This document shows positions 1 to 64,000 of a DNA stretch of 64,000 nucleotides, in pieces (position 1 is the stretch's first letter; the number at the start of each line of letters is the position of its first letter). Where the stretch lies: assembly GCA_945893075.1 (NCBI GenBank), contig CAMDDX010000002.1, positions 1 through 64,000 of the forward strand, written 5' to 3'. A program made the position numbers and the translations under genes. The stretch comes from Planctomyces sp. SH-PL62 (GTDB lineage: Bacteria; Planctomycetota; Planctomycetia; Planctomycetales; Planctomycetaceae). A model generated the notes under the pieces. It worked only from the letters and a program-made list of their open reading frames with translations, had not been told where the DNA came from and did not search any database.

Positions 1-111
1 GTTGGCTACGACGCTTTGCCATCACGCGACTCAAGCATCATCCGCTCAAAGAAAGTCTGCGAGGCAAGATGCAAATCGCCGGCTGGAACGACGACTTCCT
101 CGCGGAAGTCC

Positions 112-957
112 TCACAGGTCAACAACTTTGATACGCGCTGGCCGTGCCATCTTGTCGACCTTCATATTGGCAACCATCTGCGGCGGCGGCACGGTGGCGA
201 GCGAGACGTCCTTGTCCGGATGAATGCCGCCGGCCGCGAGGTAATACCGCATCCACATCGCATGCGTGCCGGGTGGGAACGTCATCGCGAACGTCAGCGG
301 TGTCCCTTTCGCTTTGGCCTCATCGACAAACGGCTTCAACGCCTTCGGATCGTTGGCGACTTTCCCTTTGAAGCTGGCTTTGAGCGTGATCGCCTGCCCG
401 TTTCGGTTGAGCAGCCAGGGCACGACCATCGGCTTCTTGGGCGAACCGAGCAGCCCCATTGTCGAGGCGATGGGCATGCCGATCAGCATGTGCGTCGCAT
501 GCAGATCGCCATTGGTCAGCGAATCGCGAATCGCCGCCCAGCTCGCCCCTTTCATCACCGTCGAGTTGATGCCGTACTTCTTGAACAAGCCCTTCTCGTG
601 AGCGATCACGATTGGCGAGCAATCGGTCAGTGCAATGATGCCGAACTTCAAGTCGCTCACTTCGGGAGCATCGCTGGCGGTGACCACACCGGCGGTCGGC
701 GCGGGAGTCTTCGCACTGCCGGCCGGAGTCGCGGAACTCGATTCCGCGCAGCCGCTCAGACTGCCGAGCACACCCGCTCCGAACAGCCCCGACGTCGCGG
801 CGATGAACCGCCGACGGGTGAGCGATGCCACAACTCCCTGAACACCGCTCACGCGCGTCGGAGGCACAAGCTCGCCGGCAGGCGAAGTTGTTGTTGACGG
901 CATTTTCATTTTCTCAACGGATCTCTCGGTCATGAACTGTTTCTCCTCAAGGGCCAT
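112..957 (-). CDS. NrtA/CmpA/SsuA-like ABC transporter substrate-binding protein, Tat-type signal, apparently C-terminally truncated
   Basis: Twin-arginine/lipobox-like N-terminus (RRRFIAATSGLFGAGVLGSLSGC); body resembles the nitrate/sulfonate-binding family (FGIIALTDCSPIVIAHEKGLFKKYGI, FPPGTHAMWMRYYLAAGGIHPD, PPPQMVANMKV); diverges and stops right after MKVDKM. Confidence 0.75.
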   Translation of the reverse strand: MALEEKQFMTERSVEKMKMPSTTTSPAGELVPPTRVSGVQGVVASLTRRRFIAATSGLFGAGVLGSLSGCAESSSATPAGSAKTPAPTAGVVTASDAPEVSDLKFGIIALTDCSPIVIAHEKGLFKKYGINSTVMKGASWAAIRDSLTNGDLHATHMLIGMPIASTMGLLGSPKKPMVVPWLLNRNGQAITLKASFKGKVANDPKALKPFVDEAKAKGTPLTFAMTFPPGTHAMWMRYYLAAGGIHPDKDVSLATVPPPQMVANMKVDKMARPARIKVVDL

Positions 958-969
958 TGACGGCCCAGA

Positions 970-1239
970 TCAAAAGGTGCGTTGTGATGGCTGCAACACA
1001 GAGCCAGCCGCGACGTAAGCCTGTGCGAGGTATTCTTTGAACTTCTCGATCGCATCCGGCTGCGACCAATCGAGATCGAACTCTTCTTCGAGAGTTTCCA
1101 ACAACAACGTGCCGAGATCGTCCCGATCCCAGACGAACTTTCGCTCACGCAACATCACCTCGACGATTCGATGCGCAAATCGCAGACGAAACTCGAATGA
1201 TGCCGGCAACGAATCAGGCTCGACGCAGGCAGCCACCAT
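970..1239 (-). CDS. hypothetical protein
   Basis: 89-aa ORF directly upstream of the NrtA-like gene on the same strand; acidic composition. Confidence 0.4.
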   Translation of the reverse strand: MVAACVEPDSLPASFEFRLRFAHRIVEVMLRERKFVWDRDDLGTLLLETLEEEFDLDWSQPDAIEKFKEYLAQAYVAAGSVLQPSQRTF

Positions 1240-1500
1240 GATGAAACACCTTCAAAGACCAGGTCCGGCAGATCCCACCGACGGTTCGCTGAGCGACTCC
1301 AAAGGCAACGGGCATACCGCATCGCGCGGCATGTGGGAAAAGCGTGGCTAACCACGTACTTCGCGCGCGATCTCGGTGAGGGACCGCATAGCGATGCAGC
1401 ACAACCGGCGCGATCGGTTGGCAGCGAGCGAATCGAGATCGGATTTCTTCAATGCGAGTTGCCGACAACTCAGGCGATATCGTCGCGCCGTTGAGCAGAA

Positions 1501-1667
1501 CCTGGAGTGCGGTGGCTTGACACCGCCCTCCATTCAATTGGAATAGCGACCCTCATCCTCCAAACACCACCACTCCGAAGGTCGCTTGGACGATCGGCAT
1601 GTTTTTGGAGTTTGTGCGTCCTCATCCCAAATGAATGGAGGGCTGCGTCAAGCCGCAGCACTCCAGG
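1501..1667. repeat. long inverted repeat (CTGGAGTGC...GCACTCCAG family)
   Basis: Arms 1501-1541 and 1627-1667, about 36/41 complementary. Confidence 0.85.
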
Positions 1668-1685
1668 TCTGCAAAGATACCCCGC

Positions 1686-2771
1686 ATGGCGAACACTTCT
1701 TTGCGTGCGACACGACACGAACGGCGAATTCTGGTTAGCGTGGCGGTGCTCGCCGCGCTGGTGTTCGTCATGGATGTGCTGTTGCCGTTGGGCGTCGCGA
1801 GCGGCGTGCTGCATGTCGGCGTGGTGTTGATCGCCTTGCGATCGACGTCCGACCGAATGGTGATTGGAACGGCGGTCGCTTGTTCGTTGCTGACGCTGCT
1901 CGACATGCCGCTGTCGCCTGGTCCGGGCCACACCGAGTGGTGGAAAGTGATCGTCAATCGCGGGCTATCACTCTTCGTGATTTGGGTGACGGCCATCCTC
2001 GGCCGGCAACGCAATCGCGCGGCGGAATCTCAGCGGCGGCACTTATCGGAGCTCGCGCATTTGGGCCGCGTGAAGACCGCCGAATGCCTCGCAGGAGCAC
2101 TCGCGCACGAGTTGAATCAGCCGCTGACCGCCGTGGCTTTGCAGGCGGAAGTCGCGCGACAACGGCTCGTCGGGCGGAACGATTCCGGAGAACTCGACGA
2201 CGCACTGCGCGAGATCGCCGAGCAATCGCTGCGAGCCAGCAACATCGTGCGCTCGCTGCGAAACCTGGTGCGACGCACCGAGTCCGAACGGCAACCTGTC
2301 GATCTTCGCGAGTTGCTCGATGAGACATTGCGATTGATGGAACCAGCCGCCCAACAAGCGCATGTTGAACTCCGTTCGCAATCGGTCCCACAGCCGCTGC
2401 TCGTCCAAGTGGACCGCGTGCAGATCGAGCAAGTGCTGCTGAACCTGCTGCAAAACGCCGTCGAGGCTTTGTCGCTCAGCGCGGCGGACCAACGACTCGT
2501 CACGATCACGATGAATCCAACATCGCCGCGCGAGGTCCGCGTGGAAGTCAGTGACTCCGGCCAAGGCATCGCGCCGGAGTTGACGCAGCGGTTGTTCGAT
2601 CCGTTCTGTTCGTCGAAGTCACACGGCTTGGGGTTAGGCTTGGCGATCAGCCAGTCGATCATCGAAGCTCACGGCGGGCGACTGTGGTTGATGTCGGGGG
2701 AAGAGTCGATCAGTCAGAAATCATCGAACCCCGGCACGACGTTCGCATTCACGCTGCCGGTGGCTTCGTAA
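1686..2771 (+). CDS. membrane sensor histidine kinase (FixL/NtrB-like HisKA-HATPase)
   Basis: N-terminal hydrophobic segments; H-box ALAHELNQPLTAVALQAE; N-box LLNLLQNAVEAL; G-boxes DSGQGI and GLGLGLAISQSIIEAHGG. Confidence 0.9.
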   Translation: MANTSLRATRHERRILVSVAVLAALVFVMDVLLPLGVASGVLHVGVVLIALRSTSDRMVIGTAVACSLLTLLDMPLSPGPGHTEWWKVIVNRGLSLFVIWVTAILGRQRNRAAESQRRHLSELAHLGRVKTAECLAGALAHELNQPLTAVALQAEVARQRLVGRNDSGELDDALREIAEQSLRASNIVRSLRNLVRRTESERQPVDLRELLDETLRLMEPAAQQAHVELRSQSVPQPLLVQVDRVQIEQVLLNLLQNAVEALSLSAADQRLVTITMNPTSPREVRVEVSDSGQGIAPELTQRLFDPFCSSKSHGLGLGLAISQSIIEAHGGRLWLMSGEESISQKSSNPGTTFAFTLPVAS

Positions 2772-2803
2772 CTCAAGCTTCCTGAGTTTTCGCAAGCAAT
2801 CCA

Positions 2804-2880
2804 TTCGCTGCCTCCCTAAATTCGCTGTCGATTCGTCATTCGAGACAAAGAAACGACAGCGAATTTAGGGAGACAGCGAA
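2804..2880. repeat. inverted repeat between histidine kinase and response regulator
   Basis: Arms TTCGCTGCCTCCCTAAATTCGCTGTCG and CGACAGCGAATTTAGGGAGACAGCGAA, 26/27. Confidence 0.88.
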
Positions 2881-2914
2881 TAGCCGAACGGGCGACTCAC
2901 TGCACCTGGCGAGT

Positions 2915-3580
2915 TTGCAGAACATGATTCGCGACAGGGTCGAGATCCAAATGCCGTCCAATGCAACGCTGTATCTGATCGACGATGACGTGGCCGTCAG
3001 CCGAGCGCTCGAAGCGGTCGGCCAAATGCTGCGCTTGCCGGTGTTGTCGTTTTCGTCGGCCGAGCAGTTCTTGAAGTTCGACTTGGAGAACGCGGTCGGC
3101 TGCCTGATTGTGGACATCAAACTGCCGGGCATGAACGGACTCGAACTGCAAGCCGCGCTGCGCGAACGATCGTGCGAGTTGCCGGTCATTGTCATCAGCG
3201 GTCATGCCGACGTGCCGCTGGCGGTCGAAGCGATGCGCCTCGGAGCAGTGACCGTTTTGGAAAAACCATTTCCGCTCCAGCAACTCACGCCGCACATCCA
3301 GCAGGCGATTGAATTGGATCGGTCGCGTCGCGAGCGGTCCCAACAGCGCGAACTCGCGCGGGGACGCATGGCGGCGCTGACTCCACGCGAACGCGAAGTG
3401 CTGGACCTCATCATCACGGGCACGACCAACAAACAGATCGCGGCGCAGTTGCATCTGACACTGCGCGCCATCGAAGACCGCCGCGCCCGCTTGATGCGTC
3501 GCGTGGGAGTCAACTCGGTGGCGGAACTGATGTCGCTCGTGCAGCAGGCGAACCTCGGCGAGAAATCTCCCGGCGAATAA
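2915..3580 (+). CDS. FixJ/NarL-type response regulator
   Basis: Receiver residues (IDDDVAVS, LIVDIKLPGMNGLE, VLEKPF) plus LuxR-type HTH (LTPREREVLDLIITGTTNKQIAAQLHLT); follows the histidine kinase. Confidence 0.9.
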   Translation: MQNMIRDRVEIQMPSNATLYLIDDDVAVSRALEAVGQMLRLPVLSFSSAEQFLKFDLENAVGCLIVDIKLPGMNGLELQAALRERSCELPVIVISGHADVPLAVEAMRLGAVTVLEKPFPLQQLTPHIQQAIELDRSRRERSQQRELARGRMAALTPREREVLDLIITGTTNKQIAAQLHLTLRAIEDRRARLMRRVGVNSVAELMSLVQQANLGEKSPGE

Positions 3581-3678
3581 GGATTGCAGAATAAGAATTG
3601 CAGAAGGACGAAGTGCTGCGGCTCATCTCCTTCGCCAATCTGCAATCCTTATTCGGCAATCCTTATTTCTGCATCGCC

Positions 3679-5043
3679 TCATTCCGCCAACTCCGTTCCT
3701 TGAGTCTCCGGTGCCCACTTCAACAGCGCGATGCCGACCAAAAACAGCAGGCTCAGCAGTGAGGCCGCGTTCTCGAACGAGAGCCCCGCCTTCTGCAACG
3801 CACCGTTCACCAGCAGCATCACCGCCGTCGCCGATCGAGCGAAGTTGAAGCAAAACCCCGCGCCGGTGCTGCGCAGCCGAGTCGGATACAGCTCCGGAAA
3901 ATAAATCGCATACCCCGCGTGCATGCCCAGCGTCAGGAATCCAAACAGCGGCAACAGCCACGTCAGCAACGTGTCGCTGGACGACGCGAATCCTTGAAAC
4001 AACGCGAGTCCCGCAACCAGCCCACCGAGATGAAACAGCAAGAACGCACGCCGCCGGCCGAGTCGTTCGCAGATCGGGCCGAAGGCGAGCAGCCCCAGTC
4101 CGCCTCCGGTCGTGACCAGAAACATGCCCCACATCTCTGCCCGCTTGAGTTCCACAGAATGCTTCTTGAAGACCACTTTTTTCACGGCAGCGTCCACCGT
4201 CGCGGGGACTCCCTCTTCGGCCAGCACACGCTCACGGGCACGGTGCAGCAACAGATCTTTGCCGTAGATGTGAACTCCCCAAAACGTCGCCAGCCCGACG
4301 AACGCCAGCGACACCGCCACCAGCGTCCGGCGGCGCAGCTTAGGACCGAACAGTTCGCGCAACTCGGCGAACGGTGATCGCGCGACCGACTGCTTCTCTC
4401 GCGAAGCGGTCCACGCCTCCGGCTCCTTCAACCGCCAACGAATCCACAACGTCAACAATGCCGGAAACGCACCGATGCCGAAGCCCCAGCGCCAACCGTA
4501 GCTGGGGTTGTTGACGATGAACGCTCCGGCCGCGATGGCTAGATACGTGCCGAGCACGCTGCTGCCGTGAAACACCGCGCCCGACCAGGCTCGCGCGTGC
4601 TTCGGAAAGACTTCCGAGACGAACGCGCTCGCCACCGCCCATTCGCCGCCGACACCCAGCGCGACAAAGAATCGCAGAATCGCAATCTGCCACCACGTCT
4701 GAGCAAACGCCGTCACGCAGGTAAACAGCGAATACAACAAAATCGTCAGGATCATCGTCTTAGAGCGGCCGATGCGATCTGCCACGATTCCAAACAGCAC
4801 TCCGCCAAGCGCTCCACCGACGAGAAACGAACTCAGCGCGACGTTGTTGTAAAACGCGAGATCACCCGCCGACGTCTCCTTCGGCAGCAACGACGGCATC
4901 GCTTCGTTCATGCTGCTGACGAAGATCTGCCCCTCGAACACATCGAATACCCAGCCCAGCGACGCGATCGTCAGCACCAGCCATTGGTATCGAGTGACGC
5001 CGTCTCGCCAATTCGTTTTCGAGGTGGTCATGAGTGCTTTCAC
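3679..5043 (-). CDS. MFS transporter (sugar/metabolite:H+ symporter type)
   Basis: About 12 hydrophobic segments; MFS motif GVLFGIVADRIGRSKTMILTILLYS. Confidence 0.88.
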   Translation of the reverse strand: MKALMTTSKTNWRDGVTRYQWLVLTIASLGWVFDVFEGQIFVSSMNEAMPSLLPKETSAGDLAFYNNVALSSFLVGGALGGVLFGIVADRIGRSKTMILTILLYSLFTCVTAFAQTWWQIAILRFFVALGVGGEWAVASAFVSEVFPKHARAWSGAVFHGSSVLGTYLAIAAGAFIVNNPSYGWRWGFGIGAFPALLTLWIRWRLKEPEAWTASREKQSVARSPFAELRELFGPKLRRRTLVAVSLAFVGLATFWGVHIYGKDLLLHRARERVLAEEGVPATVDAAVKKVVFKKHSVELKRAEMWGMFLVTTGGGLGLLAFGPICERLGRRRAFLLFHLGGLVAGLALFQGFASSSDTLLTWLLPLFGFLTLGMHAGYAIYFPELYPTRLRSTGAGFCFNFARSATAVMLLVNGALQKAGLSFENAASLLSLLFLVGIALLKWAPETQGTELAE

Positions 5044-5096
5044 AGAAAGACGGGTCGGCAGTCAGCGTTCATTGCCAATCGCTCTGGCCTGCCAGC

Positions 5097-5167
5097 CTTC
5101 GCGTTCTTTGCGACCTTCTGTTCCAAACATAACAGGTTTTGAACAGAAGGCCGCAAAGGACGCGAAG
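5097..5167. repeat. inverted repeat (CTTCGCG..TTTGCGACCTTCTGTTC family)
   Basis: Arms 5097-5123 and 5141-5167, 25/27. Confidence 0.88.
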
Positions 5168-5261
5168 TGTGAAACACGCGGCGTTGGCACTTGATGCTCA
5201 AAGCGTTCCCGACTTGCAAGCCCGTCTCGTTGTCTCTCCGGTCGTATGATGGCAAATGCAA

Positions 5262-6416
5262 TTACGTCCTCACAGAGGTTGTTAGCGGTGTGACTGGCAC
5301 CGCGACAACTCGGCCTTGAGCTTCCGCGAGTTTGCCCGTCTTCACTCTCGGCAACACGTATCTCGCGAACAACTCGCATTCCTCACGATGCGGATAGCCC
5401 GACAGGATGAAAGCCCTCATTCCCATGTCCGTGTACCGCCGCAACTGCGCCACGACTTGATCGGGATCTCCGACGATCGCGCTGCCGCAACCGGAACGAG
5501 CCCGGCCGATGCCGGTCCAAATGTGTGGCTCGATGTAACCTTCGTCGTCCGCTTGCGTCCGCAGCGCGTCCTGCCGCAGCACACCCAGCGATTTGGAATC
5601 CTGCGAGCGATGCTTGATCTGCTGCCCAACGGAATCATCCAGCTTCGAGACCAATCGCCGCGCCGCCTCGCGTGCGGCCACCTCGGTCTCGCGCACGATG
5701 ACGTGAATTCGCAAGCCGAAGTCGATGGTTCGGCCGAACCGCGCCGCTCGTCGCGACAGGTCGAGCATTGTTTCGGCCAGCATTGGCTCGGTCTCCGGCC
5801 ACATCAGAAAGACGTCGCAATGCTCGGCGCACAGTTCGCGAGCCGGTTCCGATGTGCCGCCGAAATACAGCAGCGGGCCGCCGTTCTGCTGGTACGGCTT
5901 CACGGGATCGCTCGGCAGGTCGAAGCGGTAGAACTCGCCTTCAAACTGAATGCGGTCGCGCGTCCAACCTTGCCGGAGAATCTCGATGACCTCACGCGAA
6001 CGGCGATAGCGCGTCTCGGAATCTTCCTTCAGCCCCGGCATGTCGGACGAGATGATGTTCAGCGTCAGCCGCCCGCGCAGCATGTGGTCGAGACTCGCCA
6101 CCGCTCGGCCCAGCATCGGCGGGTGATACTCGCCGCAGCGAATCGCGACCAGCAACGAAATCGTCTCGGTCAACGCCGCCATGCCTCCCGCGAACGTCAG
6201 CGTGTCCTGTCCCGGCACGTAACCGTTCGGCAACAGCACGTTGTTGAACCCGGCCCGGTCGGCGGTCAGCACCAAGTCGCGGCAGTGTTCCCAACTGCTA
6301 CGCAACCGCCCGTCCGGCACACCGAGGAATTCGTAGTCATCCGCGCAGAGTGCGCTGAACCACGAGACCTCAACGGCATCGAGCTGCGGCGAACGAATCA
6401 CGAGGGTTGAGTCCAT
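5262..6416 (-). CDS. ssuD: FMNH2-dependent alkanesulfonate monooxygenase-like (luciferase-like family)
   Basis: SsuD-like blocks: [94 protein letters not shown]. Confidence 0.85.
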
Positions 6417-6498
6417 CGAACAATCTCCAGCGATCCGTGTCCTCCGTGAAATCCGTGTTCCCGCTCAATTCAGAGACAGACCACGGATGCCGCGGATT

Positions 6499-7263
6499 TC
6501 ACGGATGGGCGAAAACGAGCTGCTGCTTGCTGCGATTGATCCCCACCAACCCGCCGGTTTTCGGATCGTGAGCGAACCCCTGTCCGGTGAACGGCACCGA
6601 TTGTTGTTCGACGAATTCCAGCACGCGACCGCTCTTCGGAAGTCGCAGTCGAAAGAAGACCGGATCGTCGTGGCCGGTGACCAGCAGCGAATCGTCACGC
6701 CATAAGCCGCCGGAGAGACTCATGCGATGCAACTCGCGAATCACTTCGGCCGGATAAGTCCAGCGGCCTTGCTCGCGCCAATCGCGATCGAACTTCACGA
6801 GAAACGTTTGCCCGTTGTCATCGCCGTACCGAGCGAAGTTGCACCACCAATGCTCATCGTGCCGCACGGCCCACGTCAGGCTGCCGCCGAGGCTGCCGAA
6901 ATCTTTGAACGTTGTCAGCCGCAGCGACTCCAGGTCGAGCACTTTGATCTCGCTCTTTTCCGGAGTCTGAGGGTAGTTCGAGTGGGCACAATACAGCCGC
7001 TGCTCCCACAGAAATCCGCTATTGAGATGTTTGGCCTCGCCAGTGCTCGTCGCCAATCGTTCGCCCGTCTGCCGATCGTATTTCGCAACGAGCGTGTTCG
7101 TGATCGCATACACGAACTTGTCATCGGCCGCCGCCGCTTGATGAGCCTCCGGAGCCGGCAGCGTGCCGGTCTGTTTCCAAACACTCGCTGATTTCTCCTG
7201 CGACCAGCCGACGGCCGCGATCGTCAGCACGAGCCACAGGCATCGGCAATTCGTCCTCATCAA
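6499..7263 (-). CDS. hypothetical secreted protein, propeller-like
   Basis: Signal peptide-like N-terminus; repeated beta-rich segments. Confidence 0.55.
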   Translation of the reverse strand: MMRTNCRCLWLVLTIAAVGWSQEKSASVWKQTGTLPAPEAHQAAAADDKFVYAITNTLVAKYDRQTGERLATSTGEAKHLNSGFLWEQRLYCAHSNYPQTPEKSEIKVLDLESLRLTTFKDFGSLGGSLTWAVRHDEHWWCNFARYGDDNGQTFLVKFDRDWREQGRWTYPAEVIRELHRMSLSGGLWRDDSLLVTGHDDPVFFRLRLPKSGRVLEFVEQQSVPFTGQGFAHDPKTGGLVGINRSKQQLVFAHP

Positions 7264-7285
7264 GGTGCTCCCTTAGTCGCGGCCC

Positions 7286-7395
7286 GCCCGGCTGATGGCT
7301 GTTGGCTGAAAGCTGAAAGCCGTTATCACAAATTCCTCAGACAACTTGGTTGGGATGACAGCCATCAGCTTTCAGCTCACAGCCATCAGCCGGGC
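7286..7395. repeat. inverted repeat (GCCCGGCTGATGGCT..CTGAAAG family)
   Basis: GCCCGGCTGATGGCTGTTGGCTGAAAGCTGAAAG versus CTTTCAGCTCACAGCCATCAGCCGGGC. Confidence 0.75.
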
Positions 7396-8420
7396 ATGAC
7401 GAGCGACTTTGGTCCGGCGTGTTTCGTCCGGACGCTTAGCAACCAGTCGCCGCAGGTGATGAACAGCGTCTTGCGATCGTCACCGCCGAACGTGCAATTC
7501 GTCAGCGTGTCGATCGGCGTCGCGAGATACGCCAGCAGCTTGCCTGCCGGCGAGAGGACATGAATCCCCGGCTTCGTGTCGAGCGTTTCATGAGTCCCGC
7601 GCGTCTTGTGCAAACCGGCGGCGACGAACAAGTTCCCTTCCGAATCGACACACAGCCCGTCACCGCCTCGGCCGGGATAGAAGTCGATGATCCGCCGCGT
7701 GTTGGCGACCGAGCCGTCCTCTTTCAAGTCGTAAGCGAAGAGGCAGCGATTGCGGTTCTCGCGGCCATCCGATTCGATCAGGTACAGCGTGCGGCCATCA
7801 GGCGAGACTTCGACTCCGTTGGGCATGTGAATGTCCGGCTCATGCAGAACTCGCGCGACCTTGCCGTCGGGGTCGATGCGATAGACCGAGTTCACGTTCA
7901 TCTTCTTCTCGTCCGTGTTCGGCAACCGCGACGTGAAGTAGATCCGCCCCTTCGCGTCGATCGTCAAATCGTTCGGCGCGCCGAGCGGATGTCCGTTGAA
8001 CTGATCGACCAGGACGGTGATCTCGCCCGTCTTCAAATCAGTGCGAGTCACTCGGCCAGACTTCCCTTCGCAAGCCAGCAACCGGCCGGAGTGATCGAAG
8101 AGCAGCCCGTTCGCCTCGCCGCTGTTCTCGCGGTACGTCGAGAGTTCGCGCGACTTCGGATTCCAAATCAGGATCTTCGCGCCGTAGGCGTTGGTGAAAA
8201 AGACACGTCCATCGGGCGCGGCTGCCGGGCCTTCGGTGAAGACCTTTTGATCGACGACCTTCGTTTCTTCTTTCAGCGGACCCGCGAAGAAGTCGTCCGA
8301 CTTCAACCCGGCATACAGTTCCGAGATGCCGGCCGCTCGCGCGGAGGTGGCGAACAGTGTCATACCGGCAGCGGCATTCGCTGCGAGAAACTCGCGCCGT
8401 GTTACGAAGGTTGATGTCAT
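7386..8420 (-). CDS. SMP-30/gluconolactonase/LRE family protein with Tat-like leader
   Basis: VTRREFLAANAAAGMTLFATS leader; EGPAAAPDGRVFFTNAYG, GAPNDLTIDAKGRIYFTS, MPNGVEVSPDGRTLYLIES, GDGLCVDSEGNLFVA. Confidence 0.88.
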   Translation of the reverse strand: MTSTFVTRREFLAANAAAGMTLFATSARAAGISELYAGLKSDDFFAGPLKEETKVVDQKVFTEGPAAAPDGRVFFTNAYGAKILIWNPKSRELSTYRENSGEANGLLFDHSGRLLACEGKSGRVTRTDLKTGEITVLVDQFNGHPLGAPNDLTIDAKGRIYFTSRLPNTDEKKMNVNSVYRIDPDGKVARVLHEPDIHMPNGVEVSPDGRTLYLIESDGRENRNRCLFAYDLKEDGSVANTRRIIDFYPGRGGDGLCVDSEGNLFVAAGLHKTRGTHETLDTKPGIHVLSPAGKLLAYLATPIDTLTNCTFGGDDRKTLFITCGDWLLSVRTKHAGPKSLVMPG

Positions 8421-8435
8421 GGTTCAGCCGTTGAA

Positions 8436-8501
8436 GTAGCCGCAGTCGCCAGACTGCGGGGGCAATGACGAAAGAACCCGCAGTCTGGCGACTGCGGCTA
8501 C
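8436..8501. repeat. inverted repeat, GTAGCC-N8-GCCA double-hairpin family
   Basis: Perfect 25-bp arms GTAGCCGCAGTCGCCAGACTGCGGG / CCCGCAGTCTGGCGACTGCGGCTAC. Confidence 0.92.
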
Positions 8502-8513
8502 GCCTGCGGACGC

Positions 8514-9002
8514 TCAGATCACCACCGGCTTGCCGAGCACTCGGCGAGCGGCGGCGATTTGGCCGGAGTGCATCGTCACATGGCCGGCAAGCAGGTTGAA
8601 CACGAGGCCGACGGTCGGACACATCTTGAAACTCGGCGGGCCGGGCTTGTCGAGGTCGGAGTCCGGCAGCGCATCGAGCGCGGCCTTTGATGCCGCACGC
8701 TGCAGGTCAAACAATTCGAGATACTTCCCCTTCGTCAGAAACTTGGCCGGATCATCGTTGCCAGTCGATTCCTTGCCGTGCTGCTCCGCGAAGCCCGCTG
8801 GCAAGGCTGCTCCCACGCCGGGGCAGACCATTTCCAACAATTGCTTCTCCGAGTTAATCAGGTGGCCGATTTGCCAAGCCAGGTGATTGCTCCCCACGGT
8901 CGGGCGAGTCATCAGCTCCGCATCCGACAAATCGCCGAGGTACGTCTTCAGGATGTAATCCCCCAAATCCATCTGAGCCTTCAAAACATCTTTCGCATTC
9001 AT
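8514..9002 (-). CDS. DinB family protein
   Basis: LGSNHLAWQIGHLINSEKQ-like region and AGHVTMHSGQIAAARRVLGKP, typical of DinB/YfiT-like folds. Confidence 0.75.
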   Translation of the reverse strand: MNAKDVLKAQMDLGDYILKTYLGDLSDAELMTRPTVGSNHLAWQIGHLINSEKQLLEMVCPGVGAALPAGFAEQHGKESTGNDDPAKFLTKGKYLELFDLQRAASKAALDALPDSDLDKPGPPSFKMCPTVGLVFNLLAGHVTMHSGQIAAARRVLGKPVVI

Positions 9003-9130
9003 GGCGTTCATCCTTCGAGAGTGTTTGTGGCGCACGCGGCTCGCGTGCGACAGATTATGGTTTATTTCAAAACCGTACCGCGACCGTGAGGGAGCGGCCA
9101 GTCACCTAGAAAATCAACTACTCACCTTTG

Positions 9131-9190
9131 CTCGTAGTGACCCGATTTATCGGGTCGAGACCGACCGGGTAAATCGGGGCACTACGAGCG
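9131..9190. repeat. inverted repeat (GCTCGTAGTGACCCGATTTATCGGGTC family)
   Basis: Arms 9131-9157 and 9164-9190, about 24/27. Confidence 0.85.
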
Positions 9191-9476
9191 ATCGTGTGCA
9201 GTCGGATTAGAAAACCGACCGTTCCGTCACGGAACAGTGATTTCTCAATGGCCGCTGACGAGTGACTTCGCCAACCGCCTTTCCAATCTCACCGTATCGC
9301 AATCAGAGACCGACTGATCGGCTTTTAGGGGGGTTCCTTGGAGCGGCAACTTCAAAGAGCCGGATAACAGGGAACAACGTGCGGGTGAGGTCAGGCAGCC
9401 TTCAGATCAAAACTCCGGTCGCCAAGATTTGTGTCGGTTCCTATCTTCCCGGCGTCCGCTCAAGGGAGTTTTGCCA

Positions 9477-9748
9477 TGTCATCGAAACTTGAAACTCGTT
9501 CCTCTTTCGCCGAGACCGCTCGCCGCGTTTACGACCAGACTCTGCGGACTGAGTTAGAAGCATCTCACATGGGCGAATTGATTTCGCTGGAACCGGAATC
9601 GGGCGACTATGTTTTGGGGCGAACGTTTCGCGAAGTGGATCTCGCCACGCAAGAAAAATTCGGACGTAAGCCCACGTCCATTTTTCGAATTGGCGGAGGT
9701 GCTGCGGTGAAGTTTGGAGGAAGCTCAAGTCGTGCGCGGATTCATTGA
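9477..9748 (+). CDS. hypothetical protein
   Basis: 90-aa ORF overlapping the start of the downstream aspartic protease-like ORF. Confidence 0.5.
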
Positions 9749-10076
9749 TGAATTTGGCCTGGCGTTCGTCACGGTGGATTTCGGCCAAGGACCGCTCGAT
9801 TTCATGATCGACACGGGCTTCACCGGCACGTTGGTTGTCGGCGAACAGTTTTTCGACCCACGACAAGCCGAGTATGCCGGCCCGACCGATGCGGAAATGG
9901 CCGACGAAGCCTGGGCCGAATACGAGACCTACTACGTCGAGTTCGATTGGTTCGGCGAAATGATCCGCGCACGCATCCTGGTCGGCCCCGGAAAGACCTG
10001 CTTGTTAGGCGTCGCGCTGTTGATGGATTGTCGTCTTGAACTCGACTACCCGGTTAGAACGGTCAACATCGTCTGA
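9714..10076 (+). CDS. clan AA aspartic protease-like (retropepsin-like) protein
   Basis: FMIDTGFTGTLVV active-site-like motif; small single-domain size. Confidence 0.7.
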   Translation: MEEAQVVRGFIDEFGLAFVTVDFGQGPLDFMIDTGFTGTLVVGEQFFDPRQAEYAGPTDAEMADEAWAEYETYYVEFDWFGEMIRARILVGPGKTCLLGVALLMDCRLELDYPVRTVNIV

Positions 10077-10086
10077 TCGGTCAACG

Positions 10087-10162
10087 GTAGCCCGCTCTCG
10101 CCGAGAGCGGACGCGGCGAGCAAAGCTCGCTCAAAATTCGGCTCTCGGCGAGAGCCGGCTAC
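10087..10162. repeat. inverted repeat, GTAGCC...GGCTAC type
   Basis: Arms 10087-10108 and 10141-10162, 21/22. Confidence 0.88.
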
Positions 10163-10174
10163 ATTTCAGCACCG

Positions 10175-13100
10175 CTACTGCTTCGGCGGGTTGGCCTCCT
10201 TCACGATCGCTCCGTGTTCGTCGCTCATCACGAGAACCGAAAACTTGCTGACGGCGTCGAGGTCGTTGGTGTTGAGGCTCGAATAGTCGAAGCGGCCGCG
10301 GAGGTCGGTGTAGCCGTCTTTGTAGAACCGCGATGAGCCGTCCGGGCGTTGGGCGTAGACCTTCACGTATGCCTTCGCGATCGGCTTGTTGGTCGTCGCG
10401 TGCGTGACTTTTACTTGGCCGTAGTTCTCGATGACCTGCACGGTCAGCGAGTTCGAGTAGTACGCCTGCGTCTTCGTCTGGCCGCCGCCGGTGATCTCGA
10501 CGAGCACGTTTTTGTTGTGCAGGTCTTTCGGCAGTTCGACCTTCTTCGACCCTTGAGTCACTTCGGTCTGCGCTCGGCGCGGGTCTCCCGACCCCGCCGC
10601 TTCGCTGGACCGAAGGTCTCCATTCTTCTCATCGACGCTGGAATCGCCGCCGCCGTTCGCTGCGGGAGACCTGCGGTCGGGGTCAGCGGCGGGGTCAGGA
10701 GACCCGCGCCGAGCGCTCAGTTTGCGATCCGCCAGCGCGACCGTGTCCACGCGGTTGGGTTGGATCAGGCTGAATTGGCCGCTGAATTGTTGGACGAAGG
10801 GGTTGCGGCTGAAGAGCAATTCGACATCCATCAGGTAGTAGCTGACTTTGACCTCGCCGAGGTTCTGGTGGTTGATTGTGAGCTGTTTCGCCTCGACGGT
10901 GAAGTCGAAGTTCGGGTCGGTCGCGGCGAGTTGTGTTTGGTCTTGGTTGCGGTCTTCGGTGTCGATCTTCTTCGGGCCGGCTCCGTCGATCTCGTCGAGC
11001 TGGGCCTTGATCGAGGCGAACGCTTGTCGCCAGCGGTCCACCGGGTAGTCGGTGTATTTGGTGGCGATGGCTCGCGCGAGCTTCGGGTTGTCGGTGAAGA
11101 AGTCGAGATACGCCTGGAAGTAGTCGTATTGCAGCCGAGTCGGCAGACGCTCCGGGTTCACGCGAGCGAACGTCGTCAGCGATTCCTCGATGCGGTCCTG
11201 CAACAGCAGGTCGTAGGTGACGACCATCAGGTCATCGTCGGTCAGGCTGCGTTGGTAGGAAAACTCGCGCAGCGAGCGGTGATATTGCTCGTTGAACTTC
11301 GCGTTGACGATCTGGCGTTGCTGGCCGAGCCGATGGGCTCGCGCGTTGACCAGCGGTTTGTAGTCGAGGTGCTCGTAGCTGCGACGCGCGACCGGGTCGA
11401 TGGTCAGCATCGCGCTGACCAGCCGGCCCCCGCACTCGTTGACGAGTCCGTCGCTGTGTTGCAGGAACTCGCGAGTCGCGGCGACGTGGTTGTGCTTCAG
11501 GCCGTAAGACCACAGCGTCATGTTGAAAGCGTGCCGCGTGCTCAACAGCGAGATCGCAGCATCAAAGAACTTCGCGTCGTGCATCCGCCACGCCATGCGG
11601 TCGAGGTTCAGACCGTGGACGTTGTGGCCGTTCAAGAACTTCAGGCAGTCGTCGGCCGAGGCGTATTGCGAGACGTAATCCCAACTCTCGGTGTCGATCT
11701 TGGTCGGCTTGTCCACGACGTTGAAGGTGCTCGGCGTCGCGAACGCGATCAGCTCGCCGTTCTTCGCGACGTGAATCGGGAAGTGCGGGAACTGCCCGGC
11801 GGCCGGGAAGTAGAAGAAGTAGTCCAGCGTCTGAGTGTGATACGGCTGCAAGTCCACATGCACGCTCTTGGTCGGCTGGCCGTTGGCGACGGGGATCGCT
11901 CCTTGCGGCACTTGCAGTAGCACGGTCAGCTTCTGCCGAGCGGACGTCGGGTTCGTGACGACCACTTGGCAGCCATAGACGGTGTGAATGACGAACTCGT
12001 CGGCGACGTACTTGTCGATCTGCTCGCCGTTTTCCTGGCGATGCCGGTCGCCGTGCCGGAAGAAATTCTGGCTGACGAGGATCGGCACCTTATCGGCGGC
12101 GGGCTGAGCGGCTTTGACCTCTTCATGGAAGACGATCATCGGGCTGCCGGCCGCGAGCGTCATCTGCGGGCCCTCGAATTTCGATTCATGCTTCGCCGGC
12201 TCGAACGGCAGATCGAGCACCGCCAGCGCGAGCATCATCTCCGAGAAGTTGCGGCTCGCGTCCGCGATGTTCGTGCTGAGGAACGGCTTCGTCGCATCAT
12301 GCTGAGCGTAGTCACGCCAGAACGAGTTGACCGTGATGAGAGCGGGATTCTGCTCGGCGATGGCGAGGTGGTAGTAGTTGTTCTCGGCCCATTCCTTGGT
12401 CGGGTCCATCTTGCGGTAAAGCTGCCGGACATCGGCTCGGCTGTACGCTAAGAAGTGCTCCGCTTTATCGCCAAGCTTCCCGCCGTCCATGTCCTCGTCA
12501 GTCAATTCTCCATTCCTGTTCGAGTCCTTCTTATCAGCGGCGCGTCGGGAGCGTTCAGCCATCGGCTTGCCATCGCGTTCGAGTCCGCGTTTGAGGCGAT
12601 CCACGCCGGCTTCTTCCTTGGCCTTCTCGCGAAGTCCTAGTTGCTGCTTGCCAGCCTTCTTGGCTTCGGCTTGTTCGCCCGCCATCCCCCCCCCAAATCC
12701 GCCGAGTGTTCGATGCGGCCGAGATGCTCCAGCAACCGCGCCGCCAGCAGCGGACGGAGCCGATTCGCTGTTGAGTTGAGTTGGCTCGAACATCACTTCC
12801 GATTCCTTCAGTTGCCGACCGAGATTCAACTTCAAGCCGAGGCCGTCGTCGGTCTCCAGCGAACTCCCCTTCGCCGCCGTGTCGAACAGCAACAAGAACC
12901 GGTCGATGTTCGACGGCTGCAACTTGAACAGCTCGTCGATGTGCCGCGAGGTCTTCGGTCCCTCGCCGTTGATGTGCTGGGCGAGGAACACTCGCTCGGC
13001 AACGTTGAGCTGCCCGTGAGACCACGGTTGCAGGAACGGATCAACCTTGTCGTCCAGCAGCCAGCGGTCGAGGAACGTCTTATCCTTCTTGTTCGCGAGG

Positions 13101-16100
13101 TACGGCTTCACCACCGCGTTGAAGAACTTCGGATCTTTCTTCGCGAGGAACACATTCAACTCGTGGCAGGCGAACTTCGAGTATTTCTCCTTCTGCTCTT
13201 CCGGCTTGAGCTTCGGCCAGTTGAGCAGGAACGAGAACTCGGCCAACTTCGGATCGTGCGTCAGCGTCGTGAACAGCAGATAAACCCGCGCGAGACTGTC
13301 ATACGCCTCGAACTTAGACGTGGCGATGTCCGCCAACGTAAACGGCTGCCCGGCCCCGACCAGACTGATGCGCTTCTGCTGCGTGAAGTGCTTCTTCGGA
13401 TCAAGCCCATTCGCCAACCGCAAATCAATGAAGTGCGACTTCGGCTCGTCCAGCGCGACGCTCCGCCACGTCGTGCTCAGCGGATCGCAGGCGACGACAT
13501 GCAGATGCTGATGCGCACCAAGCAGATCGCGTTTCAACACGATCTTGCCATCCTTGTCCGGCACAAGGTTCACAAACACGGCCGACGCTTCCGCCAGGAA
13601 GTCGAGATTTGCGAAGTCACCGCCGCGTGCGACACCGGCCGCTAGCAATTCGTCGCGAGCCATCGCGCTGGCCGGCGGCGGACCCTTGGCAGCGAAGTCA
13701 TCGCCAACCGCCGCGATCTGCTCGCCGGTCTCGGTCGAACGCAGCACCCACGGATTGAGCAGCAGCGATGGCCGCTCCAGCGTGTTGCCCGGAAACTTCC
13801 GCGCGTACTTGCGGTCGATGATGTAGCGGTACTCGTCGCCGATGTTGCGGCCCGCGAGATACACCGACTCGGCCGGCGACGTGCGGATCGCATACGGCTC
13901 GGACTGCGAAACCTTCGCGAGATGATTTCCTGCCGCGTACGCCGGAGCGAACCGCGTCGCAAACAAATGCACGCGAGCAAACTTGTTAGCGTTGCTGAGC
14001 TGGATGACGAGATCCTTGTCGTCCGCTTTGACGCTCTCAATCTGCAACGCCTTGAGCGGCTTCGTTTCAAGCTGCCGCACATTGCCAAGCACATAGCCAT
14101 GCTTCGCCTCGCCGGGAGCGATGCGAATGCGGACGTGCCGATTCAACGACTTCAACCACAGGTCGTAGTCTCCTGATTTCAATCCGCTGATCGTGAGGAG
14201 TCCGTTCTTGATTGACAGGTTTTTGTTCCGGTCGGCAACAAACGAATCGCCGCGAAGTTCGAGAAGGGAGACCTGCGGTAATCCAAGCTTGAATTCATCA
14301 TCATCTGAGGAGCCCCAACTCAGGTACGGCAGAGTCAGCGCTTCGCCGACTTGGCCGTGCAGTGATTGCAGATAGGTGTGCTCGTCTGGCCGAATCGGCC
14401 AAGCGTGCTGAGTTCCTTCGGGACTGGTCGCTGTGATCGCGACGATGTCTACAAGGTGGCCGAGTGACACTCGGCCAGTCTTGTCGGACTTAAACGTCAA
14501 ATGCTTCGGGTCGCGGAAGTCGCGATGCTTGACCACGATTTGTATTGGCCGCGACGTCTTCGGCTCGCCCGTCTTGCCGAGCAGTTCGACGAAGTAGCCG
14601 CTCGCCGTGCGCAGCAAATGCAGGTCTTCGATCTTGTCCGTCCGGTCCATCTCGTTGAGCGCGAACGACTCGTTTGCGGCCAGCGCGATCGTCTGATTCG
14701 TGCTGAGCACTTTGACCTGCCCGATCAACTGGAAGCTCAACGCCTGCACGCGCGGCGGGACAGAAAACTCGTGCGTCGATTCGCGGTCCTCGAACAATTT
14801 GAAATTCGGAATCTCAGTCGAGGACGCCACGCCGTCATGATCGGTCGAAACGATTTGCAGTTTGACTTGCTCCAGCAACTTCGTGCTGACCGGCGTCCCG
14901 TTCAGCGTGAGTTGCGGCCGAACGACAACCGTCGCCTTCTTGCGACTCAGCAGCGATTCGCGATCGACAAAGATGCCGGCCGAGAGTGCGAACGCTTCGC
15001 CTTCGTGTTGGAAGTAATCGAGGCAGGCATATTCGTGGGATAGGCTTCCAGCCTGTCGTTTTTCTTTGTCGTCTTCCTTCGACAGGCTGGAAGCCTGTCC
15101 CACGAGGACCACCGGCTGTCGGCTCGGCTGATGCGTGAACGGGACGATGATCTCGCCGGACTTGTCGGCGACGTACTCGTGCCCGCTCAGCAGGATGCGA
15201 GCGTCATCGACTTTCTGATTCTTCTCGTCGAGGATCGTGAAGACTTGCCCGGCGGTTCCGGTCTTCGCGAGGAATTTGAGTTTGCCTTTGCGAATCAGCG
15301 CCCGGCTGCTGCGGCCGTTGCCGATGAAATCGACGACGTACACGCCCGGCTTCTTCAGTTCGGGGAACTCGAAGCGGCGGCGGACTCGGCGGAACGATGT
15401 GTCGTTGTAGGTGTGTGTGGTCTCGCGATTGGCGACCAGGCCGTCGAGGTTCACGTCGGTGTCCACTTCGCGCAGTTGCTCGCGGTAGAAATTCTTGGTG
15501 TTGATCTCGAAGACCTTCACGATCAGCGTGCCGACGCTCTTGACGTGCAGGTCCAGCGCAACCGGCTCATCGGCCGAGTAGGTCGTGCGGTTCGTCGGAT
15601 CGAATTCGATCTCGACCCGCTGTTTGAGTTGCTGGAAGAGTTCGGCAGGCAGCATCGCGGCCCATTGCTCCGGCTCGCCGAGTCCGTTGAGGATCTTCGT
15701 TTCGGCGAACAGATGCTTGAGATAGATGTCGTTGATGAACGGCTCGAATTCCTTCGGGTTCGCAGCGTCCAACAAGAAATGTTGCAGATAGCTGCGGACG
15801 AGCGGCTCATCATTCGCGACCGGAGGCAGCAGCGACCCCGGACGCAAGTCGATGCTGACGTCAGCGGGGAATTGCTTCCGCGCCTGCGATTCGGCCATCG
15901 CCTTCGACAGGTACCCGACCGGCCGAGGCAATTGCAGGTATGCCAAGAAGCGATCCTTATCGAGCTTGCCGAGCGACCGATCCAGCCACAACCGGTGATA
16001 CAGCGTCTGCGCCTTGAGCGAGTTCTGCACCGGCGGCAATTTCGCGGCGAACGCCGACAACCGATCGAGATACGCCGTCATCGCCTTCGAGTCGTGCTGC

Positions 16101-16870
16101 CAATCTTCATCCGGCCCCGGCTGCAATCGGACCAGCGACGCGACGACCCAATGCTGATTGGTGATGAGGTCCGGCTTCGACTTCAGCAACTCATCAAGCT
16201 GCGCCTGCGTCAGCAACCGATGAATGTTGAACTGCCCGAACCCGCCGGAGTTCGGATGCCCGAAGTCGTCGAGGATCAACTTCGTCAGCGCCGCGTAATC
16301 CGGCCGAGCCAATCGCGAGATCAAATGCCGCCGCCGATCCCCGTCCAGCTTTTCGTTGACCAGCCAATCGAATGACGCATCCGTGAAGCCTTCAGTATTC
16401 GGCTGCTGCAAGGCTTGCTGCATCAACGTTGCGCGCGTGATCCACTGTGGATCGAGCTTCGTCGGCAGGTTCGGCTCGACGCCGAGTTCTTCCTTCTGAT
16501 GCCCGAAGTTCACCCCCAGCTTGTTGCGCAGGAACTCCAACGTCTTCTGAGGATTCTTGTCGTAGGTCAGCAATGCCTGCCGCGCGAGGATCTCGTTGAC
16601 GCGCTGCGTGTGCCCGATCTTCTGAATCCACTGCGTGACCAGCGGTTCGACCTTGTCGAACTGCTCGGCCTGCTGCGCGTGCAGGCAGTGGAAGTAATAA
16701 AAGTCTTCCGTCCCCGGCACGAGCTGCTTGAGCGGCACCGCTCGATCCGGCGCGAGGGCGAAGTCCTCGATGAAGTTGATCTCACCGGCACGAGTCTGTT
16801 CGATCCCCACCGTTCCGATACCAATTGTCAAAGTCACGCCGACCGCTCGAAGCCAATGAGACCATCGCAT
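10175..16870 (-). CDS. very large secreted protein, possibly alpha-2-macroglobulin/MG-domain related
   Basis: Continuous ORF over 2200 aa with signal peptide (MRWSHWLRAVGVTLTIGIGTVGIEQTRAG); MG-like beta-rich segments (YSADEPVALDLHVKSVGTLIVKVFEINTKNFYREQL); C-terminal carboxypeptidase-regulatory-like segment. Confidence 0.8.
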   Translation of the reverse strand: MRWSHWLRAVGVTLTIGIGTVGIEQTRAGEINFIEDFALAPDRAVPLKQLVPGTEDFYYFHCLHAQQAEQFDKVEPLVTQWIQKIGHTQRVNEILARQALLTYDKNPQKTLEFLRNKLGVNFGHQKEELGVEPNLPTKLDPQWITRATLMQQALQQPNTEGFTDASFDWLVNEKLDGDRRRHLISRLARPDYAALTKLILDDFGHPNSGGFGQFNIHRLLTQAQLDELLKSKPDLITNQHWVVASLVRLQPGPDEDWQHDSKAMTAYLDRLSAFAAKLPPVQNSLKAQTLYHRLWLDRSLGKLDKDRFLAYLQLPRPVGYLSKAMAESQARKQFPADVSIDLRPGSLLPPVANDEPLVRSYLQHFLLDAANPKEFEPFINDIYLKHLFAETKILNGLGEPEQWAAMLPAELFQQLKQRVEIEFDPTNRTTYSADEPVALDLHVKSVGTLIVKVFEINTKNFYREQLREVDTDVNLDGLVANRETTHTYNDTSFRRVRRRFEFPELKKPGVYVVDFIGNGRSSRALIRKGKLKFLAKTGTAGQVFTILDEKNQKVDDARILLSGHEYVADKSGEIIVPFTHQPSRQPVVLVGQASSLSKEDDKEKRQAGSLSHEYACLDYFQHEGEAFALSAGIFVDRESLLSRKKATVVVRPQLTLNGTPVSTKLLEQVKLQIVSTDHDGVASSTEIPNFKLFEDRESTHEFSVPPRVQALSFQLIGQVKVLSTNQTIALAANESFALNEMDRTDKIEDLHLLRTASGYFVELLGKTGEPKTSRPIQIVVKHRDFRDPKHLTFKSDKTGRVSLGHLVDIVAITATSPEGTQHAWPIRPDEHTYLQSLHGQVGEALTLPYLSWGSSDDDEFKLGLPQVSLLELRGDSFVADRNKNLSIKNGLLTISGLKSGDYDLWLKSLNRHVRIRIAPGEAKHGYVLGNVRQLETKPLKALQIESVKADDKDLVIQLSNANKFARVHLFATRFAPAYAAGNHLAKVSQSEPYAIRTSPAESVYLAGRNIGDEYRYIIDRKYARKFPGNTLERPSLLLNPWVLRSTETGEQIAAVGDDFAAKGPPPASAMARDELLAAGVARGGDFANLDFLAEASAVFVNLVPDKDGKIVLKRDLLGAHQHLHVVACDPLSTTWRSVALDEPKSHFIDLRLANGLDPKKHFTQQKRISLVGAGQPFTLADIATSKFEAYDSLARVYLLFTTLTHDPKLAEFSFLLNWPKLKPEEQKEKYSKFACHELNVFLAKKDPKFFNAVVKPYLANKKDKTFLDRWLLDDKVDPFLQPWSHGQLNVAERVFLAQHINGEGPKTSRHIDELFKLQPSNIDRFLLLFDTAAKGSSLETDDGLGLKLNLGRQLKESEVMFEPTQLNSESAPSAAGGAVAGASRPHRTLGGFGGGMAGEQAEAKKAGKQQLGLREKAKEEAGVDRLKRGLERDGKPMAERSRRAADKKDSNRNGELTDEDMDGGKLGDKAEHFLAYSRADVRQLYRKMDPTKEWAENNYYHLAIAEQNPALITVNSFWRDYAQHDATKPFLSTNIADASRNFSEMMLALAVLDLPFEPAKHESKFEGPQMTLAAGSPMIVFHEEVKAAQPAADKVPILVSQNFFRHGDRHRQENGEQIDKYVADEFVIHTVYGCQVVVTNPTSARQKLTVLLQVPQGAIPVANGQPTKSVHVDLQPYHTQTLDYFFYFPAAGQFPHFPIHVAKNGELIAFATPSTFNVVDKPTKIDTESWDYVSQYASADDCLKFLNGHNVHGLNLDRMAWRMHDAKFFDAAISLLSTRHAFNMTLWSYGLKHNHVAATREFLQHSDGLVNECGGRLVSAMLTIDPVARRSYEHLDYKPLVNARAHRLGQQRQIVNAKFNEQYHRSLREFSYQRSLTDDDLMVVTYDLLLQDRIEESLTTFARVNPERLPTRLQYDYFQAYLDFFTDNPKLARAIATKYTDYPVDRWRQAFASIKAQLDEIDGAGPKKIDTEDRNQDQTQLAATDPNFDFTVEAKQLTINHQNLGEVKVSYYLMDVELLFSRNPFVQQFSGQFSLIQPNRVDTVALADRKLSARRGSPDPAADPDRRSPAANGGGDSSVDEKNGDLRSSEAAGSGDPRRAQTEVTQGSKKVELPKDLHNKNVLVEITGGGQTKTQAYYSNSLTVQVIENYGQVKVTHATTNKPIAKAYVKVYAQRPDGSSRFYKDGYTDLRGRFDYSSLNTNDLDAVSKFSVLVMSDEHGAIVKEANPPKQ
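10570..10716. repeat. inverted repeat inside the 2.2-kaa coding sequence
   Basis: 52-bp arms 10570-10621 and 10665-10716, about 45/52; encodes SARRGSPDPAADPDRRSP...DLRSSEAAGSGDPRRAQ in frame. Confidence 0.9.
15034..15104. repeat. inverted repeat inside the 2.2-kaa coding sequence
   Basis: CGTGGGATAGGCTTCCAGCCTGTCG / CGACAGGCTGGAAGCCTGTCCCACG, 24/25; encodes LVGQASSLSKEDDKEKRQAGSLSHE in frame. Confidence 0.92.
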
Positions 16871-17352
16871 GGGAACCTCGCTGAAAAGTTGATGACGGGT
16901 GAATGGAGAGACCATCCGCGCAGATTGTGAGTCGCCTCAGAACAGGGACGTGCCAAGAGGCGGTCGCCTTAGGAAAAGTTCCCGCGGATTCTACAAAGGG
17001 ACCGAAAGAAGTACCCAGCCACGCGGTGTTTCAAAGTGCTCAGTCATCAGCCGTGACCGGCCGATGGCCGTCCGCCGGATTCCGATCGCCGTGATTCTTG
17101 TTCCGAAGAATCCCATGCGGCATTGCGTCGTGGTGATCCGTGACATCCGCGTCATCCGTGTGCTCTTCAGGGATTGCGCGGCCTGGAGAGAACACGGATC
17201 ACACAGATGACACGGATGCGGTCGGAGCCTCCTGACGCTGATGGTTTGCCAATTCCCAACCGCAGTTCAAGTTGATTGACGCTCCGCCGCTGAGATCGCG
17301 ATTATCCGGTCGCTCACCGAGTTTCGTTTCACGATCTTTTTCTGAGGCCCAC

Positions 17353-18834
17353 ATGTCCGATTTGCCGTCCCCCACTGAAACCCCGGAACCGCATCGTTTG
17401 GAAGCCGCTCGGTTGGAAAAACTGCACAAGCTCGAAGCGCTGGGCATCGATCCCTGGGGACAACGATTTGATGGGCACATCGGGATCGGGACCGCTCGCG
17501 ACAAGTGCCCCGCCGAGTACGGCTCGGACGGCGAGACGGTGCGCGTCGCCGGTCGCATCATGCTTCAGAACGATCGTGGCAAACTAAAATTCTTTCACAT
17601 TCAGGACGCCACCGGTCGCATCCAGTTGATGATCTCGAAGAAGGATGTGCCGGAGACGACCTGGCAGGCGATTGAGCAACTCGATCTCGGCGACCTCGTC
17701 GGCATCGACGGCCGGCTGCGAGTCACCAAGACCGGCGAGAAGACGATCTTCGTCGAGCAGCTCACGCCACTATGCAAATCGCTGGCGACTCCTCCGGAGA
17801 AATTCCACGGAGCACACGACATCGAGATGCTCTTGCGGCACCGCTACATCGACATGATCTACAACGAGGGGGTGCTCGACCGGCTGCTGAAGCGGACGAA
17901 AATCATCAGTTCGATTCGCGCGACCTTGGCTGGCCACGGCTACGTCGAGGCGGAGACTCCCGTGTTGCACGCGATCGCGGGCGGTGCGGCGGCGCGGCCG
18001 TTCGTCACGCATCACAACGCGCTCGACATCAATCTGTATCTGCGGATCGCGCTGGAACTGCATCTCAAGCGACTGATGGTCGGCGGCATCGAGCGGGTCT
18101 ACGAGATCGGCCGAGTCTTCCGCAACGAGGGGATCGACGCCACGCACAATCCCGAATTCACGATGATCGAGCTGTATCAAGCCTACGCGAACTACGAAGT
18201 GATGATGGACCTGTGCGAGCAGATCACCCTCGACGCCTCGCAGGCCGCCGGCAACGAGTCGCTCGTCGTGCCCTGGGGAGACAAGACGGTCGATCTGACG
18301 CCGCCGTGGCAGCGCTGCAAGTACGCCGACCTCTTCCGCGAACACGCCGGTTGCGACATGCACGACGCCGACGCCGTGCTGGCGAAAGCGAAGTCGCTGC
18401 ACATCGAAACCGCCGGCAAGCACCCGGATGTGCTCGTCAACGAAGTCTTCGAGGCGACGGTCGAAGATGCTCTTGAGGGCCCGGTCTTTGTCATAGACTA
18501 CCCGGCCTCGATGTGCCCGCTCACCAAACGGAAGAAATCCGATCCGAGCATCGCCGAACGATTTGAACTGTTCATCCACGGCCGCGAGATCGCGAACGCC
18601 TACACCGAACTCAACGACCCGCGTCTGCAAGAAGAGACCTTTCGCACCCAGCTTGCCGGTCAAGCGGAAGAGGACTCGATGGCCAAGATGGATCACGAGT
18701 TCGTCTACGCCCTGAAGGTCGGGATGCCTCCGGCCGGAGGCATGGGCATCGGCATCGACCGACTGGTCATGTTGCTGACAAACACGAATACGATCCGCGA
18801 TGTCATCGCCTTCCCGCTGTTGAAGCCGGAGTGA
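17353..18834 (+). CDS. lysS: lysine--tRNA ligase, class II
   Basis: OB-fold anticodon-binding region; class II motifs ([72 protein letters not shown]). Confidence 0.96.
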
Positions 18835-18870
18835 CGATCGCGGTCTGGCCATCTTTTTGAGGAGACAATC

Positions 18871-19584
18871 ATGTTCGCCATTCGGAATCGTTCGCTGATT
18901 GCAGTGTTGTCGATCGTGGTCTTGAGCGGTTTCGTCGTCTCGCGCGCGGAAGACAAGAAAGTCGAGAAGAAGGCCGAGCCGAAAACGAAGCGCGAGGTCA
19001 AACTCTTCAACGGCAAGGATCTCGACGGCTGGAAGAACTCGATGTTCGGCGGCGATGGCGAGATCACCGTTGAGGACGGCCAACTGATTCTTGACCGAGG
19101 CAACGAACTGACCGGCGTCACTTGGAAAGATGGGAAGACTCTGCCGAAGTTCAACTACGAGATTTCGCTGGAAGCTCAGCGCGTTGACGGCAGCGACTTC
19201 TTCTGCGGGCTGACGTTTCCGATCAAGGACGACCCGTGCAGCCTGATCCTTGGCGGTTGGGGCGGGACTGTCTGCGGGATCTCCAGTCTCGATTTCAAAG
19301 ACGCCTCGGAAAACGAGACGACGTTGTTTCGCGAATTCAAAAACGGTCAGTGGTACAAGATCCGCCTGCGAGTCTTGGAGAAGCGGCTGACCGCCTGGAT
19401 CGACGGAAAGGAAATCATCGACGTCGATCTGACGGGTAAAAAAATCGGCATCCGCAGCGAGGTCGATCCCAGCAAGCCGCTGGGATTCTGCTCGTATTCC
19501 ACGAAGGCCGCACTGCGAAACATCGTGCTGAAAGAAATCGAGCCTCCGAAGGAAAAACCGGCCGCGGCCGATTCTTCCAAGTAA
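18871..19584 (+). CDS. DUF1080 (3-keto-disaccharide hydrolase-like) secreted protein
   Basis: LFNGKDLDGWKNSMFGGDGEITVEDGQLIL; signal peptide; C-terminal NIVLKEI. Confidence 0.85.
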   Translation: MFAIRNRSLIAVLSIVVLSGFVVSRAEDKKVEKKAEPKTKREVKLFNGKDLDGWKNSMFGGDGEITVEDGQLILDRGNELTGVTWKDGKTLPKFNYEISLEAQRVDGSDFFCGLTFPIKDDPCSLILGGWGGTVCGISSLDFKDASENETTLFREFKNGQWYKIRLRVLEKRLTAWIDGKEIIDVDLTGKKIGIRSEVDPSKPLGFCSYSTKAALRNIVLKEIEPPKEKPAAADSSK

Positions 19585-19803
19585 GGGGCTTCCGGATGGT
19601 TCATTGCCGAAAAATCCTGGACTCGACAGTCGCTTTCTCCTGACGGGTTCGGGTACTCTGGCTGTCATTCTCCCTGAGCGGCTCGGCGGATCCGAGTTGG
19701 CTTGCGGAAACCCCGCCCCCTAGTCCCGCCAAATAGTTACCGGTTGAGCGTTCCGCGTCGGATGCGGAGTTCAACGACGGTCCTTTAAGAATGAGGTGTC
19801 GCG

Positions 19804-24936
<5,133 letters not shown>

Positions 24937-24973
24937 GACGCGATTGGTCGATCTGAGGAATCGAGGTGCCGTC

Positions 24974-25309
24974 ATGGTCACAATGACAAAGACTCCGAAA
25001 GCGGCGATCTTGGAAGTAGTTTCCAATCAACCCGACAATGCAACCTGGGATGAACTGCAATACCACATTCAAGTTCGCGAAGGGATCGAGCGTGGTCTTC
25101 GGCAAGTCGAGACCGGTGAACATCGAGACGCCGAAGACGTGTTTGATGAGTTGCTGAAAAAGGAAAACTGGTCCGAGTCCGATCATCGGCACTATGACGA
25201 AAGTGTTCTCGCTAAGTTGGAACACGCTCACGCCCAAGCCGAAGCCGGAATGTTGTACGATGAGGAGGAAGTCTTCGCCGAGTTGTTGTCGGACGAGGAC
25301 GTGGCATGA
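24974..25309 (+). CDS. putative antitoxin with internally repeated segment
   Basis: Small acidic ORF overlapping the ParE-like ORF by ATGA; two copies of a [E/D]xVF[D/A]ELL block. Confidence 0.6.
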   Translation: MVTMTKTPKAAILEVVSNQPDNATWDELQYHIQVREGIERGLRQVETGEHRDAEDVFDELLKKENWSESDHRHYDESVLAKLEHAHAQAEAGMLYDEEEVFAELLSDEDVA

Positions 25310-25602
25310 GCCGCAGTCGCTGGACTGAAGACGCGAAGGTGGACCTCGCCGAGATCAAAGCCCACATCGCCGATGATTCCAGGGAAAACGCGAAAAGGTT
25401 CATCAAACGAATTCGAGCGGCTGTCAAAGCCATTCACTTTCCAGAATCAGGCAGCCGCGTCCTTCAATTTGACAAAGTGGATCTGCGAGAGATTTACGTC
25501 GGAAACCATCGCGTGATCTATCGAGTTGTGAAAAATGAGATTTGGGTTTACCGAGTGATCCACGGAGCCAGACGGCTCCCGGACTCGCTCGGGCAACTCT
25601 AA
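25306..25602 (+). CDS. ParE/RelE-family toxin-like protein
   Basis: RWTEDAKVDLAEIKAHIAD...SGSRVLQFDKVDLREIYVGNHRVIYRVVKNEIWVYRVIHGARRLP. Confidence 0.88.
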   Translation: MSRSRWTEDAKVDLAEIKAHIADDSRENAKRFIKRIRAAVKAIHFPESGSRVLQFDKVDLREIYVGNHRVIYRVVKNEIWVYRVIHGARRLPDSLGQL

Positions 25603-25665
25603 GAGAATTTGAATCGTTCAAGCCCTTTCGAATGGTGGTCAGCATTTTCTTCAAAGGAAACAAAC

Positions 25666-27135
25666 ATGCTTTCTCTTCTTGGTCAACGTGCGAAAGATTT
25701 CTGTGATCGCCGACAAGGGATGTCTCGCCGCGACGTTTTGCGAGTCGGTGGCAGCGGGATGTTCGGGCTGACGCTCGGCTCGATACTGAAGATGCAGGCG
25801 CAGGCTGAAGAGACCAAGATCACTGGTGGGCCGGGTTGGGGAAAAGCCAAGAGCGTCGTGCTCATCTACCTGCAAGGTGGGCCTTCACATTTGGACCTGT
25901 GGGATCCAAAACCGGATGCTCCGGACAATGTGAAGAGTATCTTCCAGCCGATCGACACCAAGCTGCCCGGCGTGAACTTCACCGAGATTCTGCCGAAGCT
26001 CGCGCAGATCAACGACAAGTTCACGATGATCCGCTCGCTGGGCTACACGCCCAACGGGTTGTTCAATCACACGGCCGCCATCTATCAGATGATGACCGGC
26101 TACACGACCGACAAGGTCAGCGCGTCGGGACAATTGGAGCCCCCAAGCCCGAAGGACTTCCCGAACTTCGGCTCGAACATCATCCGCCTCAAGCCGCCGA
26201 CCGAACCGATGCTGCCGTTCGTGATGCTGCCTCGACCGCTGCAAGAGAGCAACGTCGTCGGCAAGGGAGGCACCGCCGGATTCCTCGGCAAAGCCTTCGA
26301 CCCGTACACGCTCTACCCAGAGGGTGACGATCTCGACATGAACAAGATGGAGAAGATTAAGGTCGATGATTTGCAGCTTCGTCCGGAGGTCTTCTCCGTT
26401 CGACTCGAACGCCGCGCGCGTTTGCGTGACACGATCAACGCCAGCATGAAGTCGATCGACGCGGCGGTGAAGGACTACAACCTCGACGCCTACTACGACC
26501 AAGCCCTGCGATTGATCGTCTCCGGCCGCGCCCGCGAAGCGTTCAATCTGAGCGCCGAGAATCCGGAAACGCGAGCACGCTATGGCCGCACGACGTTCGG
26601 CCAGAGCTTGCTGCTGGCACGTCGCTTGGTGGAAGCCGGCACGCGCGTTGTGGAAGTCGTATGGCCGAAGGTCGCCAACAGTGACAATCACTCGTGGGAC
26701 CATCACGCCGGTTTGCCCGATCGTATGAAGAAGCAGTCGGGTCCGATGCTCGATACCGGATTGTCGGCGTTCCTCAGTGATCTCGATGAACGCGGGATGT
26801 TGGAAGAGACCCTCGTGCTGTGCGTCGGCGAGTTCGGCCGCAGCCCGAACCGCGGAGTCAGCACCTCCGGCAACAGCAACACCGCCGATGGCCGCGATCA
26901 CTGGCCGTACTGCTACACCTGCGTCATGGCCGGTGCCGGTGTGAAGCGCGGAGTCGTCTACGGCAAGAGCGACAAGACCGCTTCCAGCCAACTCGAAAAC
27001 CCGGTCCATCCGATCGAGTTGCTGGCGTCGATCTACCACTCCTTCGGAATTCACCCGGAGACGATCGTCTATAACCACCTGAACCAACCGCGCGAGTTGG
27101 TAAAGGCTCAGGCTGTGACAAGCTTGTTCGCGTAA
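25666..27135 (+). CDS. DUF1501 family protein with Tat leader
   Basis: [20 protein letters not shown] leader; [65 protein letters not shown]. Confidence 0.95.
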
Positions 27136-27151
27136 TGAATCCAGTTCGTAC

Positions 27152-27182
27152 CGGATCGGCGTCGCTCGGCGACGCCGATCCG
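27152..27182. repeat. short hairpin after DUF1501 gene
   Basis: Perfect 14-bp stem CGGATCGGCGTCGC / GCGACGCCGATCCG with 3-nt loop. Confidence 0.85.
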
Positions 27183-27231
27183 AGTTGCGAAGCAACTCGG
27201 CCACAGGGGATTCATCATGGAGCCAACAATG

Positions 27232-27648
27232 GGACGAGTGACGACCCCCGCGCTGATCGAGAATCTGGAAGACCTCTGGATGGCGAATCGCGGGTTGCAA
27301 ACGAGCGAATCCGTCCGCCGAGTCCAAGTCGAAGACGCGTTGGTGGATACCGGCGCAATGATTCTGTCGTTGCCCACCAATCTCATTCAGCAACTCGGAT
27401 TGAAGTCCACCGGTCAGAAGCGGACGATGACAGCGGGTGGTCCACGCACGACTTCGGTGTATCAGGCCGTCAAGCTGACCGTGCAAGATCGTGATTGCAC
27501 GGTCGATGTCTTGGAAGTCCCCGATGCAGTCCCGGTTCTCATTGGACAAGTGCCGCTCGAAATCTTGGACTTTGTGATTGATATGCCGAACCGCCGGTTG
27601 ATCGGCAACCCAGCACACGGCGGTCAGCAGATGTTTGAAATGTATTGA
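27232..27648 (+). CDS. clan AA aspartic protease-like (retropepsin-like) protein
   Basis: DALVDTGAMILSLPTNLIQQLGL active-site-like motif; small single-domain size. Confidence 0.78.
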   Translation, partial: GRVTTPALIENLEDLWMANRGLQTSESVRRVQVEDALVDTGAMILSLPTNLIQQLGLKSTGQKRTMTAGGPRTTSVYQAVKLTVQDRDCTVDVLEVPDAVPVLIGQVPLEILDFVIDMPNRRLIGNPAHGGQQMFEMY

Positions 27649-27726
27649 GCCGCTTTCGTGGCCACCGCTAGAACCCCGCGAGTTCCTGGCAACATCGACT
27701 CGACTTGCATCACAAGGGTCTGCGGA

Positions 27727-29628
27727 ATGAACTCCTCCACGTTCGACGACGTTCTGCGCATTTATGGTCTGGAAAATTGGGGAGCGGGCTACTTCTCGAT
27801 CAATCGCAGCGGCCATTTGGCGGTCCACCCAGAGAAGGGGGACGCTCGCGCGGCGGACGTCTATGAACTGGTGCGCGAACTGATCGATCAGCGAAAGCTC
27901 GCGCCGCCGTTTCTGCTCCGGTTTCCGCAGATCCTGGGGGCTCAGTTGCAACGGCTGTGCTTAGCCTACGAGTCTGCGGCGAAACAGTTCGAGTACACCG
28001 GCGGGCACTTCCCGGTCTTTCCGATGAAGGTCAATCCGCGCCGCGAAGTGGTTGAGGAATTCCTGCGTGAAGGCAAGCGGCAGGCCGTCGGCGTCGAGTG
28101 TGGATCGAAGGCGGAGTTGTACGCCGCGTTGTCGCTCGAACAGCCGGCAGACAGTTTGCTAGTTTGCAACGGCTTCAAGGACGAAACGTTTTTACGGCTG
28201 GCGTTGCTCGGTGTGCAGTCGGGCAAGCGTGTCGTCATCGTGATCGAGAAGCTCAACGAACTGAAGCTGGCGTTGAAGCTCGCCGAAGAAACCGGTGCGC
28301 TGCCGTGGATCGGGTTGCGAGCCAAGCTGTACTCGAAAGGCTCCGGCAAGTGGGCGTCGTCCGGTGGCGAGTCGGCGAAGTTCGGGCTGACGACTTCGGA
28401 AATCCTCGAATGCGTGCGGCTGCTGCGAGTGGCCAACAAGATCGGCTCGCTCAAGCTGCTGCACTTTCACATCGGCTCGCAAATCACCGACGTGAAGCGC
28501 GTGAAGAACGCGATGAAAGAGGCGGCTCGCGTGTACGCCAAGATTCGGCAGATGCAGATCGAGGTCGAATACCTCGACATCGGCGGCGGGTTGGGAGTCG
28601 ATTACGACGGCTCGAAGACGACATTTGAAGGCTCGGTCAATTACTCGGTCGAGGAGTTCGCCAACAACGTCGTCTACACGATCAAGTCGGTCTGCGACGA
28701 CGAGCAGGTGCCGCACCCGCACCTCGTCACCGAAAGCGGCCGAGTGATGACGGCATATCACACGCTGTTCGTCACGGAGATCCGCGACGAGATCGAAACC
28801 TTCGCCGACGACATTCCGATGGCCGCCGTCGATGACGACGATCCGCAGGTCATCTACGAACTCAAGTCGCTGCTCGACGGCGTCAACAGCAAAAACTATC
28901 GCGAGTACTACCACGACGCGCTCGACCAGAAGGACGAGTTGCACACGCAATTCAACCTCGGCCTCGTCAGCCTGGAAGACCGTGCGAAGGGGGAAGTGCT
29001 GTTCTGGGAGATTTGTGCCAAGGCTTCGCAACTGGCCCATCAGACGGACGCCGACGAGCCGGAGTTCGACGAACTCAAACGCATTCTCGCAGCAAAATAT
29101 CTCTGCAACTTCTCGGTCTTTCGTTCGGCTCCCGATTCGTTTGCGATCAATCAGCTCTTCCCGATCATGCCGATTCACCGACTGAACGAACTCCCGACCG
29201 ACTTCGCCACGCTGGCTGATGTGACCTGCGATTCCGACGGTTGTATTGATCGCTTTGTCGATCTCAAGGATGTGAAGCAGGTGCTGGAGTTGCACAAGTT
29301 CGACGATCAGCAGCCGTACTTCGTCGCGCTGTTCCTGACCGGCGCGTATCAAGAGGTCATGGGGAGCTTTCACAACCTGTTCGGTCTTCCGACGGAAGCT
29401 CAGGTCGTCATCGACACCGGCGGGAGCTATCACATCACGAAGCTGATCAACGGCAGCCGCGTATCCGACATGCTCAGCTTCGCGAAGTATGACAAGCAGC
29501 AGTGTCTCGAAAACTTTCAGAGGCAGATCACGGCGCAAGTCGCCGGTGGTCGGCTCGACCAAACGCACGCCGAGTCCGCCGTGAAGCATTACGAGCAAGC
29601 GGTCAACGGCTCGACGTATTTGGAATAA
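27727..29628 (+). CDS. speA: biosynthetic arginine decarboxylase
   Basis: PLP-lysine region FPVFPMKVNPRREVVEEFL; EKLNELKLALKLAEETGALPWIGLRAKLYSKGSGKWASSGGESAKFGL; HFHIGSQITD; YLDIGGGLGVDYDGS. Confidence 0.96.
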   Translation: MNSSTFDDVLRIYGLENWGAGYFSINRSGHLAVHPEKGDARAADVYELVRELIDQRKLAPPFLLRFPQILGAQLQRLCLAYESAAKQFEYTGGHFPVFPMKVNPRREVVEEFLREGKRQAVGVECGSKAELYAALSLEQPADSLLVCNGFKDETFLRLALLGVQSGKRVVIVIEKLNELKLALKLAEETGALPWIGLRAKLYSKGSGKWASSGGESAKFGLTTSEILECVRLLRVANKIGSLKLLHFHIGSQITDVKRVKNAMKEAARVYAKIRQMQIEVEYLDIGGGLGVDYDGSKTTFEGSVNYSVEEFANNVVYTIKSVCDDEQVPHPHLVTESGRVMTAYHTLFVTEIRDEIETFADDIPMAAVDDDDPQVIYELKSLLDGVNSKNYREYYHDALDQKDELHTQFNLGLVSLEDRAKGEVLFWEICAKASQLAHQTDADEPEFDELKRILAAKYLCNFSVFRSAPDSFAINQLFPIMPIHRLNELPTDFATLADVTCDSDGCIDRFVDLKDVKQVLELHKFDDQQPYFVALFLTGAYQEVMGSFHNLFGLPTEAQVVIDTGGSYHITKLINGSRVSDMLSFAKYDKQQCLENFQRQITAQVAGGRLDQTHAESAVKHYEQAVNGSTYLE

Positions 29629-29629
29629 C

Positions 29630-29717
29630 GGGGTCGGGAGTCTTTTTCAGGTCGGCGTCAAAGAGCTTTCGGAGGTCAACCGGTAACATCGCCGACCTGA
29701 AAAAGACTCCGGACCCC
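29630..29717. repeat. inverted repeat between speA and speB
   Basis: GGGGTCGGGAGTCTTTTTCAGGTCGGCG / CGCCGACCTGAAAAAGACTCCGGACCCC, 27/28. Confidence 0.9.
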
Positions 29718-29742
29718 TTCGCGCGTTTTCGAATTCGCCGAC

Positions 29743-30675
29743 ATGACCACGACCGGTTCGCCATTCTCTGCTCAGCCATATCAAGGGATCGCGACGTTCG
29801 GCCGCCGGCCGCAGACGCGCGAGTTGTCTGGCGTCGATGTCGCGATCCTCGGCGTGCCGTACGACAGCTCGACGTCGTATCGCAGCGGAGCACGCTTTGG
29901 GCCGCGAGCGATTCGTGAGCAATCGCTGTTGCTGTGGGGCTACAACAACGCGCAGCAGGTCGCACCATTCGAGGTGCTCAACGTCGTCGATTACGGCGAC
30001 GTCGATGTCGTGCCGGTGGACATCACGGCCACTCATCGTGCGATCGAACAAACTGCGGCGACAATCCTGCAAGCCGGTACGCGACTCATTACGCTCGGCG
30101 GCGACCATTCCATCAGCCTGCCGTTGCTGCGAGCTCATCACGAACGTCACGGCCCGCTGGCCGTCGTCCACTTCGACGCCCACCCCGATACGTGGGACGA
30201 AGAATATCCGTCGTTCAAATACAGCCACGGAACGCCGTTTCGCCGTGCGATCGAAGAGCAACTGATCGACACACAGGCGTATCTGCAAATCGGCATTCGT
30301 GGGCCGACTGGCGGGCCACAGGACTATGCGGATGCGCGTCAGCTCGGTGCCCGCATGATGACGTTCGACGAAGTGACCGATTTGGGATTGCCCGCCGTGT
30401 TGACCGAAGTGCGGCAGCGCGTGGGCGGTCGTCCGTTGTACGTCACGCTGGACATCGACGCCGTCGATCCCGCGTTCGCCCCCGGTACGGGGACTCCGGA
30501 AGTTGGCGGCTTCACGAGTCACCAGATGCTGCGATTGCTGCGAGGATTGTCCGGTTTGAACCTCGTCGGAGCGGATCTCGTCGAAGTTGCTCCGCCGTAC
30601 GATCCTCAACAGATCACGGCGATTCTGGCGGCGAATCTCGTCTTCGAGTTGCTGTCGATGATGGCGACAAAGTAG
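29743..30675 (+). CDS. speB: agmatinase / ureohydrolase
   Basis: Mn-binding motifs GGDHSISLPLLRA, HFDAHPDTWDE, SFDxxDP-like LDIDAVDPAFAPGTGTPEVGGFTSHQ. Confidence 0.94.
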   Translation: MTTTGSPFSAQPYQGIATFGRRPQTRELSGVDVAILGVPYDSSTSYRSGARFGPRAIREQSLLLWGYNNAQQVAPFEVLNVVDYGDVDVVPVDITATHRAIEQTAATILQAGTRLITLGGDHSISLPLLRAHHERHGPLAVVHFDAHPDTWDEEYPSFKYSHGTPFRRAIEEQLIDTQAYLQIGIRGPTGGPQDYADARQLGARMMTFDEVTDLGLPAVLTEVRQRVGGRPLYVTLDIDAVDPAFAPGTGTPEVGGFTSHQMLRLLRGLSGLNLVGADLVEVAPPYDPQQITAILAANLVFELLSMMATK

Positions 30676-30761
30676 ACCGGTCACTCCGTGACCGGAACGT
30701 TCGAGTCACGGAGTGACTCGTCTACGATGTTCTGCAAACCCGCCTACAACTTGGAATCGTT

Positions 30762-31661
30762 ATGGAACTCAAGACGTTGGAAATCCACGGACATCAACCG
30801 GGACCGAAGCTGTTGATCACGGCGGGCGTACACGGCGATGAATTCGAGCCGATGGCGGCCGTGCGCCGGTTGATGAAAGAGGTTGATCCGCAACACCTGC
30901 GCGGCAAGCTGACGCTGGTGCCGGTCGTCAACGAGTCCGCATTTCAAATGAGACGCCGCGCCGGCGAAGACGGAAAGGATCTGGCTCGGACATGCCCCGG
31001 CCTTGAAGTCGGCAGCCTCACCGAGCAAGTCGCGTTCGCGCTTTCACAACTGATCCGGTCGGCGGACTATTACATCGACCTGCACACCGGCGGGACGGCC
31101 TACACGGTCTTGCCGCTGAGTGGCTACACGCTGCACGCTGATCCGAAGGTATTGGCCGTGCAGCGGCGGATGGCTCAAGTCTTTGGGTTGGATGTCGTGT
31201 GGGGCACCGACCCGAACTTGGACGGCCGGTCGCTGTCAGTCGCTCGCGATGCCAACGTGCCAGCGATCTATTGCGAGTACCTCGGCGGCGGCCGCTGCGA
31301 TCCGGCGGGCATCGACGCGTATGTGCGCGGCTGCCGCAACGTGATGATTGAACTCGGACTGCTTGAGGGCTCACCGGACATCCCGCGTCCGCCGCTGATC
31401 GTCGAAGACCATCGACCCGACGCGGGACACATGCAGATCAATCACCCGTCGCCGTGCGAGGGGTTCTTCGAGCCTGCTGTTGTGCTTGGCCAACGAATCC
31501 GTATCGGCGATCTCATCGGGACTGTGTGCGACGTGCTCGGAGAACGTGTCGAACGAATTGAGTCCCGCTACACTGGCCTCGTCATCGTGTTGCACACATT
31601 CCCAACGGTTGCGAAAGACGATAGCGTGGCGGTGGTGATGGAAATGGTTGGTTTCAGTTGA
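30762..31661 (+). CDS. succinylglutamate desuccinylase/aspartoacylase family protein
   Basis: LLITAGVHGDEFEPMAAVRRLM; YYIDLHTGG; zinc carboxypeptidase-like fold motifs. Confidence 0.88.
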   Translation: MELKTLEIHGHQPGPKLLITAGVHGDEFEPMAAVRRLMKEVDPQHLRGKLTLVPVVNESAFQMRRRAGEDGKDLARTCPGLEVGSLTEQVAFALSQLIRSADYYIDLHTGGTAYTVLPLSGYTLHADPKVLAVQRRMAQVFGLDVVWGTDPNLDGRSLSVARDANVPAIYCEYLGGGRCDPAGIDAYVRGCRNVMIELGLLEGSPDIPRPPLIVEDHRPDAGHMQINHPSPCEGFFEPAVVLGQRIRIGDLIGTVCDVLGERVERIESRYTGLVIVLHTFPTVAKDDSVAVVMEMVGFS

Positions 31662-31673
31662 AGGAGTGTGATC

Positions 31674-31904
31674 ATGACTCGAATCGTGGTTGACAAGGAA
31701 ATGCGTGAGAAGCTGCTGAAATCAAAGACGATTGAATTCGTCGACGACACCGGCGCGATCCTTGGCGCGTTTATTTCTCGGCAGCCGGTTTCCTATCCGC
31801 CCGGCGTGATACCGCCGATCAGTGACGAAGAACGTCAGCGATTGCTTGCTGAGCCTGGTATCTACACGACCGAGGAAGTTTTCGAACATTTGCGGAGCTT
31901 GTGA
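31674..31904 (+). CDS. putative antitoxin-like small protein
   Basis: 76-aa ORF with C-terminal YTTEEVFEHLRSL; overlaps the next ORF by ATGA. Confidence 0.5.
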   Translation: MTRIVVDKEMREKLLKSKTIEFVDDTGAILGAFISRQPVSYPPGVIPPISDEERQRLLAEPGIYTTEEVFEHLRSL

Positions 31905-32161
31905 TGTTCACCGTCACTTGGACGCAATCGGCGGAAGACGGCCTTGCAATCGTTTGGATGAATGCCAGTTCGTCCGAACGACAGGAAATCACCCGGTATG
32001 CAGCGGAACTCATTCGAAACCTTCGTGCTACCGCTGACGCCATCGGTGAATCCAGAGAAGCAGGTGTCCGAATTCTTGCTGAAACGACACTCGGCCTTGA
32101 GTTTCGAGTTTCAGTGCCTGACCGACTCGTCACCGTGTTTCGAGTTTGGCATATTCAATAA
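31901..32161 (+). CDS. putative RelE/ParE-like small protein
   Basis: VTWTQSAEDGLAIVWMNASSSERQEITRYAAELIRNLR...VPDRLVTVFRVWHI; position typical of a toxin gene. Confidence 0.5.
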   Translation: MMFTVTWTQSAEDGLAIVWMNASSSERQEITRYAAELIRNLRATADAIGESREAGVRILAETTLGLEFRVSVPDRLVTVFRVWHIQ

Positions 32162-32214
32162 GTCAGCAACTCTCCCCGTCTTCATCAACAACCAGGAAGT
32201 CGAATACACCCACC

Positions 32215-33006
32215 ATGCGAACCAGCCGAATCAAAGCCAAGCTCAGCAAGAATCAACCCGTTCTGCTCACGACTCTGCATTACTCCGATCCGTCGATCTT
32301 CGAGATGGCCAGCCTCATGGGCTTCGATGGGATCTGGCTCGATCTGGAGCATCATCATCACAGCGTCGAGACGGCGAACACGCTGCTGCGAGCCGCTCGT
32401 GTCGGAACATCCGATGTCATGGTGCGTCCGGCCAAAGGGGAATTCATGCGGATGGGTCGCATCCTCGAAGCGGGCGCGACCGGCATCATGTATCCGCGCT
32501 GCGATAACGCGGCCGAGGCTCGTGAGGTCGTCCGCTGGTCGAAGTTCGCTCCGCTCGGTCAGCGCGGCATCGACGCGGCCAATCCCGATAACCCGTACTG
32601 CATGATGCCGCTGGTCGATTATCTCAAGGCGGCGAACGAGCAGACTTTTATCGTCATTCAGATCGAAGATCCGAGTGCGTTGGCACAAGTCGATGAGATT
32701 GCGGCCGTGCCCGGTGTGGACATCGTCTTCTTTGGACCTGGCGACTTCAGCATCCTCAGCGGCATCCCCGGCCAGATGAATCATGAGTTGATCAAGGACG
32801 CGATGCGCAAAGTCTCGGCCGCGTGCCAGAAGGCGGGTAAGAATTGGGGTATGCCGATCTTCAACATCGAGCACGCCCAAGAAGTCCTGAGCCTGGGTGG
32901 CCGATTCCTCTGCCATAGCGCCGACATCCTGCTCGTGAAGAACGGGCTAGAAGATATTCAGAAGCGATTTGCTCCGCTGGGTGTGACCTGCGAGCGTGCG
33001 AATTGA
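32215..33006 (+). CDS. HpcH/HpaI aldolase family protein
   Basis: FDGIWLDLEHHHHSVETANTLLRAAR; MRMGRILEAGATGIMYPRCDNAAEAREVV; VFFGPGDFSILSGIPGQ. Confidence 0.92.
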   Translation: MRTSRIKAKLSKNQPVLLTTLHYSDPSIFEMASLMGFDGIWLDLEHHHHSVETANTLLRAARVGTSDVMVRPAKGEFMRMGRILEAGATGIMYPRCDNAAEAREVVRWSKFAPLGQRGIDAANPDNPYCMMPLVDYLKAANEQTFIVIQIEDPSALAQVDEIAAVPGVDIVFFGPGDFSILSGIPGQMNHELIKDAMRKVSAACQKAGKNWGMPIFNIEHAQEVLSLGGRFLCHSADILLVKNGLEDIQKRFAPLGVTCERAN

Positions 33007-33012
33007 AAAAGA

Positions 33013-33079
33013 GCCCGACGAATTGAAGGAGACGACGAATGAGATCGCATCATTCGTCGTCTCCTTTCATTCGTCGGGC
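33013..33079. repeat. inverted repeat (GCCCGACGAAT..GGAGACGACGAAT family)
   Basis: 29-bp arms, 27/29. Confidence 0.88.
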
Positions 33080-33110
33080 ACTCTCCTGTCCTGAGATCAA
33101 ATGAAACGAA

Positions 33111-34115
33111 ATGCCCAACTCTCTTCACAAATTGCTCGTCGTCGGTGTCGGCTCAATCGGTGAGCGACATTTGCGCTGCTTTCTGACAACCGGCCGGGCT
33201 GAGGCTGTCTTCGTCGAGGTAAATCCCTCGCTGCGACAAACGATTGCCGAGCGATACGGCGTGCCCGGCTTTGCCAGCCTTGAAGAAGCACTGGCGACTC
33301 AACCGACACTCGCCGTCGTCGCCGTCCCCGCGCATCTGCATATCGAGATCGCGACAAAACTCGCCGAGAGTGGTTTGCACCTGCTCATTGAAAAGCCGTT
33401 GAGCACTTCGACGGCTGGCATCGAACGACTGCAACAGATTGTGTGCGATCGCGGTCTCATCGCCGGAGTTGCGTACGTCTATCGCAGTCATCCGCTTCTG
33501 ACGGCGATGCGGGTGGCGATTCAGGATGGACGCTGCGGCCGGCCGGTCGAACTGATCGCCGTCTCCGGGCAACACTTTCCGACGTACCGTCCCGCGTATC
33601 GCGACATCTACTACAAAGACCGCACGACCGGCGGCGGCGCGATTCAAGACGCACTCACGCACGTCATCAATGCCGGCGAGTGGCTGCTTGGACCCGTTCA
33701 GCGTTTGGTCGCTGACGCCGCGCATCAAGTGCTGGAAGGAGTCTCTGTCGAAGACACCGTGCATCTGCTGGCTCGGCATGGCGAGGTCATGGCCAGCTAC
33801 AGTCTCAATCAGCATCAAGCCCCGAACGAATTCACGCTGACGGTTGTCTGTGAACGAGGCGCGATCCGCTGGGAATCGCACCTCAATCGGATGAGCTGGA
33901 TGACCGCCCCCGGCGGTGAATGGCACGAAGACCGGATCACCCCGCTCGAGCGCGACACGCTGTTTGTTCGCCAAGCTAATCAGTTTCTGACGGCCATCGA
34001 AGAGGGCGCTCTCCCCGCGTGCTCGCTGGACGACGGCCTGCAAACGTTGCGAGTCAACCTCGCCGCACTGGCCAGCGCCGATGGTGCCGGCTGGCAGACG
34101 ATTCATGTGACGTAG
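33111..34115 (+). CDS. Gfo/Idh/MocA family oxidoreductase
   Basis: N-terminal Rossmann VVGVGSIGERHLRCF; HLLIEKPLSTS; GGGAIQDALTHVINAGEWLLG. Confidence 0.92.
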   Translation: MPNSLHKLLVVGVGSIGERHLRCFLTTGRAEAVFVEVNPSLRQTIAERYGVPGFASLEEALATQPTLAVVAVPAHLHIEIATKLAESGLHLLIEKPLSTSTAGIERLQQIVCDRGLIAGVAYVYRSHPLLTAMRVAIQDGRCGRPVELIAVSGQHFPTYRPAYRDIYYKDRTTGGGAIQDALTHVINAGEWLLGPVQRLVADAAHQVLEGVSVEDTVHLLARHGEVMASYSLNQHQAPNEFTLTVVCERGAIRWESHLNRMSWMTAPGGEWHEDRITPLERDTLFVRQANQFLTAIEEGALPACSLDDGLQTLRVNLAALASADGAGWQTIHVT

Positions 34116-34164
34116 CCGCGTTCGCCAGAACGCGGGAACCCCGCACTCTGGCGAGTGCGGCTAC
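34112..34164. repeat. inverted repeat, GTAGCC-N8-GCCA double-hairpin family
   Basis: GTAGCCGCGTTCGCCAGAACGCGGG / CCCGCACTCTGGCGAGTGCGGCTAC; each arm is itself a hairpin. Confidence 0.9.
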
Positions 34165-34166
34165 AT

Positions 34167-34721
34167 TCACGCGCTCGGCGGCGAGATGCCAAAATCGGTG
34201 ATCGAGAGGAGCGAGCGGAACGGCAGGCGGCGTTCGGCGAAGTTCTTCGCTCCGCCTTCCATGCGATCGACGATGCCGACGACTTGAATGACCTCGCAGC
34301 CGAATTCGACGATGCGATCGACTGATTGCAGCGCGCTGCCGCCGGTCGTCACGACGTCGTCGATGATGACCACCTTCATGCCAGGGACGACGGGGCCTTC
34401 GACGTATTTGTTCGTGCCGTGACCTTTCGGCTCTTTGCGGACCAGGAAGCCGCACAGTTCGCGCCCGCGAGCCGCCGCTGCGACGAGCACTCCGCCGATG
34501 ATCGGGTCGGCTCCGATCGACATCCCGCCGATCGCGTCGAATGACACATCGGCCAGCAGGTCGAGCAATCCTTCGCTGACCAGCCGCAGTCCCTCCGAGT
34601 GCAGCGTGATCTGCTTGCCGTCGAGGTAGTAGCTCGACTTCTTGCCGCTGGCGAGCGTGAAGTCGCCGAACTTGAGGGCGCGTTTGTGGAATAACTCAAT
34701 CAATTGCTGGCGGTCGTACAT
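34167..34721 (-). CDS. pyrE: orotate phosphoribosyltransferase
   Basis: FGDFTLASGKKSSYYLDGKQITLHSEG; PRPP motif VVIIDDVVTTGGSALQSVDRI. Confidence 0.95.
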   Translation of the reverse strand: MYDRQQLIELFHKRALKFGDFTLASGKKSSYYLDGKQITLHSEGLRLVSEGLLDLLADVSFDAIGGMSIGADPIIGGVLVAAAARGRELCGFLVRKEPKGHGTNKYVEGPVVPGMKVVIIDDVVTTGGSALQSVDRIVEFGCEVIQVVGIVDRMEGGAKNFAERRLPFRSLLSITDFGISPPSA

Positions 34722-34728
34722 GGCGGTC

Positions 34729-34909
34729 CTTTGGAGTGCTGCGCGTCAACACAGCTTTGGATTCTTTCACTCGTAGCCACGCTCGCCAGAGCGTGGGCAG
34801 GTTTGATCGTTCACCCACGCTCTGGCGAGCGTGGCTACGTCTCGATGCAAACCACTCACCCGCAGCATCCAAAAAATCCAAAGCGGTGTCGAGCCACCGC
34901 ACTCCAAAG
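34729..34909. repeat. inverted repeat (CTTTGGAGTGC family) containing a nested GTAGCC-N8-GCCA element
   Basis: Outer 35-bp arms 34729-34763 / 34875-34909; inner perfect 25-bp arms 34773-34797 / 34814-34838. Confidence 0.9.
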
Positions 34910-34910
34910 C

Positions 34911-36752
34911 TCAATCGAGATAGACAAACTCATTGAGATTAAACAGCGCGAGGCAGAGATCGGCGAGCGCTGAGTCGGAGGTTAGAAACTGTTCGGCGTC
35001 GCGAACATCATCGGCGGTTGGCTTTCGATTGAGAATTTGCCGATAGGCCAACTCCACTGCCGCACGGCGGTCGGAACCAGTTTGCTTCTCGATGCGCGCG
35101 GCCAGTTGCTGGGCGGCGACGACCGAATCGTCCGCGTTCAGCAACAGCAGTGCCTGCGGCGCGATTGTCGAGACATTGCGGCGCGAGCAACTCGCATTGC
35201 CGTCCGGTTTGTCGAACGCCTCGAAAATCGGATATCGCAGATTGCGGCGAGCGAACAGATACACGCTGCGGCGTCGATGCTGCTCGACCTCCGGCGTGAC
35301 CGGCCATTGGCTCTTCAGCAACGTGCGGACGAGTTCCTCCGGCAACGGTGGCCGGAAGCCCGGCCCGCCCGGTTGACGATTCAGCTCTCCACTCGCTGCG
35401 AGCAGCGCGTCACGGATCGCTTCACCATCGAGCCGACGACGTGGGAAGTGTGCGAGCAGTGACTCCGTAGCCCGGACGCCTACGTCCGGGCGATCGGACG
35501 AGGGCGTCCAATCTACGACGACAGACGCTTGCCGATAGACGCTGGATGTCACGATCAGCCGATGCAGCCGCTTGCGGCTCCAGTCGAGTCGCGGCAACTC
35601 GGTCGCCAGCCAATCGATCAATTCCGAATGCGTCGGGGAGGTGCCCATTACTCCGAAGTCGCTCGACGATCCGACCAAGCCAGTTCCGAAGTGTCCTTGC
35701 CAGATGCGATTGACGAGCACACGCGTCGCGAGCGGGTTGTCCGCGCGAGTCAGCCAGTTCGCGAGCGACGAGCGACGTCCGCTGCTCTTTGCGTCGTCGG
35801 CCGGCGAAGGGATTGCATCACTCGACATGTTGGCGATGCGCGGAAACGCCGCCTGCACGACGGGGCCGGGGCGGCGGAAATCGCCACGCTCGAACAGGCG
35901 GCTGGTCGGTGTCTTGGAAGATTTCTCGCGCATCACTTGGCCGAGTTGCGGATGTGTCTCGAACAGCGGTTCGACGTCGAAGCAGGCTCGCAGCCGATAA
36001 AAATCGGCTTGGCTGATCGGGTCGTACTTGTGGTCGTGGCACGCCGCGCAGCCCATCTGCAAGCCGAGGAACACCGAGCCGACTGTCCCGGTCATGTCGT
36101 TGAGGAACGTGTGCCGCCGCTCGACTTGCAGGTTGATGTCGGGCATGTCCGGCCCGCAGAAGAGGAAGCCGGTGGCGATCAGCGCGGACTCGTCACCGGG
36201 CCGCAGTTCGTCGCCGGCAAGTTGCATGGCGATGAACTCGTTGAGCGGCACGTCGCGGTTGTGAGCATCAATCACCCAATCGCGAAACCGCCAAGCGTTC
36301 GGCCGCACATGATCGTGCTCGAACCCGTCGGTCTCCGCGAAGCGAGCGACATCGAGCCAGTGCTGCGCCCATCGCTCCCCGTAACTCGGCGACGCGAGCA
36401 GCCGATCCACCAACCGCTCGTACCAATCGGGCGATTCGTCGGCGAAGACTTCGTCCTGAAGCTCCAGACTCGGCGGCAGCCCCGTCAGATCAAAGCAGAC
36501 CCGCCGCAGCAGAGTCGCTCGGTCGGCATCACCCGCCGGAGTCAGTTTTTCTAGTTCGAGCCGCGAGAGAATAAACCGATCAATCGCCGTGCGGCACCAG
36601 TTCGCGTCTTGCACTGCTGGTGGAGCCGGACGACTGAGCGGTTGAAATGCCCAATGTCCGCGATCCGAGTCAGTGATCGGCGGCTCGGTGAGCATCTCGT
36701 CCGCCGAGGCGACCACTGCAATCAGCAACATTGCAATTCCGAGTGACCGCAT
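34911..36752 (-). CDS. DUF1549/DUF1553 domain-containing protein
   Basis: HWAFQPLSRPAPP; RRVCFDLTGLPPSLE; YGERWAQHWLDVARFAETDGFEHD; CAACHDHKYDPISQADFY; NRIWQGHFGTGLV. Confidence 0.93.
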   Translation of the reverse strand: MRSLGIAMLLIAVVASADEMLTEPPITDSDRGHWAFQPLSRPAPPAVQDANWCRTAIDRFILSRLELEKLTPAGDADRATLLRRVCFDLTGLPPSLELQDEVFADESPDWYERLVDRLLASPSYGERWAQHWLDVARFAETDGFEHDHVRPNAWRFRDWVIDAHNRDVPLNEFIAMQLAGDELRPGDESALIATGFLFCGPDMPDINLQVERRHTFLNDMTGTVGSVFLGLQMGCAACHDHKYDPISQADFYRLRACFDVEPLFETHPQLGQVMREKSSKTPTSRLFERGDFRRPGPVVQAAFPRIANMSSDAIPSPADDAKSSGRRSSLANWLTRADNPLATRVLVNRIWQGHFGTGLVGSSSDFGVMGTSPTHSELIDWLATELPRLDWSRKRLHRLIVTSSVYRQASVVVDWTPSSDRPDVGVRATESLLAHFPRRRLDGEAIRDALLAASGELNRQPGGPGFRPPLPEELVRTLLKSQWPVTPEVEQHRRRSVYLFARRNLRYPIFEAFDKPDGNASCSRRNVSTIAPQALLLLNADDSVVAAQQLAARIEKQTGSDRRAAVELAYRQILNRKPTADDVRDAEQFLTSDSALADLCLALFNLNEFVYLD

Positions 36753-36770
36753 GACTGCCTTCCGTCTTCA

Positions 36771-36979
36771 TCAGTCGGCTTCAGCCGACTCCCCATTTGC
36801 CACCAACTTCAGTTGGTGGAAGCGGGCTGAATAAAACTTGGTTGAGCCGGCTTCAGCCGGCTTGTGTCCTGTCTTAAGACCTCGCCCAAGCCGGCTGAAG
36901 CCGGCTACTCAATTTCGTGGTCCTCGCTCACCACCAGCTAAAGCTGGTGGCAAATGGGGAGTCGGCTGAAGCCGACTGA
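36771..36979. repeat. nested inverted repeat
   Basis: Perfect 35-bp outer arms 36771-36805 / 36945-36979; inner arms about 36842-36863 / 36888-36912 (AGCCGGCTTCAGCCGGCTT). Confidence 0.93.
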
Positions 36980-36994
36980 TCAACTCAGGATTCA

Positions 36995-37219
36995 TCATGA
37001 TTGCGCGACCGCAGATTTCTTGCGCCGCCGCCCGCGCCGCGCCAGCAGCATCGCTGCAGCTTCCTCCGCAGACACCACATTCTTCTGAAGAAGAAGCTTC
37101 ATCAGCGCGTCGATCCGGTCACGAAGATCGATGGTTTGTTCTGCCAACGCCGTCAAACGCGCAATTTCACCTTCCAAATGATCAATACGGTGTTTGTTGA
37201 TAACGCTCAAAAGATCCAT
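36995..37219 (-). CDS. small hypothetical protein
   Basis: 74-aa ORF with heptad-like pattern and basic C-terminus (RRGRRRKKS). Confidence 0.45.
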   Translation of the reverse strand: MDLLSVINKHRIDHLEGEIARLTALAEQTIDLRDRIDALMKLLLQKNVVSAEEAAAMLLARRGRRRKKSAVAQS

Positions 37220-37258
37220 AAAACCTCCTCAACTTCCGAACGTCTTAAAAATATCGAA

Positions 37259-38500
37259 TCACTCCACCGCGAACTCATGCACTGTCACCTGCCGATAGGT
37301 TTCGCCGGGCTTGAGGATGCAGGACGGGAACGACGGTTGGTTCGGTGAGTCCGGGAACTTTTGGGTTTCCAGGCAGAAGCCGCCGTGCTTGGCGAAGCCG
37401 TTGACGTCGGGAGTGCCGGGCAGATAGTTGCCGGTGTAGAACTGCACGCCGGGTTCGGTCGTGAGGACGCGCATCACGCGGCCGGTCGAGGGTTCGCGGA
37501 CCTCGGCGGCGAGCACCGGTGCTTTGGTCGAGTCGCCGCCGTCCTTGATGACCCAACAGTGGTCGTAGCCTTGCGGGTCGTTCGTCAGCTTGCCGAGGTC
37601 TTGGCCGATCGGCTTCGCTTTCGTGAAGTCCATCGGGCCGTCGTCTTTGACGGCGGTGAGCTTGCCGGTCGGGATCGATTCGTCATCGACGGCGATGTAG
37701 CTGTCGCAGTTCAAGTGAATGATGTGATCGAGGACCATGCCGCTCTCCGCTCGCGCGCCTTTCAGGTTCCAGTAGGCGTGGTTCGTGAGGTTCAGCGGCG
37801 TGGCTTTGTCCGTGGTCGCGGAGTACTCGATGCGGAGTTCGTTCTTGTCGGTCAGCTTGTAAGTCACGACCGAGGTCAACGTGCCGGGATAGCCTTCGTC
37901 GCCGTCGGGGCTGACGTGCGTCAGCTTCACGCCAGCCCAACCCTCGCCCTGAACTGTCTCGGAGTCCCAAATGTATTTGTCGAAGCCTTTCACTCCGCCG
38001 TGCAGATGATTCGCGTTGTTGTTGTTCTTGGCGAGCGTGTACTCGGTCCCGTCGAGCGTGAAATGTCCTTTGCCAATCCGATTGCTGTAGCGGCCGCAGA
38101 GGGCTCCGAAGTACGGCGGGTTCTTCAGGAACCTTTCGTTGTTGGGCGAGAAGCCACAGACGATGTTGTCGAGCTTGCCGTTGCGATCCGGCGTCTCGAC
38201 CGACGCCAGAATTCCGCCCAAGTTCAGGACCACGGCTCGCAAGCCGTTCTTGTTCGTGAGCACGAACTGTTCGAGTTGCTTGCCATCGGCTTCGTCATTG
38301 AGTCTTTCGCGGACAACGCGGGCGGAGGAATTCATGTCGGCTTCTTTGCTGGAGGAATCGGAGGTGGAGTCGGGAATCGTGTCGGCAGTAAGGATCGGTG
38401 GCGGAGGCGGCGGCGACGACGAGTCGGGTTTCGATTCACATCCCGATCCGCAGATCGCAAGACAGCTCAATAGGCCGAAGCGTAGCAGTGATTTCTTCAT
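37259..38500 (-). CDS. aldose 1-epimerase-like secreted protein
   Basis: Lipoprotein-like leader; GGILASVETPDRNGKLDNIVCGF; GRYSNRIGKGHFTLDG; NNNANHLHGGVKGFDK; LTNHAYWNLKG; QFYTGNYLPG; FCLETQKFPDSPNQPSFPS. Confidence 0.93.
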   Translation of the reverse strand: MKKSLLRFGLLSCLAICGSGCESKPDSSSPPPPPPILTADTIPDSTSDSSSKEADMNSSARVVRERLNDEADGKQLEQFVLTNKNGLRAVVLNLGGILASVETPDRNGKLDNIVCGFSPNNERFLKNPPYFGALCGRYSNRIGKGHFTLDGTEYTLAKNNNNANHLHGGVKGFDKYIWDSETVQGEGWAGVKLTHVSPDGDEGYPGTLTSVVTYKLTDKNELRIEYSATTDKATPLNLTNHAYWNLKGARAESGMVLDHIIHLNCDSYIAVDDESIPTGKLTAVKDDGPMDFTKAKPIGQDLGKLTNDPQGYDHCWVIKDGGDSTKAPVLAAEVREPSTGRVMRVLTTEPGVQFYTGNYLPGTPDVNGFAKHGGFCLETQKFPDSPNQPSFPSCILKPGETYRQVTVHEFAVE

Positions 38501-38655
38501 GGCAAACTCCGCGAGTGTGTATCGTCGATCAAACGCGGAAGCATCTTGGGAGCGGCTCAATCGGATGGTCAAGTCTCGCCGCGAGAGACCAGGGTTCGGC
38601 GAAAAGTCGTCTCCCTGGGAATCCGGGACTGGTCTACAACCTGGCTCGCAGGTTG

Positions 38656-38715
38656 GCTCGTTGTGACCCCATTGGTGGGGTCGAACTCGCCCCGATGAAT
38701 CGGGTCACTACGAGC
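38656..38715. repeat. inverted repeat, same family as 9131-9190
   Basis: GCTCGTTGTGACCCCATTGGTGGGGTC ... CCCCGATGAATCGGGTCACTACGAGC. Confidence 0.82.
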
Positions 38716-38747
38716 GCGAGCGGGGCTTCAATCACGGAAGGTTTGGC

Positions 38748-39503
38748 ATGAATCAATACGTTTCGAGCATCTCCGGCAGTCGCTTGGCCATGTTTCTGTT
38801 GGGAGCCACGCTGGCCTTGGGCTTCACGTATTCCGCGCATCTGATGTCGTCGGCGATTGTCAGCTTCAAGCATCAAAACACCATCAAGGTGAAAGGGATC
38901 GCCGAGAAAGCCATCACTTCCGACTCGGCTCGTTGGAACGCCACTTGGATGCGGCGTTCAACAACGCTCAAAGAGGGATACGCGGAACTCGAAGTGCAGC
39001 GTGACGTCGTCAAGAAGTTTCTCAGCGAAGCCAAGGTTCCGGAGTCCGACTGCACCTACTCCGCCGTCTCCACGGAGACCGTGTTCAAGAAGGACGAAAA
39101 CGGTCAGACCTCCAATGAAGTCTTCGGCTATGTGCTCAACCAGTCGGTCGAGATCAAATCCAAGGATGTGCGGCTCGTGGAGACCGTTTCCAAGAGCATT
39201 ACGGAACTCATCAAAGAGGGGATCGAGATTCAGAGCCATCGTCCGGAGTTCATTTTTACGGGCTTGGAACAATTGAAGCTCGAACTGTTGGGGAACGCGA
39301 CCAAGAACGCTTACGACCGCGCGAAGGCGCTCGCCGAGAACAGTCGCGGCAAAGTTGGTGCGTTGAACTCGGCGTCGCAAGGAGTCTTCCAGATCACGCC
39401 AGTCGATTCGACGGATGTCTCAGACGGCGGCGAGTACGACACGACCACGATCGAGAAAAAGGTCAAAGCAGTCGTCACGCTGGAATATCACATCGAGAAG
39501 TAG
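38748..39503 (+). CDS. SIMPL domain-containing protein
   Basis: IKVKGIAEKAITSDSARWNATW...; LKLELLGNATKNAYDRAKALAENSRGKVGAL. Confidence 0.85.
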   Translation: MNQYVSSISGSRLAMFLLGATLALGFTYSAHLMSSAIVSFKHQNTIKVKGIAEKAITSDSARWNATWMRRSTTLKEGYAELEVQRDVVKKFLSEAKVPESDCTYSAVSTETVFKKDENGQTSNEVFGYVLNQSVEIKSKDVRLVETVSKSITELIKEGIEIQSHRPEFIFTGLEQLKLELLGNATKNAYDRAKALAENSRGKVGALNSASQGVFQITPVDSTDVSDGGEYDTTTIEKKVKAVVTLEYHIEK

Positions 39504-39506
39504 CGT

Positions 39507-40676
39507 TCACTTCCCGTCGGTGCCGGAGCCGTTGCCGCCGGAGCGTTGCAGGAATTGCAGCCAGCGGCGGCCTTGTGCCGCTCCTGAACCTTCGCGTGTG
39601 CCGCCCGCATTGGGGCTGGGTTCGTCGGGCGCGAGACCCAGTTTCTTCAACTGCTGCGCGAGTTGATTCGCTTTGATTGTCAGGCGCGCATCCTCGCGTG
39701 CCAGCTTGGCGCGTTGCAGCGACAGATCGACTTCGGCCACGCGCAGCTTGTCTTTCAGGCGGTCGCGCAAGCTGAACAATTCGTGCTGCAAGTCTTCGGG
39801 GACGCGGTTGAGTCGGTCCCAATCGGGGAATTCAGTGCTCGCGTCGGGGGAGCTGAGCCGGCGCAGCAACAGCGAGATGAATTCATCACGGTCGCGGATC
39901 GCATCGCAGAGTTGTTGATGATCGGCGCTGTCGAAATCGACCGGCAGTGGCGGTTCGGACAACGTCGGCGAATCCGAGCGTTCGAGAGCAACCGGTTCGG
40001 TGAAAATACTCTCGCTGGTCGCTGCGTGTCGTGGCGGAGAATGCGAGACCGTTTCCAGGTTGATGCTTTCGCCCGCCATGACCGCGGCTTTGATCGCTTC
40101 CCAACCCATCGTCGCCGGCTTAGTCGGGGCAATCTCCGGAAGGACGGAAACGTTGGACGAAACCTCGGCTGAAGAATTCGCGCCGTCCTTCTCGTTCAAA
40201 GTCGATGTCGAACCGTTCGCACTGGCTCGCGAAGAACCCCCGGAGCCCGTCGAGACGAGGTCGTGCAGGTCGTTGAGCCGCGATTCGATGCGGGTCAGCA
40301 TCTCGGCCGCTTGCAGCTCTTCCCATTGGCCGAGCAGTTGCGTCATCTGCCCGGCCAGAGTTTGCTGATTCTCGATCAACTCTGGCGAGATGCCGACGGC
40401 GGTCGCTCCGCCTCGTCCGCCCCCTGTGCGTTGCATGCGGTCCAATTGATCGGCCGCTTGTTCGAGTCGCTGCGTCAGCATCTGCACGATTTGCTCGCGC
40501 TCTTTAAGCGAATCTTGCAGCGTCTGAATGCGCTTCTCGTAGGCTGTGGCGAGCGGTTCGTCGGCAACGACGCTTCTCGAGCCACGGCCGCTCTTCGCAA
40601 CCACAGGCTGCGAAGCTTCCGAAGCTGAGCTGGCATCGCCAGCCGTGAAACGTGAAGCGGTGTCGGCGGGATGCGA
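39507..40676 (-). CDS. hypothetical coiled-coil protein
   Basis: Long Glu/Gln/Arg-rich heptad regions; no recognisable enzyme motif. Confidence 0.6.
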   Translation of the reverse strand, partial: SHPADTASRFTAGDASSASEASQPVVAKSGRGSRSVVADEPLATAYEKRIQTLQDSLKEREQIVQMLTQRLEQAADQLDRMQRTGGGRGGATAVGISPELIENQQTLAGQMTQLLGQWEELQAAEMLTRIESRLNDLHDLVSTGSGGSSRASANGSTSTLNEKDGANSSAEVSSNVSVLPEIAPTKPATMGWEAIKAAVMAGESINLETVSHSPPRHAATSESIFTEPVALERSDSPTLSEPPLPVDFDSADHQQLCDAIRDRDEFISLLLRRLSSPDASTEFPDWDRLNRVPEDLQHELFSLRDRLKDKLRVAEVDLSLQRAKLAREDARLTIKANQLAQQLKKLGLAPDEPSPNAGGTREGSGAAQGRRWLQFLQRSGGNGSGTDGK

Positions 40677-40826
40677 CATGAAATCCGTCTCTAACCACAA
40701 TCGGGGAACACTCGGAAACTCATCCGAAGCGCGAGCGATGGAACGCCGAAGGTTAGGTCAGAGACTGGCGGCTCGGGGTGGCGGACGACCGCGGCGCTCG
40801 GCAAAGGTGGTCAGGTCGTGACGGTG

Positions 40827-41792
40827 CTAACGATTGTCATCAACCTGCGGATTGACCACGTTCTCCGGGATTTGTCCGGCCAGCGTCATGACCACCTGCC
40901 GAGCGGCCCGGACTCGTAACTCGTGGAGCGACTCGATCGACACGAACGCCGTATGCGGCGTGACGATGACTCGCTCGTCTCGAAACAACGGCTGCGACAG
41001 ATCGGGAGGTTCTGGCTCAAACACATCGAGCGCCGCTCCGGCGATCCGGTTGGACTGCAACGACTCCCACAGCGCTGCGTGGTCGATCAGCCCGCCCCGT
41101 GAGGTGTTGATGACGAATGCGGTCGGCTTGAGCAGCGCCAGCGATTCGCGATTGAGCAAATGCCGCGTCTCCGGTGTGAGCGGTACATTGAGCGACACGA
41201 AGTCACTCTCTCGCAACAACTCCGGCAGTTCGACCATCCGAACGCCGCAGCCGTGATCGTTGCCCGATCGCGTCCAGCCGATGATCTCGAAGCCGAACGC
41301 GCGGGCTCGCTCGGCAACCGCTCGCGCGATGCGACCCATGCCGACGATGCCCAGCACCGAGCCGCGCAACCGACGCCGCAGCGGGCCGGCTTGCAACCGG
41401 TACTCGCCGGCCTTCGTCCGCTGATGAAAGAACGCCACTTTCCGAGCACACGCCAGCAACAACGCCAACGCGTGATCGGCAACTTCCTCGACGCAGTAGT
41501 CCGGCACGTTCGTGACTCGAATGCGTCGTTCGGTCGCAACGGCCACCGCGATGTTGTCCAAGCCGATTCCCATGCGCGCGATGTGTCGACACTTCGTCGC
41601 CGCGCGCACGACTGCCTCCGTCACCGGCACCCAGCAACTCATGATCGCATCGACGTCCACGGCCAGCCGGCACAACGTCGACTCGGAGCCGTCGGGAGCT
41701 TCGATCAACTCCGCACCGATACCGGCCAGAACCAATTGCTCAATGGAACTGTCCGGCCAGGCTCGATCAGTCAGCAGCACTCGCCAGGACAT
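40827..41792 (-). CDS. D-2-hydroxyacid dehydrogenase (phosphoglycerate dehydrogenase-like)
   Basis: GSVLGIVGMGRIARAVAERARAFG; FVINTSRGGLIDHAAL; AGAALDVFEPEPP; VTPHTAF. Confidence 0.93.
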   Translation of the reverse strand: MSWRVLLTDRAWPDSSIEQLVLAGIGAELIEAPDGSESTLCRLAVDVDAIMSCWVPVTEAVVRAATKCRHIARMGIGLDNIAVAVATERRIRVTNVPDYCVEEVADHALALLLACARKVAFFHQRTKAGEYRLQAGPLRRRLRGSVLGIVGMGRIARAVAERARAFGFEIIGWTRSGNDHGCGVRMVELPELLRESDFVSLNVPLTPETRHLLNRESLALLKPTAFVINTSRGGLIDHAALWESLQSNRIAGAALDVFEPEPPDLSQPLFRDERVIVTPHTAFVSIESLHELRVRAARQVVMTLAGQIPENVVNPQVDDNR

Positions 41793-42003
41793 CGGATTCT
41801 CTCCGCAGGCCGACAAGGATCAGTGAGCGGCACGGCGCTAGCCGCCGGTGATCCTGGGTGTTTCGCACCATGCTACCGGCGGCCGGTGCCATCCTACGAT
41901 CACTCGCAATCTATTGCGCGTCCGCGCGTTTGCCACTCGCGACGGCGACTCGTATCATCCCGCCCCGTTCACGATCTCCATTAACCTCGAACCCTGACAC
42001 ATC

Positions 42004-42369
42004 ATGGCCAAAATCACCTTCGTCAAAGAGAAGAAGACCATCGAAGTTCCCCCCGGCACCAATCTCCGCAAGGCGGCGTTGGAAAATGGAGTGCAAGTCT
42101 ACTGGGGGTTCCACAAGAATTTCCCGTTCAACTGCATGGGCTTCGGTCACTGCGGCAGTTGCAACGTGCTGATCACGAAGGGCGAGGACAACGTCAGCAC
42201 GCCCGGCTTGTGGGAACGCTTCCGCATCCTCGCCGGACCGCTGCTGTTCTTCTGGCGGATCGGTAACGAAAAGCAGCTCAGACTTTCGTGTCGCTGCCAA
42301 GTGAATGGCGACGTCGAGGTTGAAACCACGCCGACTCACAACTGGCACGGCGAACGCTTCTGGGGCTGA
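42004..42369 (+). CDS. 2Fe-2S ferredoxin-like protein
   Basis: Cysteine pattern CMGFGHCGSCNVLI...LSCRCQV in a ferredoxin-like context. Confidence 0.85.
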   Translation: MAKITFVKEKKTIEVPPGTNLRKAALENGVQVYWGFHKNFPFNCMGFGHCGSCNVLITKGEDNVSTPGLWERFRILAGPLLFFWRIGNEKQLRLSCRCQVNGDVEVETTPTHNWHGERFWG

Positions 42370-42374
42370 CCTTC

Positions 42375-42453
42375 GTGAGCGACAAGGCGCTAGCCGTCGG
42401 TGTTTGCCCACGTTATCGCCGCCAGCACCGGCGGCTAGCGCCTTGCCGCTCAC
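42375..42453. repeat. inverted repeat (GTGAGCGACAAGGCGCTAGCCG family)
   Basis: 28-bp arms 42375-42402 / 42426-42453, 26/28. Confidence 0.88.
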
Positions 42454-42944
42454 GGTCGCGACGCGCGATTGCGTTCGTCGAGAATCGCCTGAAGTTCTGC
42501 GATCGCTTCCAGATCTTTGGGGCGTCCGGCGGCGCGCTTCAGTTGGATCAGCCGATCCAACGTCACACAGCGGCAAGTGACGCCTAACGCTGTCACCTCC
42601 AGTGTCGAAGGCAGAAGTTGTTGATAGGTGCCGCCACCAGCGACTTCACCCAGGAAGTCGATGAAGCCCAGGTCGGTCGTCAGCGTGAAATTCAAACCCG
42701 CCAAAATCGTGGGCTCATCCCAATGAAATGGCAGACCAAGCGGTGCTCCGCGAAGATACGGCTGATGATCTTTCAAGGCTTCGGCTAGCCGCCGCACGTT
42801 GTCTGGAGTGCGCGAATAGACGACATCCACATCCGAAGTGGATCGGTCCGAGCCATGCAGCGCCGCAGCCCATCCACCAATCACAATGAAATCGACGCCA
42901 TGAGCGTTGAGCAGTTTTACGACTTCATCCAGCATCGCGGTCAT
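42450..42944 (-). CDS. MNT-type nucleotidyltransferase domain protein
   Basis: FIVIGGWAAALHGSDRSTSDVDVV (GG/GS...DxD signature); start overlaps the upstream ORF stop. Confidence 0.82.
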   Translation of the reverse strand: MTAMLDEVVKLLNAHGVDFIVIGGWAAALHGSDRSTSDVDVVYSRTPDNVRRLAEALKDHQPYLRGAPLGLPFHWDEPTILAGLNFTLTTDLGFIDFLGEVAGGGTYQQLLPSTLEVTALGVTCRCVTLDRLIQLKRAAGRPKDLEAIAELQAILDERNRASRP

Positions 42945-43201
42945 CGCCCGTCTCCGTGCGCTGGTTGATCCGCAGGAACCGCAGCGGCCTGAGTGGCCGC
43001 GCCTTGCCAAGCCGCGCGGGATTTTTGAAACGACTGATACTTTCGCAATCGTTCTTCGACGGTCAGCTTGAGATTCTCGCGGATGATCGTGCGATCGACG
43101 TCCTTCTTGTAGACCTCAATGACGGGGTCAAAGAAGTCCGGAGGCGGATAGTCCAGGCTGTAGGGCAGCGATGTTTCGTCGGAGGGATTTTGATGGGGCA
43201 T
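42941..43201 (-). CDS. small hypothetical protein (intact copy)
   Basis: MPHQNPSDETSLPYSLDYPPPDFFDPVIEVYKKDVDRTIIRENLKLTVEERLRKYQSFQKSR; paired with the nucleotidyltransferase. Confidence 0.65.
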   Translation of the reverse strand: MPHQNPSDETSLPYSLDYPPPDFFDPVIEVYKKDVDRTIIRENLKLTVEERLRKYQSFQKSRAAWQGAATQAAAVPADQPAHGDGR

Positions 43202-43620
43202 AGTCGCACCTCGGTTCAATCGGTGACGGCTTGAGTCTATCACAGCTCGTACCGGATTTGGCCGTTCGTTTGGGACCGCGAGACTCTGACTCCGGGGTCA
43301 GCAGTCCGACCTACTTTTCCGACGCACGCACCCGCCCTGCGGAGTTCCTCGAAAAATGTTTGCGCGTTCTGGTGCTTCCGCAAACGCTCTTCGACGGTCA
43401 GCTTGAGATTTTCGCGAATGATCGTGCGATCGACATCTTGCTTGTAGACCTCAATGACCGGGTCGAAGAAGTCCGGAGGAGGGTAGTCCAAGCTGTAGGG
43501 CAGCGGTGCTTCGTCGGAGGGGTTTTGATGGGACATGGTCGCGCCTCGGTTCAATCGGTGACGGCCTCAGTCTATCACAGCTCATACCGGATTTGGCCGT
43601 TTGTTTGCGATCGTGAGACT
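43045..43620. repeat. direct tandem duplication, offset about 335 bp
   Basis: Near-identical blocks about 43045-43290 and 43380-43625 spanning an ATPase ORF tail, its stop, the intergenic gap and the N-terminus of the small ORF. Confidence 0.88.
43240..43536 (-). CDS. chimeric small ORF from tandem duplication
   Basis: N-terminus near-identical to the 42941-43201 product; C-terminus [15 protein letters not shown] identical to the tail of the adjacent ATPase ORF. Confidence 0.55.
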   Translation of the reverse strand: MSHQNPSDEAPLPYSLDYPPPDFFDPVIEVYKQDVDRTIIRENLKLTVEERLRKHQNAQTFFEELRRAGACVGKVGRTADPGVRVSRSQTNGQIRYEL

Positions 43621-44996
43621 CGATCGGTCGAGTACAGCCCGGCCAGAACGAATTCGACGCACGAGGCCCGCACTGCCACATCGGTCGCCGCGTTGACCTC
43701 GAACGCTTTGTCCCAGGCGGGCGGGACGCGCTTCAATCGCTCGGCGTAGTACGACGACGGCAACAGGTCGCCGACTTCGATCTTCACCCCCTCAGCGAAA
43801 ATCTTGGCGATCTCTTCGAGGCCATGCTCGGCGACGTATTCGTTGAAGACGGTGTGGATCGCCTCGGCCAGCAGGGCATCGAGGATTTGCCGTTCGGACA
43901 TTTGATGGCTGCCCATCAGGTCCAATTCCAGCTTGCCGAGCGATGACGAATACAAGTGGCCGAGGTCACTGATACGCGGCACGACGGGGCGTTCGCCGAG
44001 ACGCGCTCCGCGCTGGCGGGCGCTGGCAACCATCGTGCGATAGTTGGCGATGCTGAATCGAGCGCTCACACCGGATGCCTGGTCGATGTACTTCGATTTG
44101 CGAGCGGCAATGCTCAGTTCTTCGATGATCTCCTTCATGAACCGCGGCACAATCACCGGGAACGGTTCGCCGAGGTCGATGGCCGCTTCTTGTTCGAGAA
44201 TCTCGATCCCCTGGTCGCGGTCCTTCGGATAGTGCGTGTGGATCACCGAACCGATGCGGTCCTTGAGTTGCGGAATGACCTTGCCGCTGCGGTTGTACGT
44301 CGCCGGGTTGGCCGAGAACAAAATCAGCACGTCGATGTCGAACCGCACCGGGTAGCCACGAATCTGCACGTCGCGCTCTTCGAGGATGTTGAACAGCCCA
44401 ACTTGCACGAGCTCATCCAACTCCGGCAGTTCGTTCATCGCGAAGATGCCGCGGTGCATGCGCGGGATCAGTCCGAAGTGCAAAGCCGCCTCGGCCGACA
44501 TGCTGACTCCGCCAGCCAGCTTCGCCGGGTCGATCTCACCAATAATGTCGGCGAACTTCGTGCCGGGCGCGAGCCGCTCGACGTACCGGTCGGCACGCGG
44601 CCACCACGCGATCGGGACTTCGCTGGGCGGGACCGACGCGACCAACTCGCGGCAGACGCTCGTGATCGGTCGGTATGGGTCGTCATGCACGGGAGCTTCC
44701 GGATGCACGATGTAGGGAATCTCGTCATCAAGGAATCGTATCAGCGTCCGCATCAGCCGGCTCTTGCCCTGCCCCTTCTCGCCGAGGAACAGCATGTCGT
44801 GGCCGGCGATGATCGCGATGTTCGTTTCCGGAATGACGGTGCTCTCATAGCCGACCATTCCCGGAAAGAGTTCGTCTCCCGCCGATAGCATCCGCAGGAA
44901 GTTATCCCGAATCTCTTGCTTGACCGTCTTCGAGGCCCAGCCACTCTCACGCAGTTGTTGCAGGTTCGTTGGTTTTCGATCGCTGGCTGGCATCAT
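43575..44996 (-). CDS. MoxR/magnesium-chelatase-type AAA+ ATPase
   Basis: Walker [87 protein letters not shown]. Confidence 0.9.
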
Positions 44997-45103
44997 GTCT
45001 CCGCAGTTCCAAGGAGTCGCTGTGGGATTCGTTCGTCGATTCGCGGCGGTAGTATAGCAGCGAGTTGTCATGAGCCGACACTCGCCCACGAGCAGGAAGG
45101 GAA

Positions 45104-45181
45104 GAGCCCGACGAATGAAAGGAGACGACGAATACGATTCACTCGTCAAACATTCGTCGTCTCCTTCCATTCGTCAGGCTC
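45104..45181. repeat. inverted repeat, same family as 33013-33079
   Basis: 30-bp arms 45104-45133 / 45152-45181, 28/30. Confidence 0.9.
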
Positions 45182-45201
45182 CTGACCTCAGAGGAGATTC
45201 C

Positions 45202-45570
45202 ATGACCAATGTGAACGCCACCGTCATCGACAGCCATCAACTTCTCGAAGAGACGTTCGAGTGGGGCACGCTCAAGTGGCTGTGCAACGCGAAGCTCTCG
45301 CCCGGAGCGGCGCAAACGCTGGGCCTCTGCCACATCTGGCCCGGTCAGCGCAACCCGCGGCATTTTCATCCCAACTGCGAAGAGGTCTTGGTCATGCTCG
45401 AAGGCACAGGGCAGCACAGCTTCGATGACGAGGTGGTGGAGTTGCATCACGGCTCGGTGATTCGCATCCCGGCGGGAGTGCGGCACAATCTGAGCAACAC
45501 CGGTTCGGAGACGATCATCTGCCTGATTTCGTTTTCCTCCGGAGATCGCGAAACTGTGTTCTTGGAATAG
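45202..45570 (+). CDS. cupin domain-containing protein
   Basis: HFHPNCEEVLVMLEGTGQHSFDDEVVELHHGSVIRIPAGVRHNLSNTG. Confidence 0.92.
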   Translation: MTNVNATVIDSHQLLEETFEWGTLKWLCNAKLSPGAAQTLGLCHIWPGQRNPRHFHPNCEEVLVMLEGTGQHSFDDEVVELHHGSVIRIPAGVRHNLSNTGSETIICLISFSSGDRETVFLE

Positions 45571-45575
45571 CCAAC

Positions 45576-45709
45576 CTTTGGAGTGCGGTGTGTCAGCACC
45601 GCTTTGGATCGTTCGACTCTGCGAGATTTGCGCCTCTGTGTGAGATGAATTTTACGCAGAGTCGCAAAGCTCGCAAAAGAAAGCGGTGCTGACACACCGC
45701 ACTCCAAAG
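45576..45709. repeat. inverted repeat (CTTTGGAGTGCGGTG family)
   Basis: Perfect 30-bp arms 45576-45605 / 45680-45709. Confidence 0.93.
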
Positions 45710-45724
45710 ATGAGGAGCCATCCC

Positions 45725-47098
45725 ATGTCACGTCTGAGACTGATCAGTTCGTTGATCCTGTTTTCGTTCGTTCCGTCGATGGCACAGTCCGCCGAGCCGA
45801 TCGGTTCGCGACTGGAACCGTTCGTCGATGCCCAACTCATCGAACGACTAAGCGGTGCCGCCGCGCTGAAAGTGCAACGGCCCGAACCGAAAGAGGTCGT
45901 GCTCACCGCCGACAAGCCGTGGGAGGGAAACACCAGCGCGTACTACACGGTGATTCAAGACGACGACAAGTTCCGCGTCTATTACCGCGGCTCGCACTTT
46001 GATCCGCCGACCAAGAAGGAGACCCATCGCGAAGTCACCTGCTACGCCGAGAGCACCGACGGCATCCACTTCACCAAGCCGGAGCTGGGACTGTTCGAGT
46101 TCAACGGTTCCAAAGCCAACAACATCGTGTGGGATGGACCGGGGACGCATTGCTTCGCGCCGTTCAAGGACACGAACCCGAAGTGCTCACCCGATGCTCG
46201 CTACAAAGCGGTGACCGCCGTGAAGGGAGGCTTGTTACCGCTGAAGTCCGCCGACGGCATTCATTGGCAGAAGATGTCCGACAAGCCGGTCATCACGAAG
46301 GGAGCGTTTGATTCGCAGAACCTGGCGTTTTGGGATCCGCATCTCGGCAAGTACCGCGAATATCACCGCGCATTCCGCGTCGTCCGCGACATCATGACCG
46401 GCACGTCGGACGATTTTCTCAATTGGACCGAGCCAGTCTGGCTCGACTACCCCAACGTCGGCGCGACCGAGCACCTCTACACAAACACGGTCCGCAACTA
46501 TCCCGGAGCACCGCACATCCTGATTGGTTTCCCGACGCGCTTCCTGCCGAAGACCGAACAGACCGAGCCGACATTCATGGTCAGTCGCAATGGCCAGTCG
46601 TTCGTGCGATACACCGAGGCGATCATCCCCGAGACCGCTCCGTCGGATCGCCAAGGCAACCGCAGCAACTACATGGCTTGGGGCTTGGCCCAACTCCCCG
46701 GCAAGCCGAACGAGTGGTCGGTCTATGCGAAAGAGGCGTACTACACCGGCCCCGCCAGTCGCATTCGGCGATTCACGTATCGCCCCGACGGTCTCGTCGC
46801 CTTGAGCGCGTTGAACGCCGAAGGCGAGGCACTCACGAAGCCGCTGACGTTTACCGGTAAGTCACTGGTGCTCAACTACCGCACATCATCGAACGGATCG
46901 ATCCAAGTCGAACTGCAAGACGCGGATGGTCAGCCCATCGGCCCATTCAAGACCGATGCTTGTCGTCTGACCGGAAACGAACTTGCTGCCAAAGTGTCTT
47001 GGGGCAAGAACTCCGACGTGAGCTCACTGGCTGCCAAACCTGTCCGCATTCGCTTTGTGCTGAAGGATGCGGAGCTGTTCTCGTTTCGATTTGAGTGA
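45725..47098 (+). CDS. secreted hypothetical protein, glycosyl-hydrolase-like propeller
   Basis: Signal peptide; TVIQDDDKFRVYYRGS..., DGIHFTKPELGLFEFNGSKANNIVWDG, DGIHWQK motifs. Confidence 0.75.
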   Translation: MSRLRLISSLILFSFVPSMAQSAEPIGSRLEPFVDAQLIERLSGAAALKVQRPEPKEVVLTADKPWEGNTSAYYTVIQDDDKFRVYYRGSHFDPPTKKETHREVTCYAESTDGIHFTKPELGLFEFNGSKANNIVWDGPGTHCFAPFKDTNPKCSPDARYKAVTAVKGGLLPLKSADGIHWQKMSDKPVITKGAFDSQNLAFWDPHLGKYREYHRAFRVVRDIMTGTSDDFLNWTEPVWLDYPNVGATEHLYTNTVRNYPGAPHILIGFPTRFLPKTEQTEPTFMVSRNGQSFVRYTEAIIPETAPSDRQGNRSNYMAWGLAQLPGKPNEWSVYAKEAYYTGPASRIRRFTYRPDGLVALSALNAEGEALTKPLTFTGKSLVLNYRTSSNGSIQVELQDADGQPIGPFKTDACRLTGNELAAKVSWGKNSDVSSLAAKPVRIRFVLKDAELFSFRFE

Positions 47099-47128
47099 CG
47101 GTGCTTGTCAGCGTAGCTGACTTATTCT

Positions 47129-47321
47129 CAGCACCAACGGTGCGAAACTCGATAGCCCAGGCCAACGGCCTGGGTTTGCGGGCCGGGGTGATTCACAGCC
47201 CCAACGGGGCGCAACTCGATTTCACGACCTGGAGTCACGCCCCGTTGGGGCTAACCACGTACTTCCGCGACGTGTACCCAGGGCGATGCCCTGGGCTTTC
47301 GAGTGTCGCACCGTTGGTGCA
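47129..47321. repeat. cluster of short hairpins (AGCACCAACGGTGCG, CCAGGCCAACGGCCTGG, CCCCAACGGGG and mirrored copies)
   Basis: GCACCAACGGTGCGAAACTCGATAGCCCAGG mirrored by CCTGGGCTTTCGAGTGTCGCACCGTTGGTGC, with several self-complementary subunits. Confidence 0.85.
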
Positions 47322-47367
47322 AATACAACCGCGACTTCTACCGGTCGCAATTAGTGAGACGTGACGT

Positions 47368-48276
47368 TTATTTCGCCAGCAGCTTCGCCACGAGGAATTC
47401 GTTCGCACTGGCGTACTTGTCCGACTTCGAGACGCCAGGGATCAACAGGTGGCACTCGTGGCCGGCCTTGTCCGACTTCTCTTTCAGCTTCACGCCGTAG
47501 ACCGGGTGATGAATGCCATGCCCGGCGTCTTTCGACGGCAGCGTCATGTCGGCACCGTATGTCATCAGCAGCGGCGGGTCTTTGCCATCGACGTGGTTGT
47601 ACGGTGAGAACTCGACATAGAGCGCATGATGCTTGTCGTAGTTCTTCAGCGCGTCGTCGATGGTCTTCTCGCCGACGGCCAGATTGATCATGCGATGCTT
47701 GAGCACGTTTGGCCCCAGCCACTCTTCACAGACTTTCGGATCAATCGAGGTCTGCCCGCTGGCCACCGCCGCGGCGCAAACTCGCGTGGATTCACGCAAC
47801 ACCGGATCGGTCGCTTTCGGGTCAGCCAGATCGTCGTGCAGCAGCAACCACATCGACGTGCAAGCTCCGGCGCTCCCGCCGGTCAACGCGATGTTTTTCT
47901 TATCGATGTTCCAATCGGCGGCCTTCGTGCGAATGAACTGAATCGCCCGAGCGGCGTCATGCACCGGAGCCGGCAGCGGATGCGCGCCGCTCAACCGATA
48001 GTTGATCGCCGCGCAAGAAATCCCTTTGTCGAGAAACGGCTGGATCGTCTTCGTCGTGTCTTGCTTCTTGTCGCCTCCCGTCCAACCGCCACCGTGAATG
48101 TAGACCAGCAGCGGGCGCGGCTTGTCCCCCTTGGCCTGCCAGAAGTCGAGCACGTTGCGTACGTCTGGCCCGTAGGACACCTCCGCGTGCGTTGGTGCTA
48201 ACTGTTTGGGTTCATCGGCGGCAAACAACGCGCTGGTCGCCACGAAACAGAACAGGATTGCGAGAGAAGATTTCAT
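47368..48276 (-). CDS. alpha/beta hydrolase (esterase/lipase family), secreted
   Basis: Signal peptide; oxyanion motif LLVYIHGGGWTGGDK; nucleophile elbow LTGGSAGACTSMWL. Confidence 0.9.
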   Translation of the reverse strand: MKSSLAILFCFVATSALFAADEPKQLAPTHAEVSYGPDVRNVLDFWQAKGDKPRPLLVYIHGGGWTGGDKKQDTTKTIQPFLDKGISCAAINYRLSGAHPLPAPVHDAARAIQFIRTKAADWNIDKKNIALTGGSAGACTSMWLLLHDDLADPKATDPVLRESTRVCAAAVASGQTSIDPKVCEEWLGPNVLKHRMINLAVGEKTIDDALKNYDKHHALYVEFSPYNHVDGKDPPLLMTYGADMTLPSKDAGHGIHHPVYGVKLKEKSDKAGHECHLLIPGVSKSDKYASANEFLVAKLLAK

Positions 48277-48452
48277 GAGTGGCTCCGGGAAGATGGTTCA
48301 ATCAGAGTTGGATTCGCGAGGCATTCTGGCGAGCGGGATGTCCCAGGTCCATTTTGTGGGTTCCGACCAGCGGCGGCGAGCCGATAAGATCCGTACTAGA
48401 CTCAGACGAAGGGTGCGGGTGTTTTTTCAACGATCGAGATTGGGACGGCTTC

Positions 48453-49871
48453 ATGAATCTTCAACAACGAGTTTGCTCAGGTCCGGTGAAGCGACGCGAG
48501 TTCTTGGCGGCGGGAATGCTCGGAGTCGGCGGACTCTCCTTGCCGGAGTTGTTCCAGTTGCAGGCTCAGGCGGAGCAAGTAGGCCAGGCGGTCGATCAGC
48601 AGACGAACGTCATTTTTGTCTGGATGCCCGGTGGGCCTCCTCACATGGACATGTATGACATGAAGCCCAAGGCTTCGTCGGACTATCGCGGTGAGTTCCA
48701 TCCAATCCCCACCAATGTCCCTGGCCTCGACGTCTGCGAACTGATGCCTCGGCACGCCAAGATCGCCGACAAGTATTCGGTCGTCCGTTCGATCTCGCAC
48801 AACTTCGCCGATCACGGCGGCGGCCACAAACGAATGATGACCGGCCGCGTTCCCGCGACGCCGGTCGATACCGTCAACGATGCTCCGGCGACTGGCTCGA
48901 TCGTCGCCAAGTGCCGTGAGCGAGTTGATAACGGCCTCCCCAACTACGTCTCGATGAATCCGGGCGGACGCACCAACGACGTGTTCGCTCAAGGCCCGGC
49001 CTATCTCGGTCAGGCGTATCTGCCGTTCAACGTCGAGGGCGATCCGACTCAGCCGAACTTCGTCGTTCCCAACATCGCGATGAACACCACGATTGCTCCG
49101 CGAGTCGATGACCGCATGAAGCTGCTCAGCAGTCTCGACCGCATCGACCGGCACATCGACACGTCGCGCATGATGGATTCGATGGACCGCTACCAACAGC
49201 GCGCGGTCAGCATGTTGCTGAGCGACGCCGCGAAGAAGGCGTTCGATTTGTCTCGCGAACCGGATGCTCTGCGCGATCGCTACGGCCGCCACTGCTGGGG
49301 CCAGCGAGCCTTGATGGCTCGGCGACTGGTCGAAGCGGGGGTCAGTTTCGTCACCGTCATCATGGAGAACCCGTATCAGTCCGGCATCCCGCACCTCAAG
49401 CAAGGGGTCTACAACTGGGACTCGCACGCGGTGAATTGTCACATCTGGGACGACCTCAACGTGCGACTGCCGATCTACGATCAAGCCGTGACCGCGCTGA
49501 TTGAAGATGTCTACCAACGCGGTCTCGACAAGAAGACGTTGATCGTCGTGACCGGCGAGTTCGGTCGCACACCGCGCATCGAGAAGTCGATCGGTTCGCA
49601 AACCGGAGTCATGCACCCCGGCCGAGATCACTGGCCGCAAGCGATGTCGCTGATCATGGCCGGCGGCGGAATGCGCACCGGTCAAATCGTCGGCTCGACC
49701 AATTCCAAGGGCGAACACCCCGCCGATCGACCGCTCACACCGAACGATCTGTGGGCCACGGTCTATCGCCACCTGGGCATCGACGACTCCGCCTCGTTCC
49801 CCGATTACGGCGGCCGCCCCATGCCGATCCTTCCCTTCGGCGACCCAATCAGCGAACTGCTGCGAGCGTAG
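48453..49871 (+). CDS. DUF1501 family protein with Tat-like leader
   Basis: VKRREFLAAGMLGVGGLSLPELFQLQ; WMPGGPPHMDMYDMKP; GEFGRTPRIE; GRDHWPQAMSLIMAGGGMRTGQIVGSTNSKGE. Confidence 0.95.
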   Translation: MNLQQRVCSGPVKRREFLAAGMLGVGGLSLPELFQLQAQAEQVGQAVDQQTNVIFVWMPGGPPHMDMYDMKPKASSDYRGEFHPIPTNVPGLDVCELMPRHAKIADKYSVVRSISHNFADHGGGHKRMMTGRVPATPVDTVNDAPATGSIVAKCRERVDNGLPNYVSMNPGGRTNDVFAQGPAYLGQAYLPFNVEGDPTQPNFVVPNIAMNTTIAPRVDDRMKLLSSLDRIDRHIDTSRMMDSMDRYQQRAVSMLLSDAAKKAFDLSREPDALRDRYGRHCWGQRALMARRLVEAGVSFVTVIMENPYQSGIPHLKQGVYNWDSHAVNCHIWDDLNVRLPIYDQAVTALIEDVYQRGLDKKTLIVVTGEFGRTPRIEKSIGSQTGVMHPGRDHWPQAMSLIMAGGGMRTGQIVGSTNSKGEHPADRPLTPNDLWATVYRHLGIDDSASFPDYGGRPMPILPFGDPISELLRA

Positions 49872-49922
49872 ACGACTGTTTCACAAATTGTTCCGCAACA
49901 GTTTGCTCGCCTTCTTGCCCTA

Positions 49923-49993
49923 CTTTGCGGCCTTTGCGCCCTTCTGTTCAAAACCTGTTTTGATTGGAACAGAAGGTCGCAAAGGCCGCGAAG
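49923..49993. repeat. inverted repeat, same family as 5097-5167
   Basis: Arms 49923-49949 / 49967-49993 (CTTTGCGGCCTTTGCGCCCTTCTGTTC / GAACAGAAGGTCGCAAAGGCCGCGAAG). Confidence 0.87.
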
Positions 49994-50068
49994 AGTTAAA
50001 ACGGCAACGAAGGCCGACGCGACTGCGGAACAGATTGTGAAACGTCGCCTGAAACTGAAGTGGGCGAG

Positions 50069-51499
50069 CTATGCAAACAGCTCCCGAACGACATTCCCTT
50101 CGACATCTGTCAAACGGAAATCGCGCCCCGCGTACCGATAAGTCAGCCGCTCGTGATCCAGTCCGAGCAGATGCAGCAGCGTCGCGTGGAAGTCGTGAAC
50201 GTGGACTTTGTTCTCGGCCGCGTAGTACCCGTAGTCGTCGGTCACGCCATAACTAAAGCCCCCCTTCACGCCGCCGCCGGCCAGCCACATCGTGAAGCCT
50301 TCGGGATTGTGATCGCGACCGTTGGTGCTCTCGGCGGTCGGAGTGCGGCCGAACTCGCTGCCCCACCAGACCAGCGTGTCGTCGAGCATCCCGCGCTGTT
50401 TGAGATCCGCCAGCAGCCCGGCGATCGGCAGGTCCACTTCGCGAGCGTTCTTCTCGTGCCCGTTCTTCAGGTCCGAGTGCTGATCCCACTGCACGTTGCT
50501 GTCGCTGTGGCTGACTTGGATGAACCGCACCCCCGCTTCTGCGAATCGCCGAGCCATCAAACACATCCGCCCGAAGTTCGCGTTGATGGGATTGTCCATC
50601 CCGTAAAGCTTCAGCGTCGCGGCCGATTCGTTGGAGAAATCTTCCACCTTGGGAAACTCCGTCTGCATTCGAAACGCCAGCTCGAAGGAACTGATCCGCG
50701 CTTCGAGCGACGCTTCGGGGCCAGTCTGCGCGAGATGCTCGCGGTTCATCGCGTTCAACCGATTGAGCTGCAACCGCTGAATGTCGCGCGATAGTTGCGA
50801 GTTCCTGATGAACTTCACTTTGGCTTGATCCGACGGAACGCTCGCGTTCCCCAGCGGGACGCCGTTGTATGTTGCCGGCAGAAACGCGGAACTCCAATTA
50901 TTGAGGCCGCCATGTCCCAACGTCGGACAGATTGTGACATACGCCGGTAGATTCGTGTTGTCGGTGCCCAGCCCGTAGCTGACCCACGACCCGATACTGG
51001 GCCGAACGAAATTGTCGCTGCCGGTGTGCAACTTCATCATCGCTCCGCCGTGAGCGGGATTCGTCCCATGACACGAATGAATCATGCACAGGTCATCGAC
51101 GTGCTGGGCGACATGCGGGAAGAGTTCGCTGACCGACAGGCCGCTCTCGCCGTACTGCCGAAACTGCCACGGAGACTTGAGCAAGTTCGTGGTCGCGTTG
51201 AACTGCACTCGCGGCTTCGCAAACGGCAGCGGCTTGCCATCATCGCGAATCAGCAGCGGCTTTGGATCGAAGGTATCGACCTGTGAAACTCCCCCGACCA
51301 TAAAGAGGAAAATGATCCGCTTCGCGCGAGCCGCAAAGTGCGGCAACCTCGCCGCCAATGGGTTCTCGTCTGCCGCGCGAATGGATGACTCATTCGCCAG
51401 CATCGAAGCGAGCGCGAGCGAACCGAATCCGACGGCGGAACGCTGCAAGAGTGCTCGGCGCGAGACAGCGATAGTTGGAGACGTGTCGGCATCAATCAT
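50069..51499 (-). CDS. DUF1501 family protein with Tat-like leader
   Basis: [88 protein letters not shown]. Confidence 0.95.
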
Positions 51500-51519
51500 G
51501 TTTCGATCCTTAACCCGGA

Positions 51520-53087
51520 GAGGCTGTGAGTTTTTACCAAAAGCGGTTCGGGTTCGTTTTTCCCGGCAGCGGTTTTTGCTGATGGGGTTTGTGACTCGGT
51601 TTGTGTTGGTTTCTGTTGACGGGACTTTCGTCGTTACGGGTCTTGGTTCTGCATCAGGATTGGAAGTTGATTCGTTTGCGGTCTCTGGAAAATCGATTTT
51701 GGATTTGGTTTGCTTCGTCAGAGGACGCCCAGGTGCAACATTCTCATAAAGTTGAACGTGATCGCGTACCAGAGGGTTGCCGTTCGCACCTTCTCCAAGC
51801 CGCGGACTCGGAACTGATGCAATCCTCGGTTGCGGCATTCGGCGTTAGGGAATTCGGCGATCGACGGGCGTTGCTTCAGGATCGCTTTCGAGTTCTCCGT
51901 CGTCATGCGTTGGCGGAAGGCGAACATCGCGTCGGTGTCGTGAGCTCGGCGAGCGTGCGGATCGCCGCCCCGTTTGGTGATGCGGTCCTCGTGAGTCATC
52001 GGAGCGGCCACGCGGCTGCCGCGTTCTTCCACCGCGGTGATGTCGTCGATCGTCGAGAAGCCGCCGTCCACCGTGTAGTTCCGCGGAATCTGGTCGTACT
52101 TCTCACAGACCTCCTCGTGCATCGGCGACATCTGCCCGCCGTCGCTGCCGTTGTTGGTGACCTCCACCGACACAATCATTCGCGCTTGGCCGTCGGTGGC
52201 GAATTGCACGTTGTACGCCGGACGAAAGCCGCCGTCCCCCATCTTCATCTGCCGAGCTTCCGGGTCCGTCGTCGAGCAGCGAGCCTCTTCGCCCGATCCC
52301 TTTTTGCGTTGCTCCTTTTGCTGCCGCAACTCTTCCAGATTCTTCAACGCCTCGGCGATCTGTTCCTCGCGTTCGCGAGCGGCACGCGCCACCGCCGCTT
52401 GGCGACGAGCGTTGCTGGCATCCTGGCCGTTCGCCGAGTCATCGTCGCTCTCTTCACGCAGTCGTTTCACTTGCTCGGCCGCTTCCTGGCGACATTTCTC
52501 CAGCGTCTTCTTCCGGCGGAACGACCCGCTCCCCGCGTGAGCCCGTACACGCATGCCGTCCTGAGCCACCGTTTCCAACGTCACGATCTTTTGGTGCAGC
52601 AGCGTGGCGATGGTGTCGGTCAGCAGTTCATCGAGAAACTCCCCGTGGTCCGTGCGAAAGTCGCTGAGCATGTGATAATTCACGCCGACTTCTCCGCAGA
52701 TCCACAGGTACGTGACGTCCTTCTCACACTGTCGAGCCACATGCCGAGCACTGCTGATCCCCTCAATGATGGCCCACATCCACAACGCCATCAGGATCTT
52801 GGGATCCACCGCATCCCGCCCGACGCCACCCTCGACCGCCCGGATCTTCTGATACAGCGGCGTCAGATCGAGCGAATCGACATACGCCCACACGGCCCGC
52901 ACCCGATGATCCTTCGGAACCAGCTGGTCCAACGACGCATCCCGCCACTGAATCTGATCCCGATGAGGTCGCTTGACCCGAGCTCGAACTGCCGAAAAAT
53001 CATTTTGTGAGTTGGATTCATTCATGTCAGAACTTATAGCGCCCAAAATTCTTTCTTGAAGATCGGTTTGTAAAAAATCACAGCCTC
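51520..53087 (-). mobile_element. IS1182-like insertion sequence with terminal inverted repeats
   Basis: Transposase ORF bounded by GAGGCTGTGAGTTTTTACCAA (51520-51540) and the reverse complement of TTTGTAAAAAATCACAGCCTC (53067-53087), 19/21 matching. Confidence 0.82.
51718..53025 (-). CDS. IS1182-family-like transposase (DDE)
   Basis: [102 protein letters not shown]-like end. Confidence 0.93.
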
Positions 53088-53102
53088 GAAGGGTTGCCAG
53101 CC

Positions 53103-53300
53103 ATTAGCCGGTGGTTGAGCGCAGCGACACCACCGGTCAAAGACCGAGATATTTGATTTGCATCCCGGCAGGGATGCCAGCAATTCATTTCACGTCCGGT
53201 TTCAAGTGGGATTGGATTCCAATCGTCTGTGATCCCTCCGGGATCAGATTTCAACCGCGACCGATACCGGTGGTGTCGCTGCGCTCAACCACCGGCTAAT
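53103..53300. repeat. inverted repeat adjacent to the IS1182-like element
   Basis: Perfect 35-bp arms ATTAGCCGGTGGTTGAGCGCAGCGACACCACCGGT (53103-53137) / reverse complement (53266-53300). Confidence 0.93.
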
Positions 53301-53363
53301 TGCTGCAATCCCTTCGGGATGGGATTCAGTGACTCCGGGATGGAATGGGGGGACTCGATGTTC

Positions 53364-55805
<2,442 letters not shown>

Positions 55806-55823
55806 CAGTCCTCTGTGAGTCAC

Positions 55824-55923
55824 GGGGTCGGGTGTTCGGTTTTTCGAAATTGGCGGGAAGTAAGCGTCATTTGCAATCCCAGCCCTCAGCCCGCCAATTC
55901 CGAAAAACCGAACACCCGACCCC
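55824..55923. repeat. inverted repeat, GGGGTCGGG-ended, compare 29630-29717
   Basis: 34-bp arms 55824-55857 / 55890-55923, 33/34. Confidence 0.92.
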
Positions 55924-55932
55924 TTTGCGTGA

Positions 55933-57078
55933 TTACGGCAACACCATAATGCAAGACGGCGACGTGATCGCAACCGGTTCACCGACCGATTTCAACCCAC
56001 CGGTTTGCGAGTCGATCCGAAATGCCACCACGTTGTTGCCTGGCATGTTCGCGCACAGCAGCAGTTCTCCGCCGGGCATGATCGCCAAATTCTGCGGCCC
56101 TTTGCCGAGACTCGGTTCGATACCGATCAGCGTCAGCCGCCCATCATCACCAATCCGATAAGCAGCGATGCTGTCGTGCCCGCGATTCGTCCCGTACAGG
56201 AAGCGGCCATTCGGAGTGATCTTCAAGTCGGCGCAATAACTCGTCCCTTTGAAGTCCGCCGGCACCGTCGAAATGGTTTGCGTCTCGGTGAGGCTGCCCG
56301 CCTTGGCGTTGTAATCAAACGCGGTCACCGAATTGCTGAGCTCATTGATGACATAGACCCGCTTGCCATTCGGAGAAAACGTGAGATGCCGAGGCCCCGC
56401 TCCCGCCGGCGACTTCGCGAACGGCGGATCGTTCGGAGTCAGCTTCGACGTCTTCGCATCCAGCCGATAGCTGAGCACTTGATCGAGTCCCAAATCCGCC
56501 GCGAAGACAAACCGATTGTCCGGGCTGACGACAATGCAGTGCGCGTGCGGCTCCTTCTGTCGATCCGCATTAACGCTCGCACCGACGTGCTGCACGAAGG
56601 ACGCCGCCTCGCCGAGCGAACCATCCGCCTTGACCGGCAGCGACGCGACACTGCCGCTGGAATAGTTGGCGACGAGCACCGTCTTCCCCGTCGCATCGAC
56701 GTCGAGGGAGCAGGCCGCAGTGCCAAGAGCCGATTGCCGGTTCAACAGTTTCAACTGACCGGTGCGCCCCTCGATCTGATAGGCGGCGATCTGTTCGTTT
56801 TCTTTGCCACCGAAGTTCTTCGCGTGAATCGAATACAGAAATTTTTTGTCTCGCGACAACGCCAGGAAGAACGGGTTCTCAACGCCGGTTGTCTGCTGCA
56901 CCGGCTTGAGTTGGCCGGTCTTCGTCTCCAACTGAAAAGCCTGAATGCTCCCTTTGTCCCCGGCCGCGAAGGCTGAGATGAAGATCAGAGGTTCTTCTGC
57001 GTTTGCTGTTGGAGTTGAGTTGCTCAACATCGCACCTACCAAGAGGGGAATCAGAGTTCGCACAAAGTTGAATTTCAT
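55933..57078 (-). CDS. lactonase family (YbhE/6-phosphogluconolactonase-like) secreted protein
   Basis: Signal peptide; seven-bladed propeller repeats (FLALSRDKKFLYSIHAKNFGG, GAGPRHLTFSPNGKRVYVINELSNSVTAFDY). Confidence 0.9.
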   Translation of the reverse strand: MKFNFVRTLIPLLVGAMLSNSTPTANAEEPLIFISAFAAGDKGSIQAFQLETKTGQLKPVQQTTGVENPFFLALSRDKKFLYSIHAKNFGGKENEQIAAYQIEGRTGQLKLLNRQSALGTAACSLDVDATGKTVLVANYSSGSVASLPVKADGSLGEAASFVQHVGASVNADRQKEPHAHCIVVSPDNRFVFAADLGLDQVLSYRLDAKTSKLTPNDPPFAKSPAGAGPRHLTFSPNGKRVYVINELSNSVTAFDYNAKAGSLTETQTISTVPADFKGTSYCADLKITPNGRFLYGTNRGHDSIAAYRIGDDGRLTLIGIEPSLGKGPQNLAIMPGGELLLCANMPGNNVVAFRIDSQTGGLKSVGEPVAITSPSCIMVLP

Positions 57079-57111
57079 GAGCGGCTCCTGAAAGGTCAAA
57101 CCGTGGAAATT

Positions 57112-57178
57112 GTAGGATGGGCACTCTTGCCCGTCGCTTGCCTGGGAGAAACGAGACGGGCAAGAGTGCCCGTCCTAC
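57112..57178. repeat. inverted repeat (GTAGGATGGGCACTCTTGCCCGTC family)
   Basis: 24-bp arms 57112-57135 / 57155-57178, 23/24. Confidence 0.92.
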
Positions 57179-57240
57179 TCGCCGTCACGGTAGAAGGTCG
57201 AGTTCGCCGCATCAACGCACGTTGCGACATGAGACGCCGT

Positions 57241-57639
57241 TCAAAGTCGAGATTTGATTTCGCTGCGCACTGGTTCCGCGCGGCACTTGATGAGTGCCGC
57301 TTGAATCTCACTCGCTCTTTCGACGCAGAGTCTCGCGAACGCGGTGGTGCCGATGCGATGGTTGCCCAAACGATAGTCGGCTTTGATCCGTTCGGTGTGC
57401 AGATCACCCAAGAGTGATCCCGCGCGATAGGCATCGGTCTGGCCAGATCTTTGAAGCTGCCGAGCGACGTACACATGAGCGTTCGCATTTTGCGGCACAG
57501 GCCGTTCAATCTCGTCCAGGAACTGAAGCGCCAAATGGAACGCTCCGTAATACGCCCGACTGACGGCACTGCGGAGCGAAGCCTCGTCGGCACTCGTCGC
57601 CAGCTTTCCCGCCAAAATGATGAAGTCATCGCCGGTCAT
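57241..57639 (-). CDS. HEPN-like domain protein
   Basis: LRSAVSRAYYGAFHLALQFLDE, a helical segment typical of HEPN/UPF0332-like proteins; overlaps the upstream ORF by ATGA. Confidence 0.65.
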   Translation of the reverse strand: MTGDDFIILAGKLATSADEASLRSAVSRAYYGAFHLALQFLDEIERPVPQNANAHVYVARQLQRSGQTDAYRAGSLLGDLHTERIKADYRLGNHRIGTTAFARLCVERASEIQAALIKCRAEPVRSEIKSRL

Positions 57640-57914
57640 GGGCAGGGGTAAATCGAAAGTCGCACGGTGGAGACTGCATCGGGGAATTGCCGAGCCAACC
57701 GTTCGTGCCACTCGCACTGAGTCTTGATGATCTCTTGGGGGGCATCGTCGGATTCAATGTTCAACACCGTCCACGGCTCGCCCAGTGCATCTGGGTCCGA
57801 CATCACTTCCACCGAGATGCGGCCAGGGAAAAACTCCTGGCTCATCCGAAGAATCTCGGTCAAATCTGGGCTTGTTGAGATTTGCAGTTCGTCTTGCTCG
57901 ACAATGGAAGGCAT
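57636..57914 (-). CDS. hypothetical partner of the HEPN-like protein
   Basis: 92-aa ORF directly upstream of and overlapping the HEPN-like ORF. Confidence 0.6.
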   Translation of the reverse strand: MPSIVEQDELQISTSPDLTEILRMSQEFFPGRISVEVMSDPDALGEPWTVLNIESDDAPQEIIKTQCEWHERLARQFPDAVSTVRLSIYPCP

Positions 57915-58017
57915 ACACGTCTCCTGGACCGGTGGTTTTAACAGTCTAGCCCCGTCCGAGAACTGTTGTCAGTTCACATCGGCAGATTTGCCTCGCCGTC
58001 TTGGACGATCTTCGTCC

Positions 58018-58118
58018 TGTTGTGGCCGGTCTCCCGACCGAGCCACTTGGACCGACCGAAGGTCTCAAGCCGCATTCGGTCAACGAGCAGTGGCTCGGTC
58101 GGGAGACCGGCCACAACA
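58018..58118. repeat. inverted repeat upstream of the WD40-GTPase gene (1 of 3)
   Basis: Perfect 28-bp arms TGTTGTGGCCGGTCTCCCGACCGAGCCA / reverse complement at 58091-58118. Confidence 0.93.
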
Positions 58119-58201
58119 AGTCACCTGGGCGTGGCGGATGTGAGGGCCATGATTGATTCCTGGGATGTTTGTCTTACAAAGTCGCGGCGGCCGAGTGAGT
58201 C

Positions 58202-58267
58202 GCCACGCTCGCCAAGAGCGTGGGGAAATTCGCGAGGCGCAAAACCCACGCTCTTGGCGAGCGTGGC
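58202..58267. repeat. inverted repeat upstream of the WD40-GTPase gene (2 of 3)
   Basis: Perfect 23-bp arms GCCACGCTCGCCAAGAGCGTGGG / CCCACGCTCTTGGCGAGCGTGGC. Confidence 0.93.
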
Positions 58268-58298
58268 TACATTGAAACTCAGCGACCCGCCACTTGGG

Positions 58299-58373
58299 CT
58301 TGTCCCAGTGGTTCCCGCGCTTCTGCACTACGGCATTCGAGTCGTGCAGAAGCACGGGAACCACCCCGACAAG
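58299..58373. repeat. inverted repeat upstream of the WD40-GTPase gene (3 of 3)
   Basis: CTTGTCCCAGTGGTTCCCGCGCTTCTGCAC (58299-58328) / GTGCAGAAGCACGGGAACCACCCCGACAAG (58344-58373), a few mismatches. Confidence 0.88.
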
Positions 58374-58403
58374 GGGGTGGCGTTTGTGCCATTAGACGTG
58401 GAG

Positions 58404-60917
58404 ATGCCGACCGTGGCCAAGCAGCGAAAACAACCAACCATTCCGGCGTCAGCACCGTCGGTGGGCATCCCCGGTCAACCAGGCTGGCAACCGGTCCCGG
58501 GCGTGAAGCTGCTCCGCACGCTCGATGGTCACAAGAGTATGGTCTTGAGCATTGCCTTTGATCCCGAGGGACGGACACTGGCGAGCGGGAGTGACGACAG
58601 AACGGTCAAGCTGTGGGAGGTGACCAGCGGCAAGCTGGTCCGCACGCTCGAAGGACACTATGACGCGGTCATTAGTATCGCCTTTGATCCCGAGGGGCGG
58701 ACGCTGGCGAGCGGGAGTAGCAGCAACAACATAGTCAAGCTTTGGGAGGCGACCAGCGGCAAGCTGATCCGCACGCTCAAAGGGCACTATGGCACGGTCA
58801 GGAGCGTCGTCTTTGATCCGGAAGGTCGGACGCTGGCGAGCGGGAGCGCTGACGGGACGGTCATTCTTTGGGAGGCGACCAGTGGCAAACTGATCCGCAC
58901 GCTTGAACGGCACAGAAACTGGGTCAATAGCATCGCCTTTGATCGCCAGGGACGTACGCTGGCGAGCGGGGGCGGTGATATTTATGTCAAGCTGTCGGGT
59001 GCGACGAGCGGTAAGCTGCTCGCCACGCTCAAAGGTCACATGGGCATCGTCTGGAGCATTGCGTTTGATCCTGAGGGACGCACGTTGGCCAGCGGGAGTA
59101 GTGACAAGACAGTCAAGCTGTGGGAGACGACCAGCGGCAAGCTGCTCCGCACGCTCGAAGGGCACACCAACAGTGTCGAAGCCATCGCCTTCTCTGCCGA
59201 CGGGCGTCTGCTGGCCTCGAAGAGCGGCGATGGAACGATCCGTCTCTGGAGTTGCGAGACATGGGAGACGGTCGCGGTCATCCCAGAGCCAGCAAAACCT
59301 GACTGGTGGATTCCCGCGCTCGCTTTTCATCCCACGTTGCCGCTGCTGGCCACCGCCGGCTCGGACCCAGACACACCGGAGGACGCGCGAGGCCGGCTGA
59401 TCCACCTCTGGGAACTGAACCTCGACCTGCTGCTAGGCGGGCAAGCTGCGGCCCCGACGGTCCACTATGTCAACGCCAAGGTGGTGTTGGTCGGAGACAC
59501 TGGCGTCGGTAAGTCGGGGCTCAGCTTGGTGCTGAACGGCGAACCGTTTGAAGCCACGGAATCGACGCCAGGACGCCACGTCTGGACGTTCGACTCGCGC
59601 GAGGTGGCGCTGGCTGGCAACCGCAAGCAGACTCGCGAAACGCTGTTGTGGGATCTGGCTGGTCAACCGGGATATCGCGTGATCCATCAGTTGCACTTGA
59701 ACGAAGTGTCGGTCGCGCTGGTCGTCTTCGATGCGCGGAGCGAAACCGATCCGCTCGCTGGCGTCCGCCACTGGGAGCGCGCCCTGCGCCTCGCGCATCA
59801 ACGGCAAGGCTCGCAATCGGTCCCCATGAAGAAATTCCTCGTCTCTGCCCGTTCGGATCGAGGCACGGTGTCGGTCAGCAAAGAACGGCTCGAAAGCGTC
59901 GTCAAGGAATTTGGTTTCGACGGCTACTTTGAAACCAGTGCCAAGGAAGGCTGGCAGATCCAGGAATTGCGGGCGGCGATCGAGACCGCCATTCCGTGGG
60001 ATGATCTCCCGGTCGTCACGTCCGAAGAACTCTTCGCACGCATCAAGGCGTTCCTGCTTAAGCTCAAGGAGACGGGTCGGTTGCTCGCGCCGGCCACTCA
60101 GCTTTACGACGAGTTCGCGCGCGAGCACGCCGACCTGGCTGCTGCGCATGCGAATCTGTCGGCACAGTTCGAGACCTGCATCGGCCGCTTGGAGAATCGC
60201 GATCTGATCCGCCGGCTGAGCTTCGGCGGTTACGTCCTGCTCCAGCCGGAACTGCTCGATGCCTATGCTTCGGCGATGGTCAACGCGGCGAAGAACGAAC
60301 CGGACGGCCTGGGTTCGATCGCGGAAGACGCCGCGCTGGCCGGTCAATTCTTCGTTCCCTCGGAACAGAAGGTCGGCGAGCGCGGGCAGGAGCAGTTGCT
60401 TTTGAACGCGACTGTGGAGGAACTCGCGCGGCATGATCTCGCTCTGCGGGAAAGTGCTTCGGACGGCCGCTACCTCGTCTTTCCGTCGCAGTTCAACCGC
60501 GACTACGAAGACGCGCCGGAGCCGCCGGGCAAGGCGCTCGCGGTGACGTTCGACGGCCCGGTGCAGAGTCTCTACTCGACGCTGGCCGTGCGGCTTGGCC
60601 ATAGCGGACTGTTCACGACCGGCCGCGCTGAGATGTGGCGCAACGCGGCGGTTTTCACCGCGAAGGCGGGGGGCAAGTGCGGTCTGTATCTGCACGAGTT
60701 CGCCGAGGCTCGCGGGCGGCTCGTGATCTTCTACGACCAACACGAGGGCCAACCGCCGAGCGACGAGACACGGTTTCATTTCGAGGAGTTCGTGCTGGTC
60801 CACGCTCAGCACCGGTCGCTGGAGGGGACCGTGGAACTGGTGCGGTTCTTTGTCTGTCCGAAGTGCGGCACTCCCGTCCCTGACGCCTATGTGAAAATGC
60901 TGCGGGAGCAGAAGTAG
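58404..60917 (+). CDS. WD40-repeat / Ras-ROC-like GTPase protein with C-terminal zinc-ribbon-like motif
   Basis: Six or more WD40 units (FDPEGRTLASGSxDxTVKLWEATSGKLxRTLxGH); P-loop VVLVGDTGVGKSGLS; switch II LLWDLAGQPGYR; FETSAKEG; C-terminal CPKCGTPVPDAY. Start set at ATG 58404 because the in-frame upstream extension runs through inverted repeats. Confidence 0.9.
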   Translation: MPTVAKQRKQPTIPASAPSVGIPGQPGWQPVPGVKLLRTLDGHKSMVLSIAFDPEGRTLASGSDDRTVKLWEVTSGKLVRTLEGHYDAVISIAFDPEGRTLASGSSSNNIVKLWEATSGKLIRTLKGHYGTVRSVVFDPEGRTLASGSADGTVILWEATSGKLIRTLERHRNWVNSIAFDRQGRTLASGGGDIYVKLSGATSGKLLATLKGHMGIVWSIAFDPEGRTLASGSSDKTVKLWETTSGKLLRTLEGHTNSVEAIAFSADGRLLASKSGDGTIRLWSCETWETVAVIPEPAKPDWWIPALAFHPTLPLLATAGSDPDTPEDARGRLIHLWELNLDLLLGGQAAAPTVHYVNAKVVLVGDTGVGKSGLSLVLNGEPFEATESTPGRHVWTFDSREVALAGNRKQTRETLLWDLAGQPGYRVIHQLHLNEVSVALVVFDARSETDPLAGVRHWERALRLAHQRQGSQSVPMKKFLVSARSDRGTVSVSKERLESVVKEFGFDGYFETSAKEGWQIQELRAAIETAIPWDDLPVVTSEELFARIKAFLLKLKETGRLLAPATQLYDEFAREHADLAAAHANLSAQFETCIGRLENRDLIRRLSFGGYVLLQPELLDAYASAMVNAAKNEPDGLGSIAEDAALAGQFFVPSEQKVGERGQEQLLLNATVEELARHDLALRESASDGRYLVFPSQFNRDYEDAPEPPGKALAVTFDGPVQSLYSTLAVRLGHSGLFTTGRAEMWRNAAVFTAKAGGKCGLYLHEFAEARGRLVIFYDQHEGQPPSDETRFHFEEFVLVHAQHRSLEGTVELVRFFVCPKCGTPVPDAYVKMLREQK

Positions 60918-60959
60918 AATGAGTTCCAATGTTTTTGTCCGGGCAAGGGGATCGTCGCT

Positions 60960-62525
60960 TTGACCGAGCCGAAGGAGCGGCTGCACTTCCCGTCGAAGGT
61001 CGCGGCGATGGAGCAATCCGCCGACCGCCAGCGTGACTTCGACGTGTTCGTCGAATCGGCGCGCGGCGAGACGAGCACGCCGAGCTTTAAGGCCTGGGCG
61101 GGCGGCGAGCGCGTGACGCTCGCGATTGTGTTCACCGACGTCGTCGGATCGACCGCGCTGGGACACGAGGTCGGTGACGCCGAGATGAACGACGTCCGTC
61201 GTGCTCACTTTGCCCAAGGCCAGAAACTGCTGGGCCAACACAACGGACGCGAGATCAAAACTATCGGCGACAGCTTCATGGTGGCCTTCAAGAGCGTGGA
61301 AGAGGCGCTGGATTTTGCGCTGGCCCTGCAATCGAAACCGGGCCATCCGAAGATTCAAGTCCGCGCCGGCATTCACGTCGGAGTGATGCAAGTCGAAGGG
61401 AACGACGTGTTCGGCGGCACGGTGAACTTCGCCGCTCGCGTCGTGGGAGCGATCAAGGACGCCGAAATCTGGCTCAGCGACCGAGCGAAAGAGGACATCG
61501 TCGCGTTGAAAGCCAGTCGCCACAGTGGCCTGAAATGGCAACAGCAAGACGCCGTCGTGATGAAAGGCTTTCCGGGAACGTTCACTCTCTGGGCACTCCG
61601 CGATCAGGCTTCTCCGATCAAACAGCGACCAGCAACTTCGTTTGACGTGTTCCTCAGCCACAACAGCCAAGACAAACCGACGGTTCGCGTGTTACGGGAC
61701 AGGCTCGTCGAACTTCAGCTCAAGGTGTGGTTCGATGAGGAAGAACTCCGGCCGGGAATCCCGTGGCAAAAGTTGTTGGAAGAGGGGATCAAGAATTCGG
61801 CAAGCGTAGCGGTCCTCGTTGGTCAGGATGGACTTGGACCTTGGGAAGATGAAGAGATGCAGGGAGCGCTGTCGTTGGCCGTGAAGAACAAGCGGCCGGT
61901 GATTCCTGTGGTCATGCCGGGTGCATCGGCTCAGCCCGAGTTGCCGATGTTTCTCGGCAATCGAACGTGGGTTGATCTGCGAAACGGATTCGACAAGGGG
62001 GGACTCGACAAACTCGTCTGGGGCATCACGGGGAAGAAACGGGATTTACAAACCGAAACCATTCCTTTGACGGGAATCGTCAGACTGCGAGCGGACGTCG
62101 AAGCCACTCGATTTGAGAAAGAATTCGCACATTCAGCGTCTCGCGATTTGTTGCTGCCGTTATGTGACAAGGACGAGTGGAAATATCTCGAACTCAACGA
62201 CAACTATCGCAGTGGAAACTGGGAATCCGCGCTGAAGGACGCCGACAAGCACCTTGCCGACGCAATTCATGCGTCCGGGGGAACCGCCGCTGAAATCGCG
62301 TTCGAGGCAGTGGCGGTACTGATGGTGGCGATCGCAGACGCTTTGAGGCACGACTCCGAAGTCTCTGTGCAATTCGTCCGCGAACTCTGTGCGACCATTT
62401 TTCGAGCGACAAAAACCGCAGTCGTGCTGAACGACACTGATGCCGACTTATTGTTCGCCAAGGCGTGCCGCCATGAACACGCAGGTGTGATCGCGATTTT
62501 GAGCAACGCACGAGATCGAATCTAA
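60960..62525 (+). CDS. class III nucleotide cyclase - TIR domain fusion with unassigned C-terminal region
   Basis: Cyclase motifs VTLAIVFTDVVGSTALGHEVGD, REIKTIGDSFMVAF, GNDVFGGTVNFAARV; TIR motifs FDVFLSHNSQDKPTVRVLRDRLVELQLKVWFDEEELRPGIPWQKLLEEGIKNSASVAVLVGQDGLGPWEDEEM. TTG start 60960 or ATG 61008. Confidence 0.9.
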   Translation: MTEPKERLHFPSKVAAMEQSADRQRDFDVFVESARGETSTPSFKAWAGGERVTLAIVFTDVVGSTALGHEVGDAEMNDVRRAHFAQGQKLLGQHNGREIKTIGDSFMVAFKSVEEALDFALALQSKPGHPKIQVRAGIHVGVMQVEGNDVFGGTVNFAARVVGAIKDAEIWLSDRAKEDIVALKASRHSGLKWQQQDAVVMKGFPGTFTLWALRDQASPIKQRPATSFDVFLSHNSQDKPTVRVLRDRLVELQLKVWFDEEELRPGIPWQKLLEEGIKNSASVAVLVGQDGLGPWEDEEMQGALSLAVKNKRPVIPVVMPGASAQPELPMFLGNRTWVDLRNGFDKGGLDKLVWGITGKKRDLQTETIPLTGIVRLRADVEATRFEKEFAHSASRDLLLPLCDKDEWKYLELNDNYRSGNWESALKDADKHLADAIHASGGTAAEIAFEAVAVLMVAIADALRHDSEVSVQFVRELCATIFRATKTAVVLNDTDADLLFAKACRHEHAGVIAILSNARDRI

Positions 62526-62535
62526 CCGACGGTAG

Positions 62536-62859
62536 CTACGACGCCTCGCGGAGTATGGATTCCGCATCGAGAAATGTCGGTGGGTTATTCACGCAGTCGC
62601 GCACATATCGCTTGACGGAATCGGGCATCGCCGCGAGTTCGGCTTCGTGTCCGCAGACGAAGCCGTTGATCCACGTCTGCTTGATGCGTGGGTTGAGACT
62701 GGGAATGCTCAACCAGCGAATGAACTCCTGCAGGCTGATCATTTTGGGAACGAGGTCTGTTCCCTCATAACGCAAAGCCACGCGAGCCGGTTTCGCGAGG
62801 ACGTCGTCGCGTTCCCACTTTTCGACGTACCAGCCATAAAGGGTTCCGATAACATCCAT
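62536..62859 (-). CDS. hypothetical protein
   Basis: 108-aa ORF convergent with the cyclase-TIR gene. Confidence 0.5.
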   Translation of the reverse strand: MDVIGTLYGWYVEKWERDDVLAKPARVALRYEGTDLVPKMISLQEFIRWLSIPSLNPRIKQTWINGFVCGHEAELAAMPDSVKRYVRDCVNNPPTFLDAESILREAS

Positions 62860-63043
62860 GATTGAATCCTTCTCGCTACCGTTCTGAGTCCGTTCACGCT
62901 CCATCGACGGCGGGATTGTTCAAAACGTGTTGGTAACGGTCAAGCAAAAGCCGGAGATCGTCAAAAGCTGCGGACAGATAGAGCACGATCATGTATCGGC
63001 CGTGCTGACGACCAAACCGCGAGGTCTCTAATGTCTCGCGACC

Positions 63044-63760
63044 ATGAAGGAAATCTCCGCCGAGATGGCACAACCGAACGACATCCTGGTTCAGGCGGTG
63101 AGTCTCGCCAAGATCTACAACGGCAAGACGCCGGTCGCGGCGCTGTGCGATGTCTCTTTCACGCTGCGCCGAGGTGAGCTTGCGGCTTTGTTGGGAAAGT
63201 CGGGGTCTGGGAAATCGACGTTGCTCAACCTGCTGGCTGGGCTGGATCAGCCTTCTGCTGGGTCGCTCATGGTTGGTGGCCAGCCTCTGCACTCGTGGAA
63301 TTCGGGGCAGATGGCGGCGTACCGGTCCAACGTGGTGGGGGTCGTGTTTCAGTCGTACAACCTGATCATGCAACGGACGGCTTTGCAGAATGTCGAGTTG
63401 CCGCTCGTCTTCGCCGGGCATGCTCCGGAGGTGCGGCAGCAGCGAGCGCTGGCGGCTCTCGATGCGGTGGGCTTGAGTCCGCGTGCTCATCACCGGCCGA
63501 CGGAACTCTCTGGCGGGGAGCAGCAGCGAGTGGCCATCGCGCGGGCTTTGATCAATCGGCCGCAGCTTTTGCTGGCGGATGAGCCGACGGGCAATCTCGA
63601 CTCGGTGACGGCGGATGAGATCATGGCTCTGCTGAAGAATTACTGTCGCGAGCAGCAGACGTCCGCATTGATCGTCACGCATGATGAAGAACTCGCGCGG
63701 CGATTCGCGACGCAGATCCTCCGCATGCACGACGGGCGCTTGCTGGAGGACGCGGCGTGA
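63044..63760 (+). CDS. ABC transporter ATP-binding protein, MacB/LolD type
   Basis: Walker [19 protein letters not shown]; signature [35 protein letters not shown]-loop LIVTHDEE. Confidence 0.95.
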
Positions 63761-64000
63761 AGTTCTCCGATCTGATTCGCTTCGCGTTTCACTCACTGAC
63801 GCAGCACAAGCTGCGGTCCTCGCTCACGCTGCTGGGGGTCATCCTGGGAGCATTCCTGGTGATCGTCACGATTTCGATCGGACAAGGGGTTCAAGAGGTC
63901 ATCCCGCGACTGATCCGTCGCAACGATCAACTGCGTCAGATTCGGGTCGAACCAAATTGGGAACGCGAGCAACTCGTCGCTGTGGCCGAGGAAGCGCTTG
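63757..64000 (+). CDS. ABC transporter permease (MacB/FtsX-like), partial at window end
   Basis: GTG start overlapping the ATPase stop; translation [46 protein letters not shown]. Confidence 0.82.
   Translation, partial: MKFSDLIRFAFHSLTQHKLRSSLTLLGVILGAFLVIVTISIGQGVQEVIPRLIRRNDQLRQIRVEPNWEREQLVAVAEEAL

What the first reader, a model, noticed from the sequence alone, without database searches (positions are those of the whole stretch)
15034..15104. Palindrome inserted in frame within the giant secreted-protein gene (copy 1)
A 25-bp arm inverted repeat (24/25) lies inside the 2.2-kaa ORF and is translated as LVGQASSLSKEDDKEKRQAGSLSHE without breaking frame. This implies either tolerance of insertion in a linker or an element whose sequence is adapted to be read through.
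Basis: seen in the sequence. Interest (0 to 1): 0.6.

Follow-up and report, generated by a model that had tools for sequence, protein, structure and literature searches.

The report
Mobile palindrome in a permissive loop
A small mobile DNA palindrome has been inserted in frame into a loop of a large planctomycete protein; related species carry different palindromes, or none, at exactly the same spot, so some protein loops act as landing pads whose occupants turn over while the reading frame is kept.

Summary
The palindrome is real: 15035-15103, two 23-nt arms, z about -13 against shuffles. It lies in frame in a 2246-aa ORF on the minus strand and encodes aa 605-627 (VGQASSLSKEDDKEKRQAGSLSH). 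It is a REPIN-type element: two inverted GT(A/G)G-tagged REP hairpins around a variable spacer. I found 150 such doublets in 1.53 Mb from four congeners; 37% lie inside long ORFs, against 63-69% of random positions, and start on a codon boundary in 41 of 56 cases.

Orthologues show the segment is an insertion. Five congeners and nearly all other genera lack it (...xGEF...). Six of 11 scored congeners carry different GTRG hairpins at exactly this site, always changing length by a multiple of 3. The predicted structure puts it in a disordered loop between two beta strands. Of six further in-gene sites chosen without looking at orthologues, four (one in a RarA-like gene) hold unrelated palindrome families in different species; at a fifth one REPIN is inherited vertically with compensatory arm changes.

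Best reading: RAYT-type REP doublets persist in frame only in permissive loops and turn over there. Precedents exist in Rickettsia (RPE), Xanthomonas recB and Opitutus. New here are extent, unrelated families per slot, nesting, and hairpin-preserving change. How occupants are exchanged is not shown.

The parts
10175..16915 (-). Host gene: 2246-aa ORF, likely exported, macroglobulin-type beta-domain protein
   Evidence: Open frame; no Pfam or PDB sequence hit; model of aa 440-900 best matches TEP1, alpha-2-macroglobulin and complement C5 by Foldseek, E 3e-9 to 4e-8, low overall TM; dN/dS 0.15-0.21
15035..15103 (.). In-frame REPIN-type element, 69 nt, codes aa 605-627; replaces 9 nt of the empty allele
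15035..15057 (+). REP arm 1, GTGGGATAGGCTTCCAGCCTGTC (tag GTGG plus hairpin)
15058..15080 (.). Spacer, 23 nt, codes the hydrophilic middle (SKEDDKEK)
   Evidence: spacers are mostly unique to each copy of the element
15081..15103 (-). REP arm 2, GTGGGACAGGCTTCCAGCCTGTC on the minus strand
14270..14320 (-). Second slot of the same gene (aa ~866-882): decayed in this genome, intact GTAGG-tagged doublets or single hairpins in most congeners
10570..10716 (.). Third slot: 147-nt in-frame palindrome of another family (ARRGSPDPAADPDRRSPA...), shared with G005; a different palindrome in G010; absent in others

Best explanation
The segment is a REPIN-type miniature element (an inverted doublet of GTRG-tagged REP hairpins) inserted in frame into a surface loop of a large exported macroglobulin-like protein. 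Shown: the element and its family, the empty alleles, the loop position in a model, frame conservation, purifying selection on the gene, and occupation of the same site by different hairpin families in sister species. Inferred: such palindromes are spread by RAYT-type (Y1 HUH) transposases; most insertions into genes are removed by selection; those in permissive loops persist, and a loop that accepted one keeps accepting others. Inside a slot, occupants then change by vertical decay, loss of one arm, hairpin-preserving change of arm sequence, nesting, and replacement by unrelated palindromes. The peptide most likely has no function beyond being harmless.
For: Family: 150 GTRG doublets with arms at least 75% alike in 1.53 Mb from G000, G005, G003, G006; arm hits in all 12 genus genomes, 0 hits to the reversed control pattern. 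Insertion: congeners G002, G004, G006, G010, G011 and nearly all other-genus orthologues are empty; 43 of 50 scored loci have zero extra residues. Same site, different hairpins: G000 GTGGGAYAGGCTTCC, G005 GTGGGGCACGTTT, G003 GTAGGTTGGGTTT, G007 GTAGCCAAGGCTGCT with GTGGCCGACGCT-type, G008 GTGGGGGAGGCGTCT, G001 single GTAGGGCGGGTTT; arms pair in 95% of cells with 24 double-sided changes, 0 of 500 shuffles as high. Generality: sites A, B, C, E hold unrelated families in different species; all length differences within a slot are multiples of 3. Selection: in-ORF rate 37% against 63-69% for random positions; codon-boundary start 41/56. Structure: low-pLDDT loop between beta strands. RAYT: seven Y1_Tnp genes over the Pfam cut-off, three of them with other palindromes immediately alongside.
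Against: No RAYT in this genome is directly flanked by the GTGGGACAGGCTTCC family; the tested RAYTs score below the NCBIfam cut-off (61-70 against 80 bits). All filled alleles at this site have identical junctions and replace the same 9 nt, which independent insertions into a permissive loop would not obviously give. Flanking DNA does not group filled species together, which a single origin would predict in the absence of recombination. No protein-level evidence that the peptide is made.
Confidence: 0.84

Rival explanations
1. On how the occupants came to differ: one ancestral REPIN entered this site before the genus diversified and was inherited; its arms changed in place (conversion by, or exchange with, other REP families, or palindrome template-switch correction), and empty alleles reflect loss or replacement by recombination.
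For: Identical junctions and the same 9 nt replaced in all filled congeners. At site D vertical descent is clear: spacers are alike far beyond random spacers while one arm flips CACGTT/AACGTG to CAGGTT/AACCTG. At slot 2 the spacer is shared by G001, G005 and G006 although the stems differ. At site E two GTRG families share identical outer junctions.
Against: Spacers at this site are not more alike than composition predicts (mono-shuffle p 0.14). Empty alleles keep the outgroup-like xGEF motif, so they look ancestral. The filled state is scattered on the gene tree and local flanks do not cluster.
Confidence: 0.4
2. On the same question: independent insertions of different families at this position, driven by target-site preference of the transposase plus protein tolerance.
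For: Elements are flanked by C and G in about 64% of cases each. Unrelated palindromes (not only GTRG type) occupy the same slots at A, B, C and E. Filled states are scattered on the tree.
Against: A C|G preference is far too weak to fix the position to the base. Six alleles share both junctions exactly.
Confidence: 0.4
3. The hairpin is kept for a host function (mRNA structure, translational pausing, or a useful peptide).
For: Hairpin pairing is kept across species although sequence and peptide change (weaker at site D). Slots stay filled in most species at A, B, D, E.
Against: Five congeners lack the element without loss of the gene; decayed and single-hairpin versions occur; GTRG doublets are depleted in genes. 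Pairing at this site follows automatically if each allele belongs to an active REP family.
Confidence: 0.1
4. Assembly artefact or chance palindrome.
For: The named congener records are metagenome assemblies.
Against: Multi-copy family, orthologous copies in several independent genomes, frame kept throughout, strong energy z-score.
Confidence: 0.01

Closest known systems
Intragenic GTAG-tagged REP dimers (Di Nocera et al. 2013, PMC3733652), e.g. in Opitutus terrae uvrA and Xanthomonas recB
   Same: GT-tagged hairpin doublets inside ORFs coding 20-30 aa; reported from the PVC superphylum; the paper notes different REPs at about the same site in X. campestris and X. oryzae recB
   Different: Here several slots were checked across up to 12 congeners, with up to seven occupant types per slot, nested elements and empty alleles; this copy bears GTGG rather than GTAG
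Rickettsia palindromic elements (RPE) and Wolbachia WPE (Ogata et al. 2000, cited in PMC2229807; R. japonica genome PMC3767692)
   Same: In-frame palindromes in conserved genes, in solvent-exposed positions; RPE-4, -6, -7 occupy the same loci of orthologues; a hotspot or a common origin is discussed
   Different: RPEs are longer and belong to other families; the hosts are obligate intracellular; here GTRG REP doublets with two internal hairpins, in 5-9 Mb genomes of planctomycetes
REPINs with RAYT (Bertels and Rainey 2011, PMC3116915)
   Same: Inverted REP doublet with spacer, multi-copy, several families per genome, Y1 transposases present
   Different: Pseudomonas REPINs are described in extragenic space; here over a third lie in long ORFs; direct RAYT linkage of this family was not found

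Membership tests
REPIN (RAYT-associated REP doublet) | Two REP hairpins in inverted orientation separated by a spacer | tested here: met
REPIN (RAYT-associated REP doublet) | Multi-copy family in the genome | tested here: met
   This subfamily is low-copy in G000 (9 arm hits with up to 2 mismatches, 4 doublets); the GTRG superfamily has 167 arm hits to one generic pattern and 53 doublets in 454 kb
REPIN (RAYT-associated REP doublet) | 5' GTAG-type tetranucleotide tag | tested here: inconclusive
   This copy has GTGG; related families in the same genomes have GTAG
REPIN (RAYT-associated REP doublet) | RAYT gene in the genome | tested here: met
   Seven PF01797 hits over cut-off; best NCBIfam match of the three tested is REP_Tyr_transpos, below its cut-off
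REPIN (RAYT-associated REP doublet) | RAYT flanked by the same REP family | tested here: not met
   None of the G000 RAYT loci carries this family; other palindromes flank RAYTs at L048, L049, L050; a GTGGGGCACGTT doublet lies about 1.4 kb from the one in L045. Hence filed as REPIN-type in build, not as a proven RAYT-associated REPIN
REPIN (RAYT-associated REP doublet) | Mobilised by RAYT | not testable with these tools
   needs an experiment
Rickettsia palindromic element (RPE) | Palindrome inserted in frame in protein genes | tested here: met
Rickettsia palindromic element (RPE) | RPE length of 100-150 nt and Rickettsiales host | tested here: not met
   69 nt, planctomycete host; works like an RPE but is not one

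The most novel reading that the evidence does not exclude
Genes of this planctomycete genus contain permanent in-frame palindrome slots in which the resident element is exchanged in place, hairpin for hairpin, for members of other REP families (a cassette exchange by RAYTs or templated conversion), so that a hairpin is kept at one coding position through the history of the genus while its sequence and the encoded peptide change completely.
Probability: 0.25. Interest if true: 0.75.

Novelty: new variant of a known kind. Interest (0 to 1): 0.52.

Why it matters
It shows on a natural scale where proteins tolerate 15-40 extra residues, including a RarA-like conserved protein, and how selfish hairpins and reading frames coexist. 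Comparing slots among congeners offers a direct way to separate new insertion, in-place exchange and loss of REP elements, a long-standing open point in REP/RAYT biology.

Tried and rejected
Single shared haplotype around filled alleles: local trees and allele association showed none. Common descent of the spacers at this site: similarity beyond random spacers (p 0.005) vanished against composition shuffles (p 0.14). Strong target-site motif: only a weak C|G preference. Host protein identification by sequence: no Pfam or PDB sequence hit; only the fold comparison helped. Direct flanking of a RAYT by this REP family: not found. The Rickettsia paper PMC186582 is not held.

Full report
Observation. 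The inverted repeat is present at the stated place. GTGGGATAGGCTTCCAGCCTGTC (15035-15057), a 23-nt spacer, and the inverted copy GACAGGCTGGAAGCCTGTCCCAC (15081-15103) fold far better than shuffles (z -12.9 as DNA, -13.4 as RNA). The ORF 10175-16915 on the minus strand reads through it. Each arm is itself a hairpin, so the object is a doublet of palindromes.

Host gene. The 2246-aa protein has no Pfam or PDB sequence match. The AlphaFold2 model of aa 440-900 (16 orthologues, mean pLDDT 79.5) is a string of beta domains whose best Foldseek matches are TEP1, alpha-2-macroglobulin and complement C5 (global TM is low, perhaps because domain orientations differ), so a macroglobulin-type architecture is likely. 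The N terminus looks like a signal peptide by inspection only. dN/dS against five congeners is 0.15-0.21: the gene is under purifying selection. The insert (model residues 166-188) fills a loop, mostly with pLDDT below 50, between strands 159-168 and 189-198.

It is an insertion. Orthologues from the genus and from other planctomycetes were aligned. Outside the genus nearly all lack any extra residue (motif xGEF); G012, L096, L101 and L106 have short extras. Within the genus, G002, G004, G006, G010, G011 are empty, while G000, G007, G005, G003, G008 carry two-armed palindromes and G001 a single hairpin. All sit between the same two codons (CTC or CTT ... GAG or GAA), replace the same 9 nt, and change length by +60, +63, +60, +66, +66, +18 nt. 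Their arms belong to different sequences: GTGGGAYAGGCTTCC, GTAGCCAAGGCTGCT with a GTGGCCGACGCT-type partner, GTGGGGCACGTTT, GTAGGTTGGGTTT, GTGGGGGAGGCGTCT, GTAGGGCGGGTTT. Across the eleven arms 95% of stem positions pair, with 24 double-sided changes; no shuffle of 500 reaches this.

Family. A pattern merging four of these arm types hits all 12 genus genomes (9 to 436 hits, none for the reversed control). In 1.53 Mb from four genomes a script found 150 GTRG-tagged doublets with similar arms and mostly unique spacers. G005's own type (GTGGGGCACGTT) is frequent in G005. Of the 150, 56 lie well inside ORFs of at least 300 aa (37%), against 63-69% of random 70-mers: in-gene copies are under-represented but common. 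In-ORF copies start on a codon boundary in 41 of 56 cases, 18 of 21 for GTGGG-tagged ones. GTAG-tagged elements cannot use one frame because of TAG, but GTGGG left arms are open in all three, so the bias suggests selection against the other peptides. ORFs here are open frames, not annotated genes.

Is same-site turnover general? Six in-gene doublets of G000 were picked from the census for long ORFs, before looking at orthologues, and their flanks searched in the congeners. Site A (12 species): one GTAGGTCAGGC doublet in G000, G003, G007, G010 (decayed in G009), and unrelated palindromes in G006/G002, G005, G001, G011, G008. Site B: a GTAGGTCGGGC doublet, a GGCGAGCGGGGCGGCGTCAGCCCC palindrome, or a GTGGCCGACGCT type. 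Site C: doublets and a compound of two families. Site D: the same doublet in nine species, with homologous spacers. Site E, in a RarA-like AAA+ gene (identified by eye): a GTGGGACAGGCTTCT doublet (G000, G006), a GTGGGGCAGG-type remnant with a second palindrome nested inside (G003, G007; more eroded in G010), or an AGCACGACGCG palindrome (G004, G005, G011). Site F: filled in three species, empty in five. Within each slot all length differences are multiples of three. The gene studied here has two more such sites (aa about 866 and aa about 2066). With a few hundred in-gene doublets per genome, coincidence to within a few bases at most sites cannot be chance (inference).

How occupants change. 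Two processes are visible. First, hairpin-preserving change in place: at site D spacers are clearly homologous (G000 against G006, G003 and G010 above all 741 random spacer pairs), yet the left arm is CACGTT/AACGTG in G000 and G003 and CAGGTT/AACCTG in others; the covariation exceeds shuffles but rests on few changes. Slot 2 shows the same tendency. Second, replacement or nesting by unrelated palindromes (A, B, C, E). For the present site the data do not decide: identical junctions argue for one ancestral insertion with exchange of arms; the spacer similarity is explained by composition, the empty alleles look ancestral, and flanking DNA shows no shared haplotype, which argue for repeated gain.

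Mobilisation. G000 has seven Y1_Tnp genes over the Pfam cut-off; the three tested best match REP_Tyr_transpos below its cut-off. Palindromes sit immediately beside three of these genes (L048, L049, L050), a RAYT-like arrangement, but none of the loci carries the family of this finding. That RAYTs move it is therefore inference from the known REP/RAYT system.

Comparison. Intragenic GTAG REP dimers coding 20-30 aa are known, including from the PVC superphylum, and one case of different REPs at about the same site of orthologues (Xanthomonas recB) was noted (PMC3733652). [quoted passage not shown]; also PMC2229807). So the kind is known; the variant is the planctomycete GTRG system with many unrelated families per slot, nesting, single-hairpin derivatives and compensatory change.

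Verdict. The element is a REPIN-type doublet in a permissive loop, probably without benefit to the host. The unexpected part is that the loop is a shared slot with changing occupants.

Noticed in passing
window 10570-10716: A 147-nt in-frame palindrome (ARRGSPDPAADPDRRSPA...) near the C terminus of the same gene; similar coding matches recur in many places of G000, G003, G005, G006, G007 and G010, in some places on both strands.
   Followed up: partly
window 8436-8501 and congeners (L013, L014, L015): A site that does not look coding (longest ORF spanning it 222 aa) also carries different palindromes in each species: GTAGCCGCAGTCGCC in G000, GAGCGGCACGGCGCTAGCCGCC in G010, GAGCCGGAGGGCGTCAGCCCCC in G007, GTAGGTTGGGACTCC in G003.
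   Followed up: no
L048 1328-2599: A RAYT whose C terminus matches DnaA (NCBIfam, below cut-off) carries the same 99-100-nt palindrome (GGGGTCGGGTCTACGATTTTTCGGATTTGGC) at its 5' end, inside its ORF and at its 3' end.
   Followed up: partly
L049 742-868, 1938-2063, 3026-3151: A second RAYT is flanked on both sides by copies of another long palindrome (GGGGTCAGGTGTTCTGATTTCTGTTT).
   Followed up: partly
L299-L306 (RarA-like gene): A RarA-like AAA+ protein carries palindromic inserts of three unrelated families at one position in its interior, one of them nested in another.
   Followed up: partly
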